Program-made: the position numbers and the translations under genes
From: Microvirga pudoricolor
GTDB taxonomy: Bacteria > Pseudomonadota > Alphaproteobacteria > Rhizobiales > Beijerinckiaceae
Length of the DNA stretch: 64,000 nucleotides
Assembly (NCBI RefSeq): GCF_016892705.1
Contig: NZ_JAFEMB010000002.1
Coordinates: 496,001 to 560,000, forward strand
Direction: 5' to 3'
The notes under the pieces: generated by a model
Seen by the model: the letters and a program-made list of their open reading frames with translations, nothing else
Databases searched by the model: none
Told to the model about the DNA's origin: nothing
Shown: piece after piece, positions 1 to 64,000 of the stretch
Layout: every line of letters begins with the position of its first letter
Numbering within the stretch: position 1 is the stretch's first letter

Positions 1-1267
1 TGACGGACTCGCGAAGGCGGATCTCGATCTGCATCGCGGGCGGGATGAGCGTGACGGACGGAGACGGACGCGGAACCGGATGAGGCGTGACGCGACCGAA
101 GGCGTAGGCCGAGGACAGCTCGAGGGCGATGAGCTGGAGCTCCAGCATCGCGAGACCCATGCCCACGCAGGTGCGCGGTCCGAGGCCGAACGGCAGGTAG
201 GCCTTGCTGCCGTAGCTGCGGTCGAGCCGGAAGCTGTCGGGCTCGTTCCAGAAGCGGGGGTCGCGGTGAAGCTGCCAGGGCGCGATGATCACCGACGTGC
301 CGCGCTTGAGCTTGCGTCCGCCGAATTCCAGGGGGCGCTTGACCTCGCGGGAGAACCACCAGGCGCTGGGGTAGAGCCGCAGGATTTCCCGCACGAGTGC
401 GAGGCTCAACGGAGCGTTCTTCAGCCGGTCGGCCTGGATCTCGCCGTTCCAATCCGTGACGGAGGACGCCTCCGCCGCAACCGCGTCGGCCAGGCCGGGC
501 TCGGTGGCCATGTGGTAGAGCAGCCAGGCGGCCGCCGACCCCGTGGTGTGATGGCCGGTGAGGAGCATCGTCAGCACCTCGCTGGACAGCTCCTCGTCGC
601 TCAGGCCGAGGGTTTCCAGGGCCCGCAGGATGGAGGTGTCGTGGGCGTGGGCCCTGACCCGCTGCACCACCACGTTCATGGCCTTGCGGGCGAAGGCGCG
701 CCGCTGGTTGCGGGCATAGGCGGCCCAGGGCGAGAGCGGGACGACGCGGAAGAGTTCGTCGGCGAGGTCGTCCTCGACCAGCCGAACCGCCAGCACGATC
801 GCCTGCTCGTCCGCCTCCGACAGCACCTGCCGGCCGAACATCGCGATGCAGACCATCTTGAGGGCCAGCGGGGCCAGCGCCTTGTGGGGATCGAAGCTCG
901 ACTTGCGGGCCAGTTGGGCGCCCACGGCCCGAATCTCCGCCGCCATGGGCGTGGTAAGCCGCTCGACGGCGCCCTTGGCCATGTACTTGTGCAGCACTTC
1001 CCGGCGTCGCACGTACTCGTCCCCGCTCATGGTGAGCGAGCTCAAGCCCACCACGGAGCGCAGCTTGTGGATGAGCTTGCCCTTGTCGAAATCCTCCTCG
1101 TTGGCCTTGAGCAGGGGCCGGATGATGTCCGGATCCGTGACGAGGAACATGGGGGCCGGGCCGAGATTCAGGCGCACGAGCGGCTCTGCTGCGGCGTTGC
1201 CCTTGTCGAGCAGCACCTGCAGCGGGTCACGCCGAAAGGCGTTCAGATCCGAGAACCAGTGTCTCAT
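1..1267 (-). CDS. Cytochrome P450 (3' end outside window)
   Basis: Heme-thiolate monooxygenase, cut at its C-terminus by the window edge; about 422 residues are visible. The heme-binding loop FGLGPRTCVG is present with the thiolate cysteine at about residue 367, as is the K-helix E-x-x-R (REILRLYP). The I-helix reads TGHHTTGS, so the usual acidic residue before the TT pair (as in GHETT or GxDTT) is a histidine, which is unusual. The ATG at 1267 has a GGAG seven bases upstream. It lies inside the 3' end of the luxI-type gene (about 41 bp overlap), so the two are probably co-transcribed and translationally coupled. The substrate is unknown. A role in modifying the acyl-homoserine lactone, or in making a quorum-regulated product, is inference from position only. 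Confidence 0.9.
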   Translation of the reverse strand, partial: MRHWFSDLNAFRRDPLQVLLDKGNAAAEPLVRLNLGPAPMFLVTDPDIIRPLLKANEEDFDKGKLIHKLRSVVGLSSLTMSGDEYVRRREVLHKYMAKGAVERLTTPMAAEIRAVGAQLARKSSFDPHKALAPLALKMVCIAMFGRQVLSEADEQAIVLAVRLVEDDLADELFRVVPLSPWAAYARNQRRAFARKAMNVVVQRVRAHAHDTSILRALETLGLSDEELSSEVLTMLLTGHHTTGSAAAWLLYHMATEPGLADAVAAEASSVTDWNGEIQADRLKNAPLSLALVREILRLYPSAWWFSREVKRPLEFGGRKLKRGTSVIIAPWQLHRDPRFWNEPDSFRLDRSYGSKAYLPFGLGPRTCVGMGLAMLELQLIALELSSAYAFGRVTPHPVPRPSPSVTLIPPAMQIEIRLRESV

Positions 1268-1886
1268 CGTCGATCTCCACGGTTTTTGCGAGGTTCAGAA
1301 GATTGTCGAAGCGCCAGCCGTCCTGGGTGGCGACGGGGATGTCTCCGGCCACGAGCACGAGCGGATCGCCCTTCTCGTCCAGGCCCAGCACCTGGGGCGG
1401 GCCATAGCGGCGCGTGCGCACGCCGATCTGGGTGAGGAATCGCTCGTGCCGAAGGTCGGTCAGGGCCACCAGGGCGCTGGCCTGCCGGGTCCGGGCGAAG
1501 TGAAACATGAGGGAGTACAGCACTTTGGCGGTCGTGGAGCCGGCCTGGGACGGTGCGACGCCGAAGCGGCTGATTTCCCAGGCGTCGTGCCGGCGCGGAT
1601 AGGCCGCGAAAGTGGCGAGCTGCGGAAAGACTGATTCGGCCAGGTATGGCCGGTCCGTGCGGATGGCGCGAAACCCCGCGAACAGGCTCCCGTCCCGGAA
1701 GATCGCGCAGTGAACGGCCGTATCGGTGTCGAACTGGTCCCTCTCGCGCCCGTGTTCGACCCGCAGGTCCCACCGGAGTGCGTCAACGAAGAGCTTCTTG
1801 CGGAATTGATAGAGTTGGTCGACAACGCTAGGAAGCTGAGCTTCCGTGCAAAATACAGCCTGCAGCTGCTGAGAAGTTTTTTGCAT
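1227..1886 (-). CDS. Acyl-homoserine-lactone synthase, LuxI family
   Basis: Makes an N-acyl-homoserine lactone signal from S-adenosylmethionine and an acyl-ACP or acyl-CoA. The expected LuxI residues can be matched: R29, F33 and W39 in the FRKKLFVDALRWD segment, D50 and D53, R73, and E104/R107 in WEISRF. From the ATG at 1886 the protein is 219 residues, normal for the family; a GTG at 1922 would add 12 residues. The ATG start is preferred because it gives the usual N-terminus and follows GGAACAGG, although that site is partly inside an inverted repeat. The 3' end overlaps a cytochrome P450 gene, and a luxR-type gene is divergent. The acyl chain cannot be read from sequence. Confidence 0.93.
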   Translation of the reverse strand: MQKTSQQLQAVFCTEAQLPSVVDQLYQFRKKLFVDALRWDLRVEHGRERDQFDTDTAVHCAIFRDGSLFAGFRAIRTDRPYLAESVFPQLATFAAYPRRHDAWEISRFGVAPSQAGSTTAKVLYSLMFHFARTRQASALVALTDLRHERFLTQIGVRTRRYGPPQVLGLDEKGDPLVLVAGDIPVATQDGWRFDNLLNLAKTVEIDDETLVLGSERLSA

Positions 1887-1892
1887 CGAGCC

Positions 1893-1915
1893 TGTTCCAC
1901 GAATACGCTGGAACA
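1893..1915. promoter_or_regulatory. Inverted repeat upstream of luxI (lux-box or RNA hairpin candidate)
   Basis: A perfect 7-bp inverted repeat, TGTTCCA-N9-TGGAACA, begins 7 bp upstream of the luxI ATG. It could be the LuxR-type operator for the divergent pair. Read on the luxI transcript it is also a stem-loop that would occupy part of the GGAACAGG ribosome-binding site. A second short palindrome, ACCGGCCGGT, lies at 1933-1942. Confidence 0.5.
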
Positions 1916-1955
1916 ACCTCACCTTTCATGCGACCGGCCGGTATCCCGGAAAACC

Positions 1956-2744
1956 GTGAGATTAGAATTGAACCTGGATGAGACCTTAGCGGGGATTGAA
2001 GCGTGCACGAATCTCGAAGAGTTACGTAATTACCTTCAGGGTATTGCCGAAAACTTTGGTTTTGTCTCGTTCAATTTCGTGGACGTGGGCCAGCCGCATC
2101 TCGATACGACATTTTATTACGGTACGGTCAAGGAGGCCTGGGCCGAGGATTACGCACGCAACAACTTCATCGTCGTCGATCCGTGCATCCTGCGCGTGCG
2201 CAAGACCAACACGCCGTTCACCTGGGGCAGCATCGAGCTCCCGAGCTTCAACGGCCGCCGGAAGCCCGGCGCCATCAAGACCATGGAGGCCGCCCGCGAC
2301 CACGGCTTCACCGACGGGCTCGTGATTCCCTACCATTTCAGGGACTACATGGGCCGCATGTATTCCAGCCTCGGGACCTTCTTCTGGGAGGATTCGACGG
2401 CCAAATTCAAGTTCATGCTGTCGGAGCGCCGCCACGAGCTTCACCTCATCATGATCTATTGGGTGCAGCGCGCGGTGGACATCATCGCCGAACAGCAGCG
2501 CACGGGCGTCTCGATCATCCGCCCGCCCCAGGAAGGGATCATCACGCCTGGGCTGACGGACCGCGAGCGCGACATGCTGGCCTGGGCGGCGCGGGGCAAG
2601 ACCGTGGCCGACACGGCGGACATCCTGAAGATTTCCGAGGAGACCGTGGAGACCCACATCCGCAACGCCATGCGCAAGCTGGACGCCAGCAACAAGACCC
2701 ATGCGGTGGCCAAGGCCATCTATCTCAGCCTCATCGACGTCTAG
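1956..2744 (+). CDS. LuxR-family quorum-sensing transcriptional regulator
   Basis: Autoinducer-binding transcription factor of 262 residues from the chosen GTG. The N-terminal domain has the ligand-pocket set W62, Y66, D75-P76 and W90, and the C-terminal part (about residues 195-258) is a LuxR helix-turn-helix beginning LTDRERDMLAWAARGKT. The reading frame is open further upstream, but that part is antisense to luxI and adds about 80 residues not typical of the family. The GTG at 1956 has GGA about seven bases upstream and gives the usual length. It is divergent from the synthase gene and is probably its cognate receptor. Confidence 0.9.
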   Translation: MRLELNLDETLAGIEACTNLEELRNYLQGIAENFGFVSFNFVDVGQPHLDTTFYYGTVKEAWAEDYARNNFIVVDPCILRVRKTNTPFTWGSIELPSFNGRRKPGAIKTMEAARDHGFTDGLVIPYHFRDYMGRMYSSLGTFFWEDSTAKFKFMLSERRHELHLIMIYWVQRAVDIIAEQQRTGVSIIRPPQEGIITPGLTDRERDMLAWAARGKTVADTADILKISEETVETHIRNAMRKLDASNKTHAVAKAIYLSLIDV

Positions 2745-2790
2745 GGTTGCGCCGACCCGCCCGGCAATGCTCTAGCGGTCAGCAAACATA

Positions 2791-2896
2791 GACCTCATCC
2801 TGAGGAGCCGCGAAAGCGGCGTCTCGAAGGAGGATCGAGTGCATTCTAGAGGCATCCTTCGAGACGAATGGCTTTGCCATTCCCTCAGGATGAGGT
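2791..2896. repeat. Dispersed palindromic repeat, copy 1
   Basis: An element of about 105 bp with ends CCTCATCCTGAGG and CCTCAGGATGAGG in inverted orientation, each followed inward by a short GC hairpin and TCTCGAAGGA or TCCTTCGAGA. It lies between the luxR-type gene and the phosphatase gene. Related copies occur near 9.1, 12.1, 17.8 and 55.9 kb. Confidence 0.85.
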
Positions 2897-2957
2897 TTCG
2901 ACACGCCCACAGCGCGGGCCCTCATGATGAGGGCAGCGTATTGAATGAAACAATCCC

Positions 2958-3476
2958 ATGCCCAGCCTGCACGTCTGCCCCCTGTCCCGGCTCCACGACA
3001 CCGTGGATTCGCTGAAAGCGAGCCATGTCGTGACGCTCATCAATGTCGGTTCGGCCGTCGAGCGGCCCGCCGCCGTCGCGGGAGACCGGCATCTTTCCAT
3101 CCATATGAGCGACATCGTCAGCCCATTGGACGGGCACGTTCTGCCGGCGGTGGAGCACGTGGACGCGCTTCTCGCCTTCGTGCGGGCCTGGGACCGGGAG
3201 AGCCCCATCGTGTTCCATTGCTGGGCCGGAATCAGCCGCTCCACGGCCGCTGCCTACATCGCGGCCTGTGCCCTGGCGCCGGATCGCGACGAGGGCGAGA
3301 TCGCGCTGGCGCTGCGCGCCGCCTCCCCGTCGGCCACCCCGAACGCCCTGTTGGTCTCCATCGCGGACGATATCCTGGGCCGAGGGGGCCGCATGACGGA
3401 GGCGATCCGCTCCATCGGGCGCGGTGCGGAGGCTATGGAAGGCGTCCCGTTCATGTTACAGCTTAACGAAGCTTGA
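2958..3476 (+). CDS. Tyrosine phosphatase family protein
   Basis: Small cytoplasmic phosphatase of 172 residues. The active-site loop is HCWAGISRS, a C-x5-R motif with nucleophile C88 and phosphate-binding R94. A possible general acid is D52. There is no signal peptide or membrane segment. The next gene, for a DUF2339 membrane protein, starts about 50 bp downstream or overlaps it if a more upstream start is used. The substrate is unknown; dual-specificity or phosphoinositide activity is possible. Confidence 0.85.
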   Translation: MPSLHVCPLSRLHDTVDSLKASHVVTLINVGSAVERPAAVAGDRHLSIHMSDIVSPLDGHVLPAVEHVDALLAFVRAWDRESPIVFHCWAGISRSTAAAYIAACALAPDRDEGEIALALRAASPSATPNALLVSIADDILGRGGRMTEAIRSIGRGAEAMEGVPFMLQLNEA

Positions 3477-3528
3477 GCATAAGGCCTGCCATCGGCGCGG
3501 GTACGCGCTCCCGGGGGATGCTTCAGCC

Positions 3529-6267
3529 TTGGACGACGATCTTCTTATCACGATCCTGATCCTTCTCGCCCTCGCGTTCCCGGTCTGCGCCATCGCGGCG
3601 TTCGTCCTGTCCCTGTCGTCTCGCCGGGCCGTCCTGGCGCTGCAAGGCCGCGTGGCGCTTCTCGAAGCGGCTCTGGCGGCCCGCCCCGCCGCTCCGCCCG
3701 AGGCCGCGGCGCTCCCGCCCGAGGCCGCGCCCGAGGCTGACGACCATCTGTCCGAAGAGCAGGCCGCCTTGGAGGACGCCGTCGCCCGCGCTCTCGGCTC
3801 CGACCCGGCCCCGTCCGACGCGGATGCCGCCGCCGGCGAGCCGGTCCTCCCGGAACCGCCCATTCCGGAACCGCCGGTCGTGCCCAAGCCCAGCCGAGGC
3901 TTCGAGGAGAGGATCGGCACCCGGTGGACCGTCTGGGTCGGCGGCCTGGCCCTGGCCCTCGGCGGCATCTTCCTCGTGCGCTATTCCATCGAGCAGAACC
4001 TGCTCTCGCCGGAGATCCGCCTGTTCCTGGGCGCGGTCTTCGCCGCGCTCCTGGCCGGCGCGGGGGAATGGCTGCGCCGCCGCGAGCGCGCCCTGTCCCT
4101 GCCGGGCATCCCGTCCGCCCACGTGCCCGGCATCCTGACGGCGGCAGGCACCAGCACGGCCTTCGCGACGGTGTTCGCCGCCTACGCGCTCTACGGCCTC
4201 ATCGGCCCCGCTGTCGCCTTCGCGCTCTTGGGGGTGGTCTCCGTCCTGACCATGCTGGCCGCGACCCTTCACGGGCCCGCGCTGGGTGGGCTCGGCCTGG
4301 TGGCGGCCCTGGGCAGCCCCTTCCTGGTGGCCTCCGACGAGCCGCAGCCCTGGGCCCTCGTGCCCTACCTGGCGTTCGTGGTCCTGGCAGCCTACGGGGT
4401 GGCGCGGCTGCGCCTGTGGCGCTGGCTGGCCCTCGCTGCCGCCACGGGAGCGCTCCTGTGGACCCTTCCGATCGCCGAGATCGGGGCGGGCAACCAGGCT
4501 CCCGCCATGACTCACCTGGTGATCCAGCTCTGGCTGGCGGGGGTCTTCCTCGTGGTCGAGCCGCAGCGCCATGCCGAGGGCGGGACCCGGATCGACTGGT
4601 TCGCCGCCAAGATCCTGTTGGCCTTCGCGCTCGGCTCCCTCGTGGTCGCGAGCACCGTCGTGGTGGATGGCTCCGGCCGCATCGTCTTCATGGGTATCGT
4701 CATCCTGACCCTGCTGGCCCTTGGGCTGCGCTACCCGGCCGTCGTCCCGGCCCTCGGCTGGGGAGCGCTGGCCGTCGTCGGCACCCTGGTGTCGTGGCCG
4801 ATCCGCCGGGAGATCGGCGCCGACCCGGAGGCGTTCTTCTTTCAGACCGGCGACGCGTTCGCCCTCCGCCCGGAAGCGCTGGGCGATTACCTCGCCTTCG
4901 CGCTCGTGGGACCCGCGATCGTCGCCCTCGGGGCGTTGCGGGAGCTCGCCCGCACCGACAAGCCCCTCCCGGTCGCGGCCTGGTATGCGGGCGCCATGGC
5001 CCTGGTCCCTCTGCTCGCATTGGCGGCCGCATATTGGCGCGTGGCGGCCCTCGAGCGAGACCTGTCCTTCGGCCTGATCGCGGGCGGTCTCGCCCTCGCC
5101 TTCACGGCGGTCACGGTCTGGCTTCGCGGCCGCGAGACCGGCGGGGCCGTCGGCGTGCGGCTCGGCATCGGGGCCGCCGCCTCGACGGCCCTGGCGGCGC
5201 TGGCCCTCGGCCTCACCTTCGTGCTCGACAAGGGCATGCTGACCGTGGCCTTCGCGCTCTCGGCCCTGGGCACCGCCTGGGTGGCCGGACGCGCCTCCAT
5301 CCCGGCCCTGCGCTGGGCGGTGGCCGCCACCGGCCTGGTGATCCTCGGGCGCCTCCTATGGAGCCCGACCATCGTGCCGGGCGACCCGGGCCCGCCCATC
5401 GTCAACTGGCTCCTCTGGGGCTACGGCGTCCCGGCTCTGTGCTTTGCCGGGGCAACCCGCATCCTGGCCCGGATGGGCCGCGACCGGGCGACCCAGGTCA
5501 CCGAGGGCCTGAGCATCGTCTTCGCGGCCCTGCTGATCTTCTTCCAGATCCGCCATGCCCTCCACGCGGGCGACCCGCTCGCCGAGACGAGCGATCACCT
5601 CGAGGCCGGGCTGTTCGTGACCACGGGCCTCGCCTTCTCCCTCGTGCTGGCCCTGTTCGACAGCCGTCGCGCCGATCCGGTCTACCGCTACGGGTCCGCG
5701 ATCTTCAAAGGCTTGTCTCTCCTCCTCGCCGCCGGGGCCTTGTTCGTGGTGAACAACCCGCTCCTCACGGGCGAGCCGATCCTGGGCGGGGTGGTCTTCA
5801 ACTCGCTGATCCCGGCCTACCTGCTGCCGGCCGCCCTCGCGGTCGTTCTCGCCGCCCTAGAGCGTCGGACCAAGCCCCGGCTTCAGATCCTGGCATCGGG
5901 CGCGCTGGGCCTGCTGCTGCTCTCCGCCTATCTCGTCATGGAAATCCGGCGGATCTTCCAGGGCGCCGATATCGGCCTCTGGCATCCATCGAGCCAAGCC
6001 GAGCAATGGAGCTACTCGGTCGCGCTCCTGCTTCTGGGCATCGTTCTCCTGGGCGTCGGCCTCATGCGTGACGTGCGAGCCGCCCGCATCGCCTCGGCCG
6101 TCTACCTCGTGGGGGCGGTCCTGAAGGTCTTCATCGTCGATCTCGCGAATCTCGAAGGTGTCATGAGAGCCCTGTCCTTTATCGGCCTCGGGCTGGTTCT
6201 CATCGGCATCGGTCTCGTTTATCAGAGGCTTCTCATACGAAGACCGACGGAGGCGGCCACTCCCTGA
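3529..6267 (+). CDS. DUF2339 domain-containing multi-pass membrane protein
   Basis: Large integral membrane protein, 912 residues from the chosen TTG. It has an N-terminal membrane segment, an Ala/Pro/Glu-rich linker (about residues 50-125), then many hydrophobic helices to the end, the architecture of DUF2339 proteins. The TTG at 3529 is preferred because it gives the family-like start (M)DDDLLITILILLALAF and follows GGGGGA about 11 bases upstream. A GTG at 3424 would overlap the phosphatase gene and add a basic, non-membrane leader. The function of the family is not established; some members are described as envelope-associated. Confidence 0.85.
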   Translation: MDDDLLITILILLALAFPVCAIAAFVLSLSSRRAVLALQGRVALLEAALAARPAAPPEAAALPPEAAPEADDHLSEEQAALEDAVARALGSDPAPSDADAAAGEPVLPEPPIPEPPVVPKPSRGFEERIGTRWTVWVGGLALALGGIFLVRYSIEQNLLSPEIRLFLGAVFAALLAGAGEWLRRRERALSLPGIPSAHVPGILTAAGTSTAFATVFAAYALYGLIGPAVAFALLGVVSVLTMLAATLHGPALGGLGLVAALGSPFLVASDEPQPWALVPYLAFVVLAAYGVARLRLWRWLALAAATGALLWTLPIAEIGAGNQAPAMTHLVIQLWLAGVFLVVEPQRHAEGGTRIDWFAAKILLAFALGSLVVASTVVVDGSGRIVFMGIVILTLLALGLRYPAVVPALGWGALAVVGTLVSWPIRREIGADPEAFFFQTGDAFALRPEALGDYLAFALVGPAIVALGALRELARTDKPLPVAAWYAGAMALVPLLALAAAYWRVAALERDLSFGLIAGGLALAFTAVTVWLRGRETGGAVGVRLGIGAAASTALAALALGLTFVLDKGMLTVAFALSALGTAWVAGRASIPALRWAVAATGLVILGRLLWSPTIVPGDPGPPIVNWLLWGYGVPALCFAGATRILARMGRDRATQVTEGLSIVFAALLIFFQIRHALHAGDPLAETSDHLEAGLFVTTGLAFSLVLALFDSRRADPVYRYGSAIFKGLSLLLAAGALFVVNNPLLTGEPILGGVVFNSLIPAYLLPAALAVVLAALERRTKPRLQILASGALGLLLLSAYLVMEIRRIFQGADIGLWHPSSQAEQWSYSVALLLLGIVLLGVGLMRDVRAARIASAVYLVGAVLKVFIVDLANLEGVMRALSFIGLGLVLIGIGLVYQRLLIRRPTEAATP

Positions 6268-6299
6268 TGGCCGCCCCTTAAGAAACCTGGCGGACCAGC

Positions 6300-6545
6300 A
6301 TGACCGAATCTTCCTCCATCGAGGCGCTTCCCTTCGAAAAGGCCCTGGCCGAACTCGAGGACATCGTGCGCCGCCTGGAACGCGGCGACGTGCCCCTCGA
6401 GGACTCGATTGCCATCTACGAGCGCGGCGAGGCCCTGAAGAAGCACTGCGAAACCCTGCTCAAGAAGGCCGAGGCCCGGATCGAGAAGATCACCATCGGG
6501 CCCGACGGCAAGGCCAGCGGAAAGGCCCCACTCGACGTGGAGTGA
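6300..6545 (+). CDS. xseB: Exodeoxyribonuclease VII small subunit
   Basis: XseB pairs with the large subunit XseA to make exonuclease VII, which degrades single-stranded DNA to oligonucleotides. The 81-residue product has the family core, with [20 protein letters not shown] followed by the P-L-E-D-S-I-x-x-Y-E-R-G segment and a helical C-terminus. Length is typical. It sits directly upstream of dxs, a common arrangement in alphaproteobacteria (often with ispA). xseA is not in the window. Confidence 0.95.
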
Positions 6546-6648
6546 CCCGGGGCCGGCGTGCCGAAAGGCCGCATCCGGCCATTTGACCCCACCCTTTCGA
6601 AACCCTATCTCCTCTCGGGCTGCCTTCCGACGCCCAGCGAGAACCCCA

Positions 6649-8559
6649 TTGTCCACTCCCCTGCTCGACGCCATCCCGACCCCCGAAGAGCTCCGTCGCC
6701 TGCCCGAGGACAAGCTCCGACAGGTCGCGGACGAGCTTCGGGCCGAGACCATCAGCGCGGTTTCCGTCACGGGTGGGCATCTCGGCGCGGGCCTCGGCGT
6801 GGTCGAACTGACGGTGGCGCTGCACTACGTGTTCGACACCCCCCGCGACCGCGTGATCTGGGATGTCGGCCACCAGGCCTACCCGCACAAGATCCTCACG
6901 GGCCGCCGGGATCGGATCCGCACCCTGCGCCAGGGCGGCGGCTTGTCGGGCTTCACCAAGCGCTCGGAGAGCGAGTACGACCCGTTCGGAGCCGCCCACT
7001 CCTCCACCTCCATCTCGGCGGGGCTCGGGATGGCCGTGGCGCGGGACCTGGACGGGAAGGCCAACAACGTGGTGGCCGTCATCGGGGACGGCGCCATGTC
7101 GGCCGGCATGGCCTACGAGGCCATGAACAATGCGGGCGCCATGCATTCCCGCCTCATCGTCATCCTCAACGACAACGACATGTCCATCGCGCCGCCCGTG
7201 GGCGCCATGTCGTCGTATCTGGCCCGGTTGGTCTCCGGAGGCACCTATCGCAGCATCCGCGAGACCGCCAAGCAACTGGCCCGCAAGCTGCCGAAATTCT
7301 TCTACGACAAGGCCGCCAAGGCCGAGGAATTCGCGCGCGGCTTCTGGACCGGCGGCACCATGTTCGAGGAGCTGGGCTTCTACTATGTCGGCCCCATCGA
7401 CGGCCATAACCTGGACCACCTTCTGCCCGTCCTGAAGAACGTGCGCGATGCCGAGACCGGGCCGATTCTCGTCCACGTGATCACCCAGAAGGGCAAGGGC
7501 TACGCCCCCGCAGAAGCCTCCGCCGACAAATATCACGGCGTCGTCACGTTCGACGTGGTGACGGGCGCCCAGGCCAAGCCGAAGGCGAACGCCCCCGCCT
7601 ACACCAAGGTGTTCGGCGAGAGCCTGGTCAAGGAGGCGCGGGCCGACGACCGGATCGTGGCCGTGACCGCCGCCATGCCGTCCGGCACGGGCATCGACCT
7701 GTTCGGCAAGGAGTTCCCGGACCGGACGTTCGATGTGGGCATTGCCGAACAACACGCCGTCACCTTCGCGGCGGGCCTGGCCACGGAAGGCTACAAACCG
7801 TTCTGCGCCATCTATTCGACCTTCCTGCAACGGGCCTACGATCAGGTCGTGCACGATGTGGCGCTCCAGAAGCTGCCCGTGCGCTTCGCCCTCGACCGGG
7901 CGGGCCTCGTGGGTGCGGACGGCCCGACTCATGCGGGCTCCTTCGACATCGCCTATCTGGGCTGCCTGCCCGAGATGGTCGTGATGGCCGCCGCCGACGA
8001 GGCGGAACTGGTGCACATGGTGGCGACCGCCGTCGCCTATGACGACGGCCCCATCGCGTTCCGCTATCCCCGCGGCGAGGGCGTCGGCATCGACATGCCG
8101 GAGAAAGGCATTCCGCTTCCCATCGGCAAGGGGCGGATCGTGCGCGAGGGCAACCGGGTCGCCATCCTGTCGCTGGGCACGCGCCTGTCCGAGTCGCTGA
8201 AGGCCGCCGAGGAACTCGAATCGCGGGGCCTCTCCACGACGGTGGCGGATGCCCGTTTCGCCAAGCCCTTGGATGAGGACCTGATCCTGCGGCTCGCGCG
8301 GGACCACGAGGTGCTCATCACCATCGAGGAAGGCTCCATCGGCGGCTTCGGGTCGTTCGTGCTGCAGCTCCTGTCGGATCGCGGCGCCCTCGACCGTGGC
8401 ACCTTGAGGGTGCGCTCAATGGTGCTGCCGGACACCTATATCGATCATGACAAGCCCGACCGGATGTACGCCCAGGCCGGTCTCGACGCGGCCAGCATCG
8501 TCGCCAAGGTCTTCGAAGCCTTGGGCCAGGACAGCACTACCCATAAAGCCCGAGCCTGA
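6649..8559 (+). CDS. dxs: 1-deoxy-D-xylulose-5-phosphate synthase
   Basis: Thiamine-diphosphate enzyme that condenses pyruvate and glyceraldehyde 3-phosphate, the first step of the MEP isoprenoid pathway; the product also feeds thiamine and pyridoxal synthesis. Visible motifs are [18 protein letters not shown] near the N-terminus, the ThDP site [18 protein letters not shown], and the transketolase-like central and C-terminal domains ([17 protein letters not shown]). The TTG at 6649 gives 636 residues and the family-like start (M)[15 protein letters not shown] start at 6583 would add 22 untypical residues. The stop overlaps the ATG of the next gene (TGATG), so they are coupled. Confidence 0.96.
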
Positions 8560-9026
8560 TGAGCCTCGAATCCGTTCGCGCCTTCCTGGCCGAGAATGCG
8601 CCCGACATCCGCGTGATCGAGACCCCGCAGAGCAGCGCGACGGTCGCGCTTGCTGCGGAAGCTCACGGCGTGGAGCCGGCTCGCATCGCCAAGACCCTCT
8701 CGCTCGCCGTTAATGGTCGCGAATTTCTGGTGGTGGCGCGGGGCGACGCCCGGCTCGACAACAAGAAGATCAAAGCGGCCTTCGGCGGCAAGGCGAAAAT
8801 GCTCGACCCGGAGACGGTCGCGGCCCTGACGGGGCATCCGGTGGGCGGGGTCTGCCCCTTCGGCTTGGCGACGCCCCTCCCGGTCTATTGTGACGTTTCC
8901 CTGAAAGCCTTCGACGAGGTCGTGCCCGCCGCGGGATCCACCACGAGCGCGGTGCGGATCGACCCGGTGCGGATGGCGGAGCTTGTCGGCGCCGAGTGGG
9001 TGGATGTGTGCCAGGAGGTCGGTTGA
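8559..9026 (+). CDS. YbaK/EbsC-family aminoacyl-tRNA deacylase-like protein
   Basis: A 155-residue single-domain YbaK/prolyl-tRNA-synthetase-associated (INS-like) protein. Family members hydrolyse mischarged tRNAs such as Cys-tRNA(Pro). Family features are the lysine in RIAKTLSLAVNGREFLVVARGD, the G-x-x-x-M-L-D-x-E segment (GGKAKMLDPETV), and GHPVGGVCPFGL. Its ATG overlaps the dxs stop. Exact tRNA specificity cannot be assigned; the YeaK/ProX-like branch is possible. Confidence 0.88.
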   Translation: MSLESVRAFLAENAPDIRVIETPQSSATVALAAEAHGVEPARIAKTLSLAVNGREFLVVARGDARLDNKKIKAAFGGKAKMLDPETVAALTGHPVGGVCPFGLATPLPVYCDVSLKAFDEVVPAAGSTTSAVRIDPVRMAELVGAEWVDVCQEVG

Positions 9027-9048
9027 GGTTTGCGGTTTCGCATCCTCG

Positions 9049-9166
9049 ACGTCATCCTGAGGGAATTGCGCAGCAATTCGTCTCGAAGGATGAATCCAGC
9101 GCAGTGTTTCCAGTGCTCTCTGGACCCTCCTTCGAGACGCCGCTATGCGGCTCCTCAGGATGAGGG
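9049..9166. repeat. Dispersed palindromic repeat, copy 2
   Basis: Ends GTCATCCTGAGG and CCTCAGGATGAGG face each other around about 90 bp containing GGAATTGCGCAGCAATTC and TCCTTCGAGACG. It lies between the convergent ybaK-like and superoxide dismutase genes. Confidence 0.85.
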
Positions 9167-9177
9167 CTGGGACAGAA

Positions 9178-9909
9178 TCAAAGCGTCAGCTTGCCCGCCT
9201 TAGCGGCCGCGTAGCGGTCGTTGACCCGGCCCCAATCCACCACGTTCCACCAGGCTTTCAGGTATTCGGGCCTACGGTTCTGGTAGTTCAAATAATAGGC
9301 GTGCTCCCACACGTCGTTGCCCATGAGGACCATTTGGCCGTCCATGAGCGGCGTGTCCTGGTTGGGCTTGGCCACGAGGCCGAGCTTGCCCGAACTGTCG
9401 ACCGTGACGAAGACCCAGCCGGAGCCGAACTGCTTCTCGCCCATCGTGTTGAAATCGGTCTGGAACTTCTGGACGCCCCCCAGGTCCCGCTCGATGGCGG
9501 CCTTCACGTCACCGGTCGGCTCGCCGCCCGATCCGCCCATGATCTGCCAGAACATGGAGTGGTTGGCATGCCCGCCGCCGTTGTTGCGAACGGCCGTGCG
9601 GATGGATTCGGGCACCTTCGACAGGTTGGCCAGCATATCCTGAAGCGGCATCTTGGCGAGGTCACCGTGGCTCGCGAGGGCGTCGTTGAGGTTCTTCACA
9701 TAGGCCGCATGGTGCTTGTCGTGGTGCAGCTCCATGGTCTGCGCATCGATGTGCGGCTCATTCTTGGAGGGGGCGTAGGGCAGCGGCGGCAGCGTGAAGG
9801 GGGCGCCGGCGCTCTGGGCCCAGGCCTGGGAGAGCACGCGCGGCGCGGCGGCGCTCGCGGACAGGGTCAGGGCGCCCAGAAGCAGGCTCCGGCGGCTCGG
9901 CATATGCAT
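9178..9909 (-). CDS. Superoxide dismutase (Fe/Mn family) with Tat signal
   Basis: Dismutates superoxide to hydrogen peroxide and oxygen. The N-terminus carries a twin-arginine signal (SRRSLLLGALTLS) ending near AQA-like residues before SAGAPFTLPPLPY, so the enzyme should be folded with its metal and exported to the periplasm. Metal ligands are visible: H in EPHIDAQTME, H in GHANHSMFW, and D and H in DVWEHAYY. The GGSGGE and Y-x-N-Y-x-N-x-R segments also fit the family. The ATG at 9909 follows GGAGG with five-base spacing. Iron or manganese preference is not decided. Confidence 0.94.
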   Translation of the reverse strand: MHMPSRRSLLLGALTLSASAAAPRVLSQAWAQSAGAPFTLPPLPYAPSKNEPHIDAQTMELHHDKHHAAYVKNLNDALASHGDLAKMPLQDMLANLSKVPESIRTAVRNNGGGHANHSMFWQIMGGSGGEPTGDVKAAIERDLGGVQKFQTDFNTMGEKQFGSGWVFVTVDSSGKLGLVAKPNQDTPLMDGQMVLMGNDVWEHAYYLNYQNRRPEYLKAWWNVVDWGRVNDRYAAAKAGKLTL

Positions 9910-10017
9910 CTTTCCCTCCAATCAACCGTTCTCGATGCCTTGAAGGTAGGGTATGCGGGGCAAAGAACAGTGTTTGACACCTAAAAGGATCGTGATGCGC
10001 ATGAGGCGGAGGGGCCG

Positions 10018-10746
10018 ATGACCCGCAAGAGAGCCGATGTGGCGCTGGTGGAGCGCGGCTTCTTCGAGAGCCGTGCCCGCGCCCAGGAGGCTATCGCGGC
10101 GGGGCTGGTCCTGGTGAATGGAGCCCCGGTCCGCAAGGCCTCCGAGACAGTGCCGGACGGAGCGGAGATCCTGGCCGAGCCCCCGCACCCTTATGTCTCC
10201 CGGGGCGGTGTGAAGCTGGCGGCCGCCCTCGACGCCTTCGGGCTCGACCCGTCCGGGCTCACCTGCATCGATGTGGGCTCGTCCACGGGAGGCTTCACGG
10301 ACGTGCTGCTCCGGCGTGGCGTGGCTCATGTTTACGCGGTGGATGTGGGCCACGGGCAGCTTCACGCGAAGCTTCAGGGGAATCCCCGGGTCACGAGCCT
10401 CGAGGGGACCGACGCGCGGATCCTCACCCGTGAGCTGATCCCAGCTCCCCTCGACATGCTGGTCTCGGATGTGAGCTTCATCTCCCTGAAGCTGGCCCTG
10501 CCCGCCGCCGTCGCGCTCCTGAAGCCGAAGGCGAGCCTGGCGGTCCTGGTCAAGCCGCAATTCGAGGCCGGGCGCGGCCATGTCCGCAAGGGGATCGTCC
10601 GCGACGAGGCCGTTCACAGGGCGGTCTGCGAAAATTTGGAGAGTTTCATCGTGTCCATGGGTTTTTCTGTCATCGGCCTTGCGCCCTCCCCCATCGAGGG
10701 TGGCGACGGGAACCGGGAGTTTCTGCTGGGAGCGCGCCGTGGCTGA
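10018..10746 (+). CDS. tlyA: TlyA-family rRNA 2'-O-methyltransferase
   Basis: Predicted to methylate ribose 2'-OH groups in rRNA; members are also annotated as hemolysin A-like. The 242-residue protein has an N-terminal S4 RNA-binding domain (about residues 1-60, RADVALVERGFFESRARAQE) followed by an FtsJ-like methyltransferase fold with the SAM loop DVGSSTGGFTDVLL, the acidic SDVSF strand and VKPQFEAGR. The next gene begins eight bases before its stop, indicating coupling. TlyA after dxs in this direction is frequent in alphaproteobacteria. Confidence 0.92.
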   Translation: MTRKRADVALVERGFFESRARAQEAIAAGLVLVNGAPVRKASETVPDGAEILAEPPHPYVSRGGVKLAAALDAFGLDPSGLTCIDVGSSTGGFTDVLLRRGVAHVYAVDVGHGQLHAKLQGNPRVTSLEGTDARILTRELIPAPLDMLVSDVSFISLKLALPAAVALLKPKASLAVLVKPQFEAGRGHVRKGIVRDEAVHRAVCENLESFIVSMGFSVIGLAPSPIEGGDGNREFLLGARRG

Positions 10747-11986
10747 AACCGTCACCATCAATCGCCTGGGCGCCAAGGCCGACGGCGTCGCCGAGACACC
10801 GTCGGGTCCCGTCTTCGTGCCCTACGCCCTGCCGGGAGAAACCGTCGCCATCGAGCGCGACGGCGCCCGTGCGAGGCTCATGGAGGTTCTCACGCCGTCG
10901 CCGGAGCGCGAGGAGCCCTTCTGCGAATATTTCGGCGAGTGCGGCGGCTGCGCGACCCAGCATATGCGTCACGGCTTCTACCAGGCCTGGAAGCGCGGCA
11001 CCGTGGAGCACACGTTCGGCCAAGCGCGGATTCCGGTCGAGACCGGGGCCCTGATCGACGCCCATGGCGAGGGCCGCCGCCGGGTCACGCTCCACGTCCG
11101 GTTTCCCGACCGGATGCACGTGGGCTACATGGCGGCCCGCAGCCACCAGATCGTCGAGATCGCGCATTGCCCCATCGCGGAACCCGCCCTGAAGGAAAAG
11201 GCGCCGGCGCTGGCAAAGGCCATCGGCGAGCACCTGAAATCCTCCCGCAAGCCGCTCGACATCCAGATCACGGATTCGGAAACCGGCTACGACGTGGACA
11301 TTCGCGGCCACGGCCCGGTCGAGGGCAAGAAGCGCCTGGGTTTGATCAACCTCGCGGCCGACCTCGACCTCGCGCGGCTCTCGGTCCACGGGGATGTCAT
11401 CGTGGAGCGCCGCCCGCCCGCCATCACGGTCGGGCGCGCCTCAGTGGTGCCGCCCGCCGGCGCCTTCATGCAAGCCACCCAGCTGGGCGAGGAGACGCTG
11501 GCGGCCCTCGTGGTCGAAGCCTGCGGCAAGGCGAAGCGCGTCGCCGACCTGTTCTCGGGCTGGGGGCCGTTCGCTCTGAGGCTCGCGGAGCGGTCCGACG
11601 TCCACGCGGTCGAGTCGGACCAGGGCGCCGTCTCGGCCCTGGACAAGGCCGCCCGCAACACGCCCGGCCTGCGGCGCGTGACGGTGGAGGCCCGCGACCT
11701 GTTCCGCCGCCCGCTCCTGCTGCCCGAGCTGAACGCGTTCGACGCCGTCGTGCTCGATCCGCCGAGGGCGGGCGCCGAGGCTCAGGTAAAGCAGCTCGCG
11801 GCCTCGAAAGTCCCGCTCGTCGTCAGCGTCTCCTGCGACCCCGCCACCTTCGCCCGCGATGCCGCGATCCTGACCGCGGGCGGTTACAAGCTGGAGACGG
11901 TCACGCCGGTGGACCAGTTCAAGCACAGCCCGCATGTGGAAGTGGTGGGGGTTTTGCGGCGGGATGTGGTGAAGAAGCGGCGGTAA
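10739..11986 (+). CDS. Class I SAM-dependent RNA m5U methyltransferase with Fe-S cluster (RumA/TrmA family)
   Basis: Predicted RNA uridine-C5 methyltransferase of 415 residues from a GTG start. An N-terminal TRAM-like region is followed by a 4Fe-4S cysteine set: C-x5-C-x2-C in CEYFGECGGC and a fourth cysteine in HCPIAEP. The SAM site is DLFSGWGPFALRLAE. The C-terminal catalytic region contains DPPRAGAEAQ and SVSCDPATFARDA, whose cysteine is the expected nucleophile, and the glutamate of HSPHVEVVGV. The GTG at 10739 follows GGGAG and overlaps tlyA. The exact RNA target is unassigned. Confidence 0.92.
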   Translation: MAETVTINRLGAKADGVAETPSGPVFVPYALPGETVAIERDGARARLMEVLTPSPEREEPFCEYFGECGGCATQHMRHGFYQAWKRGTVEHTFGQARIPVETGALIDAHGEGRRRVTLHVRFPDRMHVGYMAARSHQIVEIAHCPIAEPALKEKAPALAKAIGEHLKSSRKPLDIQITDSETGYDVDIRGHGPVEGKKRLGLINLAADLDLARLSVHGDVIVERRPPAITVGRASVVPPAGAFMQATQLGEETLAALVVEACGKAKRVADLFSGWGPFALRLAERSDVHAVESDQGAVSALDKAARNTPGLRRVTVEARDLFRRPLLLPELNAFDAVVLDPPRAGAEAQVKQLAASKVPLVVSVSCDPATFARDAAILTAGGYKLETVTPVDQFKHSPHVEVVGVLRRDVVKKRR

Positions 11987-12018
11987 GTTGGTCGTCTGTC
12001 GAACGAGCCACACCACAG

Positions 12019-12125
12019 CCTCATCCTGAGGGAATTGCGCAGCAATTTGTCTCGAAGGACGAGGCGTCTCCAGTGCTCTCTGGACCATCCTTCGAGACGA
12101 GCCTGCGGCTCCCTCAGGATGAGGT
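12019..12125. repeat. Dispersed palindromic repeat, copy 3
   Basis: Same element as at 9049: CCTCATCCTGAGGGAATTGC at one end and CTCCCTCAGGATGAGG at the other, with CTCGAAGGA and TCCTTCGAG inside. It lies between convergent genes and ends about 15 bp from the YedK stop. Confidence 0.85.
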
Positions 12126-12139
12126 CGAGAATGAGATCT

Positions 12140-12892
12140 CTAAAACAAGCTTCCCTGCTCGTCCTCGTCGCTGGATCGCGTCCTCGCGGCCTTGCGCTTG
12201 GGCTCCGACGTGCGGCTGGGCTCGGGCTCGCTCAACGGTTCCTGCAAGCGCGCATCGTCGTTCTCGACCTTGTTGACGCGGCTGCTGACGGGAACCATCT
12301 CGAGCGAATCGTCGGGACAGGGCCGCACGAGCTTCATGACCTCGTCCGTCTGGGTCTCGTCCGCATCGAGCCACATGGCGATGCCGTCCCGGTCCAGGAT
12401 CACCGGCATTCGGTTGTGAACGGCGGAGAGCAAACCGTTGGCGTCCGTCGTCACGATGGCGGCCGTATCGATCTCGCCGCCGCTGGCGTCGCTGTAGGTC
12501 TCCCATAAACCTGCCATGGGCAAGGGTTGGCGCTCGCGTGGGCGGATCAGGAACGGCGTCTTGGCCTTGCCGTCGCGGCGCCATTCATAGAAGCCGTCCG
12601 CGAGAAAAATGCAGCGGCGGCGCTTGAGGGCGTTCTTGAAGGTGGGCTTGGTCTCCAGCGTCTCGCCCCGCGCGTTGATGACGAGTGGAAAATCCTTGGG
12701 GTCCTTGGTCCAGGCGGGCAAAAAGCCCCAGCGCACTAGCCTGAAATGCCGCTGTGCCTTTTCGGCCGTCACGACGGGCACCGGTTGGGTGGGGGCGATG
12801 TTGTAGCGCGGGGGAAAGTTCGGCTGCTCGCCATAGTCGAAGAACTCGCGATAAGTCGCGGGCGGCAGGGTGACGGCGTATCGTCCACACAT
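12140..12892 (-). CDS. SOS response-associated peptidase (HMCES/YedK family)
   Basis: Forms a covalent thiazolidine crosslink to abasic sites in single-stranded DNA and so shields them. The initiator Met is followed by the catalytic Cys2 (MCGRYAV). The other active-site elements are NARGETLETKPTF, the glutamate of DGFYEW, and the histidine of HNRMPVIL. The core ends at about residue 215; the last 35 residues are a charged low-complexity tail. The ATG immediately follows the corA stop, so the two form an operon. No SOS box was seen before it. Confidence 0.93.
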   Translation of the reverse strand: MCGRYAVTLPPATYREFFDYGEQPNFPPRYNIAPTQPVPVVTAEKAQRHFRLVRWGFLPAWTKDPKDFPLVINARGETLETKPTFKNALKRRRCIFLADGFYEWRRDGKAKTPFLIRPRERQPLPMAGLWETYSDASGGEIDTAAIVTTDANGLLSAVHNRMPVILDRDGIAMWLDADETQTDEVMKLVRPCPDDSLEMVPVSSRVNKVENDDARLQEPLSEPEPSRTSEPKRKAARTRSSDEDEQGSLF

Positions 12893-13888
12893 TTAGAGCC
12901 ACCGCTTCCAACGGAAGAACAGGTAGGGCAGCACCGCCGCCAGGACGATCATGGCAATCGCCAGGGGATAGCCGAAATTCCAATCGAGCTCGGGCATGAG
13001 CTTGAAGTTCATGCCGTAGATGGACGAGATCAGCGTCGGCGGCAGGAAGATCACGGACATCACCGAGAAAATCTTGATGATGTCGTTCTGCTCCATGGCG
13101 ACGAGCCCGAGCGTGGCGTCGAGGAGGAACTGCACCTTGTTGTTCAGGAAGGCGGCGTGCTCCTCGATGGACTGCACGTCCCGGATGGCGGTCCGCCACT
13201 CCGAGCTGTAACTGCGCGGCCGCTGCGGACGCGGCATGGTCGAGGACAGGAACAGCAGCATGCGCTCCACCGACGCCATGCTCTCGCGCACGTTCGAGAT
13301 CAGGTCCGCCTTGCGGCCGATGGACTTGAGCGCTGCCCGGTAGGCCGCGGAACGGCGTGAGCCCTGCTTCTCGTTGTCGAAGATCGAGCGGGACAGGCGG
13401 TCGATGCGCTTGCCCACGAACCCGAGAATTTCCGCCGCCCGGTCGATGATGGTCTCGATCAACCCGTCGAGCACCGCCTCCGGCTGGTGGCGGCATCCGC
13501 CGGGCTTGGCGGCCCGGCTCATGAACATGGAAAACGAGCGCGGCTCGCCATAGCGCACGGTCACCAGCGCCCGCTCGGCCAGGATGAACGACACGTCGAT
13601 GAGCTGCGGCGTCTCGGTATCCGACGAGCACAGCACCCGCGCCGTCATGTAGCGGGCATTGTTCTCGTTGTAGAGGATCTCGGAGGGCTCGATATCCGCC
13701 ATCTCCTCCCGGGTCGGGATGGCGATGCCCAGATGATGCTCCACGAGCTTTTCCTCGTCGCGGCTCGGCTCGATCATGTCGATCCACAGCGCATCGTTCG
13801 GGATCGGGTCGCCCAGCCGCCAGATGTGGCGGTCGAGCGACTCGCTGTCGATGGCGTCTTGCCCCGCCGGCCTGTGGATCAGGATCAT
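12893..13888 (-). CDS. corA: CorA-family magnesium/cobalt transporter
   Basis: Inner-membrane divalent cation channel, 331 residues. The large N-terminal cytoplasmic domain contains long helices (about residues 150-260), followed by two C-terminal transmembrane helices. The selectivity motif GMN is present at the end of the first helix (SIYGMNFKLMPELDW). The C-terminus KRWL is basic and cytoplasmic. It is directly upstream of the yedK-like gene with no gap. Length matches the CorA family; Mg2+ is the likely substrate. Confidence 0.93.
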   Translation of the reverse strand: MILIHRPAGQDAIDSESLDRHIWRLGDPIPNDALWIDMIEPSRDEEKLVEHHLGIAIPTREEMADIEPSEILYNENNARYMTARVLCSSDTETPQLIDVSFILAERALVTVRYGEPRSFSMFMSRAAKPGGCRHQPEAVLDGLIETIIDRAAEILGFVGKRIDRLSRSIFDNEKQGSRRSAAYRAALKSIGRKADLISNVRESMASVERMLLFLSSTMPRPQRPRSYSSEWRTAIRDVQSIEEHAAFLNNKVQFLLDATLGLVAMEQNDIIKIFSVMSVIFLPPTLISSIYGMNFKLMPELDWNFGYPLAIAMIVLAAVLPYLFFRWKRWL

Positions 13889-13932
13889 GGATCGGCCCCC
13901 GTCACATCGTCTCCGGCGTTATAGGCGCCCAT

Positions 13933-14784
13933 TCATGACGATTGTGAAGGCGGCGGGATGTCATCGGGCACAAAAAAGTCGGGCATGAGGGGCTTCGAGG
14001 GATCGACCCGGTATTGCGCGAAATCCGTCACGCCCTCGCCCGCCAGGAACGTGTCGTCGATCAGGAAGTTGCCCGTGAAGCTTCGGGACGGCTTGCTGAA
14101 GATCAGGTGGGCAGCGTCCGCGAGGATCTCGGGTGTGCGGCTCGCCTGCATCATCTCGTCGCCGCCGAGCAGGTTCTTGACCGCGCTGGTGGCGATCACG
14201 GTCCGGGGCCACAGGGCATTCACGGCGATGCCGCGCCCGCGCAACTCGCCCGCGAGGCCCAGCACGCACAGGCTCATGCCGTATTTCGCCATGGTGTAGG
14301 CCAAATGCGGCGCGAACCACTTCTCGCTCATGTCGAGGGGCGGTGACATCATCAGGATGTGCGGGTTCTCGGCCTTTTCCAGGTACGGGATCGCGTATTT
14401 CGACACCATGTAGGTGCCGCGCGTGTTGATCTGGTGCATCAGGTCGAAGCGCTTCATGTCCGTCTGCGGCGTGGGCGTCAGGCTGATGGCGCTGGCGTTG
14501 TTCACCACGATGTCGATGCCGCCGAAGACCTCGGCGCCCTTGGCCAGCGCGCCCTTCACTGCCTCTTCGTCGCGCACGTCGACCACCAGCGGCAACGCCT
14601 TGCCGCCCGCCTTCTCGATCTCCTCGGCGGCCGTGTAGATCGTGCCCGGAAGCTTGGGGTGCGGCTCGGCGGACTTGGCCGCGATGACCACGTTCGCGCC
14701 GTCCCGGGCAGCCTTGAGCCCGATGGCGAGGCCGATGCCCCGTGACGCGCCCGTGATGAATAGGGTTTTTCCTTGCAGCGTCAT
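13933..14784 (-). CDS. SDR-family oxidoreductase (HSDL2-like)
   Basis: NAD(P)-dependent short-chain dehydrogenase of 283 residues. It has the cofactor loop TGASRGIGLAIG, the structural motif NNASA, and the catalytic Y-x3-K as AYTMAKYG. The insert SAEPHPKLPGTIYTAAEEIE resembles the hydroxysteroid dehydrogenase-like protein 2 group, whose substrate is not known. The ATG at 14784 lies four bases after the stop of the acyl-CoA dehydrogenase gene, so they are one transcript and a role in acyl or lipid oxidation is inferred. Confidence 0.9.
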   Translation of the reverse strand: MTLQGKTLFITGASRGIGLAIGLKAARDGANVVIAAKSAEPHPKLPGTIYTAAEEIEKAGGKALPLVVDVRDEEAVKGALAKGAEVFGGIDIVVNNASAISLTPTPQTDMKRFDLMHQINTRGTYMVSKYAIPYLEKAENPHILMMSPPLDMSEKWFAPHLAYTMAKYGMSLCVLGLAGELRGRGIAVNALWPRTVIATSAVKNLLGGDEMMQASRTPEILADAAHLIFSKPSRSFTGNFLIDDTFLAGEGVTDFAQYRVDPSKPLMPDFFVPDDIPPPSQSS

Positions 14785-14788
14785 GGGA

Positions 14789-16564
14789 TCAGCTCGCCAG
14801 GGCCAGAGAAGCGTCCTGCAGGAACCCGGCCCCGCCCAGGACCGTGTCCTCGAGGCCCTTGGCACCCACCGCGATGTTTTCGGCGAAGAAGCGGCTGAGC
14901 GCGATGCGCGCGGCCAGCGCCGGATCGGTGTCGCCCGCCCCGATCAACCGGTTCGCGGCGAGCGCCGCATCCGCCAGCGCCACGCCTCCTTGGGCGATCC
15001 CGAAGAGCCTGAGGTAGGGCGTCGCGCCCGCCAGCGCATCGCCGGGCGCGTTGGCCGAAACCGCCTTCAGGAGATAACTCGTCGCCCGGTCGAGGCTCTC
15101 CACGGCGTCGCGCAGGCGCGGTGCCGTCGCCCCGAAGGCGGGCGTGCCCTCCTTCAGCAGCGCCGCCACGGTGGCCCGCATGAGCGCGATCTGCGCCCGC
15201 ACGGTCCCGCCGCCCGCGAGCGGCAGCTTGCGGGTCACGAGGTCGATGGCCTGGATGCCGTTGGTGCCCTCGTAGATCGGCAGGATGCGGGCGTCGCGCA
15301 GGTGCTGGGCGGCGCCCGTCTCCTCGACGAACCCCATGCCGCCGTGGACCTGCACGCCGAGCGAAGCGACCTCGACGCCCGCATCCGTCGAGAACGCCTT
15401 GGCGACGGGGGTCAGGAGCGAGGCGCGCTCGTTGGCGATCTTGCGATCACCCGCATCGGCGGAAAGATGCGCCCGGTCGATGGCGGCCGCCGTCAGCAGG
15501 CAGATCGCGCGCGAGGCGGCGGTGAGCGCCTTCATGGTCAGAAGATTGCGCTGCACGTCCGGGTGCTCGATGATGGCGCTCGATCCCTCGCGGCCCGCCG
15601 CCCTGCCCTGGCGTCGCTCCGTGGCATAGCCCAGGGCCTGCTGGTAGGCGCGCTCCGCCACCGCGACGCCCTGGAGGCCGACGGCGAGGCGCGCGTTGTT
15701 CATCATCGTGAACATGCAGGCGAGGCCCCGGTTCTCCTCGCCCACGAGCCAGCCGACCGCGCCGCCCTCGTCGCCGAACACCATGGTGCAGGTGGGCGAC
15801 CCGTGGATGCCGAGCTTGTGCTCGATGCCCGCGCAGCGCACGTCGTTGTGGCTGCCATCCGGCAGGATCTTGGGCACGAGGAAGAGCGAGATGCCCCGCG
15901 TGCCGGGGGGTGCGTCGGGCAACCGCGCCAGCACCAGATGAACGATGTTGTCCGTCAGGTCATGCTCGCCATAGGTGATGAAGATCTTCTGGCCGGTGAT
16001 CCTGTAGGTGCCGTCGCCCGCGCGCTCGGCGCGGCTGCGCAGGGCGGCGAGGTCCGAGCCGGCTTGGGGCTCGGTCAGGTTCATGGTGGCGGTCCACTCG
16101 CCCGAGACGAGCTTTTCCAAGTAGCGGGCCTTCAGGTCGTCCGACGCATGGGCCGTGATGGCCTCGATGGCTCCCATGGTCAGGATCGGCCCGATGCCGA
16201 ACGACGCGGCGGCCGAGTTCCACATTTCGACGCAGCCGGAATTTAGCAGGGTCGGCAGGCCCTGGCCGCCGTAATCGACGGGACCGGGCAGCGCGTTCCA
16301 TCCGGCCTCGACCCAGGCCTTGTAGGCGTCCTTCCAGCCCGGCGGCGTCGTGACCGTGCCGTTCTCGAACCGCGCACCGTGCTTGTCGCCCTCCCGGTTG
16401 AGGGGCGCGATCACGTCATTGGCGAAGCGGCCGGCCTCCTCCAGGATCGTCATGGCGAGGTCCGGCGTCAGGTCGCCGTAGAGTCCTTCCGCGGCGGCCG
16501 CGTCGAGCCCGGCTACATGACGCATCGTAAAGGCAATGTCGGATACCGGCGCGCGGTAGGCCAT
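14789..16564 (-). CDS. Acyl-CoA dehydrogenase, about 590-residue class with extra C-terminal domain
   Basis: FAD-dependent alpha,beta-dehydrogenation of an acyl-CoA. The 591 residues are longer than the classical 380-residue enzymes and match the FadE/DmdC-like class with an added C-terminal domain. Family signatures include MNLTEPQAGSDLAALRSRAE, ITGQKIFITYGEHD, VGEENRGLACMFTMMNNAR and YEGTNGIQAIDL. The ATG at 16564 follows GGGAGA. The SDR gene starts immediately after its stop. Chain-length or substrate specificity (for example 3-methylmercaptopropionyl-CoA) cannot be decided. Confidence 0.93.
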   Translation of the reverse strand: MAYRAPVSDIAFTMRHVAGLDAAAAEGLYGDLTPDLAMTILEEAGRFANDVIAPLNREGDKHGARFENGTVTTPPGWKDAYKAWVEAGWNALPGPVDYGGQGLPTLLNSGCVEMWNSAAASFGIGPILTMGAIEAITAHASDDLKARYLEKLVSGEWTATMNLTEPQAGSDLAALRSRAERAGDGTYRITGQKIFITYGEHDLTDNIVHLVLARLPDAPPGTRGISLFLVPKILPDGSHNDVRCAGIEHKLGIHGSPTCTMVFGDEGGAVGWLVGEENRGLACMFTMMNNARLAVGLQGVAVAERAYQQALGYATERRQGRAAGREGSSAIIEHPDVQRNLLTMKALTAASRAICLLTAAAIDRAHLSADAGDRKIANERASLLTPVAKAFSTDAGVEVASLGVQVHGGMGFVEETGAAQHLRDARILPIYEGTNGIQAIDLVTRKLPLAGGGTVRAQIALMRATVAALLKEGTPAFGATAPRLRDAVESLDRATSYLLKAVSANAPGDALAGATPYLRLFGIAQGGVALADAALAANRLIGAGDTDPALAARIALSRFFAENIAVGAKGLEDTVLGGAGFLQDASLALAS

Positions 16565-16705
16565 GGGGTCTCTCCCGTCTTCTTTCTTCCAGCGTTGTCT
16601 GGATTTTCGCTTTGACGCGCCATCATGCGCGGCTAAACCCACCGCGACAAGCGCTGATCCCATCGCGTGAGCAAGGATAGTTTAGAGGTGAACGATCACC
16701 GGTCA

Positions 16706-17677
16706 ATGGGGGCGACCAAACGGCTGATCTCTGACGAGATCGGCTTGTCCGAGGCTGCCGCGATCCTGCGCGGGGGCGGCCTCGTGGCCTTCCCCACGGA
16801 GACGGTTTACGGGCTCGGGGCGGATGCCACCTCGGACGACGCGGTGGCGGGCATCTACGCTGCCAAGGAGCGGCCGAGCTTCAATCCGCTGATCGCCCAT
16901 GTGGCGAGCCTGGAAGCGGCGCGCCAGGAGGGTGTTTTCGGGGAGGCCGCCCTGAAGCTGGCGCAAGCCTTCTGGCCCGGCCCCCTCACCCTCGTGGTGC
17001 CGGTGGCGGACACCTGCTCCGTGTCCGACCTCGCCTGCGCCGGCCTCGACAGCGTGGGCTTGCGGGTGCCGTCCCATCCGGTCGCTGCCGAACTCCTGCG
17101 GCGTGTGGGCCGTCCCGTCGCGGCGCCCTCGGCCAATCGTTCGGGCCGGGTGAGCCCGACGCTCGCCGAGCACGTTCTGGGGGACCTCGATGGGCGGATC
17201 GATGCCGTTCTGGATGGCGGTTCGGCGAAGGTGGGCGTGGAATCCACCATACTGGCCTGTCTCGACGGCGGGGTTCGTCTGCTGCGGCCGGGGGGCGTCC
17301 CCCGGGATGCCATCGAGGCCATCGTCGGGCCGTTGGGTGAGGAGGCCGATCCGGACGACGCGGCTCCTATCGCGCCCGGCATGCTCACCTCGCATTACGC
17401 GCCCCGTGCGCGAGTTCGGCTGAACGCGCGATCCGTCGAGCCGGGCGAGGCGGTGTTGCTGTTCGGAACGGAAGCGCCCACGCATCTCGACCGCGCCGGC
17501 GCCGTCCTCAACCTCAGCGAAAACGGCAGCCTTGTGGAGGCTGCCGCTCATCTGTTCTCGTATCTGCGCCACCTCGACGCCTCGGGCGCCCGGACCATCG
17601 CGGTCGGCCCCATCCCGGAGCACGACCTCGGCGAGGCGATCAATGATCGTCTGAGACGGGCTGCGGCAGAGCGATGA
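16706..17677 (+). CDS. L-threonylcarbamoyladenylate synthase (Sua5/YrdC/YwlC family)
   Basis: Makes threonylcarbamoyl-AMP from threonine, bicarbonate and ATP for the t6A37 modification of ANN-reading tRNAs. The YrdC domain (about residues 15-200) shows FPTETVYGLGADA, KERPSFNPL and the SANRSG loop. A Sua5-type C-terminal domain follows (APGMLTSHYAPRA linker), so this is the two-domain form. The ATG at 16706 gives the family-like start MGATKRLISDEIG; GTG codons at 16667 and 16688 are alternatives. It is divergent from the acyl-CoA dehydrogenase operon. Confidence 0.93.
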   Translation: MGATKRLISDEIGLSEAAAILRGGGLVAFPTETVYGLGADATSDDAVAGIYAAKERPSFNPLIAHVASLEAARQEGVFGEAALKLAQAFWPGPLTLVVPVADTCSVSDLACAGLDSVGLRVPSHPVAAELLRRVGRPVAAPSANRSGRVSPTLAEHVLGDLDGRIDAVLDGGSAKVGVESTILACLDGGVRLLRPGGVPRDAIEAIVGPLGEEADPDDAAPIAPGMLTSHYAPRARVRLNARSVEPGEAVLLFGTEAPTHLDRAGAVLNLSENGSLVEAAAHLFSYLRHLDASGARTIAVGPIPEHDLGEAINDRLRRAAAER

Positions 17678-17699
17678 GCATGGATCATGCTCCACCCCC

Positions 17700-17767
17700 A
17701 TGACGAGGAAATGGCGAAGCCATTCGTCTCGAAGCCTCTCCTGAGGGCCCGCGTAGCGGGCGTCTCG
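17700..17767. repeat. Dispersed palindromic repeat, partial copy
   Basis: A half-element with ATGGCGAAGCCATTCGTCTCGAAG and CTCCTGAGGGCCCGCGTAGC-like segments directly abuts a full copy, giving a tandem arrangement downstream of the sua5-like gene. Confidence 0.65.
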
Positions 17768-17880
17768 ACCTCATCCTGAGGGAGCCGCAGGCTCGTCTCG
17801 AAGGATGGTCCAGCCAGCACCGGAAGCTCTCCGCTGAAGCCCTCTTTCGAGACGGCCTGACGGCCTCCTCAAGATGAGGT
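17768..17880. repeat. Dispersed palindromic repeat, copy 4
   Basis: Full element with ends GACCTCATCCTGAGG and CCTCAAGATGAGGTC and inner TCTCGAAGGA and TCTTTCGAGA. It lies between the convergent sua5-like and wrbA genes. Confidence 0.85.
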
Positions 17881-17904
17881 CGGGATAACGCAGAAGGTCC
17901 GGAA

Positions 17905-18504
17905 TTACTTCGCGAGCTTCGCGGTGATCTGAGCCACGTGGCGGCCCTGGTAGCGGGCGCCTTCGAGCTCGACGGCGCTGGGCTGGCGCGATCCGTCGCC
18001 GCCCGCGATGGTCGAAGCGCCGTAGGGCGACCCGCCCTTGATCTCGTCCACGCCCATCTGGCCCTGGAAGGCATAAGGCAGGCCGACGATGACCATGCCC
18101 TGGTGCAGAAGAACCGTGTGGAAGCTGAGAATCGTGGATTCCTGGCCGCCATGCTGCGTGGCCGAGGACGTGAACACCGACCCGACCTTGCCGACGAGCT
18201 TGCCCTGGGCCCAGAGCGAACCGGTCTGGTCGAGGAAGTTCTTCATCTGGGCGGTCATATTGCCGTAGCGGGTCGGCGTGCCGAAGATGATGGCGTCGTA
18301 ATCCGCGAGCTCGTCGACCGTGGCGATGGGCGCCTCCTGGTCGAGCTTATAGTGAGCCGCCTTGGCGACCTCGTCGGGAACCAGCTCGGGAACGCGCTTG
18401 ACCACGACCTCGACGCCGGCCTCGCGCACGCCCTCGGCGGCCGCGTAGGCCATTTTCTCGACATGGCCCCAGGTCGAGTAATAAAGAACAAGCACTTTCG
18501 CCAT
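17905..18504 (-). CDS. wrbA: NAD(P)H:quinone oxidoreductase, WrbA family
   Basis: Flavodoxin-fold FMN enzyme that reduces quinones by two electrons and limits redox cycling. The 199-residue sequence has the FMN phosphate loop [12 protein letters not shown], the [21 protein letters not shown] segment and [10 protein letters not shown], all typical of WrbA. The ATG at 18504 follows GGGGAG with six-base spacing. It is divergent from a LysR-type regulator, with a TGCAAA-N12-TTTGCA palindrome between them, so regulation by that protein is likely. Confidence 0.95.
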
Positions 18505-18575
18505 GATGGTCTCCCCAGGGGCAGCGCCCTATGGCTGCCGGATCGTTCGTCGCCGGGAAGCTAATCTTTCCATGC

Positions 18576-18599
18576 TGCAAATCAAATGCTAGCTTTGCA
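18576..18599. promoter_or_regulatory. Putative LysR operator between wrbA and lysR-type gene
   Basis: The inverted repeat TGCAAA-N12-TTTGCA sits about 70 bp upstream of wrbA and 27 bp upstream of the lysR-type ATG. A divergent intergenic location with dyad symmetry is typical of LysR binding sites. No experimental support. Confidence 0.45.
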
Positions 18600-18625
18600 C
18601 TGTTGGCTTTGCGCGGACGCATAAT

Positions 18626-19534
18626 ATGACCCGAATGCAGAACTTGGCCTGGGATGATTTCAGGCTCGTCAAAGTCATTGCCGAGGCGAGCGGACTGACC
18701 GGCGCGGCAGAGCGCCTGGGCGTCAATCACTCCACGATCTTCCGCCGTCTCGGCCAGATGGAGGACGGCCTCGCGGTCAAGCTCTTCGAGCGCCACCGCA
18801 CGGGCTATGTGCTCACGCCGGCGGGCGAGGAAATGGTCGCCCTGGCCGAGCAAATGGAGGAGAACGTCGCCACCTTCGCGCGCAAGCTCGCCGGGCAGGC
18901 GGTGTCGCCCGCAGGCGAGCTTCGCGTCACCACCAACGATACGCTGCTGGTCCACCTGCTGACGCCGATCTTCTCCCGCTTCACCAAGGCCTGCCCGGAC
19001 CTGAGGCTTGACGTGGTTCTGGCCAACCAGGCCCTCAACCTGTCCAAGCGCGACGCCGACGTGGCGATCCGCGCCACCGACAATCCACCCGAAACGCTTG
19101 TCGGCCGCCGCGCCGCCACCATCGCGTGGTCGATCTATGGGCGCCGGTCCGATTTTCCGGATGGGACCGAGGTCGAGCCCGCACAGCTTTTCGACCGCAA
19201 CTGGGTGGCCCTCGGCGACAACCTGGCGGGCCTGAAGGTCGCCCGCTATGCACGGGAGCACGTGTCGACCGAACGCCTCGTCTACAAGGTCAATACGGTC
19301 CTGGGGCTTGCCGAGGCCGTGGAGAACGGCATCGGCATCGGGCACCTGCCCAATTTCATCGCGGATGCGCGGACGAACCTGGTCCGGCTAAGTCCGCCCG
19401 TGCCGGAATTCTCCGCCGGATTGTGGCTGCTGACCCATCCCGACCTGCGCCAGTCGGCGCGCGTCCGCGTCTTCCTGGATTTCGTCGCCGCCGAGATCAG
19501 CAAGCAGCGCCGTTCCATCGAAGGAACGGCCTGA
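18626..19534 (+). CDS. LysR-family transcriptional regulator
   Basis: A 302-residue regulator with an N-terminal winged helix-turn-helix (about residues 8-66; GLTGAAERLGVNHSTIFRRL) and a substrate-binding domain (about residues 95-295). It uses TIFRRL where many members have TVSRRI. It is divergent from wrbA and shares a palindromic intergenic region with it, so wrbA is the likely target; the convergent MFS gene ends four bases downstream. An ATG nine bases further in is a possible alternative start. The effector is unknown. Confidence 0.92.
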   Translation: MTRMQNLAWDDFRLVKVIAEASGLTGAAERLGVNHSTIFRRLGQMEDGLAVKLFERHRTGYVLTPAGEEMVALAEQMEENVATFARKLAGQAVSPAGELRVTTNDTLLVHLLTPIFSRFTKACPDLRLDVVLANQALNLSKRDADVAIRATDNPPETLVGRRAATIAWSIYGRRSDFPDGTEVEPAQLFDRNWVALGDNLAGLKVARYAREHVSTERLVYKVNTVLGLAEAVENGIGIGHLPNFIADARTNLVRLSPPVPEFSAGLWLLTHPDLRQSARVRVFLDFVAAEISKQRRSIEGTA

Positions 19535-19538
19535 CCGT

Positions 19539-20771
19539 TCATTCCGCCGGCTGCAGGGCCGGTGCGCGCACGACCGGCTGCTCCTTGATCGGCAGGTTGA
19601 TGAGCGCCGAGGCGATCCCGAGCAGAACCGAGAGCCACCACACCATCGTGTAGTTGCCGTTGAGCTCGTAGAGCAGGCCGCCGAGCCAGACACCCAGGAA
19701 CCCGCCGACCTGATGGGAGAAGAACGCGAAGCCGTAGAGCATTGCCATGTACCGCGTGCCGAACATCAGCATCACGAGCGACGACGTGGGCGGCACGGTG
19801 GAAAGCCAGAGCAATCCGATGGAAATACCGAACGCGATGGACGAGGCAGGGGAAGCCGGGATCAGGATGAACGCCGCGATGGCCACCGACCGGCCGAGAT
19901 AGATCCAGGCCAGGAGCCAGCGCTTGGACATGCGAGTGGACAGCCAGCCCGACCCGAGGGACCCGAACGCGTTGGCGAGGCCGATCACCGCCAGCGTCCA
20001 GCCGCCGACGGCGGCGGACAGGCCCGCATCCTTCAGATAGGCCGGAAGGTGAGCCGTGATGAAGGCGAGCTGAAAGCCGCAGGTGAAGAAGCCCAGCACC
20101 AGCAGCACATAGGAGCGGTGCCGGAAGGCTTCCGTGAGAGCCTGCCGGATCGACTGGTTCTGCTCAGGGGTGGTCTGCGCCAGCGACGCGGCATCTTTGG
20201 GCTGCGTCGCGAGTGCAACTGCCAGCGGGATCACGATGAGGATGCTGGCGCCGAAGATCACCAGAGCCTGATGCCAGCCCACGCTGTCGATGAGGATGTT
20301 GCCGATGGGTGGGAACAGGAACTGGCCGAACGATCCGGCCGCCGTGCCCGCCCCGAAGGCCATGGGCCGCCACTTCTCGGGCAGGAGCTTGCTGAAGGCG
20401 CCGAGGACGAGGTTGAACGAGCAGCCCGAGAGGCCGAACCCGATGAGAACGCCTGCGCCCAGATGCATGAGGCCCGGCGTCGACGCATAAGCCATGACGA
20501 CAAGGCCCGCCGCGTAGAGCAGCGCGCCCACGCAGAGCACCCGAAACGCTCCGAACCGGTCCGCCACCGCTCCGGCGAAAGGCTGGCCCAGGCCCCAGAG
20601 CAGGTTCTGGATCGCGATGGCGAAGCTGAACACATCCCGGCCCCAGCCGTATTCCACCGTCATGGGGATCTGGAACAGGCCCGCCGAGGCGCGGGGCCCG
20701 AAGGTGATGAGGGCGATCAGGCACCCGCACAGGACGATGATTTCAGGCGACGGGCGGCGGAGGGCTGACAT
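19539..20771 (-). CDS. MFS transporter
   Basis: Twelve-helix major facilitator superfamily carrier of 410 residues. Hydrophobic segments cover almost the whole sequence. The loop between helices 2 and 3 has the superfamily pattern (GAVADRFGAFRVL), and it is partly repeated in the second half (GWLSTRMSKR). It resembles the monocarboxylate/oxalate-formate group (early FGPRASAGLFQIPM segment), but the substrate cannot be assigned. It is transcribed alone, convergent with the lysR-type gene. Confidence 0.9.
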   Translation of the reverse strand: MSALRRPSPEIIVLCGCLIALITFGPRASAGLFQIPMTVEYGWGRDVFSFAIAIQNLLWGLGQPFAGAVADRFGAFRVLCVGALLYAAGLVVMAYASTPGLMHLGAGVLIGFGLSGCSFNLVLGAFSKLLPEKWRPMAFGAGTAAGSFGQFLFPPIGNILIDSVGWHQALVIFGASILIVIPLAVALATQPKDAASLAQTTPEQNQSIRQALTEAFRHRSYVLLVLGFFTCGFQLAFITAHLPAYLKDAGLSAAVGGWTLAVIGLANAFGSLGSGWLSTRMSKRWLLAWIYLGRSVAIAAFILIPASPASSIAFGISIGLLWLSTVPPTSSLVMLMFGTRYMAMLYGFAFFSHQVGGFLGVWLGGLLYELNGNYTMVWWLSVLLGIASALINLPIKEQPVVRAPALQPAE

Positions 20772-20886
20772 GACGGCTACCTGCTGGACGATCCAACTTA
20801 ACCTGATGCGTCAGCCATACATCATTCAACTTGGTGATGGATAGACCCCGCCGCCGTGATGAGTGCGACGGCCATCGAAACGCGGA

Positions 20887-20910
20887 AGCCCCCCCGCGAC
20901 GCGGGGGGCT
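20887..20910 (-). terminator. GC-rich stem-loop downstream of the metallopeptidase gene
   Basis: AGCCCCCCCGC and GCGGGGGGCT pair with one bulged C around a very short loop, 13 bp after the metallopeptidase stop. The following T-run on the minus strand is weak, so it may be a mediocre intrinsic terminator. Confidence 0.6.
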
Positions 20911-20922
20911 CCGAAGGCCGGC

Positions 20923-22641
20923 TCAGACGACCTTGAAGTCGCTGGCGGTCAGCTTCAGGTTCTTGGCCAGCTTGGCGAACTGGACCGCCGGCAGATCGCC
21001 CTTGCCGTCGGGGTCGTAATAGAGCGCGCCACTCTTCTTCTTGTCGTAGAGGATCATATCCTTTGTGTCGGCGGCGGTCTTCTTGGTGTGGAAGTAGTCC
21101 TTCTTGAGGGTGCCGTCCTTGAGCAGGGCCTTTTTGGGGATCTTCTTGAAGATCGACTTGGCCAGCTCGATCGTGTCCTCCCTCACGTCGAAATCCGTGA
21201 TGGTGTCGATGTTCTTCTTGCCGAGCCTGGTGTTGAACACGAACGTGTCCGCGCCCAGTCCGCCCGTGAGCTTGTCGCTGCCCAAGCCGCCGGCCAAGCG
21301 GTCCACCCCCGCGCCGCCCACCATGACGTCCCTGCCACTTGTGCTGGGAATGAGGACGGGACTGACCACCGTGCCGACCCCGCCGACGCGAACGCCATTG
21401 ACGAACACGTTCTCGATGTCGGCGCTGAACTTCAGGGCCTGTGTAGAATAGACCGTGTCGACGCCGCCGCTGTCGATGATCAGGTCGCCGGCCGAATCGA
21501 CATAATAGGTGTCGTTGCCGTTCCCGCCGTCGAGCACGTCGTTGCCGCCCAGGCCGTCGAGGATGTCGTTGCCGTCTCCGCCGGTCAGACGGTTCGCGAG
21601 ATGATTTCCCGTCAGGATGTCGTCCGCGACGTTGCCGATCGCGTTTTCGATCGCGACGCCGTTGGCGATGGTGAATCCGCCCGCGACGCGTTTCTCCTGC
21701 GAGATGATGCCGCCCGCATAGGCATCGTTCGACGCCAGTGTCGCGGCTCGCAGGTCGATGGTGACCGGCGACTTGGACTTGGAGGCGCTGATGGTGTCGA
21801 TCCCGCCAGTATCCCAGATGCAGGTCCATCCGGTTCCGGACGCGTTCAGATGGGGAAGAACATAGACGTCGTCTCCCTTGGCAGTCTCGTTGTTGGGACC
21901 GTAGAGCTTCTGCATCGCCGCGATGTCGAAGGCTCCGAGACCCGTCTGCAATCCGTAGGTGCCGTCCGTGGGGAAGGCCGCAAGGTTATAATTGTAGGAC
22001 ATGACGGTGTACGGGCTCTGGTTGAGGCCGAACTGCCCGACGTCACTGGCCCCATTCACGCCCGGGAAGCGGGACGCGTCGTTCTCTTCCCCGCCGTCAT
22101 GGGGATGCGCTAGCCCCAAGCCGTGACCGATCTCATGGATGATCGTGTAGAGACCGAGGCTGCCCGGCGTGAAGTCGCCCCAGCTTTCGGCGAATCGATT
22201 GAAGTAGCCCCAGGCCTGGGTGTTCGTCGGGCCGTCATGGATGCCGAGGATCCCGGCGGGCAGCGGCGTCTTCCACCACACGATATCGGCCTCGCCTACC
22301 GTCTGGGCATCCTCGCCCTCGCCCGCGAACCGGATCCCGCTGACCTTGGTGTACTGGTCCATCGCGTAGATGATGGCATTGATATCTCTCTGATAAATCG
22401 AAGGATTCCAGTTGCCCATTGTCCCATCGTCGGAAACGAAGTCGTACTTGACGCCGGTCTCCGGATCTTGGCCTTGCATGCTGGGACCATGGACTTCGAT
22501 GGCCGCATCGATGTCCGACGCCTCACCCAGCCAAGCTTTCAGGGGACCGGTGTTCATGTCCCAGACCTTGCCGCCCCAGATGACCGAATCCAGATAGACG
22601 CTCCCATAGCCCGTACCGGCGACATTCTTCGTCAGAGTCAT
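20923..22641 (-). CDS. Secreted M10 (serralysin-like) zinc metallopeptidase with RTX repeats
   Basis: Extracellular protease of 572 residues from the ATG at 22641, which follows GTGGGA. The catalytic zinc site HEIGHGLGLAH is at about residues 169-179, and the Met-turn is SPYTVMSYNYN. A peptidase C-terminal region with glycine/aspartate RTX nonapeptides follows (GGDGNDILDGLGGND near residue 355 and a second set near 445). There is no N-terminal signal peptide. The C-terminus LTASDFKVV fits a type I secretion signal. No type I ABC exporter, membrane fusion protein or inhibitor gene is nearby, so secretion must depend on a distant locus. Confidence 0.92.
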   Translation of the reverse strand: MTLTKNVAGTGYGSVYLDSVIWGGKVWDMNTGPLKAWLGEASDIDAAIEVHGPSMQGQDPETGVKYDFVSDDGTMGNWNPSIYQRDINAIIYAMDQYTKVSGIRFAGEGEDAQTVGEADIVWWKTPLPAGILGIHDGPTNTQAWGYFNRFAESWGDFTPGSLGLYTIIHEIGHGLGLAHPHDGGEENDASRFPGVNGASDVGQFGLNQSPYTVMSYNYNLAAFPTDGTYGLQTGLGAFDIAAMQKLYGPNNETAKGDDVYVLPHLNASGTGWTCIWDTGGIDTISASKSKSPVTIDLRAATLASNDAYAGGIISQEKRVAGGFTIANGVAIENAIGNVADDILTGNHLANRLTGGDGNDILDGLGGNDVLDGGNGNDTYYVDSAGDLIIDSGGVDTVYSTQALKFSADIENVFVNGVRVGGVGTVVSPVLIPSTSGRDVMVGGAGVDRLAGGLGSDKLTGGLGADTFVFNTRLGKKNIDTITDFDVREDTIELAKSIFKKIPKKALLKDGTLKKDYFHTKKTAADTKDMILYDKKKSGALYYDPDGKGDLPAVQFAKLAKNLKLTASDFKVV

Positions 22642-23001
22642 AATTTCCCACTCGTCACAATTCACTAGGAGCATATTATATAACGTTATTCCGTTATGTC
22701 ATGTGACAGATCGCACCAACCGGCGGCGACGGATCGCGGCCGGGCCGGCTCTTCGCCATCCAGTCGGCCATCGCGCGGTTTAACGACCTCGCGCCGAGGA
22801 CGTGCGACCGAACCTGCGCATTGTGGCGCCCTTCACTCTCCTGGCCGCTCGAACGGGGCAGTATCGAGCCTTGAGGACAGGCGGCCGCCGCGTCAGAGGC
22901 GCCGCAACGGCAAGCATCGAGAAGACCGGTCTGTCTGCAGGGTGAACGCCAGCCCTGCCCTTCGGCCTCAGCGGGCGGTCGTTCGATCCAGGAGAGCTGC
23001 C
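22642..23001. other. Intergenic region between metallopeptidase and LysE genes
   Basis: About 360 bp without a supported gene. The part next to the metallopeptidase start is AT-rich (TATTATATAACGTTATTCC near 22675) and is the likely promoter region for that gene. The remainder is GC-rich and holds the leader of the LysE-type gene. An open frame runs through it but shows no family resemblance. Confidence 0.5.
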
Positions 23002-23643
23002 TTGTCCATCTCATCCCTCATCCAACACGCCGGCACGGCGGGCTTCATGCTCGGCGTGAGCTTCATCTTCTCCATCGGGCCGCAGAACCTGCGGCTCCTG
23101 CAGGCCGGCTTCACGCGGCGGCACGAGATGACGGTCGCGACCGTGGGCTTCGTATCGGAGGTCGTCATCGTGGTCGCGGGCCAGATGGTCTTCGAAACCG
23201 CCATGACAACGGCCCCCGCCCTCGCCGGGATCCTTCAGGCGCTCGGCATCGGCTTCCTGGCCTGGTGCGGCGTGAAGTCTCTCGCCCAGCGCAGTCAGGG
23301 CGGTCTTGCGGCCATGGGAGAACTCTCGGGCGACACGCGCCTGCGCGCGGTGATGTCCATGCTGGCCGTCACGTGGTTGAACCCGCTGCTCTACCTCGAA
23401 GCCCTATTCCTGCTGGGCGTCCTCGCCTCGACCTACGACAGCGCCGAACGTTCGTGGTTCTTCGTGGGCTATCTGGCGGCCGCCGCGATCAAGTTCTACG
23501 GCCTCAGCTTCGCGGGCCGCGCCGTGTCACCCTGGCTGAGCCGGCCCGGCTGGCGCGCCGGCTTCGATTCCGCCGCCGGCACACTCCTAATCGGAACGGC
23601 CCTGCTGATGAGCTGGCAGCTGTTGCCGGGCGGCGTGGGCTGA
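23002..23643 (+). CDS. LysE/ArgO-family amino-acid exporter
   Basis: Inner-membrane exporter of 213 residues with about six hydrophobic helices. The family signature is in the first helix and loop (GFMLGVSFIFSIGPQNLRLL), followed by F-x-x-R-H and a second half containing TWLNPLLYLEALFLLG. The TTG at 23002 is preferred because GGAGAG lies five bases upstream and the protein then begins at the usual place. A longer frame from 22696 would add 102 non-family residues. Basic amino acids such as lysine or arginine are the likely cargo. Confidence 0.88.
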   Translation: MSISSLIQHAGTAGFMLGVSFIFSIGPQNLRLLQAGFTRRHEMTVATVGFVSEVVIVVAGQMVFETAMTTAPALAGILQALGIGFLAWCGVKSLAQRSQGGLAAMGELSGDTRLRAVMSMLAVTWLNPLLYLEALFLLGVLASTYDSAERSWFFVGYLAAAAIKFYGLSFAGRAVSPWLSRPGWRAGFDSAAGTLLIGTALLMSWQLLPGGVG

Positions 23644-23651
23644 AATGCCGG

Positions 23652-24881
23652 TCAGGTCTGGCCCGGTTTCAGCTTGTAGAAGATATGCCGGCCGATCACG
23701 TCCATCTTCTTCAGACGCCTTGCCCAGTAGGGCCGGACATAGTCCGCGTGATAGTGGGTCGCGCCGCCCACATCGGCCAGATAGGTCTTGCCCTCCAGCA
23801 CCGCGCTGGCGATGCGCTTGGCGCGCTCCCAGGATTCCGTGTCGGTGGTGCGAAGCGCCTTACCCTCGCAAGCGAAGGTGAACTGGCAGGCGAGATGCCG
23901 GTGGCGGTTCTGGTACACCACGCCGCAGATGCTGGCCGGATAGAGACCGCTGCGCACCCGGTTGAGCACCACCTGGGCCACCGCCGCCTGTCCGGACTCG
24001 GATTCGCTCCGGGCCTCGAAATACACCGCTTCCGCGAGGCAGCGCTGCTCCTTGCCCATATTGTCCGGGTCGATCAGGTCGACGTAGTTCGGCTGGCTCT
24101 CGGTTTTGGGCGCGAAGGTCAGGCCGCCCTCGATGCGGGACACGGGCGCGGCCGCGATCTCCATCGGCGTCATCTCGACGGGCGCCGGAGTGGTCGATGA
24201 GAGCACGATGGCGCGGGAGGTGGAGGGCGTCGTGGAACTGGCGGCGGCGCCCGTGGAACCCGCTGCCGCGGCGGCGGGCGATTGTATCGACGTGGCCTGA
24301 CGCGTGGTGGTGAGCTCCGGCGCCTGCCAGGGCTCGAACCCCTCCTGCTGCAGGGGCGGCGCTTCGAGCTTGCCCTGCATCAAGACGGTCGGCGGCAACA
24401 GGCGCTCGTCCCGGTTGAACATCAGCCGCGCGCTGCCCGGCACTAGCTCGCCGCGCAAGGTATTGGCCATGCGGGAGATCGTCGGGCGCACGGCCACCAC
24501 CGGGTTGCCTTTCAGCGTCCGGTCGACGGTTGGCAGGTTCGGCACCGGATGGGACTTCCGGTCGGAGCGCGGAGGGCTGCCGATGGCGGTCGCGAACGCG
24601 TCTTCGGGCAGGTCGTAACGGGGAATGTTGCGCAGCACGGTGCTGCCGAGATCGACCCCCACCATGTGGCCGGCGGGGGACGAGATCGGCGGCACGATGC
24701 TGACGGATTCCGTCAGGTACGCGACGGCGCTGCGCGTGGCGGCGCTCACGCCGGACCCGGCGTCGTTGCTGGCCGAGGCCGTGAACGAGAGGAGCATGCC
24801 GCCCGCGAGCACCCAGGGCACCACCGTGGCGCAGATCCATTTCATACTGGAACGACGTTGGCGCAACCGCACGCGACTCAC
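23652..24881 (-). CDS. Cell wall hydrolase, SleB family
   Basis: Peptidoglycan hydrolase of up to 409 residues. A basic N-terminus and a membrane segment or signal (about residues 13-37) precede a long low-complexity Ala/Ser/Thr/Pro region. The C-terminal SleB (hydrolase 2) domain covers about residues 275-405. That domain has the glutamate of EAVYFEARSESESGQ, QVVLNRVRSG, and a histidine/tyrosine-rich end (GGATHYHADYVRPYW). The GTG at 24881 keeps the basic flank; an ATG at 24845 would remove 12 residues. It should act in the periplasm. No germination context is implied outside sporulating bacteria. Confidence 0.9.
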   Translation of the reverse strand: MSRVRLRQRRSSMKWICATVVPWVLAGGMLLSFTASASNDAGSGVSAATRSAVAYLTESVSIVPPISSPAGHMVGVDLGSTVLRNIPRYDLPEDAFATAIGSPPRSDRKSHPVPNLPTVDRTLKGNPVVAVRPTISRMANTLRGELVPGSARLMFNRDERLLPPTVLMQGKLEAPPLQQEGFEPWQAPELTTTRQATSIQSPAAAAAGSTGAAASSTTPSTSRAIVLSSTTPAPVEMTPMEIAAAPVSRIEGGLTFAPKTESQPNYVDLIDPDNMGKEQRCLAEAVYFEARSESESGQAAVAQVVLNRVRSGLYPASICGVVYQNRHRHLACQFTFACEGKALRTTDTESWERAKRIASAVLEGKTYLADVGGATHYHADYVRPYWARRLKKMDVIGRHIFYKLKPGQT

Positions 24882-24978
24882 ACCCTACTCGACGAGGCCT
24901 AGGAGCATCCGACGGAACGCTCCGGTTCGGTATGGTTATCGCCGAGTAAGGTTGATGGGGGGTTAACCGGCCTTGCGG

Positions 24979-25779
24979 CTATGGGCCGGCGAGCGCCCTC
25001 AGGGCCCGCGCCGTCTCCGCGTCGGCCGGGTAGAACGCCTCGATGGCGAGCTCCGACAGGGTCACGTCGACAGGCGTCCCGAAGACGGTGGTGGTGCTGA
25101 ACAGGGAGAGCACGCCCGCATCGGTGCGCAGCCGCAAGGGAACGACCACCCCGCCGTAATCGTGGCCGAGGGTCCCGCCCCGCTCCGCCCCCTTCGGTAC
25201 CGGAAAGGCCCGAAGCTCCTCCATGAGGGCGAGCAGGACCGCATCCGCCGTGAGACCCACCTGATGCACGAGGCGCGCGATGAGGTGAGCGCGCCATTCG
25301 TTGAAGTTGACGACGCGCGAGGCGAGCCCGTCCGGGTGCATGCTCAGGCGCAGCACATTGGCGGGCGGCACCAGGAGCGCGGGATCGACGCCCGTCATCA
25401 GCGGCGTCAGCGCCGCGTTGGCCGCGATGAGGTTCCAATGCCGGTCGACCGCGAGCGCCGGAAAGGGCTCGTGCCCCTTCAGGACCAGATCGACCGCCCG
25501 TCGCGCCGCCGCCAGCGCCGGATCGTCGAGGCGCCTCTCCGGGAAGACCGGGGCGAAGCCGGCCGAGACCAGGATCACGTTGCGGTCCCGCAAGGGAATG
25601 TCGAGGCGCTCCGCGATGTTGAGCACCATCTCGCGGCTGGGCTGCGAGCGACCCGTTTCGAGGAAGCTCAAATGGCGGGTGGAGATCTCGGCGTCGAGGG
25701 CGAGGTCGAGCTGGCTCATGCGGCGGCGCTGGCGCCATTCGCGCAGGTGCTCGCCGACGGGTTTGGTCGTGTTCAGCAT
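24979..25779 (-). CDS. XRE-family regulator with MmyB-like ligand-binding domain
   Basis: A 266-residue regulator. The N-terminal helix-turn-helix (about residues 8-65; RRRMSQLDLALDAEISTRHLS) is followed by an MmyB-like ligand-binding domain (about residues 95-262; HWNLIAANAAL and NFNEWRAHLIARLVHQ). This combination is common in actinobacteria and proteobacteria. The ligand is unknown; fatty acids have been proposed for some members. It is divergent from a small membrane protein gene, with a perfect palindrome GTTTCGCGAAAC between them. Confidence 0.92.
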   Translation of the reverse strand: MLNTTKPVGEHLREWRQRRRMSQLDLALDAEISTRHLSFLETGRSQPSREMVLNIAERLDIPLRDRNVILVSAGFAPVFPERRLDDPALAAARRAVDLVLKGHEPFPALAVDRHWNLIAANAALTPLMTGVDPALLVPPANVLRLSMHPDGLASRVVNFNEWRAHLIARLVHQVGLTADAVLLALMEELRAFPVPKGAERGGTLGHDYGGVVVPLRLRTDAGVLSLFSTTTVFGTPVDVTLSELAIEAFYPADAETARALRALAGP

Positions 25780-25843
25780 GGGGCGACGATAGCCCAAGCC
25801 GCGAGCCCTCTCCATGACCTGCGAGGTAATCGACCCGCCTCCC

Positions 25844-25855
25844 GTTTCGCGAAAC
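25844..25855. promoter_or_regulatory. Perfect palindrome in the XRE/membrane-protein divergent promoter region
   Basis: GTTTCGCGAAAC is a perfect 12-bp palindrome 65 bp upstream of the XRE gene and 62 bp upstream of the membrane-protein gene, suitable for a dimeric helix-turn-helix protein. Binding is inferred. Confidence 0.5.
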
Positions 25856-25917
25856 CATGGGCACAAGGTCGACCGCTCAAGACGGCTCCGACCTCCCAAC
25901 TTCAGAAGGAGAGCCCC

Positions 25918-26322
25918 ATGCTGACGATCCAATCCTCGACGCTCCTGCGCCAAGCCCTTGTCGCCGACGCCACCACGACAGCCGCCTGCGGGGCCTTCAT
26001 GCTGGTCGGCGCGAGCCTCCTGTCCGCGGTGCTCGGGCTGCCGGCCCCGCTCCTGGCCATCGCCGGTGCGGTGTTGATCCCCTATGCGATCTTCGTGGGA
26101 TATCTCGGCGTGAAGCCGGAAGCCTCGCGGATGTGGGTCTGGGCCGTGATCGGCGCCAACCTGCTCTGGACCGCCGACAGTGCCCTCTTGCTGCTCAGCG
26201 GCTGGATCGAGCCCACACGAGCCGGAACGGCCTTCGTGGTCGCCCAGGCGGCCGTGACCTTCCTGTACGCGGACCTGCAATACCTGGGCCTGCGCCGGTC
26301 GCGGGCGGCCGCGATGGCATAA
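25918..26322 (+). CDS. Small four-helix membrane protein of unknown function
   Basis: A 134-residue protein with an AAGGAGA ribosome-binding site. Four hydrophobic segments can be drawn at about residues 20-45, 48-65, 75-98 and 105-125, with little soluble sequence. I do not recognise a named family. It is divergent from the MmyB-like regulator, and such regulators often control the neighbouring gene, so it is probably the regulated partner. It is followed by the convergent alaS gene. Confidence 0.75.
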   Translation: MLTIQSSTLLRQALVADATTTAACGAFMLVGASLLSAVLGLPAPLLAIAGAVLIPYAIFVGYLGVKPEASRMWVWAVIGANLLWTADSALLLLSGWIEPTRAGTAFVVAQAAVTFLYADLQYLGLRRSRAAAMA

Positions 26323-26381
26323 GACGCTCTCACGAGCAAACGGTCCCGGGTCCGCCCGCGCGGCCCGGGATGACGTTTGGG

Positions 26382-29030
<2,649 letters not shown>

Positions 29031-29319
29031 GGAAGTCTGTGCTCGGGTAAGGGGCGCGAGCGCCCGCAAGGCTGGAGGTTGGGCCCGTTTCTAGACGCCC
29101 GCAGGGGCGCTGTCGAGGCAGATGCGACGGCGGGCGCGCTCATCGGGATCATTCGCCCTCATCGCGCAACGTAGAGAACGTACCCAACAAAACCTTGTGG
29201 ATCGTTATAACAATGTATCAACCGAGGATAGATTTGCAGTGATCTTAAACCTCTAATGGAGCTCCCGGCCAGGATTGCTGACCTCAAGGCATTCCGCCGA
29301 ATGAAAGGACCTTCCACAA

Positions 29320-30948
29320 ATGACGTTATCCACTCTCGAGTTGAGCCTGATGTACCACGAAGCAACCTATGGCGGGAGTGCAGGTTACGGCGGATCGCAG
29401 GTCGGCAACGTGGTCGGCAATGGGGTCGATTGGAACGGCATCTTCGGAGGCAGTGGCAGCCAAGACGGAACCGGTGGCTCCGGAGATGCTGGTACCGGCA
29501 ACTCTCCAAGTGATGGCGGGACGTCCGCAGGAGCAAGTGACGGGGGAACACAGGCACCGAAGCCGAAAACTACGCAATTCAGAGATAAAAATGGAAATCC
29601 CATCGATCTCAAAATGTATCACTATTATCTAAAACATGCACCTGGCATCGATGCTTACTATAACGGGACCTTCAAAAACGAAGAAGGGAATTTGGAGTAC
29701 TGCGATGGATGGGTCATCAAGTACGGAGAACCCTTCAAGCTTCCAAACTGTCCCAACATCTTTGTCAGTGGGATCTGGCATTCCGATGAGACGGACTACG
29801 CGCCGCGCGCAATGTCAGTATCGCAAAAGTATACGCTCACTGAAAATGGCCAGCACATCGTCATTGCAGCGCAGATTCTTCTGAACGGCGACGATCACAA
29901 GCAAGGCACCTATGACAATGACCTGATCTTCGCGGGCGGCGGGAACGATGTCATCGCGGCCGGCGCAAACGACGATGTCGTTTTCGGCGAGAGCGGCTTC
30001 GATCTCCTGAAGGGCGAGGATGGCGAGGATACCTTGCTCGGAGGCTCTGGCGACGATGTCCTCTTCGGCGGCAGGGGGAACGACTATCTCGAAGGCCAGG
30101 GCGACAACGATGTGCTGAGCGGCGATGAGGGAATGGACTATCTCGGCGGCGGCGCCGGCAACGACACTCTCGGCGGCGGCAAGGGCGACGATGTCCTCGA
30201 CGGCGGCGGCGGCCATGACGTGCTTTGGGGAGGGTCAGGTCACGACGTCCTCGTCGGCAATGACGGCAATGACTGGTTCGCGGGCGAAGAGGGCGACGAT
30301 GTGATCGAAGGCGGCGCCGGGAACGACGGCGTCTGCGCGGGCATCGGCAATGACAGCGTCAACGGCGGCGCCGACAACGATACCATCTTCGGCGAGGACG
30401 GGGACGATTTCCTCAACGGCGAGAGCGGCAACGACGTCATCTCCGGCGGCAACGGCAGCGATGTGGTTTGGGCAGGGCTGAACGACGACAGCGTCAAGGG
30501 TGATGCCGGCAACGACTCGCTCTGGGGCGAGCAGGGCAACGACACGATCATCGGCGGGAACGGCAACGACCACCTGCTCGGCGGCGACGGCAACGATTAC
30601 CTCGACATGGATTGCGGCGCGGCCGCCGGGGCCGACATCCTCGACGGGGGCTACGGCGACGACATCCTCATCGGCGACGGGGTCGGCTCGCTGCTGATCG
30701 GCGGCTGGGGCCGGGACACCTACCACATCCGGCCCTGGGCCAAGACCACCATCGCGGACTTCGCCGCCGGTGCCGACGATTACGAGAAGATCGTCGTCTA
30801 CAAGAGCGTGTTCGCCGATTATCAGGCGCTGATGCAGACGGCGCGGCAGGTGGGCCACGATACGGTCATCGCCAAGGGCGAGTTCAGCCTCACCCTGACC
30901 GGCGTGAGCAAGACCAGCATGCACACCAACGACGTGCTCTTCATCTGA
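29320..30948 (+). CDS. Large RTX (hemolysin-type calcium-binding) secreted protein
   Basis: A 542-residue protein without a signal peptide. Residues 1-90 are Gly/Ser/Thr-rich, residues about 90-185 form a domain I do not recognise (with KMYHYYLKHAPGIDAYYNG), and residues about 190-445 are some fifteen tandem RTX nonapeptide units (GGxGNDxLxG pattern) that bind calcium in the beta-roll. The end, HTNDVLFI, fits a type I secretion signal. The first third is AT-richer than the repeat part. There is no catalytic motif, so it may be a structural or adhesive surface protein. No exporter genes are nearby. Confidence 0.9.
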   Translation: MTLSTLELSLMYHEATYGGSAGYGGSQVGNVVGNGVDWNGIFGGSGSQDGTGGSGDAGTGNSPSDGGTSAGASDGGTQAPKPKTTQFRDKNGNPIDLKMYHYYLKHAPGIDAYYNGTFKNEEGNLEYCDGWVIKYGEPFKLPNCPNIFVSGIWHSDETDYAPRAMSVSQKYTLTENGQHIVIAAQILLNGDDHKQGTYDNDLIFAGGGNDVIAAGANDDVVFGESGFDLLKGEDGEDTLLGGSGDDVLFGGRGNDYLEGQGDNDVLSGDEGMDYLGGGAGNDTLGGGKGDDVLDGGGGHDVLWGGSGHDVLVGNDGNDWFAGEEGDDVIEGGAGNDGVCAGIGNDSVNGGADNDTIFGEDGDDFLNGESGNDVISGGNGSDVVWAGLNDDSVKGDAGNDSLWGEQGNDTIIGGNGNDHLLGGDGNDYLDMDCGAAAGADILDGGYGDDILIGDGVGSLLIGGWGRDTYHIRPWAKTTIADFAAGADDYEKIVVYKSVFADYQALMQTARQVGHDTVIAKGEFSLTLTGVSKTSMHTNDVLFI

Positions 30949-30971
30949 GCAAAGACCCGTCAAAACCAGGA

Positions 30972-30998
30972 AGGCCGGGCCAGTGCCCGGCCTTTCTC
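30972..30998 (+). terminator. Intrinsic terminator of the RTX gene
   Basis: AAGGCCGGG and CCCGGCCTT form a 9-bp stem around a 6-base loop, 24 bp after the stop, followed by a short T-containing tract. Confidence 0.85.
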
Positions 30999-31064
30999 AT
31001 GCGGTTGCGCCCCTCTATCGGGCCGCGTCCTGCGACGAGCCGTCGAGCCTGTGCTCTTGCCAAT

Positions 31065-31949
31065 CTATCCCAGCACGATCACGCCGGTCCCCAGGGCGAC
31101 GAGGCCGGCGCCGATCCAGGCTGGGAGCGGGGGACAGCGGCCGCGGATGTACCAGATCATCGGCAGCATCAGCACCGGCGAGATGGAGCCCAGCACCGTC
31201 GCGAGGCCCGTGGCGCTGCCACGAAGGGCGTAGAGCAGCAGGCTGACGGCCAGAACATAGCCGAGAAATCCGGGCACCATCGCGGCCATCACCAAGCGCG
31301 GCGTCGGCGTCGAGAGGGGCCTGAATGCGGCCGACGGCCAGAAGCCGAGCAGAATCATGATGACGGCACCACCTCCCGTCCTCAAGGCGGAGGCGGCCAG
31401 TGGCTCCACCCCGGCAAGAAGCACGGGCTTGAGGGCGATCAGGGCAACCGCCTGGGCGGCCGCCGCCAAGATGCCGAGACCGACGACTTGGCCGATGGGC
31501 CCGTCGAGGGGTTCGAGGCCCGTGCGCCCGGCCCCGTAGAAGATCGCCAGACCGACCCCGCACAGGACGACGGCTCCGCCGAGCAGCTTCGGGGCTGAGA
31601 TCGCCTCGCCGAGAAAGAGATAGCCGAGGCCGGCGGCCATCGGCGCCGCAAGCGCCAGGAGCAGTTGGTTCCGCCTCGGTCCGCCACGGCGGAGGCAGCC
31701 GATCATCGCCAGGTTTCCGACGAGGACGCTGACGATGCTGATCGCGATGGCCGGCGTGAACCGCCAGTCGAGATTGATCCATTGCCCGGTTGCGGTCACG
31801 AGCAGGATGAGGAACGACGAAGCGCCGATGAGCTGCACCCGCGTGAAGGCAAAGGCCCCCAGCTTTCGCGCGGGATCGTGGGCCAGGATCGCTCCCAAGG
31901 CCCAGCACAAGGATGCTCCGAGGGCGGCAGCTAGGGCGAGGAAGGGCAT
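31065..31949 (-). CDS. EamA/DMT-superfamily transporter
   Basis: A 294-residue inner-membrane protein made of two EamA repeats, about ten helices. The first repeat starts LGASLCWALGAILAHD and the second near AAAAQAVALIALKPVL, with the family pattern GPxxP replaced by LGSISPVLMLPMIWYI near the end. The start ATG at 31949 faces an HxlR-type regulator across a 109-bp region with a strong palindrome. The substrate is unknown; drug/metabolite efflux is the superfamily role. Confidence 0.9.
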   Translation of the reverse strand: MPFLALAAALGASLCWALGAILAHDPARKLGAFAFTRVQLIGASSFLILLVTATGQWINLDWRFTPAIAISIVSVLVGNLAMIGCLRRGGPRRNQLLLALAAPMAAGLGYLFLGEAISAPKLLGGAVVLCGVGLAIFYGAGRTGLEPLDGPIGQVVGLGILAAAAQAVALIALKPVLLAGVEPLAASALRTGGGAVIMILLGFWPSAAFRPLSTPTPRLVMAAMVPGFLGYVLAVSLLLYALRGSATGLATVLGSISPVLMLPMIWYIRGRCPPLPAWIGAGLVALGTGVIVLG

Positions 31950-31961
31950 AGCTGTCTCGAT

Positions 31962-31980
31962 TGCTACTGAATCAGTAGCA
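31962..31980. promoter_or_regulatory. Palindromic operator candidate between EamA and HxlR genes
   Basis: TGCTACTGA and TCAGTAGCA flank a single A, a near-perfect 19-bp dyad 12 bp upstream of the EamA ATG. A third half-site, TGCTACTG, recurs at 32007-32014, 45 bp away. The arrangement suits binding of the HxlR dimer to both promoters. Confidence 0.6.
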
Positions 31981-32058
31981 CAGCGATATACGAGGGCACT
32001 GCGAATTGCTACTGCATTACATCGACCGTTCGAGCAAGCCATCGGAGATGGAGCTTCC

Positions 32059-32439
32059 ATGCCTGAACTTTCCGTCCGCGGCTCACGATCCCGCAAACCG
32101 ATCATGGTCTTGTTCGACCTCCTGGGGCGTCGCTGGGCCATGGGCGTGCTCTGGACATTGTGCACCAGCGGCCCCTGCACCTTTCGCGATCTTCAGGACC
32201 AATGCGGGTCGGTCTCGCCCTCCGTCCTGAACGCTCGCCTCAAGGAACTGCGCAACGCCAAGCTGATCGGCCATTCCGGCCAGGGCTACCATGCCGAGCC
32301 GTTAGGCTTCGAGCTTCATGAACGGCTCGTCCCGCTTGGGGCCTGGTCCCGATCCTGGGCAGCGCTGCTCGCGTCCGATGCGCCAGAGGCCCGGCATGAG
32401 ACAGCGTTTACGCAACCGGACAGGTCTTCCGGTTCGTGA
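32059..32439 (+). CDS. HxlR-family transcriptional regulator
   Basis: A 126-residue winged-helix regulator. The HxlR core is visible: LLGRRWAMGVLWTLCTSGPCTFRDLQ, SPSVLNARLKELRNAKLIG and the wing with YHAEPLGFELHERL. The ATG at 32059 follows GGAG. A longer frame open upstream would run over the palindromic operator and is rejected. It is divergent from the EamA transporter gene, which is its likely target. The effector is unknown; several HxlR proteins respond to reactive electrophiles. Confidence 0.92.
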   Translation: MPELSVRGSRSRKPIMVLFDLLGRRWAMGVLWTLCTSGPCTFRDLQDQCGSVSPSVLNARLKELRNAKLIGHSGQGYHAEPLGFELHERLVPLGAWSRSWAALLASDAPEARHETAFTQPDRSSGS

Positions 32440-32455
32440 TCGCGAGACCGCATCT

Positions 32456-32482
32456 GCGGCGGTCAAATGAAAAGACCGCCGC
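32456..32482. terminator. Stem-loop between convergent hxlR-type and recA genes
   Basis: GCGGCGGTC and GACCGCCGC form a perfect 9-bp stem around a 9-base A-rich loop, 17 bp after the HxlR stop. There is no clear T-run on either side, so termination strength is uncertain. Confidence 0.55.
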
Positions 32483-32581
32483 GATCGCTCGCGACGGCCT
32501 GTTGTTTGCCCTTGAAGGAGAGCAAATCTCTTCGTGAATGACCCTGTCGGAGAACCGACTGCGGCTCATCCGGGCGGTGCA

Positions 32582-33676
32582 TTATTCCGCGGAGCCCTCG
32601 TCCAGATCCTCGGCCGTGGGGGTGGCTTCTTCGAGGATGCGGTCGGCGAGCAGGCCGGAGTTCTGCCGGATCTGGCCTTCGATCTTGTTCGCCACGTCGG
32701 GGTTGTCGCGCAGGAACTGCTTGGAGTTCTCGCGGCCTTGGCCCAGGCGCTGGCTGTCGTAGGAGAACCAGGCGCCGGACTTCTCGACGATGCCGGCCTT
32801 GACGCCCAGATCGATGAGCTCGCCCACCTTCGAGACGCCTTCGCCGAACATGATGTCGAACTCGACCTGCTTGAAAGGCGGTGCCACCTTGTTCTTCACG
32901 ACCTTGACGCGCACCGAGTTGCCGATCGGGTCGTCCCGGTCCTTGAGGGTCGAGACACGGCGGATGTCGAGGCGCACGGAGGCGTAGAACTTCAGGGCGT
33001 TGCCGCCTGTCGTGGTCTCCGGCGAGCCATACATGACGCCGATCTTCATGCGGATCTGGTTGATGAAGATCACCATGGTGTTCGACCGGGAGATCGAACC
33101 GGTGAGCTTGCGCAGGGCCTGGCTCATGAGGCGCGCCTGGAGGCCCGGCTGCACGTCGCCCATCTCGCCGTCGAGCTCGGCCTTCGGCGTCAGCGCCGCC
33201 ACCGAATCCACGACGAGCACGTCGATGGCGCCCGAGCGCACCAACGTGTCGCAGATTTCCAGGGCCTGCTCGCCCGTATCGGGCTGGGAGATCAGCAGGT
33301 CGTCCAGATTGACGCCGAGCTTGCGGGCATAGACGGGATCGAGGGCGTGCTCCGCATCCACGAAGGCGCAGACGCCACCCTTCTTCTGGGCTTCGGCGAT
33401 GGTGTGGAGGGCCAAGGTCGTCTTGCCCGACGATTCAGGGCCGTAGATTTCGACCACGCGGCCGCGGGGAAGACCGCCGACGCCGAGCGCGATGTCGAGG
33501 CCCAGCGATCCCGTCGAGACCACTTCGATCTCCAAAGGCTTCTGACCCTTGCCGAGCCGCATGATCGAGCCCTTGCCGAAGCTGCGCTCGATCTGGGAGA
33601 GCGCCGCGTCGAGGGCTTTCGACTTATCTTTATCCATGGATGAGCTTTCCACCAGTCGCAAAGAGGACTGAGACAT
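32582..33676 (-). CDS. recA: Recombinase A
   Basis: Strand-exchange protein of homologous recombination and coprotease for LexA. The ATPase P-loop GPESSGKTT, the Walker B strand [10 protein letters not shown], and the [23 protein letters not shown] loop-2 region are intact. The acidic C-terminus ([10 protein letters not shown]) is typical. The total is 364 residues; an internal Met at residue 14 ([17 protein letters not shown]) gives the more usual start at 33637 and is an equally plausible initiation site. A GTTC-N7-GTTC box lies about 90 bp upstream, so the gene should be SOS-induced. Confidence 0.97.
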
Positions 33677-33765
33677 GACCAGGCTTCCTTATGGCACGGG
33701 GTGCTTGTGAATCTCAACGGGAGCTGTTGAGACAATGTATGTACTCTTTTTGTTCCGATGCGCAA

Positions 33766-33780
33766 GTTCCTTCTTCGTTC
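33766..33780. promoter_or_regulatory. Alphaproteobacterial SOS (LexA) box upstream of recA
   Basis: GTTC-CTTCTTC-GTTC matches the direct-repeat LexA operator GTTC-N7-GTTC known from alphaproteobacteria, at the expected place in the recA promoter region. An extra GTTC at 33752-33755 is spaced ten bases away. Confidence 0.85.
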
Positions 33781-33919
33781 TCGCCCCGTAAAATGTGGAT
33801 AAGGACGGCGGCCCAATTGCCGCACCTGTTTTTCCGTTTATTTATAGTATCTTAACTGTTTACGAGAGCGGCTCGTTAGCTTCCCTTTGGGCATGGCCGG
33901 CGGCGCCTGGAATACCTGC

Positions 33920-34405
33920 TCAGGACTTGTTCGCAGTCAGGCTCGCCTTCAGCTTTTTGACCACCTCGTCCATCGACGGATTGGCCTGGAAATGGATGCC
34001 CGTATTGCCGGATTCCTGCCGCATCAGACATCCCACGAAATACACTTCTCGATCGCCGAAGCTCCAGATTTGGACGGCCGTCGCGTGTCCTTCGACGTCG
34101 ATGTCCGGCAGGGTCCGTTCCAGCCTGGGAGACTTGTCCTTGAAATATCCCTGGATGGCGTCGGTGAGACGGGCCGCCATCGTGCGGGCGTTCTCCGCCT
34201 CTGGGGGATCCGGGTCGAGGGGCGTGACGGCCGCATCCACGTCGTTGGCCATGAAGGCCTTGAGGGTTGCGCGGCAGGTCTCCGGGCTTGGAGCGATCTT
34301 GGCCTGCGCCGGCATGAACCAGAGACCCGAGGCCGTGATGGCGCCCAAAATCGGGCCGAGGACGCGTTTCTCCGGAGGGAGATTTTTGCAGGCATCGCGT
34401 CTCAT
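33920..34405 (-). CDS. Secreted protein of unknown function
   Basis: A 161-residue protein from the ATG at 34405 (an upstream start at 34420 is possible). A basic N-terminus and a hydrophobic stretch (LGPILGAITASGLWFMPAQA) make a probable signal peptide cleaved after AQA. The mature part has two cysteines (ETCRATLKAF and FVGCLMRQ) that could form a disulfide, reminiscent of Rap1a/Tai-like small periplasmic proteins, but I do not recognise the family with confidence. It stands alone between recA and cckA. Confidence 0.7.
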   Translation of the reverse strand: MRRDACKNLPPEKRVLGPILGAITASGLWFMPAQAKIAPSPETCRATLKAFMANDVDAAVTPLDPDPPEAENARTMAARLTDAIQGYFKDKSPRLERTLPDIDVEGHATAVQIWSFGDREVYFVGCLMRQESGNTGIHFQANPSMDEVVKKLKASLTANKS

Positions 34406-34501
34406 AACCCACCTCGCCATCTCTCGACCGATACAAGGTTATCGTTTCCCGCCTGGCCGAGTCGAGGGTGGCGTCCGGCGATCCGGAGCCGGGCGCGGCC
34501 C

Positions 34502-37033
34502 CTACTTGCCGATGACCTGTTTCACCGTCTCGACCAGCTGGCGCAGGCTGAAGGGCTTGGGCAGGAAGTTGAACTCCTCCCCCTCCGGCAGGTTCTTCTT
34601 GAACGCGTCCTCGGCATAGCCCGACACGAAGATCACCCTCAGGTCGGGGTAGATCTTGCGCAGTTCGCCCAGGAGGGTCGGACCGTCCATCTCCGGCATG
34701 ACCACGTCGGACACCACGAGGTCCACCGCCGCGCCCCGCTCCTCCATGACCTCCAGGGCTTCGACGCCGGAGGCGGCCTCCAGCACCGTGTAGCCCCGCG
34801 CCGAGAGGGCGCGGGCGTTCACGGCGCGCACCGGATCCTCGTCCTCCACCAGCAGGATGGTGCCCTGGCCCGTCATGTCGGCGGCGGGCTTCTTGACCGT
34901 CTCGGCCTTCACCTCCTCGGGCTCGGCCACTTCCTCGGGGATGTGGCGCGGCAGGTAGATCCGGAAGACCGTGCCGTGTCCCAGGCGCGAGTCCACGTCG
35001 ATGAAGCCCCCGGACTGCTTGATGATGCCGAAGACCGTCGACAGGCCGAGGCCCGTGCCCTTCCCCACTTCCTTGGTGGTGAAGAACGGCTCGAAGATCT
35101 TCTCCAGCACCTCGGCGGACATGCCGCTGCCCGTGTCGGAGACCTCCACGAGAACGTATTCGGCCGGGGGCATGCCGCTCACGTTGAGGCGGGCCGCCTC
35201 CGGGGCCGGGACGTTGGCGGTGCGGATCGCCAGCTTGCCGCCGCCCGGCATAGCGTCGCGGGCATTCACCGCGAGGTTGACGATCACCTGCTCGAACTGG
35301 TTCACGTCCGCCTTCACGAACCACAGGTCACGGCCGTGGTTGAGGTTCAGCTCCACCCGCTCGCCCAGCAGGCGCTTGAGCAGCATGGAGAGGTCGTAGA
35401 GCCGGTCGTTGAGGTTGAGCACCTCCGGCCGCAGGGTCTGGCGGCGCGAGAAGGCGAGCAGCTGGCGCACGAGGCTCGCGGCCCGGTTGGCGTTCTGCTT
35501 GATCTGCATGATGTCCTGGAAGGACGGATCGGTGGGGCGGTGGTTCGTCAGCAGCAGGTCGCTGTAGCCGATGATCGCCTGGAGCACGTTGTTGAAATCG
35601 TGCGCCACGCCGCCTGCGAGCTGGCCGACCGCGTTCATCTTCTGGGACTGGGCGAGCTGTTCCTCGACCCGGCGGAAATCCGTCGTGTCGAGAGCGTAGA
35701 GGATCGCCCCCTCGCCGTCCGCATCCGCGTCGCTCACGGGCGTCACCCAGACGCGCACCGACTTCTCGCCCTCCCCCGCGGCATGCAGCTCGAGGGGCTG
35801 GATATCGCTGCGGCCCTCACCGGCGGCCTTGAGGGCCGCCTCGACAGTCGGGCCCTCCCCGCTCCGGAACGCGGACACCACCGCCGGCCCCTCGCCTTCA
35901 CCGGTGCTGGGCGGCAGTCCGAACAGGCGGGTGAAAGGCCCGTTGGCCTGCACCATGCGCCCCCCGCGGTTGACGGTGGCGATGGCGATGGGCGTGTTGT
36001 TGAAGAACCGGGCGAACCGGACCTCCGCCGCGCGCTGGCCCTCGTCCACCTCGACGCCCGGCGAGCGGTTCAGAACGAGGGTGCGGGAGGGACCCATGCG
36101 GCCGTCCTGGCCGAAGGCGATCCGGTGATAGAGCCGGACAGGCTGGAATTGGCCGTTGCGGCGGCGCAGGTCGAGATCGAACGTCTCGGTGCGCACGCTG
36201 CCGGGCTCGCCCGTGAAGCCCGACATCATCGCAACCACGTTGCGGGGCACGATGTCCGACAACGCCAGGCCGCCGGAGCCCACCTGGGCAAGGTCGTAGT
36301 CGAGCCACGCCGCCAGGGTCGCGTTGAGGTACACGATGGACCCGCCAGGATCGATGGACAGGAAGCCGGCCGGTGCGTGGTCCAGATAGTCGATGGCGTG
36401 CTGGAGTTCCTGGAAGACGTTCTCCTGGCGCTCGCGCTCGTGGGTGACCTCGGCCACGGACCACAGGGCCGCCTTGAGCCCGCCGGAGCGCCCGAGCGGA
36501 CGCACCCGGACCCGGTACCAGCCGAACTCGTGCCGCCCGTCGAGGGACGGTGACAGCCGGATCTCCTCGCCGCCGCTCCGGTGCTCGCGGGCCGCCTGGG
36601 CGAGGCGATAGATGGCCTCGGACACCTCCGGGGCGCCCGTGAAGAGACGGTCGACCGGCCGGGTGTCGCCGCCGCCGGGACCCGCCAGGGTGAGGTAAGC
36701 CTCGTTGGCGTAGATCACTCGGCCGTCGTCCTCCACGACGATCAGCCCCTCGCCGGCCGTGTCGGCCATGGCCTTCGTGATGTCGTTGCGGGCCGTCTGT
36801 CCGCCGAAATGGATGACCCCGACCGCAGCCGCGAACAGGAAGAACACGCCCGCCATGGCGAAAACCGCCAGCAGGGCGAGGATCAGGGGCTGCGCCTGCT
36901 CGGTGTCCAGGAACCGCAGGCTCAGGACCGCGCCGACCAGCAGGGCGGCGAGCAGCAGGACCAGGCCGATATGGCCGGACCTCTCCGTCCGTTCGATCGC
37001 ACCGCCGGTGGGGATGTCGCCCTCGTGAGCCAT
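34502..37033 (-). CDS. cckA: Cell-cycle hybrid histidine kinase CckA
   Basis: Membrane kinase that phosphorylates ChpT and, through it, CtrA and CpdR, controlling cell-cycle and flagellar genes. From the ATG at 37033 it has two N-terminal membrane helices (about residues 17-65), PAS domains (about residues 80-460), a histidine kinase core with phosphorylated H478 ([16 protein letters not shown]), an ATPase domain with DTGSGM and [11 protein letters not shown], and a C-terminal receiver with D776 ([11 protein letters not shown]). This architecture and the absence of an output domain are diagnostic. A CtrA box lies about 290 bp upstream, allowing feedback. Confidence 0.95.
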
Positions 37034-37425
37034 GGAAGTCTTCAAGTCCTCTCAAGCAAGCGCTCGGCGGCTCGAGTTTTCCTCGCCGGCCTCGTGCACG
37101 CGCTCCCGCCCCAGAATAGTGCCACAATGTTTAACGTTATGCTTCCGATCCTCAGGATGAAGCACCCGCAGGCGAGGGCGCAAATCGCAAACGTCATGTC
37201 TTGAAGTGCTGCCCCAACTGCACAGATCAAGCAACGGCCTGAATATCCACGCCGGGCGACGAGTGAAACCGGATATCAATACAGTGTCTTTCGGGGATCC
37301 ATTATCCACTGCTAGTGCACTGCGTTAACCATTCATTAACTCTTTGTCCGCCGTGCGACGGCGATGTGTTAAAACAGTCGTGAGAAGTGGCCCGTCCCGG
37401 GCCTCACAACGCTTGAGAGTTCATC
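37034..37425. other. cckA/fliO-like divergent intergenic region
   Basis: About 390 bp with no supported gene, carrying both divergent promoters. It is AT-richer than its surroundings and contains the CtrA-type box at 37325-37340. Nothing else was recognised. Confidence 0.6.
37325..37340. promoter_or_regulatory. CtrA-binding site
   Basis: TTAA-CCATTCA-TTAAC is an exact match to the CtrA consensus TTAA-N7-TTAAC. It is 86 bp upstream of the FliO-like ATG and about 290 bp upstream of cckA. Confidence 0.75.
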
Positions 37426-38556
37426 GTGTTGTCTCAGTTTGGAATAGAAGGTTCGCGGGCGACCCAGTACGTCATCGCCTTTGCGATCATTCTGGCGCTT
37501 GTCCTGCTCTTCGCCTGGGTGCTGCGCCGCCTCACCGGCGGGCGGCTCCTCTTGCCGGGTCAGGATCGCGGTCGCTCGCGCCAGCCGCGCCTCGGCATCG
37601 TCGACATTTACGACCTCGACCGCCAGCGCCAGCTCATCCTGCTCCGCCGGGACAATGTCGAGCACCTTCTGCTCGTCGGCGGCCCCAATGACGTGGTGGT
37701 GGAGACCAACATCGTCCGCGTTCCGGGCGCGCGGCTGCCCGCGGGCCCGAACGAGCCCGTCGCGGAGCGGCCCGAGCCGGTTCTCGAGGCCCCTCCCCGG
37801 CCGCAGGTCGAGCCCCCGGGCCGCCCGTCCATCGAGACACAGCTCGCCGCCCAGCTCGGCGCCTTCGTCAAGCGCCCGTCCGAGGAGTCGGACGCGCACG
37901 AGGAACTCGCGCCGGTGTCGTCCGTGAGCGCGCCCATCCCGGCCCCGATCCTGCCGCCCCAGCCCGAGCCGCTTCTGAAGCCGACGCGGATCGAGCCGGT
38001 GGCCTCGGCGGCACCCGTCTTCCCGGACATTGCGCCGAATGCGCCCGAGCCGCAGCGCCGTCCGGAGCCGCCCCGGCCCGTGTCGCCACCGCCCCCGCGC
38101 CCAGTTCCGCCCGCGCCTCCGGTGCAGCCGGACCCGGTGCGCCCGCCCGTGGAACCGCCAGCTCCGGACGCCGCCATCCTGTCCGACATGGCCAAGCAGC
38201 TCGAACAAGCCCTGAAGCGCCCGGCCCAGCCGGTAGCTCCCGTGCCGTTCCTCGCTCCGGACCCGGTGGTCGACGTGGAGACCGAGCGCGACGAGCCGGT
38301 CGAATCGTCCCCGAGTCCGACCGTCGCTCCCTTCCCGGTCCAGCCCGCCGCCGCGGACCGGCCTGCGGAGGAAGCCAAGGACCATGGCTCCCGTCCGTCC
38401 GGGGAGCCGCCGAAAACCGCCGCTCCGGCCCCGGCTCCCGCGGTAACGCCCGCAGCGGCTCCGGAGCCGGCCAAGGACGTGAGCGATCCCTTCTCGGTGG
38501 AGGAGATCGAGGCCGAGTTCGCGCGCCTCCTCGGCCGCCCGGGCGAGAAATCCTGA
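37426..38556 (+). CDS. FliO-like membrane protein with long proline-rich tail
   Basis: A 376-residue protein. Residues 15-37 are one transmembrane helix (YVIAFAIILALVLLFAWVLR), followed by a short basic domain (about residues 40-100; LGIVDIYDLDRQRQLILLRR) that matches the FliO/MopB fold of the flagellar type III export apparatus. Residues about 110-340 are Pro/Ala/Glu-rich and probably disordered, and the end (PFSVEEIEAEFARLLGRPG) may be a short helix. The CtrA box upstream fits flagellar control. No other flagellar genes lie in the window, so a non-flagellar role is possible. Confidence 0.75.
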   Translation: MLSQFGIEGSRATQYVIAFAIILALVLLFAWVLRRLTGGRLLLPGQDRGRSRQPRLGIVDIYDLDRQRQLILLRRDNVEHLLLVGGPNDVVVETNIVRVPGARLPAGPNEPVAERPEPVLEAPPRPQVEPPGRPSIETQLAAQLGAFVKRPSEESDAHEELAPVSSVSAPIPAPILPPQPEPLLKPTRIEPVASAAPVFPDIAPNAPEPQRRPEPPRPVSPPPPRPVPPAPPVQPDPVRPPVEPPAPDAAILSDMAKQLEQALKRPAQPVAPVPFLAPDPVVDVETERDEPVESSPSPTVAPFPVQPAAADRPAEEAKDHGSRPSGEPPKTAAPAPAPAVTPAAAPEPAKDVSDPFSVEEIEAEFARLLGRPGEKS

Positions 38557-38596
38557 TCCGGGCCGCATCCCTCCGAAGGAAAATCCCGCCAAAAGC

Positions 38597-38624
38597 AAAA
38601 GGGCTCCAAACCGGAGCCCTTTTT
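38597..38624. terminator. Bidirectional terminator between fliO-like gene and dksA
   Basis: AAAAGGGCTCC and GGAGCCCTTTT form an 11-bp stem around AAACC, with an A-run before and a T-run after, so it can serve both convergent genes. Confidence 0.9.
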
Positions 38625-38646
38625 CGCATCTCGGGAAAGCTTTCGG

Positions 38647-39066
38647 TCAATCGTCCCGGTGGACGCGTTCGTTGCGCTCATGGCGCTCCTGCGCCTCAAG
38701 GGACAGGGTGGCGATCGGGCGGGCCTCGAGACGCTTGAGCGAGATCGGATCCCCGGTTTCCTCGCAATAGCCGTACGAGCCGTCGTCGATCCGCGAGAGG
38801 GCCGAGTCGATCTTGGCGATGAGCTTGCGCTGGCGGTCGCGGGCCCGCAATTCGATGGCCCTGTCGGTTTCGGATGAGGCACGGTCGGCGAGATCGGGAT
38901 GATTCTCGTTCTCGCTTTGGAGGGCCGCCAGCGTCTCCTGCGCTTCCTTGAGAATATCTCCCTTCCACCGAACCAGCTTGCGACGGAAATATTCCTTCTG
39001 CCGCTCGTTCATGAAGGGTTCGTCGTCCGTCGGACGATAACCTTCTTCGATTACGGTATTCGTCAT
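38647..39066 (-). CDS. dksA: RNA polymerase-binding protein DksA
   Basis: Secondary-channel factor that acts with ppGpp at rRNA and amino-acid promoters. The 139-residue protein has the coiled coil (about residues 30-95) with the tip motif DLADRA (D58, D61, A63) and the C-terminal zinc-finger fold (GSYGYCEETGDPISLKRLEA). Only one of the four canonical zinc cysteines remains (C101), a pattern known in alphaproteobacterial and other cysteine-poor DksA proteins. It is monocistronic, convergent with the fliO-like gene. Confidence 0.94.
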   Translation of the reverse strand: MTNTVIEEGYRPTDDEPFMNERQKEYFRRKLVRWKGDILKEAQETLAALQSENENHPDLADRASSETDRAIELRARDRQRKLIAKIDSALSRIDDGSYGYCEETGDPISLKRLEARPIATLSLEAQERHERNERVHRDD

Positions 39067-39241
39067 GTAGGCCGTTCATCCCCGTGGAGTGTGGCGCCCC
39101 TATATATGGGTTGGGGGCCGACCACAACGGATCCTGCGGTGGCGGTCCGGTCACGCCGCAGGCGCTTCCCGCTTGTTTTTTAAGCACTTGCCCGCCTGCC
39201 CCGACGAAAGAACGAGACGCCGGGCTCTGGTTTGGCTGCCG

Positions 39242-40285
39242 TTAGGGCATTTGCTTCAGCGCGCCCGCGATATCGGCCTCCACCAGATGGGCGATGGGAA
39301 GCCTGTAATGGGTCAGGTCGAAATACAGGTCCGGGTCCCGGTTCTCGGGCCTGTCCACCCGCCAGTCGATGAGCGCCGTCCGTGGCCGATCCCCGAGAGC
39401 GGAGCGGAGCGCCGCCTTGCAGGCCTGGTCCTGGTATCCCCGGGCCGTTCGGGGCAGGGTCAGATAGTTCTTATAGTTCGGCGGGAACACCACGACGAGG
39501 CGCGTCCGGGCCGGGAGCGACCCGGCGAGGGCCTTCAGGCTGTCGGCGGCCGGGAAGTGGCGCTGGCCCGCCATCGGGTCCTGGTCGAGCACTTGGCTGT
39601 CGCTCTCGGGTCGCTTCTCCAGCCGCTGGCGTAAGGTCGGGTCCGTCGCGTAGCCCAGGTTGCGGTACTCGGGCTCATAGTTCCAGTAGCCGTCCGGACG
39701 AGCCCTCTCCTCGTCGCCGAACACGTAGCCCAGGCGCCGGGGCACCTCCTCCAGGATGTCGTAGCGCAGGAGGTTGCGGGCATAGTCCAACGGGTTGGCG
39801 CTGAAGAGCCAGAACGGGAACGGCTTCTTGTTGGCCATGGTCGGATCCAGCGTGCACCATTCCTCGTCCGCACTGATGACGATGGCCTCCGGGGCCTTGT
39901 CCCTGTGCCGCAGGAACCAGTCGATCAGGACGAGTTGCTCCTTGGGGCCCGAGGCCGGCACGGAGAGCTGCACGAAATCGAGGCCCGTCGATTGCTTCAG
40001 GCGCTCCGGCGACAGGAGCTGGATGTGCGAGTTGCCGAAGATGGCAGCATTGTAGGCCTCGTCCCGCCCCCGGCTCGCCGCCGCCGTGCGCGGCCCTTGC
40101 GGGCGCACGCCCACCTTCTCGAACAGGCTCGAGCGGCCCGTGTCGTAGGGATCGACCGCGTAGGCGAAGGCCAGGATCGCGACGAGCAGCGCCACCGCCA
40201 CTCCCACGAGGGTGAGCGCGAAGCCGCCCCATGGGGAGCGGACTGGTTCAGAACTGGAAATAGATGAACTCATAATTCGCATCAT
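39242..40285 (-). CDS. SGNH-like membrane-anchored protein, partner of MBOAT acyltransferase
   Basis: A 347-residue protein with one N-terminal membrane helix (about residues 20-45) and a periplasmic domain. It shows a degenerate SGNH hydrolase pattern: FGNSHIQLL with the serine nucleophile (block I), and DLTHYRLPI near the end with a D-x-x-H pair. Such proteins (AlgX/AlgJ/DltD-like) take an acetyl or acyl group from an MBOAT channel protein and transfer it to a glycan. Its start overlaps the 3' end of the MBOAT gene by about 38 bp, supporting coupling. The acceptor glycan is unknown. Confidence 0.75.
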   Translation of the reverse strand: MMRIMSSSISSSEPVRSPWGGFALTLVGVAVALLVAILAFAYAVDPYDTGRSSLFEKVGVRPQGPRTAAASRGRDEAYNAAIFGNSHIQLLSPERLKQSTGLDFVQLSVPASGPKEQLVLIDWFLRHRDKAPEAIVISADEEWCTLDPTMANKKPFPFWLFSANPLDYARNLLRYDILEEVPRRLGYVFGDEERARPDGYWNYEPEYRNLGYATDPTLRQRLEKRPESDSQVLDQDPMAGQRHFPAADSLKALAGSLPARTRLVVVFPPNYKNYLTLPRTARGYQDQACKAALRSALGDRPRTALIDWRVDRPENRDPDLYFDLTHYRLPIAHLVEADIAGALKQMP

Positions 40286-41621
40286 CGCCGATCTTGAACA
40301 GGACGATCACGAAAAGGATCGCGAACAGCACCGCGATCCAGCGGCGCGGCGGCAGCTTGTGCACGAAGGCCCAGGCCGTGGGGCCGATCACCGCCACCGC
40401 CGCCGCGATGGCGATGGCGCGCCACTTGAACCCGGCCCCGAAGGATCCGAGCCCGAACAGCCCCTCGTAGATCCGCAGAGCGCCCTCGAAGGTGGTGGCG
40501 CGGAACAGCACCCAGGTGAGCAGCACGAACGCGAAAGTGAGCGCCCAGCCGACCAGCACCGGCATGCGCAAGCCCGCCTTGCGCCAGAGGACCCCGAGCG
40601 CGAGTCCCGCCCCATGCGCCGCCCCCCAGGCCACGAAGGTCAGGCCTGCCCCGTGCCACAGGCCGCCCAGCGTCATGGTGGCGAAAAGCGCGCCGAGCTG
40701 GATCGCAAGGCCCCGCCGGTTGCCGCCCATGGCGATGTAGAGATAATCGCGCAGGAAGCGGGACAGGGTCATGTGCCACCGCCGCCAGAAATCCTGCAGC
40801 GACACCGACCGGTACGGGCTGTCGAAGTTCTGCGGCAGCACGATGCCGAACAGCAGCGCGAGGCCCAGCGCCATGTCGGTGTAGCCGGAAAAGTCGAAAT
40901 AGATCTGGAACGTGAAGCCGAGCGCGGCCTGCCAGGCCTCCACGAAGCTCACGGCGTTGCCCGCATCCGCCGCCTGGAAGATTGGGTTGACGTAGGCCGC
41001 GAGCTGGTCGCCGATGAACACCTTCTTGGCGAGGCCGACGACCAGCAGCATCAGGCCGCGCGCGAAGCGCTCCGCCGCGTCCGAGCGCTCGTAGGGGCGC
41101 TCGTCGAACTGGTGCATGATCTCGCTCCACCGCACCAGCGGACCCGCCAGCACCTGCGGAAAGAAGCCGATATAGAGCGCGTACCGGACCAGATCGTAGC
41201 GCGGCGCTTTGCCGGCCTTCAGGTCCGTCAGGTACATGATGTGGTGGAACGAGAAGAACGAGATGCCGAGCGGCAGAGCGATGTCGTAGCGCGGCGCGTG
41301 CAGGCCGGGGATCAGGTTCGCCAGGTCGGCGAAGAAGTTGAAATATTTGAAGATCGCCAGGACGATGAGGTTCGCCGCGATGGCGGCCGGGATCAGGACG
41401 CCCCGCCCCGACCGCATGAAGGCCTGGGCCACGAGCCAGTTTACCAGGATGGATGCCGCCAGCAGCGGGATGAAGCGCCAGTCCCAGTAGCCGTAGAACA
41501 CGAAGGACAGGACCGCGAGCAGCGGCAGGCGCCACTCGGGCCGGAAGCGTTCGGCGAGCCAGTGGGTCAGCAGCGCGACCGGCAGGAAGGCGAACAGGAA
41601 GACGAACGAGTTGAAGAGCAT
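40248..41621 (-). CDS. MBOAT-family O-acyltransferase (AlgI-like)
   Basis: Polytopic membrane enzyme of 457 residues that moves acyl groups across the inner membrane for O-acetylation of an exported glycan. The family histidine lies in GGLWHGAGLTFVAWGAAHG, and SLQDFWRRWHMTLSRFLRDY is the characteristic AlgI/PatA segment. About ten or more hydrophobic helices are visible. The downstream overlapping gene encodes the likely periplasmic transfer partner. No polymerase or glycan-synthesis genes adjoin it, so the target polymer could be cellulose, exopolysaccharide or peptidoglycan. Confidence 0.92.
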   Translation of the reverse strand: MLFNSFVFLFAFLPVALLTHWLAERFRPEWRLPLLAVLSFVFYGYWDWRFIPLLAASILVNWLVAQAFMRSGRGVLIPAAIAANLIVLAIFKYFNFFADLANLIPGLHAPRYDIALPLGISFFSFHHIMYLTDLKAGKAPRYDLVRYALYIGFFPQVLAGPLVRWSEIMHQFDERPYERSDAAERFARGLMLLVVGLAKKVFIGDQLAAYVNPIFQAADAGNAVSFVEAWQAALGFTFQIYFDFSGYTDMALGLALLFGIVLPQNFDSPYRSVSLQDFWRRWHMTLSRFLRDYLYIAMGGNRRGLAIQLGALFATMTLGGLWHGAGLTFVAWGAAHGAGLALGVLWRKAGLRMPVLVGWALTFAFVLLTWVLFRATTFEGALRIYEGLFGLGSFGAGFKWRAIAIAAAVAVIGPTAWAFVHKLPPRRWIAVLFAILFVIVLFKIGDDANYEFIYFQF

Positions 41622-42024
41622 CGCGGCTGGAATCTGCGTTTCGGGCGACGGGCGCCCTCATGCGCCTCAAGGCGGGTTCTTGTGGGCGAAGGCCGGGGTT
41701 CCGTCAACCTTATGGGTGCGCGACGTGCCCTCCCGCTCGTAGGGGCCTCAGTCGCGAAGCGCGCGGGGTGGGGGTGGAGAGGCTGGAACTGTCGCCCCAC
41801 CGATAGAGCGCGAAGCTCTCCACCGTCATGCCCGCACTTGATGCGGGCACCCACGGGCCGCGTCGCTGGGTCGCTGGACGTGGGTGGCCGGGTCAAGCCC
41901 GGCCATGACAGCAGAGAGATCGTATTTTCGCGAGCAAAACTCGCGCAAGAGTCAAAAAGCTTGGGTATACGGAACCGCCAACAGCCGAGTTCGTTGTTCC
42001 CGCACGAAAGACAGGAGACGACAC
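41622..42024. other. Intergenic region with a palindromic repeat element
   Basis: About 400 bp without a supported gene between the MBOAT gene and a small membrane peptide gene. It contains the element described at 41825-41910; the rest shows no recognised feature apart from the likely promoter of the small peptide gene. Confidence 0.5.
41825..41910. repeat. Palindromic repeat element of the GTCATGCCCGC type
   Basis: Ends GTCATG and CATGAC are inverted, enclosing the hairpins GCCCGCACTTGATGCGGGC and GGCCGGGTCAAGCCCGGCC. Elements of this form are scattered in many rhizobial genomes. It is unrelated to the CCTCATCCTGAGG family elsewhere in the window. Confidence 0.75.
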
Positions 42025-42108
42025 ATGATGAAGGGCGGCTTACTCTGGCTCATCGGCATCCCCCTGCCGATTATTCTTATTCTCTTCTTCATGGGCTACC
42101 TGAGCTGA
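42025..42108 (+). CDS. 27-residue membrane peptide
   Basis: A very short gene encoding MMKGGLLWLIGIPLPIILI followed by LFFMGYLS, essentially one transmembrane helix with a basic N-terminus. AGGAG lies nine bases upstream of the ATG and a strong terminator follows the stop, so it looks like a genuine single-gene transcript. Similar short peptides occur in Hyphomicrobiales genomes as far as I recall, but the function is unknown. Confidence 0.65.
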   Translation: MMKGGLLWLIGIPLPIILILFFMGYLS

Positions 42109-42143
42109 TCGCGAAAGCTTGATCGGCTAGGGTCCACAAAGTC

Positions 42144-42172
42144 AAAGGGCGCCCGAGGGCGCCCTTTTCTAT
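42144..42172. terminator. Terminator between the small peptide gene and DAHP synthase
   Basis: AAAGGGCGCCC and GGGCGCCCTTTT form a stem around a two-base loop, with A and T flanks. It can serve both the small peptide gene and the convergent DAHP synthase gene (stop seven bases away). Confidence 0.85.
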
Positions 42173-42178
42173 TTCGCT

Positions 42179-43564
42179 TTATTCGGCGGCTTCGGCGGCC
42201 TTGCGCCCACGAGATTGGCTCTCGCGCTTGATCAGCTCCGAGGTCAAGAAGGCGATTTCCAGGGCCTGCTCGGCGTTGAGGCGCGGATCGCAATAGGTGT
42301 GGTAGCGGTCCATGAGATCCGCGTCGGTGAGCGCGCGGGCGCCGCCGGTGCATTCCGTCACGTTCTTGCCGGTCATCTCCAGGTGAATGCCGCCCGCATG
42401 GGTCCCCTCGGCCTGGTGGACCGCGAAGAAGTTGCGCACCTCGCCCATCACGCTCTCGAACGGACGGGTCTTGTAGCCCGAGGCCGCCTTGATGGTGTTG
42501 CCGTGCATGGGGTCGCTCGACCACACGACCGAGCGCCCTTCCCGCTTCACGGCGCGCACGAGGCCCGGCAGGTGGTCGAACACCTTATCGGCGCCGAAGC
42601 GGCAGATCAGGGTCAGGCGGCCCGGCTCGTTCTCCGGGTTCAGGAGGTCGATGAGCTTCAGGAGTTCGTCGGGCTTCAGCGACGGGCCGCATTTCAGGCC
42701 GATCGGGTTCTTGATGCCCCGCATGTATTCCACATGGGCATGGTCCGGCTGGCGGGTGCGGTCGCCGATCCAGAGCATGTGGCCGGAGGTGGCGTACCAG
42801 TCGCCCGTGGTGGAATCCACGCGGGTCATGGATTCCTCGTAGCCCAGCAGCAGCGCCTCGTGGCTGGTGTAGAAATCCGTCGAGCGCATCTCCGGATGGG
42901 TCTCGGGGTCGATGCCGATGGCGCGCATGAAGGCGATGGATTCGGTGATCCGCTCGGCCAGCTCGCTGTAGCGCGAGGATTGGGGCGAGTCCTTCACGAA
43001 GCCCAGCATCCAGCGATGCGCGTTCTCGAGATTGGCGTAGCCGCCCGTCGCGAAGGCGCGGATCAGATTGAGGGTCGCGGCCGACTGGCGGTAGGCCGAG
43101 ATCTGCCGCTGCGGGTCGGGAATGCGCGATTCCGGCGTGAAGTCGATATCGTTGATGATGTCGCCCCGGTAGCTCGGCAGCTCGACGCCGTTCACGGTCT
43201 CGGTGTCGGAGGAACGCGGCTTGGCGAACTGGCCCGCGGAACGGCCGACCTTCACCACGGGCGAGCCGCCGGCAAACGTCATCACCACGGCCATCTGGAG
43301 GAAAAGCCGGAAGAAATCGCGGATGTTATCGGCGGAATGCTCCGCGAAGCTCTCGGCGCAATCGCCGCCCTGGAGCAGGAACGCCTCCCCGGCCGCCACC
43401 TTCGCCAGGGTGCGCTTGAGCTTGCGCGCCTCACCGGCGAAGACCAGCGGCGGATATCCGGCGAGGTCCTTCTCGACGTTCTTCAGCACCTCAAGGTCCG
43501 GATAGGCTGGAACCTGCTGAATCGGCTTGTCTCTCCAGCTGCTCGGTGTCCACCGCGCGGTCAT
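42179..43564 (-). CDS. aroG: Class II 3-deoxy-7-phosphoheptulonate (DAHP) synthase
   Basis: Condenses phosphoenolpyruvate and erythrose 4-phosphate, the first step of the shikimate pathway. The 461-residue length and the motifs [39 protein letters not shown] and [20 protein letters not shown] (metal-binding H and E) belong to the plant-like class II enzymes, unrelated in sequence to E. coli AroF/G/H. The start gives [17 protein letters not shown], which is family-typical. It is monocistronic. The symbol aroG follows mycobacterial usage; other names are in use. Confidence 0.95.
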
Positions 43565-43718
43565 GACACTCTCCCCCGTGTCGAAAATGGTTTCTTGTGC
43601 TCCGCAATAAACGGCACGAACGGGCCTCTATACACGACATAAGCGAAAAGGCGAGTGCGAACGAGGCCGCAGATGGCAACCCGTATACGCAATAATATCT
43701 TGCGCTATGATTGTCCGA

Positions 43719-45095
43719 TCAGGAAACAAGTTTCCGAGCAGCCAGCTTTCGACGTTCGCGACGGTTAAGCTTGCTCGGCGGGGTCATAAAATTTGCATAA
43801 GGTGTTCTGACCGGCGCATCCGCGATCTCGGCCTGCTCGCGGTCCAATATTTCTGCCACCCAAGTTGGCGCAAAGGATCTGCCATCTAGGGAAACGACCC
43901 AGTCTTGTTGAAAAGGAGCATCCAACGGGGTGCCATCAGGCCAGGGTGTCGCCTCGAAACGATGCCCATTGGAACTCTCGATGGCTCCGTTTGAATGGAT
44001 TGTATAACCTTGATGCCGCAACACTTTGGCGAGGCTCCAACCTTCTAGCGACCCATCGGAGCGCCTCTTGGCAGTGCAGATTATTCCTGCCCGCACGACA
44101 GCCTTATGGGGGACCCCAGCCTTATCGGTGAAAAGAACGGTTATTGGAGCATCGTCATCTGAGCCGCACACAGCTCCGGTTCTCGCTCTCACCAGCACAG
44201 GCCCACCCTGACGCTCTTCGACGATCATTCGATCCTGCCGAAGCACATCAATGATCTTCAGCCATTCCCCCTGATCAGAAAGCACGAGGTGACCTGGGGT
44301 CATGTGGAGACCGCGCAGGTTGAGAACCTTGTTGGTTACATTTTGGAAGGTGCGACGCACTCGCGCCGCCTTTTTGCGTGTGAGACCGTTATCCGCGATG
44401 GGATCGAAAGCCATGACCTCATCGCCAGTTCTGATATCCTGAATAGGCTTTTCAGTGCCGTCCACCATGAGGATCATCGTATCGGCTAGAAAACAGTTCC
44501 TCTGGTCTACCCCATTGACGGGCATGTTGTTGTGATTGAGTGGCCTCCCCCAAAAGTCGACCGGACGCGGATCCCAGACGAATTTCCCGGCCAGTGGATG
44601 GGGCTTACTCAATAACTGCCTGTCATATTTGACATCGATAGTGATGTTACTGATTCCGAGTGAACTAATTCTGCTGAAAAACGCGACTTCCTCATGCCCG
44701 AGATCAATACAACCCGCCGAGCCATACCAATCACCGCCGTGAACGGAAAAGCCGGTGCGGCCAAAAGTGTTGGTGGTGGCAGATGGGGTTAAGAACGCTC
44801 GCTCGACTCCCCATGATACGGTACCTCCGTACCACGCTCCAAATTTTTCGCCTAGTGTAACGCCACTCAACTTACCAATATTGCCGATTATGTTATCCAG
44901 GCCAGTAACCGTCTGTATATCCGAAGTGTTGAAACTCCACTGCCCCTCTGGAATTGGTCCAACATCCTTCAGAGCGGTTTCGCTTGGCGATTGAGAACCT
45001 GGGCGACCCGAAACTGCACTCCAACTATCGACGACTCTGCCATTTTGCTGAAGGCTCACTTGATATCCATCGAAGCTTAACTTGTATTCTGACAT
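43719..45095 (-). CDS. Tlde1-like L,D-transpeptidase-fold protein fused to a Hint domain
   Basis: A 458-residue two-domain protein in an AT-rich island. Residues about 1-160 resemble the Tlde1/DUF2778 family of type VI effectors that cut or exchange tetrapeptide stems. The catalytic histidine is H119 (FSVHGGDWYG) and the nucleophile C129 (GSAGCIDL). From C201 (NCFLADTMILMVDG) a Hint domain follows, with GDEVMAFDP and the T-x-x-H motif TPGH at 266-269, expected to self-cleave at its N-terminal cysteine and release the enzyme part. There is no clear terminal HN pair, no signal peptide and no PAAR/VgrG domain. A small membrane protein gene is immediately upstream. An effector role is inference. 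Confidence 0.8.
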   Translation of the reverse strand: MSEYKLSFDGYQVSLQQNGRVVDSWSAVSGRPGSQSPSETALKDVGPIPEGQWSFNTSDIQTVTGLDNIIGNIGKLSGVTLGEKFGAWYGGTVSWGVERAFLTPSATTNTFGRTGFSVHGGDWYGSAGCIDLGHEEVAFFSRISSLGISNITIDVKYDRQLLSKPHPLAGKFVWDPRPVDFWGRPLNHNNMPVNGVDQRNCFLADTMILMVDGTEKPIQDIRTGDEVMAFDPIADNGLTRKKAARVRRTFQNVTNKVLNLRGLHMTPGHLVLSDQGEWLKIIDVLRQDRMIVEERQGGPVLVRARTGAVCGSDDDAPITVLFTDKAGVPHKAVVRAGIICTAKRRSDGSLEGWSLAKVLRHQGYTIHSNGAIESSNGHRFEATPWPDGTPLDAPFQQDWVVSLDGRSFAPTWVAEILDREQAEIADAPVRTPYANFMTPPSKLNRRERRKLAARKLVS

Positions 45096-45106
45096 CGCCG
45101 ATCCAC

Positions 45107-45493
45107 CTACATATCACGACATAAGAAAAATGAAACAGGCCTGCCTGCAACGGCCATGCAGACAATAGAACTGACGAAAGACGCGGCCAAAAAAAACTTA
45201 ATACTTCTAATATGATATAATATACCTATAGAAACAATATAGATCAATATATATCCAATCAATATATATAGATGCATACTGAAATTTAGATCTATATTAG
45301 TATGACATTTTCCATCAGAGAAGCCTATTCCTCTTTTTAAATACGCCTGCTGGGCGAAAAAACTATCTACTATCACAATCGTCCACGGCAGTTGGAAAAG
45401 GAATGCTGATGCGAGTTTTATGACTAACGCCCGACTTAAGATCGCCTTAGCCGTACATAGCCCTCTACGAATAAATTGACTTATGTCGACCAT
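45107..45493 (-). CDS. Small AT-rich multi-helix membrane protein, candidate immunity partner
   Basis: A 128-residue protein from the ATG at 45493, which has AGG six bases upstream; a longer frame to 45538 is possible. Three hydrophobic stretches are visible (about residues 20-45, 75-95 and 100-120), interrupted by a Lys/Gly/Cys-containing loop. It resembles nothing I can name. It ends 11 bp before the Tlde1-Hint gene and shares its very low GC content, so the two were probably acquired together and co-expressed. Protection of the cell envelope from the neighbouring enzyme is a hypothesis. Confidence 0.6.
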   Translation of the reverse strand: MVDISQFIRRGLCTAKAILSRALVIKLASAFLFQLPWTIVIVDSFFAQQAYLKRGIGFSDGKCHTNIDLNFSMHLYILIGYILIYIVSIGILYHIRSIKFFLAASFVSSIVCMAVAGRPVSFFLCRDM

Positions 45494-45542
45494 AAAAACC
45501 TGCCACGAGATCACAACCGCTAGTTTTTCCCTAAGCAAATAT

Positions 45543-45552
45543 CAGTATACTG
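45543..45552. promoter_or_regulatory. Palindrome in the promoter region of the AT-rich gene pair
   Basis: CAGTATACTG is a perfect palindrome about 50 bp upstream of the membrane-protein ATG, inside a longer AT-rich dyad GCAAAT (45535-45540) and ATTTGC (45565-45570). It is a likely promoter or operator region. Confidence 0.35.
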
Positions 45553-45593
45553 TTATATAGTAAAATTTGCGATGCCGGTCAACGGACGGAACA

Positions 45594-46979
45594 CTAACCC
45601 ACCGCCACCGGCGTCTTCACCAAGAAGGGCGTCCGCATGGTCACGAGCTCCTCGGCGGCCGTGGGGTGCACCGCCACGGTGCGGTCGAAATCGGCCTTGG
45701 TGGCCCCCATGGTGACGGCGACGCCCGCGAGCTGGATCATCTCGCCCGCGTCGTGGCCGACGATATGGACGCCCACCACCTTGTCGGTGGCCCGGTCGAC
45801 GAGGAGCTTCATGAGCACCCGGTCCTTCGAACCCGATATCGTCGCCTTCATGGGCCGGAAGGCGGTCTTGTACACGTCGATCTCGCCGTAATTGGCCCGC
45901 GCCAGCCCTTCGCTGCAGCCGATCACGCCGATTTCGGGGGTCGAGAACACCGCCGTGGGGATCAGGTCGTGCTCGACCATGGTGGGCTTGTCCCCGAAGA
46001 CGGTGTCGGCGAAGGCGTGGCCTTCGCGGATGGCGATGGGGGTGAGGTTCGCCCGGTTGGTCACGTCGCCCACCGCGTAGATCGACGGAATCAGGGTCTG
46101 CGAATAGGCGTCCACCACCACGGCCCCGACCTCGTCGGTGACCACGCCTGCGTTTTCCAGGCCCAGGCCGCTCGTATTGGGACGCCGCCCGGTGGCGACG
46201 AGCACCTGATCGACGGTCAATACCGACCCGTCCGACAGGGTGGCGGCGATGCCGTCCGGACGCTTGTCGAGGCGGGTCACCATCTTGCCAAGTTCCAGGC
46301 GGATGCCCCGCGCCGCATAGGCCTCGCCCAGGGCGTCGCGCACATCCTCGTCGAAGCCGCGCAGGAGCTTGTCGCCCCGGTGCAGAAGGGTCGTCTCGGA
46401 CCCTAAGCCGTTGAACACGCCCGCGAACTCCACCGCGATATAGCCGCCGCCGACCACGAGGATGCGCTTAGGCAGTTCCTGCAGTTCGAAGACCTCGTTG
46501 GACGTAATGGCTAGCTCGCCGCCCGGGATGGCGGGCTCCATGGTCGGGTGGGCGCCCACCGCGATCAGGATGACGCGGGCCGTGACGGTGCGGTTGGTCC
46601 GGGTGAGCCGCACCGTGTGCGGGTCCTCGATCACGGCGTGGCTGTCCACGATCTCGACGCCCGCCTTGTCCAGGTTGGCGCGGTAGATCCCCTCGAGCCG
46701 GTCGATCTCCAGGCTCTTGTTGCGGATCAGGGTTGCCCAGTTGAATTTCGGCGCGTCGAGGGTCCAGCCGAAGCCTTCCGCTTCCTCGAACTCGTGGGCG
46801 AAGCGGCTGGCATAGACCATGAGCTTCTTGGGCACGCAGCCCCGGATCACGCAGGTGCCGCCGACCCGGTATTCCTCGGCGATCATCACCCGGGCGCCGT
46901 AGCCCGCCGCGATCCGGGCCGCGCGTACGCCGCCCGAACCGGCTCCGATGACGAAGAGATCGACGTCGTAGGCGCTCAT
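45594..46979 (-). CDS. gor: Glutathione-disulfide reductase
   Basis: NADPH-dependent flavoenzyme that regenerates reduced glutathione. The 461-residue protein has the FAD loop GAGSGGVRAARIAAGYG, the redox-active disulfide GGTCVIRGCVPKKL, a second dinucleotide fold GGGYIAVEFAG and the C-terminal active-site HPTAAEELVT. The ATG at 46979 overlaps the stop of the upstream O-antigen ligase-like gene (ATGA), so they are co-transcribed although functionally unrelated. Confidence 0.96.
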   Translation of the reverse strand: MSAYDVDLFVIGAGSGGVRAARIAAGYGARVMIAEEYRVGGTCVIRGCVPKKLMVYASRFAHEFEEAEGFGWTLDAPKFNWATLIRNKSLEIDRLEGIYRANLDKAGVEIVDSHAVIEDPHTVRLTRTNRTVTARVILIAVGAHPTMEPAIPGGELAITSNEVFELQELPKRILVVGGGYIAVEFAGVFNGLGSETTLLHRGDKLLRGFDEDVRDALGEAYAARGIRLELGKMVTRLDKRPDGIAATLSDGSVLTVDQVLVATGRRPNTSGLGLENAGVVTDEVGAVVVDAYSQTLIPSIYAVGDVTNRANLTPIAIREGHAFADTVFGDKPTMVEHDLIPTAVFSTPEIGVIGCSEGLARANYGEIDVYKTAFRPMKATISGSKDRVLMKLLVDRATDKVVGVHIVGHDAGEMIQLAGVAVTMGATKADFDRTVAVHPTAAEELVTMRTPFLVKTPVAVG

Positions 46980-48226
46980 AATTCCGTCTCCTGCGGCCTT
47001 GTCCCGGCCGCTCTCATCCACACGATGGAGGCCCCGATGGCGGCGGCCCACCAGCCCTGCCACGCCCCGTGTCCCACCATGCCCACGCTCAAGATGGCCA
47101 TGACGAGAGCTAAACTTAAGGCGCGGATTTCGCGGGGCAGCCCGTCGATCCGGCGCATGGCCAGGAGGCCGATCAGGCCGACCAGAAAAGCCCCGACGGC
47201 TCCGAGCTCGACCCAGACCTGGATCGGCGCGTTATGCGGGTGCCCGACGCCGAGCAGGACCCGGTTCTCCTCCGGGACCTTGGCCGTGACGGAGGTCTCG
47301 CGGAGGAGCGGGCTCGCCCCGAACCCGGCGCCGAGGACCGGCTGGACCCGGATCGCCGCGTCGAAGCTGTGCCAGATGTCGACCCGGGCGCGGGAGTGGT
47401 TGCGGGAAAAGCTCTTGTGAACCCCATCCGAGATCAGGGCATCGCTGAGCGGCCCGAAGACGGGCGCCAGGGCCAACATCCCGACGAAGGCGACCCGCAC
47501 GAGAGTAGACGTCAGGCCCGGCGCCACCCAGGCGAGGGCCAGGGTCAGCGTCCCCACGACAAGGCCGAGCACCCCCGCTCCGCTGTCGGAATTGACGATC
47601 GCGAGGCTGACGACGGCGAACAGCGCGAACGCCAGGATCCGGCCCGGCCGCACCCGGCCCGTGAACCAGGCCGCGATGGCAGGCAGGACCACCAGGAGGG
47701 TGAGGCTCGTCCGGTTGAAGATGTAGCTGTCCCCCCGCATGCCGAGCGCCTTGCGCAGGACCAGGTCGGAGCGCAGGTCCATGAGCATGAGGAGCTGGGA
47801 CAGGCAGACCGAAACGACGAGGAGCCAGAAAGCCTGGACGGTGAGGCGCCGGGGCAGCGCGAGGCAGAGCGCGAACGCGAAGGCCACCGGCAGCCAGAAC
47901 TCGCCCACCGCGGCGAGGGACAATTCCCGCACCTCGCTCCAGCTCACCGACAGGAGGCTCCAGGCCAGGAGGGCGCCGACTGCCAGACCGAGCGGTGATC
48001 GCAAAGATGTGTTGGCACGCCGGAGGGTCTCGCCGAGCCTTCCCTCGCTCCACAGGGCCGCCACCGCGAAGGCGGCGCCGAGGCCCAGGAAGAGCGGGCT
48101 CGACCGATGCGCGACCGTCATGCCCACCGGCATGACGCCGAGGATAATCATGGAGGCCCGCCAGAGGGCGTCCGTGACCCTGGCGCCCGCCAGGGGCTTC
48201 GAGGTGGATTCGGAAAGGGTGCTCAC
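46976..48226 (-). CDS. O-antigen ligase/polymerase-family membrane protein
   Basis: A 416-residue protein with about ten or more membrane helices. The large periplasmic loop with the Wzy_C-type signature HPHNAPIQVWVELGAVGA (about residues 325-345) and the preceding arginine-containing segment (HSRARVDIWHSFDAAIRVQP) are typical of WaaL/Wzy-like polysaccharide ligases and polymerases. The specific glycan is unknown. It is directly upstream of gor, overlapping by four bases. Confidence 0.88.
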   Translation of the reverse strand: MSTLSESTSKPLAGARVTDALWRASMIILGVMPVGMTVAHRSSPLFLGLGAAFAVAALWSEGRLGETLRRANTSLRSPLGLAVGALLAWSLLSVSWSEVRELSLAAVGEFWLPVAFAFALCLALPRRLTVQAFWLLVVSVCLSQLLMLMDLRSDLVLRKALGMRGDSYIFNRTSLTLLVVLPAIAAWFTGRVRPGRILAFALFAVVSLAIVNSDSGAGVLGLVVGTLTLALAWVAPGLTSTLVRVAFVGMLALAPVFGPLSDALISDGVHKSFSRNHSRARVDIWHSFDAAIRVQPVLGAGFGASPLLRETSVTAKVPEENRVLLGVGHPHNAPIQVWVELGAVGAFLVGLIGLLAMRRIDGLPREIRALSLALVMAILSVGMVGHGAWQGWWAAAIGASIVWMRAAGTRPQETEL

Positions 48227-48355
48227 GGGAGCGTCTTAAGCGAAGGTCTTACGTCTATAAAGGCCTGGATTGCGGCTCATGAGGTGATGCCCCCTCTACC
48301 GTTTCGCCGCAGATGCGCTAAGAAAGCTCGACCCTTTCCAAGGAGGAAACACAAG

Positions 48356-49324
48356 ATGACCCGGATCACAAAAGGTCTGTGGCGCGGCGCCCTGACGGCG
48401 GCGGCCCTGACGCTGGCCACCTCGGCCATGGCCCAGTCCGACCTGAAGATCATGGCCCCGGCGGCGCCCGGCGGCGGCTGGGACCAGACCGCCCGCTCCA
48501 TGCAGCAGGCTTTCACCCAGTCCGGCCTCGTGAAGAACGTGCAGGTGACCAACGTCCCCGGCGCGGGCGGCTCCATCGGCATCGCCCAATTCGTCAACGG
48601 CGCCAAGGGCGACCCGAACCAGCTCATGGTGATGGGCTACGTGATGGTCGGCGCGCTGCTCACCAACAACTCGCCGGTCACCCTGGCCCAGGTCACCCCC
48701 ATCGCCCGCATCACGGCCGAGTACGAGGCCATCGTGGTTCCGGCGAACTCGCCGATCAAGGACGCCAAGGAGCTGGCCGCGGCCGTGAAGGCCGATCCGG
48801 CCAAGGTCACCTGGGCGGGCGGCTCGGCGGGCGGCGTCGACCACATCGCGGCGGCCCTCTTCGCCAAGGCGGCGGGCGCGGACCCGACCAAGATTAACTA
48901 CATCCCGTTCTCGGGCGGCGGCGAGGCCCTGGCGGCCATCCTCGGCGGCAAGGTCACGGCGGGCATCTCCGGCTACGGAGAGTTCGAGAGCCAGATCAAG
49001 GCCGGCAAGCTGCGCCTGATCGGCATGACGTCTCCCGGCAAGCTGCCGAATGTCGACGGCCCGTCCCTCAAGGACCAGGGCATCGACCTGGAGATCGCCA
49101 ACTGGCGCGCGGTCGTGGCGCCTCCCGGCCTGAGCCCGGAGCAGACCAAGACCCTCACCGAGACCGTCGACAAGCTCGCCAAGACCAAGGAATGGCAGGA
49201 GCTCCTGAAGGCCAAGGGCTGGGACGACGCCTACATGTCCGGCCCGGCCTTCGCGAAGTACCTGTCGGACGAGCAGGCCAAGACCAAGGAAGTCCTGACC
49301 TCGGTCGGTCTCGTGAAGTCCTAG
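48356..49324 (+). CDS. Tripartite tricarboxylate transporter substrate-binding protein (TctC/Bug family)
   Basis: Periplasmic high-affinity receptor, 322 residues, with AGGAGG upstream and a signal peptide cleaved after AMAQ. The family signature is APGGGWDQTARSMQQAF, followed by VPGAGGSIG and a two-lobed binding fold (AGGSAGGVDHIAAALFAKAAG, then FSGGGEALAAILGGKV). It heads a tctC-tctB-tctA cluster, separated from tctB by a strong terminator. The carboxylate bound is not predictable. Confidence 0.93.
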   Translation: MTRITKGLWRGALTAAALTLATSAMAQSDLKIMAPAAPGGGWDQTARSMQQAFTQSGLVKNVQVTNVPGAGGSIGIAQFVNGAKGDPNQLMVMGYVMVGALLTNNSPVTLAQVTPIARITAEYEAIVVPANSPIKDAKELAAAVKADPAKVTWAGGSAGGVDHIAAALFAKAAGADPTKINYIPFSGGGEALAAILGGKVTAGISGYGEFESQIKAGKLRLIGMTSPGKLPNVDGPSLKDQGIDLEIANWRAVVAPPGLSPEQTKTLTETVDKLAKTKEWQELLKAKGWDDAYMSGPAFAKYLSDEQAKTKEVLTSVGLVKS

Positions 49325-49350
49325 TTCGCAAGCACCGGAAACACCACGAA

Positions 49351-49380
49351 AGCGCCGCGGGACACGCGGCGCTTTTTTTA
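49351..49380 (+). terminator. Terminator between tctC and tctB
   Basis: AGCGCCGCG and CGCGGCGCT pair around GGACA and are followed by a seven-T run, about 30 bp after the tctC stop. It should give excess receptor over membrane subunits by partial read-through. Confidence 0.88.
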
Positions 49381-49503
49381 GTGCATGATCCCATCGAACC
49401 GCTCCGCTTCCCCGCCGGAACGTGCGACAAGAGACAAGATGAGGATTGTGCCTGAACGGGTCAGGCGATACGGGTTCGCGGCCCATCAACGGGAAGTATC
49501 TCC

Positions 49504-49977
49504 ATGGAAAGCCCCTCCTCCCGGCGTCCCGACGTCGCCGGCCTCGCCATCGCCTTCATCCTTCTCGCCCTCGCGGGCCTGATCTGGTGGGATCTCTCCC
49601 GGCTGCAGCTGAACGCGGTGTACGGCGTCGGTCCCAAGGCCATGCCCATGGTGGTGGCCGCCGGTCTCGGCATCCTGGCCATCGGCAATGCGATCGCGGC
49701 TTTCCGGGGCGACCTGCCCGAGCGTGAAAGCCTGCAATGGCAGCCCATCATCCTCATCATCGGCGGCCTCGCCGTGATGATGGGCTTCATACATTTCGGG
49801 GTCGGCTTCATCCTGGCCACCACCGTGCTGTTCGCCGCGACGGCGGCGGCCTTCGGGCGCAGGGCCTTCCTGGTCGACCTCGCCATCGGCTTCGTGCTCG
49901 GCCTCATCATCTACGTGGTGTTTTCGAAGCTCCTGGCCCTGTCCCTGCCCATGGGACCGATCGAACGCCTTCTCTGA
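49504..49977 (+). CDS. Tripartite tricarboxylate transporter small membrane subunit TctB
   Basis: A 157-residue protein with four hydrophobic helices (about residues 12-32, 45-62, 78-97 and 115-150), the size and topology of TctB, and located between tctC and tctA. The first helix is followed by [16 protein letters not shown], a conserved TctB segment. Its start overlaps no gene; tctA begins ten bases after the stop, so both are co-translated. Confidence 0.9.
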
Positions 49978-49986
49978 GGATTCCCG

Positions 49987-51486
<1,500 letters not shown>

Positions 51487-51510
51487 GGGGTAAGACCCTG
51501 ACGAAGCGAG

Positions 51511-51539
51511 AAAGCCCGGCGCTATGCTGGGCTTTTTTA
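51511..51539 (+). terminator. Terminator after tctA
   Basis: AAAGCCCGGC and GCTGGGCTTT pair with one G-T wobble around GCTAT and are followed by TTTT, 24 bp after the tctA stop. The stem-loop touches the end of the convergent toxin gene. Confidence 0.82.
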
Positions 51540-51968
51540 TTCCATGCGTTCGATGCGTTTGGTGTCCGCGTTTAGGGCCAAGATACCCTCGATGATCCGC
51601 TCAAACAGGATTGGTGGCAGGAATCCGAAATCGTATTGTCCCGGCCGCCCGCCGGGGATCGGGTAAAGGTCAAAGCCCGGCCAAACGAACCGGTTCAGTT
51701 CGTCTAGCACGACCCAGGAACGATCATGGTCCAAACCCAGATGCCGCTTGACCCGTAAAGGGATTTCAACAGCTCTGCTCGGATCCCTCGGGGCACTGTG
51801 CGTGATGGGCGCTACCGTTACGGATACCTGACCTTGCTCCGTCTTGGCCATCAGCACAATCGCGCAGGGAAGCTTTTTGGACCCGGTTTCCAGGCCCGCT
51901 CGGCTTTCATGACTCCAGAGAAACTCGTAGCAGATAACGAGACCCGGCTCAGGGCTAGGCACTGGCAT
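51537..51968 (-). CDS. PemK/MazF-like toxin candidate
   Basis: A 143-residue protein encoded 13 bp downstream of a Phd-like antitoxin gene. The core (PGLVICYEFLWSHES, LPCAIVLMA, VTVAPITHSAP and DRSWVVLDELNRFVWPG) resembles the PemK/MazF-like family of growth inhibitors that cleave RNA. The similarity is weaker than for canonical MazF, so the activity is inferred from fold-like pattern and context. Its 3' end abuts the tctA terminator. Confidence 0.72.
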   Translation of the reverse strand: MPVPSPEPGLVICYEFLWSHESRAGLETGSKKLPCAIVLMAKTEQGQVSVTVAPITHSAPRDPSRAVEIPLRVKRHLGLDHDRSWVVLDELNRFVWPGFDLYPIPGGRPGQYDFGFLPPILFERIIEGILALNADTKRIERME

Positions 51969-51981
51969 TCAGTCCGCCATC

Positions 51982-52254
51982 TTACTCGTCCATCAGATCG
52001 TTCAGGGACGAATGTCGACGATCCATCGCGGTCTCCCGTAAGCCTCGAACGACATCGTCCGGCAAGTTTTCAACGCGCAGGGACTGCCGCGCCTTTGCGC
52101 GCAAGCTTTCAAGCTCCGCGTAATCGTCGGGGGAGATAAGCACGCCGGTTGTGCGCCCATGACTCGTCACAGCGATCGCCTCGCGGCGGATGTCGTGCTG
52201 GATCTGCGCGAAATTTCTCACGAAATCCGTTGCTCTGACGCTGCGCACCGTCAT
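51982..52254 (-). CDS. Phd/YefM-family antitoxin
   Basis: A 90-residue antitoxin. The N-terminal fold (VRATDFVRNFAQIQHDIRREAIAVTSHGRTTGVLIS) is the Phd/YefM DNA-binding and dimerisation domain. The C-terminal part (about residues 50-90) is charged and helical and would wrap the toxin. It precedes the PemK-like gene in one transcript. A repeated TGTGTAT operator immediately upstream suggests autorepression. Confidence 0.88.
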   Translation of the reverse strand: MTVRSVRATDFVRNFAQIQHDIRREAIAVTSHGRTTGVLISPDDYAELESLRAKARQSLRVENLPDDVVRGLRETAMDRRHSSLNDLMDE

Positions 52255-52263
52255 CTCCTTGAA

Positions 52264-52295
52264 TGTGTATCACGGATTATACACAAAATGTGTAT
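52264..52295. promoter_or_regulatory. Operator of the toxin-antitoxin pair
   Basis: Three half-sites, TGTGTAT (52264), ATACACA (52279) and TGTGTAT (52289), make two overlapping dyads directly upstream of the antitoxin start. This is the usual pattern for antitoxin-mediated autoregulation. Confidence 0.7.
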
Positions 52296-52310
52296 TTTCA
52301 AGAAGGGGCA

Positions 52311-52335
52311 AAAAAGCCCGGCGCAGGGCCGGGCT
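52311..52335 (-). terminator. Terminator of the DUF2059 gene
   Basis: On the minus strand AGCCCGGC and GCCGGGCT form a stem followed by TTTTT, 23 bp after the DUF2059 stop. Confidence 0.82.
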
Positions 52336-52358
52336 CAATTCCGAGGGCTGCCAGGCTC

Positions 52359-52892
52359 TTACTGCAGCTGGTGGCCCTTCTTGGCCATCTCGGCGCGGGC
52401 GCGGATCATGATGTATTCCGAGACGTTCTGGGTCCAGGTCGCCAGCTCCCGGACGATGTCGTCCAGAACCAGCGGCTGCTGCTCCACGAACTTGGCGCCG
52501 GTGGGAGACTTGTAGAACGCCGAGATATCCCTGAGCTCGGACTCGGTGAAACGCTCGGCGAAGATGCGCGCGGCGGTGTTGACCATCTGCTGCTTCTGCA
52601 GCTCGATCTCCGGCCGCAGGGTCTCCACGACCGAGAGCAGGTCCTGCTGGATCTCGGGACGGGTCACGTTCATCTGCTGGAGTTGGCCCAAGAGCGGCTC
52701 GGCCATGGCGTCGAAGGACCGGGTCATGCCCGACCCGATGGCAACCTCGCGGGCCAGGGCCAGCTGGCCCGCGCTCGGCTGCGCGGCCGCGGGAGCCTGG
52801 GCTCCGGGGGCCGGCTGCTGGGCCAGGGCGGGGGCCGCCGCCAGGGTGAGGGCCAGCGAGGCTGCGGCCAGACGGGAGGCGAAACGGATCAT
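52359..52892 (-). CDS. DUF2059 domain-containing secreted protein
   Basis: A 177-residue protein starting at the ATG at 52892, with a signal peptide (RFASRLAAASLALTLAAAPALAQ cleavage near residue 24) and a Pro/Ala linker, then a helical DUF2059 domain (about residues 60-165) containing RIFAERFTESELRDISAFY, the usual family signature. Function is not known; family members are periplasmic in proteobacteria. It lies just downstream of rpiA on the same strand. Confidence 0.88.
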   Translation of the reverse strand: MIRFASRLAAASLALTLAAAPALAQQPAPGAQAPAAAQPSAGQLALAREVAIGSGMTRSFDAMAEPLLGQLQQMNVTRPEIQQDLLSVVETLRPEIELQKQQMVNTAARIFAERFTESELRDISAFYKSPTGAKFVEQQPLVLDDIVRELATWTQNVSEYIMIRARAEMAKKGHQLQ

Positions 52893-52923
52893 AGAAGGGG
52901 CTCCAATCAATCGCTGCTTATGG

Positions 52924-53616
52924 TCAAACCTGACCGAGTTCGACAAGTCCCCCTTCCGTCGCAAGCACGGCGCCGGAGGCGAGACCAAGGAAAAGACCGT
53001 GCTCGACGACGCCCGGAACCCCGTTCAGGGCTACGCCCAGGGCTTCGGGGTCGCCGATTCGGCCCAGATGCGCGTCCAGGATAAGGTGACCGCCATCGGT
53101 GACGAAAGGCTCGCCGCCGGCTTCGCGGAGGCGAAGCTCCTCGGGCAGGCCGAGATCCCGCAGCACGCCCAGGATGGACCGCCGGGTCACCTCGAGGCCG
53201 AACGGAACGACCTCGACCGGCAGGGGAAAACGCCCGAGATGGGTGACATGCTTCGACCCATCGGCGATGACGATCATGCGCCGGCTGGCCGAGGCGACGA
53301 TCTTCTCGCGCAGATGCGCTCCGCCGCCACCCTTGATGAGGCGCAAACCGTCGTCGATCTCGTCCGCCCCATCGACGGTCAGGTCGAGCTCGGGGGTTTC
53401 GTCCAGGGTGGTCAGGGGGATGCCCTCGCGCTCGGCCTGCGCGCGGGTCGCCTCCGAGGTCGGAACGCCGACAAGCGTCATGCCACCCTGGACCAGCCGC
53501 GCGACGGCGGAGACGAAATGCGTGGCGGTCGATCCCGTGCCGAGGCCGAGCCGCATGCCCTCGGTGACGAGGGAGGCGGCCCGTTCGGCGGCGGCGCGCT
53601 TCAAGTCGGTGCTCAA
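52924..53616 (-). CDS. rpiA: Ribose-5-phosphate isomerase A
   Basis: Interconverts ribose 5-phosphate and ribulose 5-phosphate in the pentose phosphate pathway. The 230-residue protein has [14 protein letters not shown], the catalytic DGADEID and [14 protein letters not shown] with the essential lysine. The TTG at 53616 gives the family start (M)[13 protein letters not shown]; the frame is open further upstream but without family similarity. DUF2059 follows 31 bp downstream. Confidence 0.95.
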
Positions 53617-53717
53617 GGATGGGGTCCTGCGGAGAGCGGGGGTGTGCTTGGCCAGTCCATACCGCATTCCGGGGCGAAGGAAAGCCGCCGGTTGCCACAC
53701 CCGGCGAGCGCGGCCGC

Positions 53718-54167
53718 TCAGGGCCGCTGCGGAGACGCGCCCGTGCCGGACCGGGCGCTCGGCGTCGCGGCCGGCGCCCCGGCCGGGCTGGCCGGGTTGG
53801 GGCTGGTCTGCGGCGTGCACACGACCTTCTCGTCGAACACGTAGCAGATGCTCATGTCGCCGGTGCGGTAATTGACCCGGAAGACACCGCCCTCACGCTC
53901 GTGGCGGGAGGCCACGAGGCCGTATTCGCCCGGAACCTGCGCGCCCGCACCCTCGCCCGCCGCGAAGCACAGGGTGACGCCGATGGTGCCCTCCTGGAGC
54001 CCGTACTGGCAGGAGCTGACCTCTCCGGTGATGCGGTCGATGCGGTAGATGCGGTTCAGGTCGGTCTGCGGAGCCGGCACGAAATCATAGGGCGCGGCGA
54101 GGACCGGCGCGGCGGCTGCGCTCAGGAGAAGGCCGGAAAGGCAGGCCGCGAAAGGGGTCAGCCGCAT
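53718..54167 (-). CDS. Secreted protein of unknown function
   Basis: A 149-residue protein from the ATG at 54167. It has a signal peptide ([20 protein letters not shown]) followed by a mature region with [16 protein letters not shown] and four cysteines arranged as two likely disulfides, then a low-complexity Pro/Ala/Ser tail. The repeated pattern Y-R-I-D-R-I-T-G-E and [11 protein letters not shown] suggests two beta-meander units. I do not recognise the family. It lies upstream of rpiA on the same strand and divergent from gph. Confidence 0.72.
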
Positions 54168-54256
54168 ATGTCGCTCCGTCGGACAAATCGAATCACGGGC
54201 GGCACCATACCACCCCGATGCTTGATTCATCCGAGTCTTGTGGTTAGCCAAGTGGC

Positions 54257-54946
54257 ATGGCAGCGCACCTCCCCCCGATCGTCGTCTTCGACCTCGATGG
54301 AACCCTGGCCGATACGGCGGCCGATCTCGTCGGGACCCTCAACGTGATCCTGCGGCGGGAGGGCCTCGCCCCCGTTCCCCTCGAGCAGGCGCGGGACATC
54401 ATCGGCTCCGGCGCCCGGCCACTCATCGAGCGCGGATTCGAGGCGTCCGGCAAGGACCTGACGCCGCAGCGGCTCGAGGAGCTGTACCGGTTCTTCCTGG
54501 CGCATTATCACGACAACATCTGCATCGACACGACGCTGTTCCCGGGCGCCCGCGACGCCCTGGAGGCTCTCGCCGGCGCAGGCTTCCGGCTTGCGGTCTG
54601 CACCAACAAGGTCGAGGCTCACTCCGTGAAGGTCCTAGACGCGCTCGGTGTCGGGCAAATGTTCGCGGCCAATTGCGGACGCGACAGCTTCCCGTACTTC
54701 AAACCCGATCCGCGCCACCTCACCCTCACCATTGAGAAGGCGGGCGGAGACCCGCGCCGAGCCGTGATGGTGGGCGATTCCCGCACCGACATCGTTACCG
54801 CGCAGGCGGCGGGGGTCCCCGTGGTCGCGGTGCCGTTCGGCTACACGGACGTGCCGGTGCGCGACCTCGGGCCCGACCGGTTGATCGAGCATTTCGACGA
54901 GCTCTACGGCGCCGTGCGCGACCTGCTGAAGTCCGAGGCCGCCTGA
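54257..54946 (+). CDS. gph: Phosphoglycolate phosphatase
   Basis: HAD-superfamily phosphatase, 229 residues, that removes 2-phosphoglycolate formed by DNA repair or photorespiratory-type chemistry. Motif I is FDLDGTLADT (nucleophile D), motif II TNK, motif III with KPDPRHL, and motif IV GDSRTD. The cap (about residues 20-85) contains GSGARPLIERGF, typical of Gph. Other HAD activities cannot be excluded. It is divergent from the secreted-protein gene and followed by a tRNA gene in opposite orientation. Confidence 0.9.
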   Translation: MAAHLPPIVVFDLDGTLADTAADLVGTLNVILRREGLAPVPLEQARDIIGSGARPLIERGFEASGKDLTPQRLEELYRFFLAHYHDNICIDTTLFPGARDALEALAGAGFRLAVCTNKVEAHSVKVLDALGVGQMFAANCGRDSFPYFKPDPRHLTLTIEKAGGDPRRAVMVGDSRTDIVTAQAAGVPVVAVPFGYTDVPVRDLGPDRLIEHFDELYGAVRDLLKSEAA

Positions 54947-54984
54947 CCGGCCTCGAAAACACACAAATGTGATGATCGGTGGAA

Positions 54985-55059
54985 TGGTGGGCGCGACAGG
55001 GATTGAACCTGTGACCCTTCGCGTGTGAAGCGAATGCTCTCCCGCTGAGCTACGCGCCC
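54985..55059 (-). tRNA. tRNA-Val (anticodon CAC), CCA encoded
   Basis: The minus strand folds into a complete cloverleaf: acceptor GGGCGCG/CGCGCCC, D-arm GCTCAGCGGGAGAGC, anticodon stem TTCGC/GCGAA with loop TTCACAC (anticodon CAC, reading GUG) and T-arm ACAGG-TTCAATC-CCTGT. The discriminator is A and CCA is encoded. The T-loop reads TTCAATC as expected. Confidence 0.97.
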
Positions 55060-55312
55060 GATGGGGGCCTTCTAAGGGGCTCCTGGCCCGAACGTCAAGA
55101 CAAATGACGGCCTAATCGGCAAAATGACGCCCTCGGGCCACCAAGGCATTGTGGCAGCGTGGCGATAAGGGCCGGTTAACCCCGTGGCGAAAATGCGGCG
55201 GCGAGTCGCTATCCGTTATAGCGATTCCTTTGATATGCCATGGACCTCAAACGTGGCTATTGCGTTTAGCCGTTAAGGTTCTGGTCCAAACATGGGAATT
55301 TTCGAGGCAAAG

Positions 55313-55897
55313 ATGGGACGCACCCGCGCCGCCCTCTACGGGCTTGCCTGCGCTTTCGTCGCGATCGCGACGCCGGCCGCAGCGTTCACCGAGATCGATC
55401 CGCTGACCCGTCAGCCGCTCTATCCCGTCGACCAGGGCTTCCAGGCCCAGGCCTCGCCGGTCCCACGCGAGATCGTGTCCTTCGACGGACGCCATGCTCC
55501 GGGCACCATCATCGTGTCGACGAGCGAGCGCCGCCTGTACTACGTGCTGGGCGACGGCAAGGCGATCCGCTACGGCGTCGGCGTCGGACGGCCGGGCTTC
55601 ACCTGGGGCGGCACGCAGACCGTCACCATGAAGCGCGAATGGCCGGATTGGCGTCCCCCGGCGACCATGCTCAAGCGCCGGCCCGACCTGCCCCGCTACA
55701 TGAAGGGCGGCCCGGAGAACCCCCTCGGGGCCCGCGCGCTCTACCTCGGCTCGTCGATCTACCGGATCCATGGCTCCAACGAGCCCGAAACCATCGGCCA
55801 GGCCGTCTCGTCCGGCTGCATCCGCATGACCAACGAGGACGTCATGGACCTCTACAGCCGCGCCAAGGTGGGCGCCCGGGTGGTGGTGCAGCGGTAA
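55313..55897 (+). CDS. L,D-transpeptidase (YkuD family)
   Basis: Periplasmic enzyme that forms 3-3 peptidoglycan crosslinks or anchors proteins. From the ATG at 55313 (GAGG five bases upstream) it is 194 residues with a signal peptide ending near AAA. The YkuD domain starts at IIVSTSERRLYYV, and the active site is HGSNEPETIGQAVSSGCIRM with the catalytic cysteine and histidine. A start at 55292 would add seven residues but lacks a ribosome-binding site. Confidence 0.93.
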   Translation: MGRTRAALYGLACAFVAIATPAAAFTEIDPLTRQPLYPVDQGFQAQASPVPREIVSFDGRHAPGTIIVSTSERRLYYVLGDGKAIRYGVGVGRPGFTWGGTQTVTMKREWPDWRPPATMLKRRPDLPRYMKGGPENPLGARALYLGSSIYRIHGSNEPETIGQAVSSGCIRMTNEDVMDLYSRAKVGARVVVQR

Positions 55898-55910
55898 GGC
55901 CAACTCTGGA

Positions 55911-55956
55911 AACATCCTTCGAGACGAATGGCTCCGCCATTCCCTCAGGATGAGGT
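55911..55956. repeat. Dispersed palindromic repeat, half copy (copy 5)
   Basis: Only the right half of the element is present: ACATCCTTCGAGACGAATGG followed by CTCCGCCATTCCCTCAGGAT and GAGGTC, between the L,D-transpeptidase stop and a terminator. Confidence 0.8.
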
Positions 55957-55977
55957 CGGGAGACCTGAAATCGCTGA

Positions 55978-56005
55978 AGGGCCGGCCATTGCGGCCGGCC
56001 TTTTT
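55978..56005. terminator. Bidirectional terminator between L,D-transpeptidase and DUF971 genes
   Basis: GGCCGGCC and GGCCGGCC pair around ATTGC with AAG before and TTTTT after, directly at the DUF971 stop. Confidence 0.85.
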
Positions 56006-56376
56006 CATGGCCGCCGCGATTCGCGCGACAGGCCCTTGGCCTCGAGCTCGGCCAGATAGGCCGTCCATCGCTCGGCCTGATTCGCGCCGAGCTCGCGGAG
56101 GTAGCCCCAGCCGTAGATTCCGGTGTCGTGCGTGTCGTCGAAGGTCAGCCTGACGGCGTAGTTGCCCACGGGGTCAACCTTGACGATTCGGACGTCGCGC
56201 TTGCCCGGCACGGTCTTGCGCTCGGCCGGCCCGTGGCCCCGAACCTCCGCCGAAGGGCTGGAGACGCGAAGGTACTCCGCCGGCAGGTCGAAGGATTCGC
56301 CGTTCTCGAAGGTCACGTGCAGGCTGCGCCTGTCGGCCCGCAGGCGCAGTTCCGTCGGCCAAAGATCGTGGGGCAT
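56005..56376 (-). CDS. DUF971 domain-containing protein
   Basis: A 123-residue cytoplasmic protein from the ATG at 56376. The DUF971 (gamma-butyrobetaine hydroxylase N-terminal-like) domain is recognisable from [40 protein letters not shown] and [18 protein letters not shown]. The single-domain form is often linked to Fe-S cluster or molybdenum metabolism; it is divergent from moaA here. Its terminator doubles as that of the L,D-transpeptidase gene. Confidence 0.88.
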
Positions 56377-56473
56377 ATCCGGGTCCTGTCCCGCTCTCGG
56401 GCCATGCTGCTGCTTGAAATCCGGCCCGAAAGCAAGATCTATAGGCCAAGCCAGGATAAAGGATCGTCGCAGG

Positions 56474-57508
56474 ATGTGGGGCACAAAGCTCGCGCCAGCT
56501 CAGCCCGAGACCGCAGGCCCGCTCGTCGATCCGTTCGGGCGCGCGATCTCGTATCTGCGCGTGTCGGTCACGGATCGCTGCGACTTCCGCTGCGTCTATT
56601 GCATGTCCGAAGACATGGCGTTCCTGCCCAAGCGCGACCTGCTGACCCTCGAGGAACTGGACCGGCTCTGTTCCTTGTTTGTCGCCCGCGGCGTGCGCAA
56701 GCTTCGCATCACCGGTGGCGAGCCGCTGGTGCGCCGGAACATCATGAGTCTGTTCGAGGGCCTGTCCCGCCACCTGGCGACCGGCGCTCTCGACGAGTTG
56801 ACCGTCACCACCAACGGCTCCCAGCTCGCCCGGCACGCCCGGGACCTCGCCGCCTGCGGGGTCAGGCGAGTGAACGTGTCCCTCGATACGCTCGATCCGG
56901 AGAAGTTCCGCCGCATCACCCGCTGGGGCGACCTGTCCAAGGTGATGGAAGGGCTCGATGCCGCGCAGGCCGCCGGTCTCGGCATCAAGATCAACGCCGT
57001 GGCTCTCAAGGATGTGAACGAGGACGAGATCGAGACGCTCATGACGTGGGCTCATCGGCGCGGGATGGACCTCACGCTGATCGAGGTCATGCCTCTCGGC
57101 GAGATCGAGGCGCGGCGCGTGGATCAATTCCTGCCCCTTTCCGCCGTCCGGGCGAGGCTCGCGGCCCGCTACACCCTCCAGGACCTGCCGGATCGCACGG
57201 GCGGGCCCGCCCGCTACGTGCGCGTCGCCGAGACGGGCGGAAAGCTCGGCTTCATCACGCCGCTGAGCCATAATTTCTGCGAGAGCTGCAACCGGGTCCG
57301 CCTGACCTGCACGGGACAGCTCTTCATGTGCCTGGGCCAGGAGGACATGGCGGATCTGCGCACGCCACTGCGCGAGGGAGACGACCGCCTCCTGTCGCTC
57401 GCCATCGAGAACGCCATCGCCCGCAAGCCCAAGGGCCACGATTTCATCATCGACCGCCGCCAGGCCCGCCCCGCCGTGGGACGCCACATGAGCGTGACAG
57501 GCGGCTGA
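56474..57508 (+). CDS. moaA: GTP 3',8-cyclase MoaA
   Basis: Radical-SAM enzyme that starts molybdenum cofactor synthesis by converting GTP to 3',8-cyclo-7,8-dihydro-GTP. The 344-residue protein has the N-terminal cluster CDFRCVYC (C-x3-C-x2-C), [13 protein letters not shown], and the C-terminal second cluster [18 protein letters not shown]. The C-terminal GG (SVTGG) is intact. The ATG at 56474 follows GGATC. Other moa genes are not in the window; DUF971 is divergent. Confidence 0.96.
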
Positions 57509-57610
57509 GGGCCGCTCCTGCTCCCAAAGAACAAGCCCGAGGCTTATTCATTCGCGCTTTATATTCCGCCAGTATAAGCGGAACGATAAAGGGGCGCCGT
57601 AGACGTTCGC

Positions 57611-58396
57611 ATGCCAAAGACCGGTCGAGTCCTCGGAGTCATTCTGGCCCTTTTCCTTTGGGTCAATCCATTCGTCTTCGCCCATGCGGAGGAGAGCCCC
57701 GCTATACGCGTCGCGGTTGAAGGAGCCTATCCGCCTTTCAACTATATCGATCAGAACAACGAGCTTCAGGGCTTCGAGGTCGACTTGGCCAAGGCCCTGT
57801 GCGAGGCGATGCGGTCCCGGTGCACCTTCGTGACGCATGGATGGGACGGCATCATCCGCGCGCTCCTCGCCAACGAGTACGACGCCATCATGTCGTCCCT
57901 GGAGATCCTGGAGCGGCGGCAGAAGCGCATCGCTTTCTCGGAGCCCTATTATCGCGTGCCCGTGGCCTTCATCGGCAGAAAGGACGCGACCATCCAGGCC
58001 GTGACGCCCAAGGCCCTGGCGGGCCTGAGGATCGGCACGAACGATCATGACGAGCAGTTCGACTATCTGCAGGCCAACTACAAGGACTCGGAGATCAAGC
58101 GCTATTCGAAGCTGGAAGAGGCCAACCTCGATCTGCTCACCGACCGCCTCGACCTCGTGCTCGGCGACCGGTTCGGGCTCGCGAAGTTCCTCGAGTCCCG
58201 GGAGGGCGCCGCCTGCTGCCGCATCGTGGGAGACGTGCCCGCCCGCCCGGCCTTCCGGTACCAGACCTACGGGATCGGAGTCCGCAAGGAGGATACGGCG
58301 CTCCTCGACAGCTTCAACGCGGCTTTGCGCCAGGTTATCGCGGACGGCACCTACGACCGCGTTCGCGCCAAGTACTTTCCGTTCGACATCAAGTAG
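57611..58396 (+). CDS. Transporter substrate-binding protein (amino-acid ABC family 3)
   Basis: Periplasmic solute-binding protein, 261 residues, with a signal peptide (about residues 1-28, LGVILALFLWVNPFVFAHAEE). The family features are VAVEGAYPPFNYIDQNNELQGFEVDLAKAL, WDGIIRALLANEYDAIMSSLEIL, and a hinge with GLRIGTNDHDEQFDYLQA. No permease or ATPase gene is adjacent, so it is an orphan component or serves a distant transporter. The ligand is likely a polar amino acid. Confidence 0.88.
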   Translation: MPKTGRVLGVILALFLWVNPFVFAHAEESPAIRVAVEGAYPPFNYIDQNNELQGFEVDLAKALCEAMRSRCTFVTHGWDGIIRALLANEYDAIMSSLEILERRQKRIAFSEPYYRVPVAFIGRKDATIQAVTPKALAGLRIGTNDHDEQFDYLQANYKDSEIKRYSKLEEANLDLLTDRLDLVLGDRFGLAKFLESREGAACCRIVGDVPARPAFRYQTYGIGVRKEDTALLDSFNAALRQVIADGTYDRVRAKYFPFDIK

Positions 58397-58550
58397 CGGC
58401 GTTCGACCCGCCTGCCGCCGGGACGAGAGCTGGTTCCGGCGCCTTGGAATCCGCTCTTATTGTGACCGTGCCCCATTTTTGGGGATGAACCGGATCCCCT
58501 TCGCCGAAAAATGCTCTAAAACCGGTGCCGTCGTTTGACGGAGTCGAAGC

Positions 58551-59417
58551 ATGGCCAAGGTTGCATTTCTGGGGTTGGGCGTGATGGGTTACCCGATGGC
58601 GCGGCATCTGCGCGAGAAGGGTCATGACGTCACCGTCTACAACCGCACCTTCGCCAAGGCCGAGAAGTGGGTGTCGGAGAACGGCGGCCGGGCCGCCAAG
58701 ACGCCCCGCGAAGCGGCCGAGGGCCAGGAATTCGTGTTCGCCTGCGTGGGCAACGACGACGACCTGCGCCAGGTGATGGCGGGCGAGGACGGCGCGTTCC
58801 ATGGGCTGGAATCCGGCGCCGTCGTGGTCGACAACACAACGGCCTCGGCCGAGGTGGCGCGCGAGCTGCACGAGGCCGCGAAGGCCAAGGGCGCAGGCTT
58901 CATCGACGCGCCCGTCTCCGGCGGCCAGGCGGGCGCCGAGAACGGCGTGCTCACCGTTATGTGCGGGGGCGATGCCGACGCCTACGCCAAGGCCGAACCC
59001 GTGATCGCGAGCTTTGCCCGCGCGTGCCGCCTCATGGGCGGACCCGGCTCGGGCCAGCTCACCAAGATGATCAACCAGATCTGCATCGCGGGGGTCGTGC
59101 AGGGCCTGGCCGAGGGCATTCATTTCGGCAAGCGCGCGGGCCTCGACATCGAGGCGGTGCTCGACGTGATATCCAAGGGAGCGGCGGGCTCCTGGCAGAT
59201 GGAGAACCGCGGCAAGACCATGAACCAGAACAAGTTCGATTTCGGCTTCGCGGTGGACTGGATGCGCAAGGACCTGTCCATCGTGCTCGCCGAGGCGCGC
59301 AAGAACGGGGCCGTGCTGCCCGTCACCGCCCTGGTCGACCAGTTCTATGCCGACGTGCAGCGCAACGGCGGCGCCCGCTGGGATACGTCGAGCTTGATCT
59401 CGCGCCTGGAGAAGTGA
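58551..59417 (+). CDS. NAD(P)-dependent oxidoreductase, 3-hydroxyisobutyrate-dehydrogenase family
   Basis: Beta-hydroxyacid dehydrogenase of 288 residues. The cofactor loop is FLGLGVMGYPMARHL, the substrate loop DAPVSGGQAGAENG, and the catalytic lysine is in GQLTKMINQICIAG. This family includes 3-hydroxyisobutyrate, tartronate semialdehyde and glyoxylate/succinic semialdehyde reductases, and the exact substrate is not decidable. It is transcribed alone, convergent with the small membrane protein gene. Confidence 0.93.
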   Translation: MAKVAFLGLGVMGYPMARHLREKGHDVTVYNRTFAKAEKWVSENGGRAAKTPREAAEGQEFVFACVGNDDDLRQVMAGEDGAFHGLESGAVVVDNTTASAEVARELHEAAKAKGAGFIDAPVSGGQAGAENGVLTVMCGGDADAYAKAEPVIASFARACRLMGGPGSGQLTKMINQICIAGVVQGLAEGIHFGKRAGLDIEAVLDVISKGAAGSWQMENRGKTMNQNKFDFGFAVDWMRKDLSIVLAEARKNGAVLPVTALVDQFYADVQRNGGARWDTSSLISRLEK

Positions 59418-59451
59418 CGGCGGGTCTGGCCGCCGAGGGGACGGGGCGCGC

Positions 59452-59658
59452 CTAGCGGCGCGTCATCGTCAGGTAGAGGATGAAGCCGCCGATCCCCACC
59501 GCCAGCGCGAACAGGACATACTCGCGGGCTTCGCCCTGAAAGGCCGCGTCGCGATACATCTGCGACAGGCGTTCGCTCTGGCCCGGATCGGACGACATGT
59601 AGATGCCCACGACGGCGATGAGGACGAGTAGTCCGATGATGAGAAAATTCGGGCGCAT
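59452..59658 (-). CDS. Small two-helix membrane protein
   Basis: A 68-residue protein with hydrophobic segments at about residues 5-22 and 46-65 joined by a polar loop (SDPGQSERLSQMYRDAAFQG). The ATG lies two bases after the stop of the enoyl-CoA hydratase gene, making it the last gene of that minus-strand run. The family is not recognised. Confidence 0.75.
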   Translation of the reverse strand: MRPNFLIIGLLVLIAVVGIYMSSDPGQSERLSQMYRDAAFQGEAREYVLFALAVGIGGFILYLTMTRR

Positions 59659-59660
59659 TC

Positions 59661-60452
59661 CTACCGTCCCTCGAACCGGGGCGCGCGTTTCTCACGGAAG
59701 GCCCGAACGCCTTCCGCGAAATCGTCGCTGAAACCTGCTTGTGCCTGAAGGCGGGCCTCGACGGCAAGCTGCTCCTCCAGGGTGTTGGACAGGCTCTCGC
59801 GCACGGCCTCCTTGATGAGCCGGTAAGCCAGGGCCGGCCCTTGCGCGAGCTGGGCCGCATGGGCGGCGACGTCGGTCTTGAACGTCGCGTCCTCGAACAC
59901 CTTCGACACCAGCCCCATCCGCAGGGCCTCCTCGGCCGGAACGGGCTCGGCCGTCAGCATGAGGGCGAGCGCCCGCTTCGGGCCCACGAGACGCGGCAGG
60001 ATCCAGGTGCCGCCCGCGTCCGGGATCAGGGCGATCTTGGCGAAGGCTTCCTGGAGGTAAGCGGAGCGGGCCGCCACCACGATGTCGCAGGCGAGCGCGA
60101 TGTTCATGGACGCGCCGACGGCCGGCCCGTTAAGGGCCGCGATCGTGATTTTCGGGTAATCGGCCAGGGTCGTCACGAGAGGGTTGTAGTCACGGGCCAG
60201 CGGCGGCCCGAGGTCGATGCGGCCCCCGTCGTCGCGCGGCAGGTCCTCGGTCAGGTCCTGGCCCGACGAGAACGCCCGCCCGGCGCCCGTCAGCACCACC
60301 ACTTTCACGGCATCGTCGCCTGCCAGGCGGCCCAGGACCTCCCGCAGTTCCGCGTGCATAACGGCCGTGAGCGCATTCAGCTTGTCGGGCCGGGACAGGG
60401 TGACGGTCGCGACCGAATTGGCCATGGCGAGATGCAGGGTCGTCAGGTTCAT
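59661..60452 (-). CDS. Enoyl-CoA hydratase/isomerase family protein (PaaG-like)
   Basis: Crotonase-fold enzyme of 263 residues. The oxyanion-hole segments are GRAFSSGQDLTEDLP and ALNGPAVGASMNIALACDIV; D in the second position of the catalytic pair (FAKIALIPDAGGTWILPRLVG) rather than the hydratase glutamate resembles PaaG-type isomerases of phenylacetate degradation. The substrate is not established. It lies between the uracil-DNA glycosylase-like gene and a small membrane protein gene. Confidence 0.9.
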   Translation of the reverse strand: MNLTTLHLAMANSVATVTLSRPDKLNALTAVMHAELREVLGRLAGDDAVKVVVLTGAGRAFSSGQDLTEDLPRDDGGRIDLGPPLARDYNPLVTTLADYPKITIAALNGPAVGASMNIALACDIVVAARSAYLQEAFAKIALIPDAGGTWILPRLVGPKRALALMLTAEPVPAEEALRMGLVSKVFEDATFKTDVAAHAAQLAQGPALAYRLIKEAVRESLSNTLEEQLAVEARLQAQAGFSDDFAEGVRAFREKRAPRFEGR

Positions 60453-60473
60453 GGGGCCGGGGCTCCTCCGTTG

Positions 60474-61100
60474 TCACGACAGCATAGAGCGAACTTCGGC
60501 CTGGAGCACCGGCAAAAGCTCCGCTTCGAACCAAGGGTTCTTCTTGAGCCAGCCGTTGTTGCGCCAGGATGGGTGGGGCAGCGGCAGGATGCGGGGACGG
60601 GCGGGACCGTCGAGGATCTCGCGCCAGCGCCGCACGGTGCCGGTCAGGCCGTCCCGGAAATCGTCGCCCATGTGCCAAGCCTGCGCGTATTGGCCGATGA
60701 GAAGCAGGAGTTCCAGGTTCGGCAGAGCTTCAAACAATGGCTCGCGCCAGGCTGGAGCGCATTCGCGGCGGGGCGGCAGGTCTCCGCCCTTGGCATCGAG
60801 GCCGGGAAAGCACGAGCCCATGGGCACGATGGCGACGCGGGCCGCGTCGTAGAAGGCCGCCTCGTCCAAGCCGAGCCAGCGCCGCAGGCGCACGCCGGAC
60901 GGGTCCATGAAGGGGGTGCCGCTGGCATGGGCGCGGGTGCCGGGGGCCTGGCTCGCGATGCACAGGCGAGCCGTGGCGCTGCCCTGGACGATAGGGCGCG
61001 GCTCGTGCGGCAGAGGGGCTCCGAAACGAGGAGCGTCCCGGCAGATGCGGCAGGCTTTCAGCTCGGCTGCGAGAGTTTCGAAAGGGGGTGGGGAATCCAT
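60474..61100 (-). CDS. Uracil-DNA glycosylase family protein
   Basis: A 208-residue member of the UDG superfamily. Visible motifs are the first loop SQAPGTRAHASGTPF, PMGSCFPG in the middle and the C-terminal loop LPHPSWRNNGW, where the usual glycosylase motif H-P-S is present. Only an N-terminal C-x2-C pair (CRICRD) remains of the four cluster cysteines seen in family 4 enzymes. The substrate may be other than uracil. It is 57 bp downstream of the nuclease gene. Confidence 0.85.
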   Translation of the reverse strand: MDSPPPFETLAAELKACRICRDAPRFGAPLPHEPRPIVQGSATARLCIASQAPGTRAHASGTPFMDPSGVRLRRWLGLDEAAFYDAARVAIVPMGSCFPGLDAKGGDLPPRRECAPAWREPLFEALPNLELLLLIGQYAQAWHMGDDFRDGLTGTVRRWREILDGPARPRILPLPHPSWRNNGWLKKNPWFEAELLPVLQAEVRSMLS

Positions 61101-61156
61101 TCCCTGGAGATGGGAATGAATGGGTTGCGCCCCAACCGGACACGTGGTCGCGCGGA

Positions 61157-61666
61157 TCAGCGGGTGTGCTCTCTTCGCCAGTCCTGGGGGCGCTGGAACG
61201 TGCCCGCCCAGAGCCCCGCCCCACGCAGGCGCGCGCCGGTCTCCTCGAGGCGGTACTCACCCCCATAGGAGACGGCCCAGCCCTCGCTCACCAGCCAGGC
61301 ATTGATGTTCCGGCCGCCGACGAAGCAGGTTCCGAGGCCCCGCCCGTAGCGATCGCGCCCCGTCACGCGGCATTCCACGGATCGGTTCGCGATGAGGCCG
61401 ACCAGAGCCGTGCGGGCGGTCTCGCCGCAGCGGTAGGGCCGGTTGTCCAGGGTGCAACTCTGCTTGAGCTCCGGCGTATCGATGCCTTTCAGGCGGATCG
61501 CCCGGCCGGAAAGACGGATTGTGTCGCCGTCCACAATGGCGGCCTGGCCGGACGCCGCCCGCTCGTTGGGCTTGAGCCAATAGGCCGACCCGACCGCGAG
61601 AACGAGCGCGAGAATGAGGGACCAGAGTCCCCCGCCGCGCCGCCGGGTCTTGGGAAACCGCGTCAC
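61157..61666 (-). CDS. Thermonuclease (SNase) family protein
   Basis: A 169-residue nuclease with an N-terminal membrane anchor (about residues 13-30) and a staphylococcal nuclease domain. The core has VDGDTIRLSGRAIRLKGIDTPE with the calcium-binding aspartates, RCGETARTALVGLI and the arginine of VTGRDRYGRGLGTC. A GTG start at 61666 lies three bases after the cobT stop, so it is co-transcribed with cobT. It is probably a periplasmic or surface nuclease. Confidence 0.9.
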   Translation of the reverse strand: MTRFPKTRRRGGGLWSLILALVLAVGSAYWLKPNERAASGQAAIVDGDTIRLSGRAIRLKGIDTPELKQSCTLDNRPYRCGETARTALVGLIANRSVECRVTGRDRYGRGLGTCFVGGRNINAWLVSEGWAVSYGGEYRLEETGARLRGAGLWAGTFQRPQDWRREHTR

Positions 61667-61669
61667 GGG

Positions 61670-62695
61670 CTAGCGCAGCCGCTCCGACACGCCCGCCTGG
61701 TCGAAGGTCGCCATGTCCCGGTGGACCGCTGCCGCCGCTTTCACCAAGCCCGCCGCCAGGGCGGCGCCGCTGCCCTCGCCGAGGCGCATGCCGAGCGCCA
61801 GGAGCGGGATCTTGCCGATGCGGGAGAGCACGTCCTGGTGCGCGCCCTCGGCGCTGAGATGGCCGGCGATGCAGTGGTCGAGGGTCGCGGGGTGAACCGC
61901 GTGCAGGATCGCGGCGGCGGCCGTGGCCACGTAGCCGTCGAGGATGACGGGGATGCGCTGCAGCCGCGCGGCCAGGATCGCGCCCGCCATGGCGGCGATC
62001 TCCCGCCCGCCCAGGCGGCGCAGAACCTCCAGCGGGTCCTTTAGGGCGGCGCCGTGCCGGGCGATGGCGGCGTCCACGGCCACGATCTTGCGGCGCAGGC
62101 CCTCGTCGTCCACCCCCGTGCCCCGCCCGACCCAGTGCTCCGCCGAACCGCCGTACAGCGCCGTGTAGATCGCCGCCGCCACGGTGGTGTTGCCGATGCC
62201 CATCTCGCCGATGGCGAGGAGGTCCGTGCCGCCCGCGATGGCCTCCATGCCGAACGCCATGGTGGCCACGCAGGCCTTTTCGTCCATGGCGTCGGTCTCG
62301 GTGATGTCGCCGGTGGGCATGTCGATGGCCAGGTCGAAGACCTTGAAGCCGAGCCCGTAGGCGGCGCAGATCTGGTTGATGGCCGCTCCGCCCGCCGCGA
62401 AGTTCTCCAGCATCTGCCGGTTGACCGAATCCGGGAAGGCCGACACGCCCTTGGCCGTGACTCCGTGGCTGCCCGCGAAGACGCAGACCAGGGGCCGGTC
62501 GACGGAGGGTGTGGGCTTGGCCTGCCAGGCCGCCAGCCACTCGGCCACCCATTCGAGCCGCCCGAGACTGCCGGCGGGTTTGGTGAGGCGCGCGTCGCGG
62601 GCCCGCACCGCCGCGATGGCGGCTTCGTCGGGGCCCGGCATCGTGGTGACGAGGCGGCGGATGTCGTCGAACGGTGAGGTGCTGGCGTCGGCCAT
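61670..62695 (-). CDS. cobT: Nicotinate-nucleotide--dimethylbenzimidazole phosphoribosyltransferase
   Basis: Activates dimethylbenzimidazole as alpha-ribazole 5'-phosphate for the lower ligand of cobalamin. The 341-residue protein has the family order KPAGSLGRLEWVAEWLAAWQ, FAGSHGVTAKGVSAFPDSV, EMGIGNTTVAAAIYTAL and the catalytic glutamate region in LGMRLGEGSGAALA. The ATG at 62695 is divergent from cobS, the next enzyme of the same pathway branch. Confidence 0.96.
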   Translation of the reverse strand: MADASTSPFDDIRRLVTTMPGPDEAAIAAVRARDARLTKPAGSLGRLEWVAEWLAAWQAKPTPSVDRPLVCVFAGSHGVTAKGVSAFPDSVNRQMLENFAAGGAAINQICAAYGLGFKVFDLAIDMPTGDITETDAMDEKACVATMAFGMEAIAGGTDLLAIGEMGIGNTTVAAAIYTALYGGSAEHWVGRGTGVDDEGLRRKIVAVDAAIARHGAALKDPLEVLRRLGGREIAAMAGAILAARLQRIPVILDGYVATAAAAILHAVHPATLDHCIAGHLSAEGAHQDVLSRIGKIPLLALGMRLGEGSGAALAAGLVKAAAAVHRDMATFDQAGVSERLR

Positions 62696-62766
62696 GGATG
62701 ACAAAGGTCCCGTCGGGCGAATAGAAGAGGCGCGACCTATAACGGCGGTTGGGCGCGGGGTGAAGT

Positions 62767-63603
62767 ATGCTGGACGGAACGGGGCCCGAGAATAAGGCTG
62801 CTCCCAGCGCATGGCAGGCGGGCCTGATCGGCCTTGCCCGCTGCGTCCGGTTCTTCTCGCGCCTACCGGTTCCGGGCCTCCCCTTCGAGGCCGATCCCCA
62901 TGCGGCGCCGGATCTCAGCGGCATGGTCCGGGCCCTGCCCTTCGCGGGCCTCGTGATCGGGCTCCCGGCATCCCTGGTGCTGGCGGCATCCCTGGCGCTG
63001 GGTCTCGACTCCTGGCTCTGCGCGACGCTTTCCATCGCGGCCCTCGCGGTCTCGACGGGGGCCATGCACGAGGATGGGCTCGCCGACCTCGCCGACAGCT
63101 TCGGCGGCGCGACCCGGGAGCGCAAGCTCGCCATCATGAAGGACAGCCTCGTGGGCTCCTACGGGGTCTGCGCCCTGATCCTGGCCTTCCTGCTGCGGAT
63201 CGGAGCCCTCGCGGCCCTGGCCGACCGCCTCGACGCCCTGCCCGTCTGCCTGGGCTTCCTGGCGGCCTGCTCCCTGTCGCGCCTCGCGGGCGTCGCCCCC
63301 CTCGCCTTCCTGCCCCCAGCCCGGTCGGACGGGCTCTCGCGGGGCGTGGGCCAGCCCAGCCGCGATTCGTTCTGGATCGGCGCCATCCTGGCCACCTGCG
63401 TGACCATTCTGCTCGGGTTTTTCGGCGGCCTGCCGAAGGCCGGGATCGGCCTGATGCTGATCGCGGCGGCCTTGGCCGGATGGCTCGTGACCCGGCTCTC
63501 ACGTCGCCTCTTCGGCGGGCAGACGGGCGACGTGGCGGGGGCCGGCCAGCAGGCCGCCGAGATCGCGGTCTGGCTCGCGCTCTTGATCGCGGTCACGCCG
63601 TGA
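62767..63603 (+). CDS. cobS: Adenosylcobinamide-GDP ribazoletransferase
   Basis: Membrane enzyme that joins adenosylcobinamide-GDP with alpha-ribazole to give adenosylcobalamin (phosphate). The 278-residue sequence has RFFSRLPVPGLPFEADPH near the start and GAMHEDGLADLADSFGGATRERKLAIMKDS with the metal-binding acidic residues, then about six hydrophobic helices. It is divergent from cobT. A DUF1289 gene follows 16 bp downstream, a common alphaproteobacterial order. Confidence 0.96.
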   Translation: MLDGTGPENKAAPSAWQAGLIGLARCVRFFSRLPVPGLPFEADPHAAPDLSGMVRALPFAGLVIGLPASLVLAASLALGLDSWLCATLSIAALAVSTGAMHEDGLADLADSFGGATRERKLAIMKDSLVGSYGVCALILAFLLRIGALAALADRLDALPVCLGFLAACSLSRLAGVAPLAFLPPARSDGLSRGVGQPSRDSFWIGAILATCVTILLGFFGGLPKAGIGLMLIAAALAGWLVTRLSRRLFGGQTGDVAGAGQQAAEIAVWLALLIAVTP

Positions 63604-63619
63604 ACGACATATCCCAGCG

Positions 63620-63850
63620 ATGACCCGCGCCTCCAGCCCCTGCATCCGCGTCTGCGTGCTCGATCCCGAAACGGGGCTGTGCGAGGGGTGCGGCCGCACC
63701 CGCGAGGAGATCGGACGGTGGTACCGCCTCACCGAGGAGGAGCGGATCGCGATCATGAACGAACTGCCGGAGCGGATGCGCAAAGCCTTTTTTGGCGATG
63801 ACGGTTTGCAAGAGGACAGAGCGAACAGCGATGACGGCGCCCGGTCCTGA
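63620..63850 (+). CDS. DUF1289 domain-containing protein
   Basis: A 76-residue protein with the DUF1289 zinc-like cysteine pattern: CIRVCVLDPETGLCEGCGRT (C-x3-C-x8-C-x2-C) followed by EEIGRWYRLTEEERIAIMNEL. Function is unknown. It follows cobS and overlaps the start of the next gene by 20 bp. Confidence 0.9.
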   Translation: MTRASSPCIRVCVLDPETGLCEGCGRTREEIGRWYRLTEEERIAIMNELPERMRKAFFGDDGLQEDRANSDDGARS

Positions 63851-64000
63851 CGCTCCCGGCTTTCGCGGCCCCGCCCTCCTGATCCTGGCGGGCGCGGGCC
63901 TGCTGCTCCTGTTCGATCAGCCGCTCTTCGGCCTGCCACCGGACGAAGCCGCCGTGCTGCTCGGCATCGGGGCCGTGACCCTGTTCATGGCCGGGCGCGT
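63831..64000 (+). CDS. Membrane protein, N-terminal part (probable TIGR02281-type aspartic protease)
   Basis: The reading frame starts at the ATG at 63831, inside the end of the DUF1289 gene, and runs off the window. The 56 visible residues contain two hydrophobic segments (ALLILAGAGLLLLF and AAVLLGIGAVTLFMAG). In rhizobial genomes the gene after DUF1289 and cobS is frequently a TIGR02281-family clan AA aspartic protease with a membrane-spanning N-terminus, which this fits, but the catalytic part is not in view. Confidence 0.55.
   Translation, partial: MTAPGPDAPGFRGPALLILAGAGLLLLFDQPLFGLPPDEAAVLLGIGAVTLFMAGR

Follow-up and report, generated by a model that had tools for sequence, protein, structure and literature searches.

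Two neighbouring genes in the window, the 64,000-nucleotide stretch of Microvirga pudoricolor DNA analysed here, are best explained as a horizontally acquired toxin-immunity cassette aimed at other bacteria and laid out as the mirror image of known polymorphic toxins, a reading to which we give a probability of roughly 0.6. The cassette comprises a gene for a 458-residue protein (43719-45095, minus strand), in which a Tlde1-type domain is followed by half of a Hint domain and a further C-terminal domain, and a gene for a small membrane protein lying 11 bp upstream of it (45107-45493, minus strand). The argument draws on the anatomy of the two genes, the homology of both halves of the effector, the varied N-terminal domains and neighbours among its relatives, and an insertion site that is empty in most species examined, all of which were observed. 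What we infer beyond this is that the effector is toxic, that its neighbour confers immunity, that the protein is cleaved at C201 and that it is exported, most likely through a type I system.

The two 1-kb bins that cover the island have a GC content of 51-53%, most other bins 60-73%, and the lowest-GC kilobase of the window is located at 44598-45597 (43.8%; median over all 1-kb windows, 66.9%). An earlier note on this DNA had singled out the row 45241-45300 as AT-rich; a recount gave the same 13 G or C in 60 bases, and 64 of the 63,941 60-bp windows were as G/C-poor or poorer, all of them inside 45185-45311. The motifs it had listed for the 458-residue protein, namely H119, C129 (in GSAGCIDL), C201 and TPGH at 266-269, were likewise all in place. 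The small open reading frame encodes 128 residues from its ATG; if translation began instead at the TTG at 45538, the product would have 143.

By homology, the N-terminal part of the effector (residues 1-165, with H119 and C129; 44601-45095, minus strand) is a Tlde1-type domain (PF10908), as had been proposed. A Pfam scan of the complete protein returned Tlde1_dom at E 3.9e-6 and 27.7 bits, under the cut-off of 30.1, and a single-sequence search of the PDB did not retrieve Tlde1a. We then compared with the PDB a three-sequence profile (A3), built from the window domain and its relatives on a Cupriavidus campinensis plasmid (34% identical) and on a human-gut scaffold filed as phage (42%). At E ≤ 1 the profile matched two distinct sequences, both Tlde1a (1.4e-7 and 2.3e-7), the first of them being the crystallised 7uma, with whose catalytic His and Cys H119 and C129 align. 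H119, G120, G121, G125-C129 and D131 are invariant in the three rows of A3, and H119 and C129 are invariant in alignment A7 as well. Two of seven relatives of the domain scored over the Tlde1 cut-off and two others over that of YkuD. The (S/T)HGC motif of Tlde1a is absent from the window domain, which has SAGC instead. The model of residues 1-199, built with 5 sequences, had a pLDDT of 38.6, and a first scan of viral contigs, made with one sequence, found no relative.

The Hint half starts at C201 and occupies residues 201-303 (44187-44495, minus strand), where structure comparison of the model supports the N-terminal half of a Hint/intein fold. Pfam recognised four Hint families in the protein, at E values from 2e-5 to 0.045, all under cut-off. 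In the block nomenclature of inteins, C201 corresponds to Cys-1 of block A and TPGH to the TxxH of block B, and both are invariant in the 23 rows of the half-Hint alignment (alignment A6 leaves out L046, L060 and L062-L066, which are incomplete or belong to a different type of Hint). The 458-residue protein has no blocks F and G and no closing H-N motif, and the similarity of its model to inteins stops near residue 105 of 140. No H-N dipeptide follows TPGH in 21 of the 23 proteins, that of the window included; the dipeptide is present in L055 and L057, outside a closing-type motif. The Hint module reported in the earlier note therefore stands from C201 onwards, but only as its N-terminal half. 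Residues 304-458 with the stop codon (43719-44186, minus strand) make up a further C-terminal domain with an Arg/Lys-rich tail (LNRRERRKLAARK); the model of this region is of high confidence as far as residue ~390, and the region is conserved together with the Hint half among relatives.

Judging from the alignments, the part kept between relatives is the Hint half and not the enzyme. The whole 458-residue query found a match in 9 of 101 related genomes. In three other Microvirga (G028, G042 and G044) the Hint half and tail matched at 56-70%; similarity to the window protein starts at query residue 195 in G044, 198 in G042 and further upstream, at 129, in G028, and the residues directly before C201 do not match between relatives. 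The clearest comparison is with M. lenta (G044), whose Hint half and tail are 62% identical to those of the window over 260 residues, whereas the N-terminal domains are unlike each other (best match of 20 residues, E 0.018), as are the small upstream proteins (E 31). Across 397 sampled genomes of the order, relatives of the constant part were present in 15 and BLAST-level relatives of the N-terminal part in one, the window's own, with none in the 396 others.

A scan of 84,980 genomes yielded 76 loci; the weaker matches L068-L114, mostly outside the Alphaproteobacteria, went through a motif scan only. Among 20 alphaproteobacterial relatives, the N-terminal region scored over a Pfam cut-off in three, each time with a different family: TseH in L049 (5e-20), phage lysozyme in L055 (3.6e-30) and Hydrolase_2, a SleB-type hydrolase, in L067 (7.2e-8). 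In L051, Colicin_M was matched under cut-off (1.3e-5). Because 16 of the 20 gave no convincing Pfam match in the region before the Hint half, a description of the whole family as cell-wall toxins is unsupported. A small same-strand open reading frame overlaps the effector frame or ends no more than 260 bp upstream of it in 15 of 23 loci, 13 of the 15 encoding a hydrophobic stretch and two only a signal-like N-terminus; no small upstream gene was seen in the remaining 8. As in polymorphic toxins, a constant part is thus found behind different N-terminal domains and beside different small genes, and the parts being exchanged would be toxins and immunity proteins.

Some of these loci have features of their own. 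In the effector gene copy of G042 (L004/L010), a break within the stretch that codes for the Hint leaves two separate frames. The first ~180 residues of the G028, G044 and G042 proteins (L002, L003 and L010) share AHGIISVR and SNSNAVIE motifs and have no Pfam match; as a guess, this domain is perhaps a papain-like amidase. G028 also carries a second secreted-looking small protein (L205, 10203-10604, minus strand), which by eye is similar to the effector's neighbour and has no effector beside it, possibly an orphan immunity gene.

Next, we considered the site at which the island lies. On one side is a minus-strand gene at 42179-43564, presumably for a class II DAHP synthase, which was found in 47 of 48 Microvirga genomes; on the other is a minus-strand gene at 45594-47063 that we take to encode glutathione reductase. 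The 47 genomes with the flanking gene provided 30 loci, 17 of them giving none. In 24 of the 30 the second gene adjoins the DAHP-synthase-like gene, the two being at most 1.5 kb apart with no Hint match; two, the window and M. lenta, have the island; and four show neither island nor empty site within the fetched flank. In M. lenta (same contig as L039) the island occupies the same site and the second flanking gene lies beyond it.

The third-position GC content (GC3) declines from the constant part through the toxin part to the small gene in the window (0.556, 0.530 and 0.357) and in two relatives, M. lenta (0.927, 0.646 and 0.508) and G028 (0.787, 0.470 and 0.403); the genes flanking the window island have values of 0.89 and 0.90. 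The values of M. lenta fit an exchange of the 5' cassette before a resident constant part, since there the constant part looks native and the toxin part and small gene do not. The whole island of the window looks newly acquired, because its constant part has a low GC3 too. Both the GC3 values and the 24 island-free loci agree with the horizontal acquisition that the earlier note had suggested. They also bear on another explanation, in which the protein is an enzyme that remodels the cell's own wall, the Hint-like domain is regulatory and the membrane protein either works with it or has nothing to do with it. Many housekeeping enzymes have L,D-transpeptidase folds, but an AT-rich island missing from most species examined, in which the constant part is preceded by N-terminal domains and neighbours that differ between relatives, makes such a domestic role improbable.

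The 128-residue protein upstream of the effector is a probable immunity protein by association, in line with the membrane immunity partner proposed before. A Kyte-Doolittle scan gave about three hydrophobic stretches. The protein had no match at E ≤ 1 in Pfam or NCBIfam, nor among plasmids, and its comparison with small membrane proteins encoded next to other genes of the Tlde1 type reached an hhalign probability of 0.6%. We checked 13 other Tlde1-type genes for neighbours and found that seven have a small one bearing hydrophobic stretches, five detected by script (L149, L152, L153, L155 and L156) and two by eye (L145 and L146). Five on viral contigs (two in L159; L160, L162 and L163) have a neighbour of ~200 residues with at most one hydrophobic stretch, and L154 has none listed; the pattern used missed L150, L151 and L161, and L157 and L158 were omitted for overlapping the region of L156. 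In G520 contig 14, L152 and L156 are tandem longer proteins that have their N-terminal region in common and end in a Tlde1-type domain; behind each lies a small protein of three to four helices. By eye, L145 (MT836786.1), filed as 'Bacteriophage sp.', resembles a bacterial chromosome around its Tlde1-type gene, behind which lie two small membrane proteins.

By what route could such a protein be exported? The earlier note had implied a type VI effector, in which case the pair would be a Tlde1-family effector and its immunity protein. Tlde1a of Salmonella is itself a type VI effector according to the available part of its description (PMC9638812), and the sheath protein TssC was present in 7 of the 22 genomes with a half-Hint gene. 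However, TssC (PF05943) had no match in the window's genome, which is 99.99% complete, or in any of the three Microvirga relatives that carry the same constant part; moreover, HINT is stated never to be found with type VI in the available part of Zhang et al. 2012 (PMC3482391). We therefore consider the type VI reading very improbable and set it aside. The basic tail had suggested type IV delivery, a candidate rejected when the VirB4 family was not found in the window's genome; VirB4 was present in 8 of the 22 host genomes.

Among relatives, the neighbouring genes point to type I secretion. Of 29 loci, 6 have type I genes or the acyltransferase HlyC within the flanks that were retrieved, a count in which L055 and L067 supplied the queries and in which matches of 33-36% in L041 and L047 were not included: L040, L042 and L046 have HlyB-like proteins (61-68%), L055 and L058 have HlyC, and L067 has HlyB, HlyD and HlyC. 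The contig of L046, filed under an Opitutaceae MAG, is possibly misbinned; its half-Hint gene is close to Roseomonas ones and its HlyB relative is the 68% match. HlyD exceeded the cut-off in all 22 host genomes and in 1 of 14 control genomes; the former figure says little, since HlyD is common in these bacteria. In the window's genome HlyD matches are listed at three places. HlyC was not found there and is present in 9 of the 22 host genomes, and BLAST matched none of HlyB, HlyD and HlyC within the window. The 458-residue protein itself has no RTX repeat. At least two open reading frames of the window do, at 14 and 21 kb from the cassette and with no shown link to it; both would encode probable type I substrates. 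They are located at 29320-30948 on the plus strand (HemolysinCabind 6.8e-66) and at 20923-22674 on the minus strand (HemolysinCabind 2.8e-11, Peptidase_M10_C 6.5e-11).

The missing half of the Hint fold (IntC) was sought with a 15-row profile, in all rows of which the closing H-N is invariant, in the 22 genomes with a half-Hint gene. The profile gave 12 matches in nine genomes and none in the other 13, among them the window's own, G042 and G044; a split-intein partner as a general rule was rejected on this count. Ten of the 12 matches were strong, the two weaker ones being left out of the following tally: in six the match shares its frame with the N-terminal half (IntN), and in four it stands without one. 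Each of the four unfused carriers (L194-L197), with no IntN in its own frame, adjoins a toxin-half-Hint gene and an HlyC gene; L194 and L195 also have HlyB and HlyD, L197 has an HlyD fragment and L196 reaches the contig end. Pfam recognised HlyB, HlyD and HlyC in L194, and RTX repeats in both L194 and L197. In the compact locus L194 (G471 contig 35, 1-16000; Sneathiellales), HlyB and HlyD come with a probable immunity gene, a Hydrolase_2-half-Hint gene, HlyC and a carrier, IntC-RTX, that is at least 2072 residues long. The residue after His-Asn is Ser in L194, Asp in L195, Glu in L196 and Thr in L197, so that splicing is plausible for two carriers and cleavage or docking for the others.

These split loci suggest an alternative in which the half-Hint serves as an N-intein whose partner is an RTX carrier with IntC, encoded by another gene; it would either join the toxin to the carrier or cleave in trans, with type I exit of the pair, and in that case the window copy would be an orphan cassette. 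The gene content of L194-L197 argues for it, as do the invariance of H-N in the IntC rows and of C201 and TPGH in the 23 IntN rows, and the end of the intein match near residue 105 of 140. Against it, IntC was not found in 13 of the 22 half-Hint genomes, the window's own among them, Asp or Glu after H-N in two of the four split carriers is ill-suited to splicing, and in six of the ten strong matches IntN and IntC belong to a single protein. We regard it as a doubtful explanation of the window protein, which has no visible partner because the IntC profile is unmatched in its genome; a carrier bearing the missing Hint half was not found there. Stated more widely, and just as tentatively, some Alphaproteobacteria may build type I-secreted toxins from two genes: interchangeable toxin-half-Hint cassettes, each bringing an immunity gene along, would be coupled or passed in trans to a separate IntC-RTX carrier; the window would hold a Tlde1 cassette whose carrier was lost or never present.

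In the preferred reading, a mirror-image toxin-immunity cassette, the exchangeable part would lie at the 5' side, with the immunity gene for the membrane protein first and the N-terminal toxin domain after it. The toxin would have a Tlde1-type L,D-transpeptidase/carboxypeptidase fold and, once in the periplasm, attack the stems of peptidoglycan. At the 3' side, the constant part would consist of the half-Hint, starting at the catalytic C201, and the conserved C-terminal domain with its basic tail, and thioester formation by the Hint half at the C201 junction would let the toxin go. If true, polymorphic toxins would extend to a layout of immunity gene, N-terminal toxin and Hint in which it is the 5' side that is exchanged, and which does not belong to type VI but is probably linked with type I secretion. 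The N-terminal domains of the half-Hint family that have no Pfam match would become candidate cell-envelope toxins, and the split loci would make it testable whether nature loads toxins onto a carrier by means of intein halves.

Finally, we compared the cassette with known systems. A literature search, covering few subscription papers and no bioRxiv preprints, found no description of an N-terminal toxin with a C-terminal half-Hint. With Tlde1a/Tldi1a of Salmonella (PF10908, PDB 7uma) the window pair shares a whole-domain profile match, the aligned catalytic His and Cys and an adjacent probable immunity gene. It differs, as far as the available part of PMC9638812 describes that pair, in having SAGC where the Tlde1a motif is (S/T)HGC, in the half-Hint fusion, in a genome where no type VI sheath protein was found, and in a multi-helix membrane protein as neighbour, whereas Tldi1a has a sec signal. 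The HINT polymorphic toxins, in the available part of their description (PMC3482391), have HINT directly before a C-terminal toxin and use a T2SS, T5SS, T7SS or TcdB/TcaC route. The window cassette resembles them in an exchangeable toxin domain beside a HINT module and in the adjacent immunity gene; unlike them, it has an N-terminal toxin, an upstream immunity gene and only half a Hint. Of the Hint-released toxin module that had been proposed for it, the adjacency of Hint and toxin domain holds, but the toxin precedes the Hint, the reverse of the described order. Compared with bacterial intein-like domains, hedgehog Hint and split inteins (2lwy, 1at0 and 4qfq, chain A of which we take to be IntN), the window protein is without blocks F and G, has no closing H-N and carries ~155 further residues of another kind. 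The single-chain alphaproteobacterial Hint-RTX proteins (for example L008, L012 and L198-L203) are alike in placing a variable N-terminal domain before the Hint, and differ in that their Hint is complete and runs into a long, often RTX, carrier.
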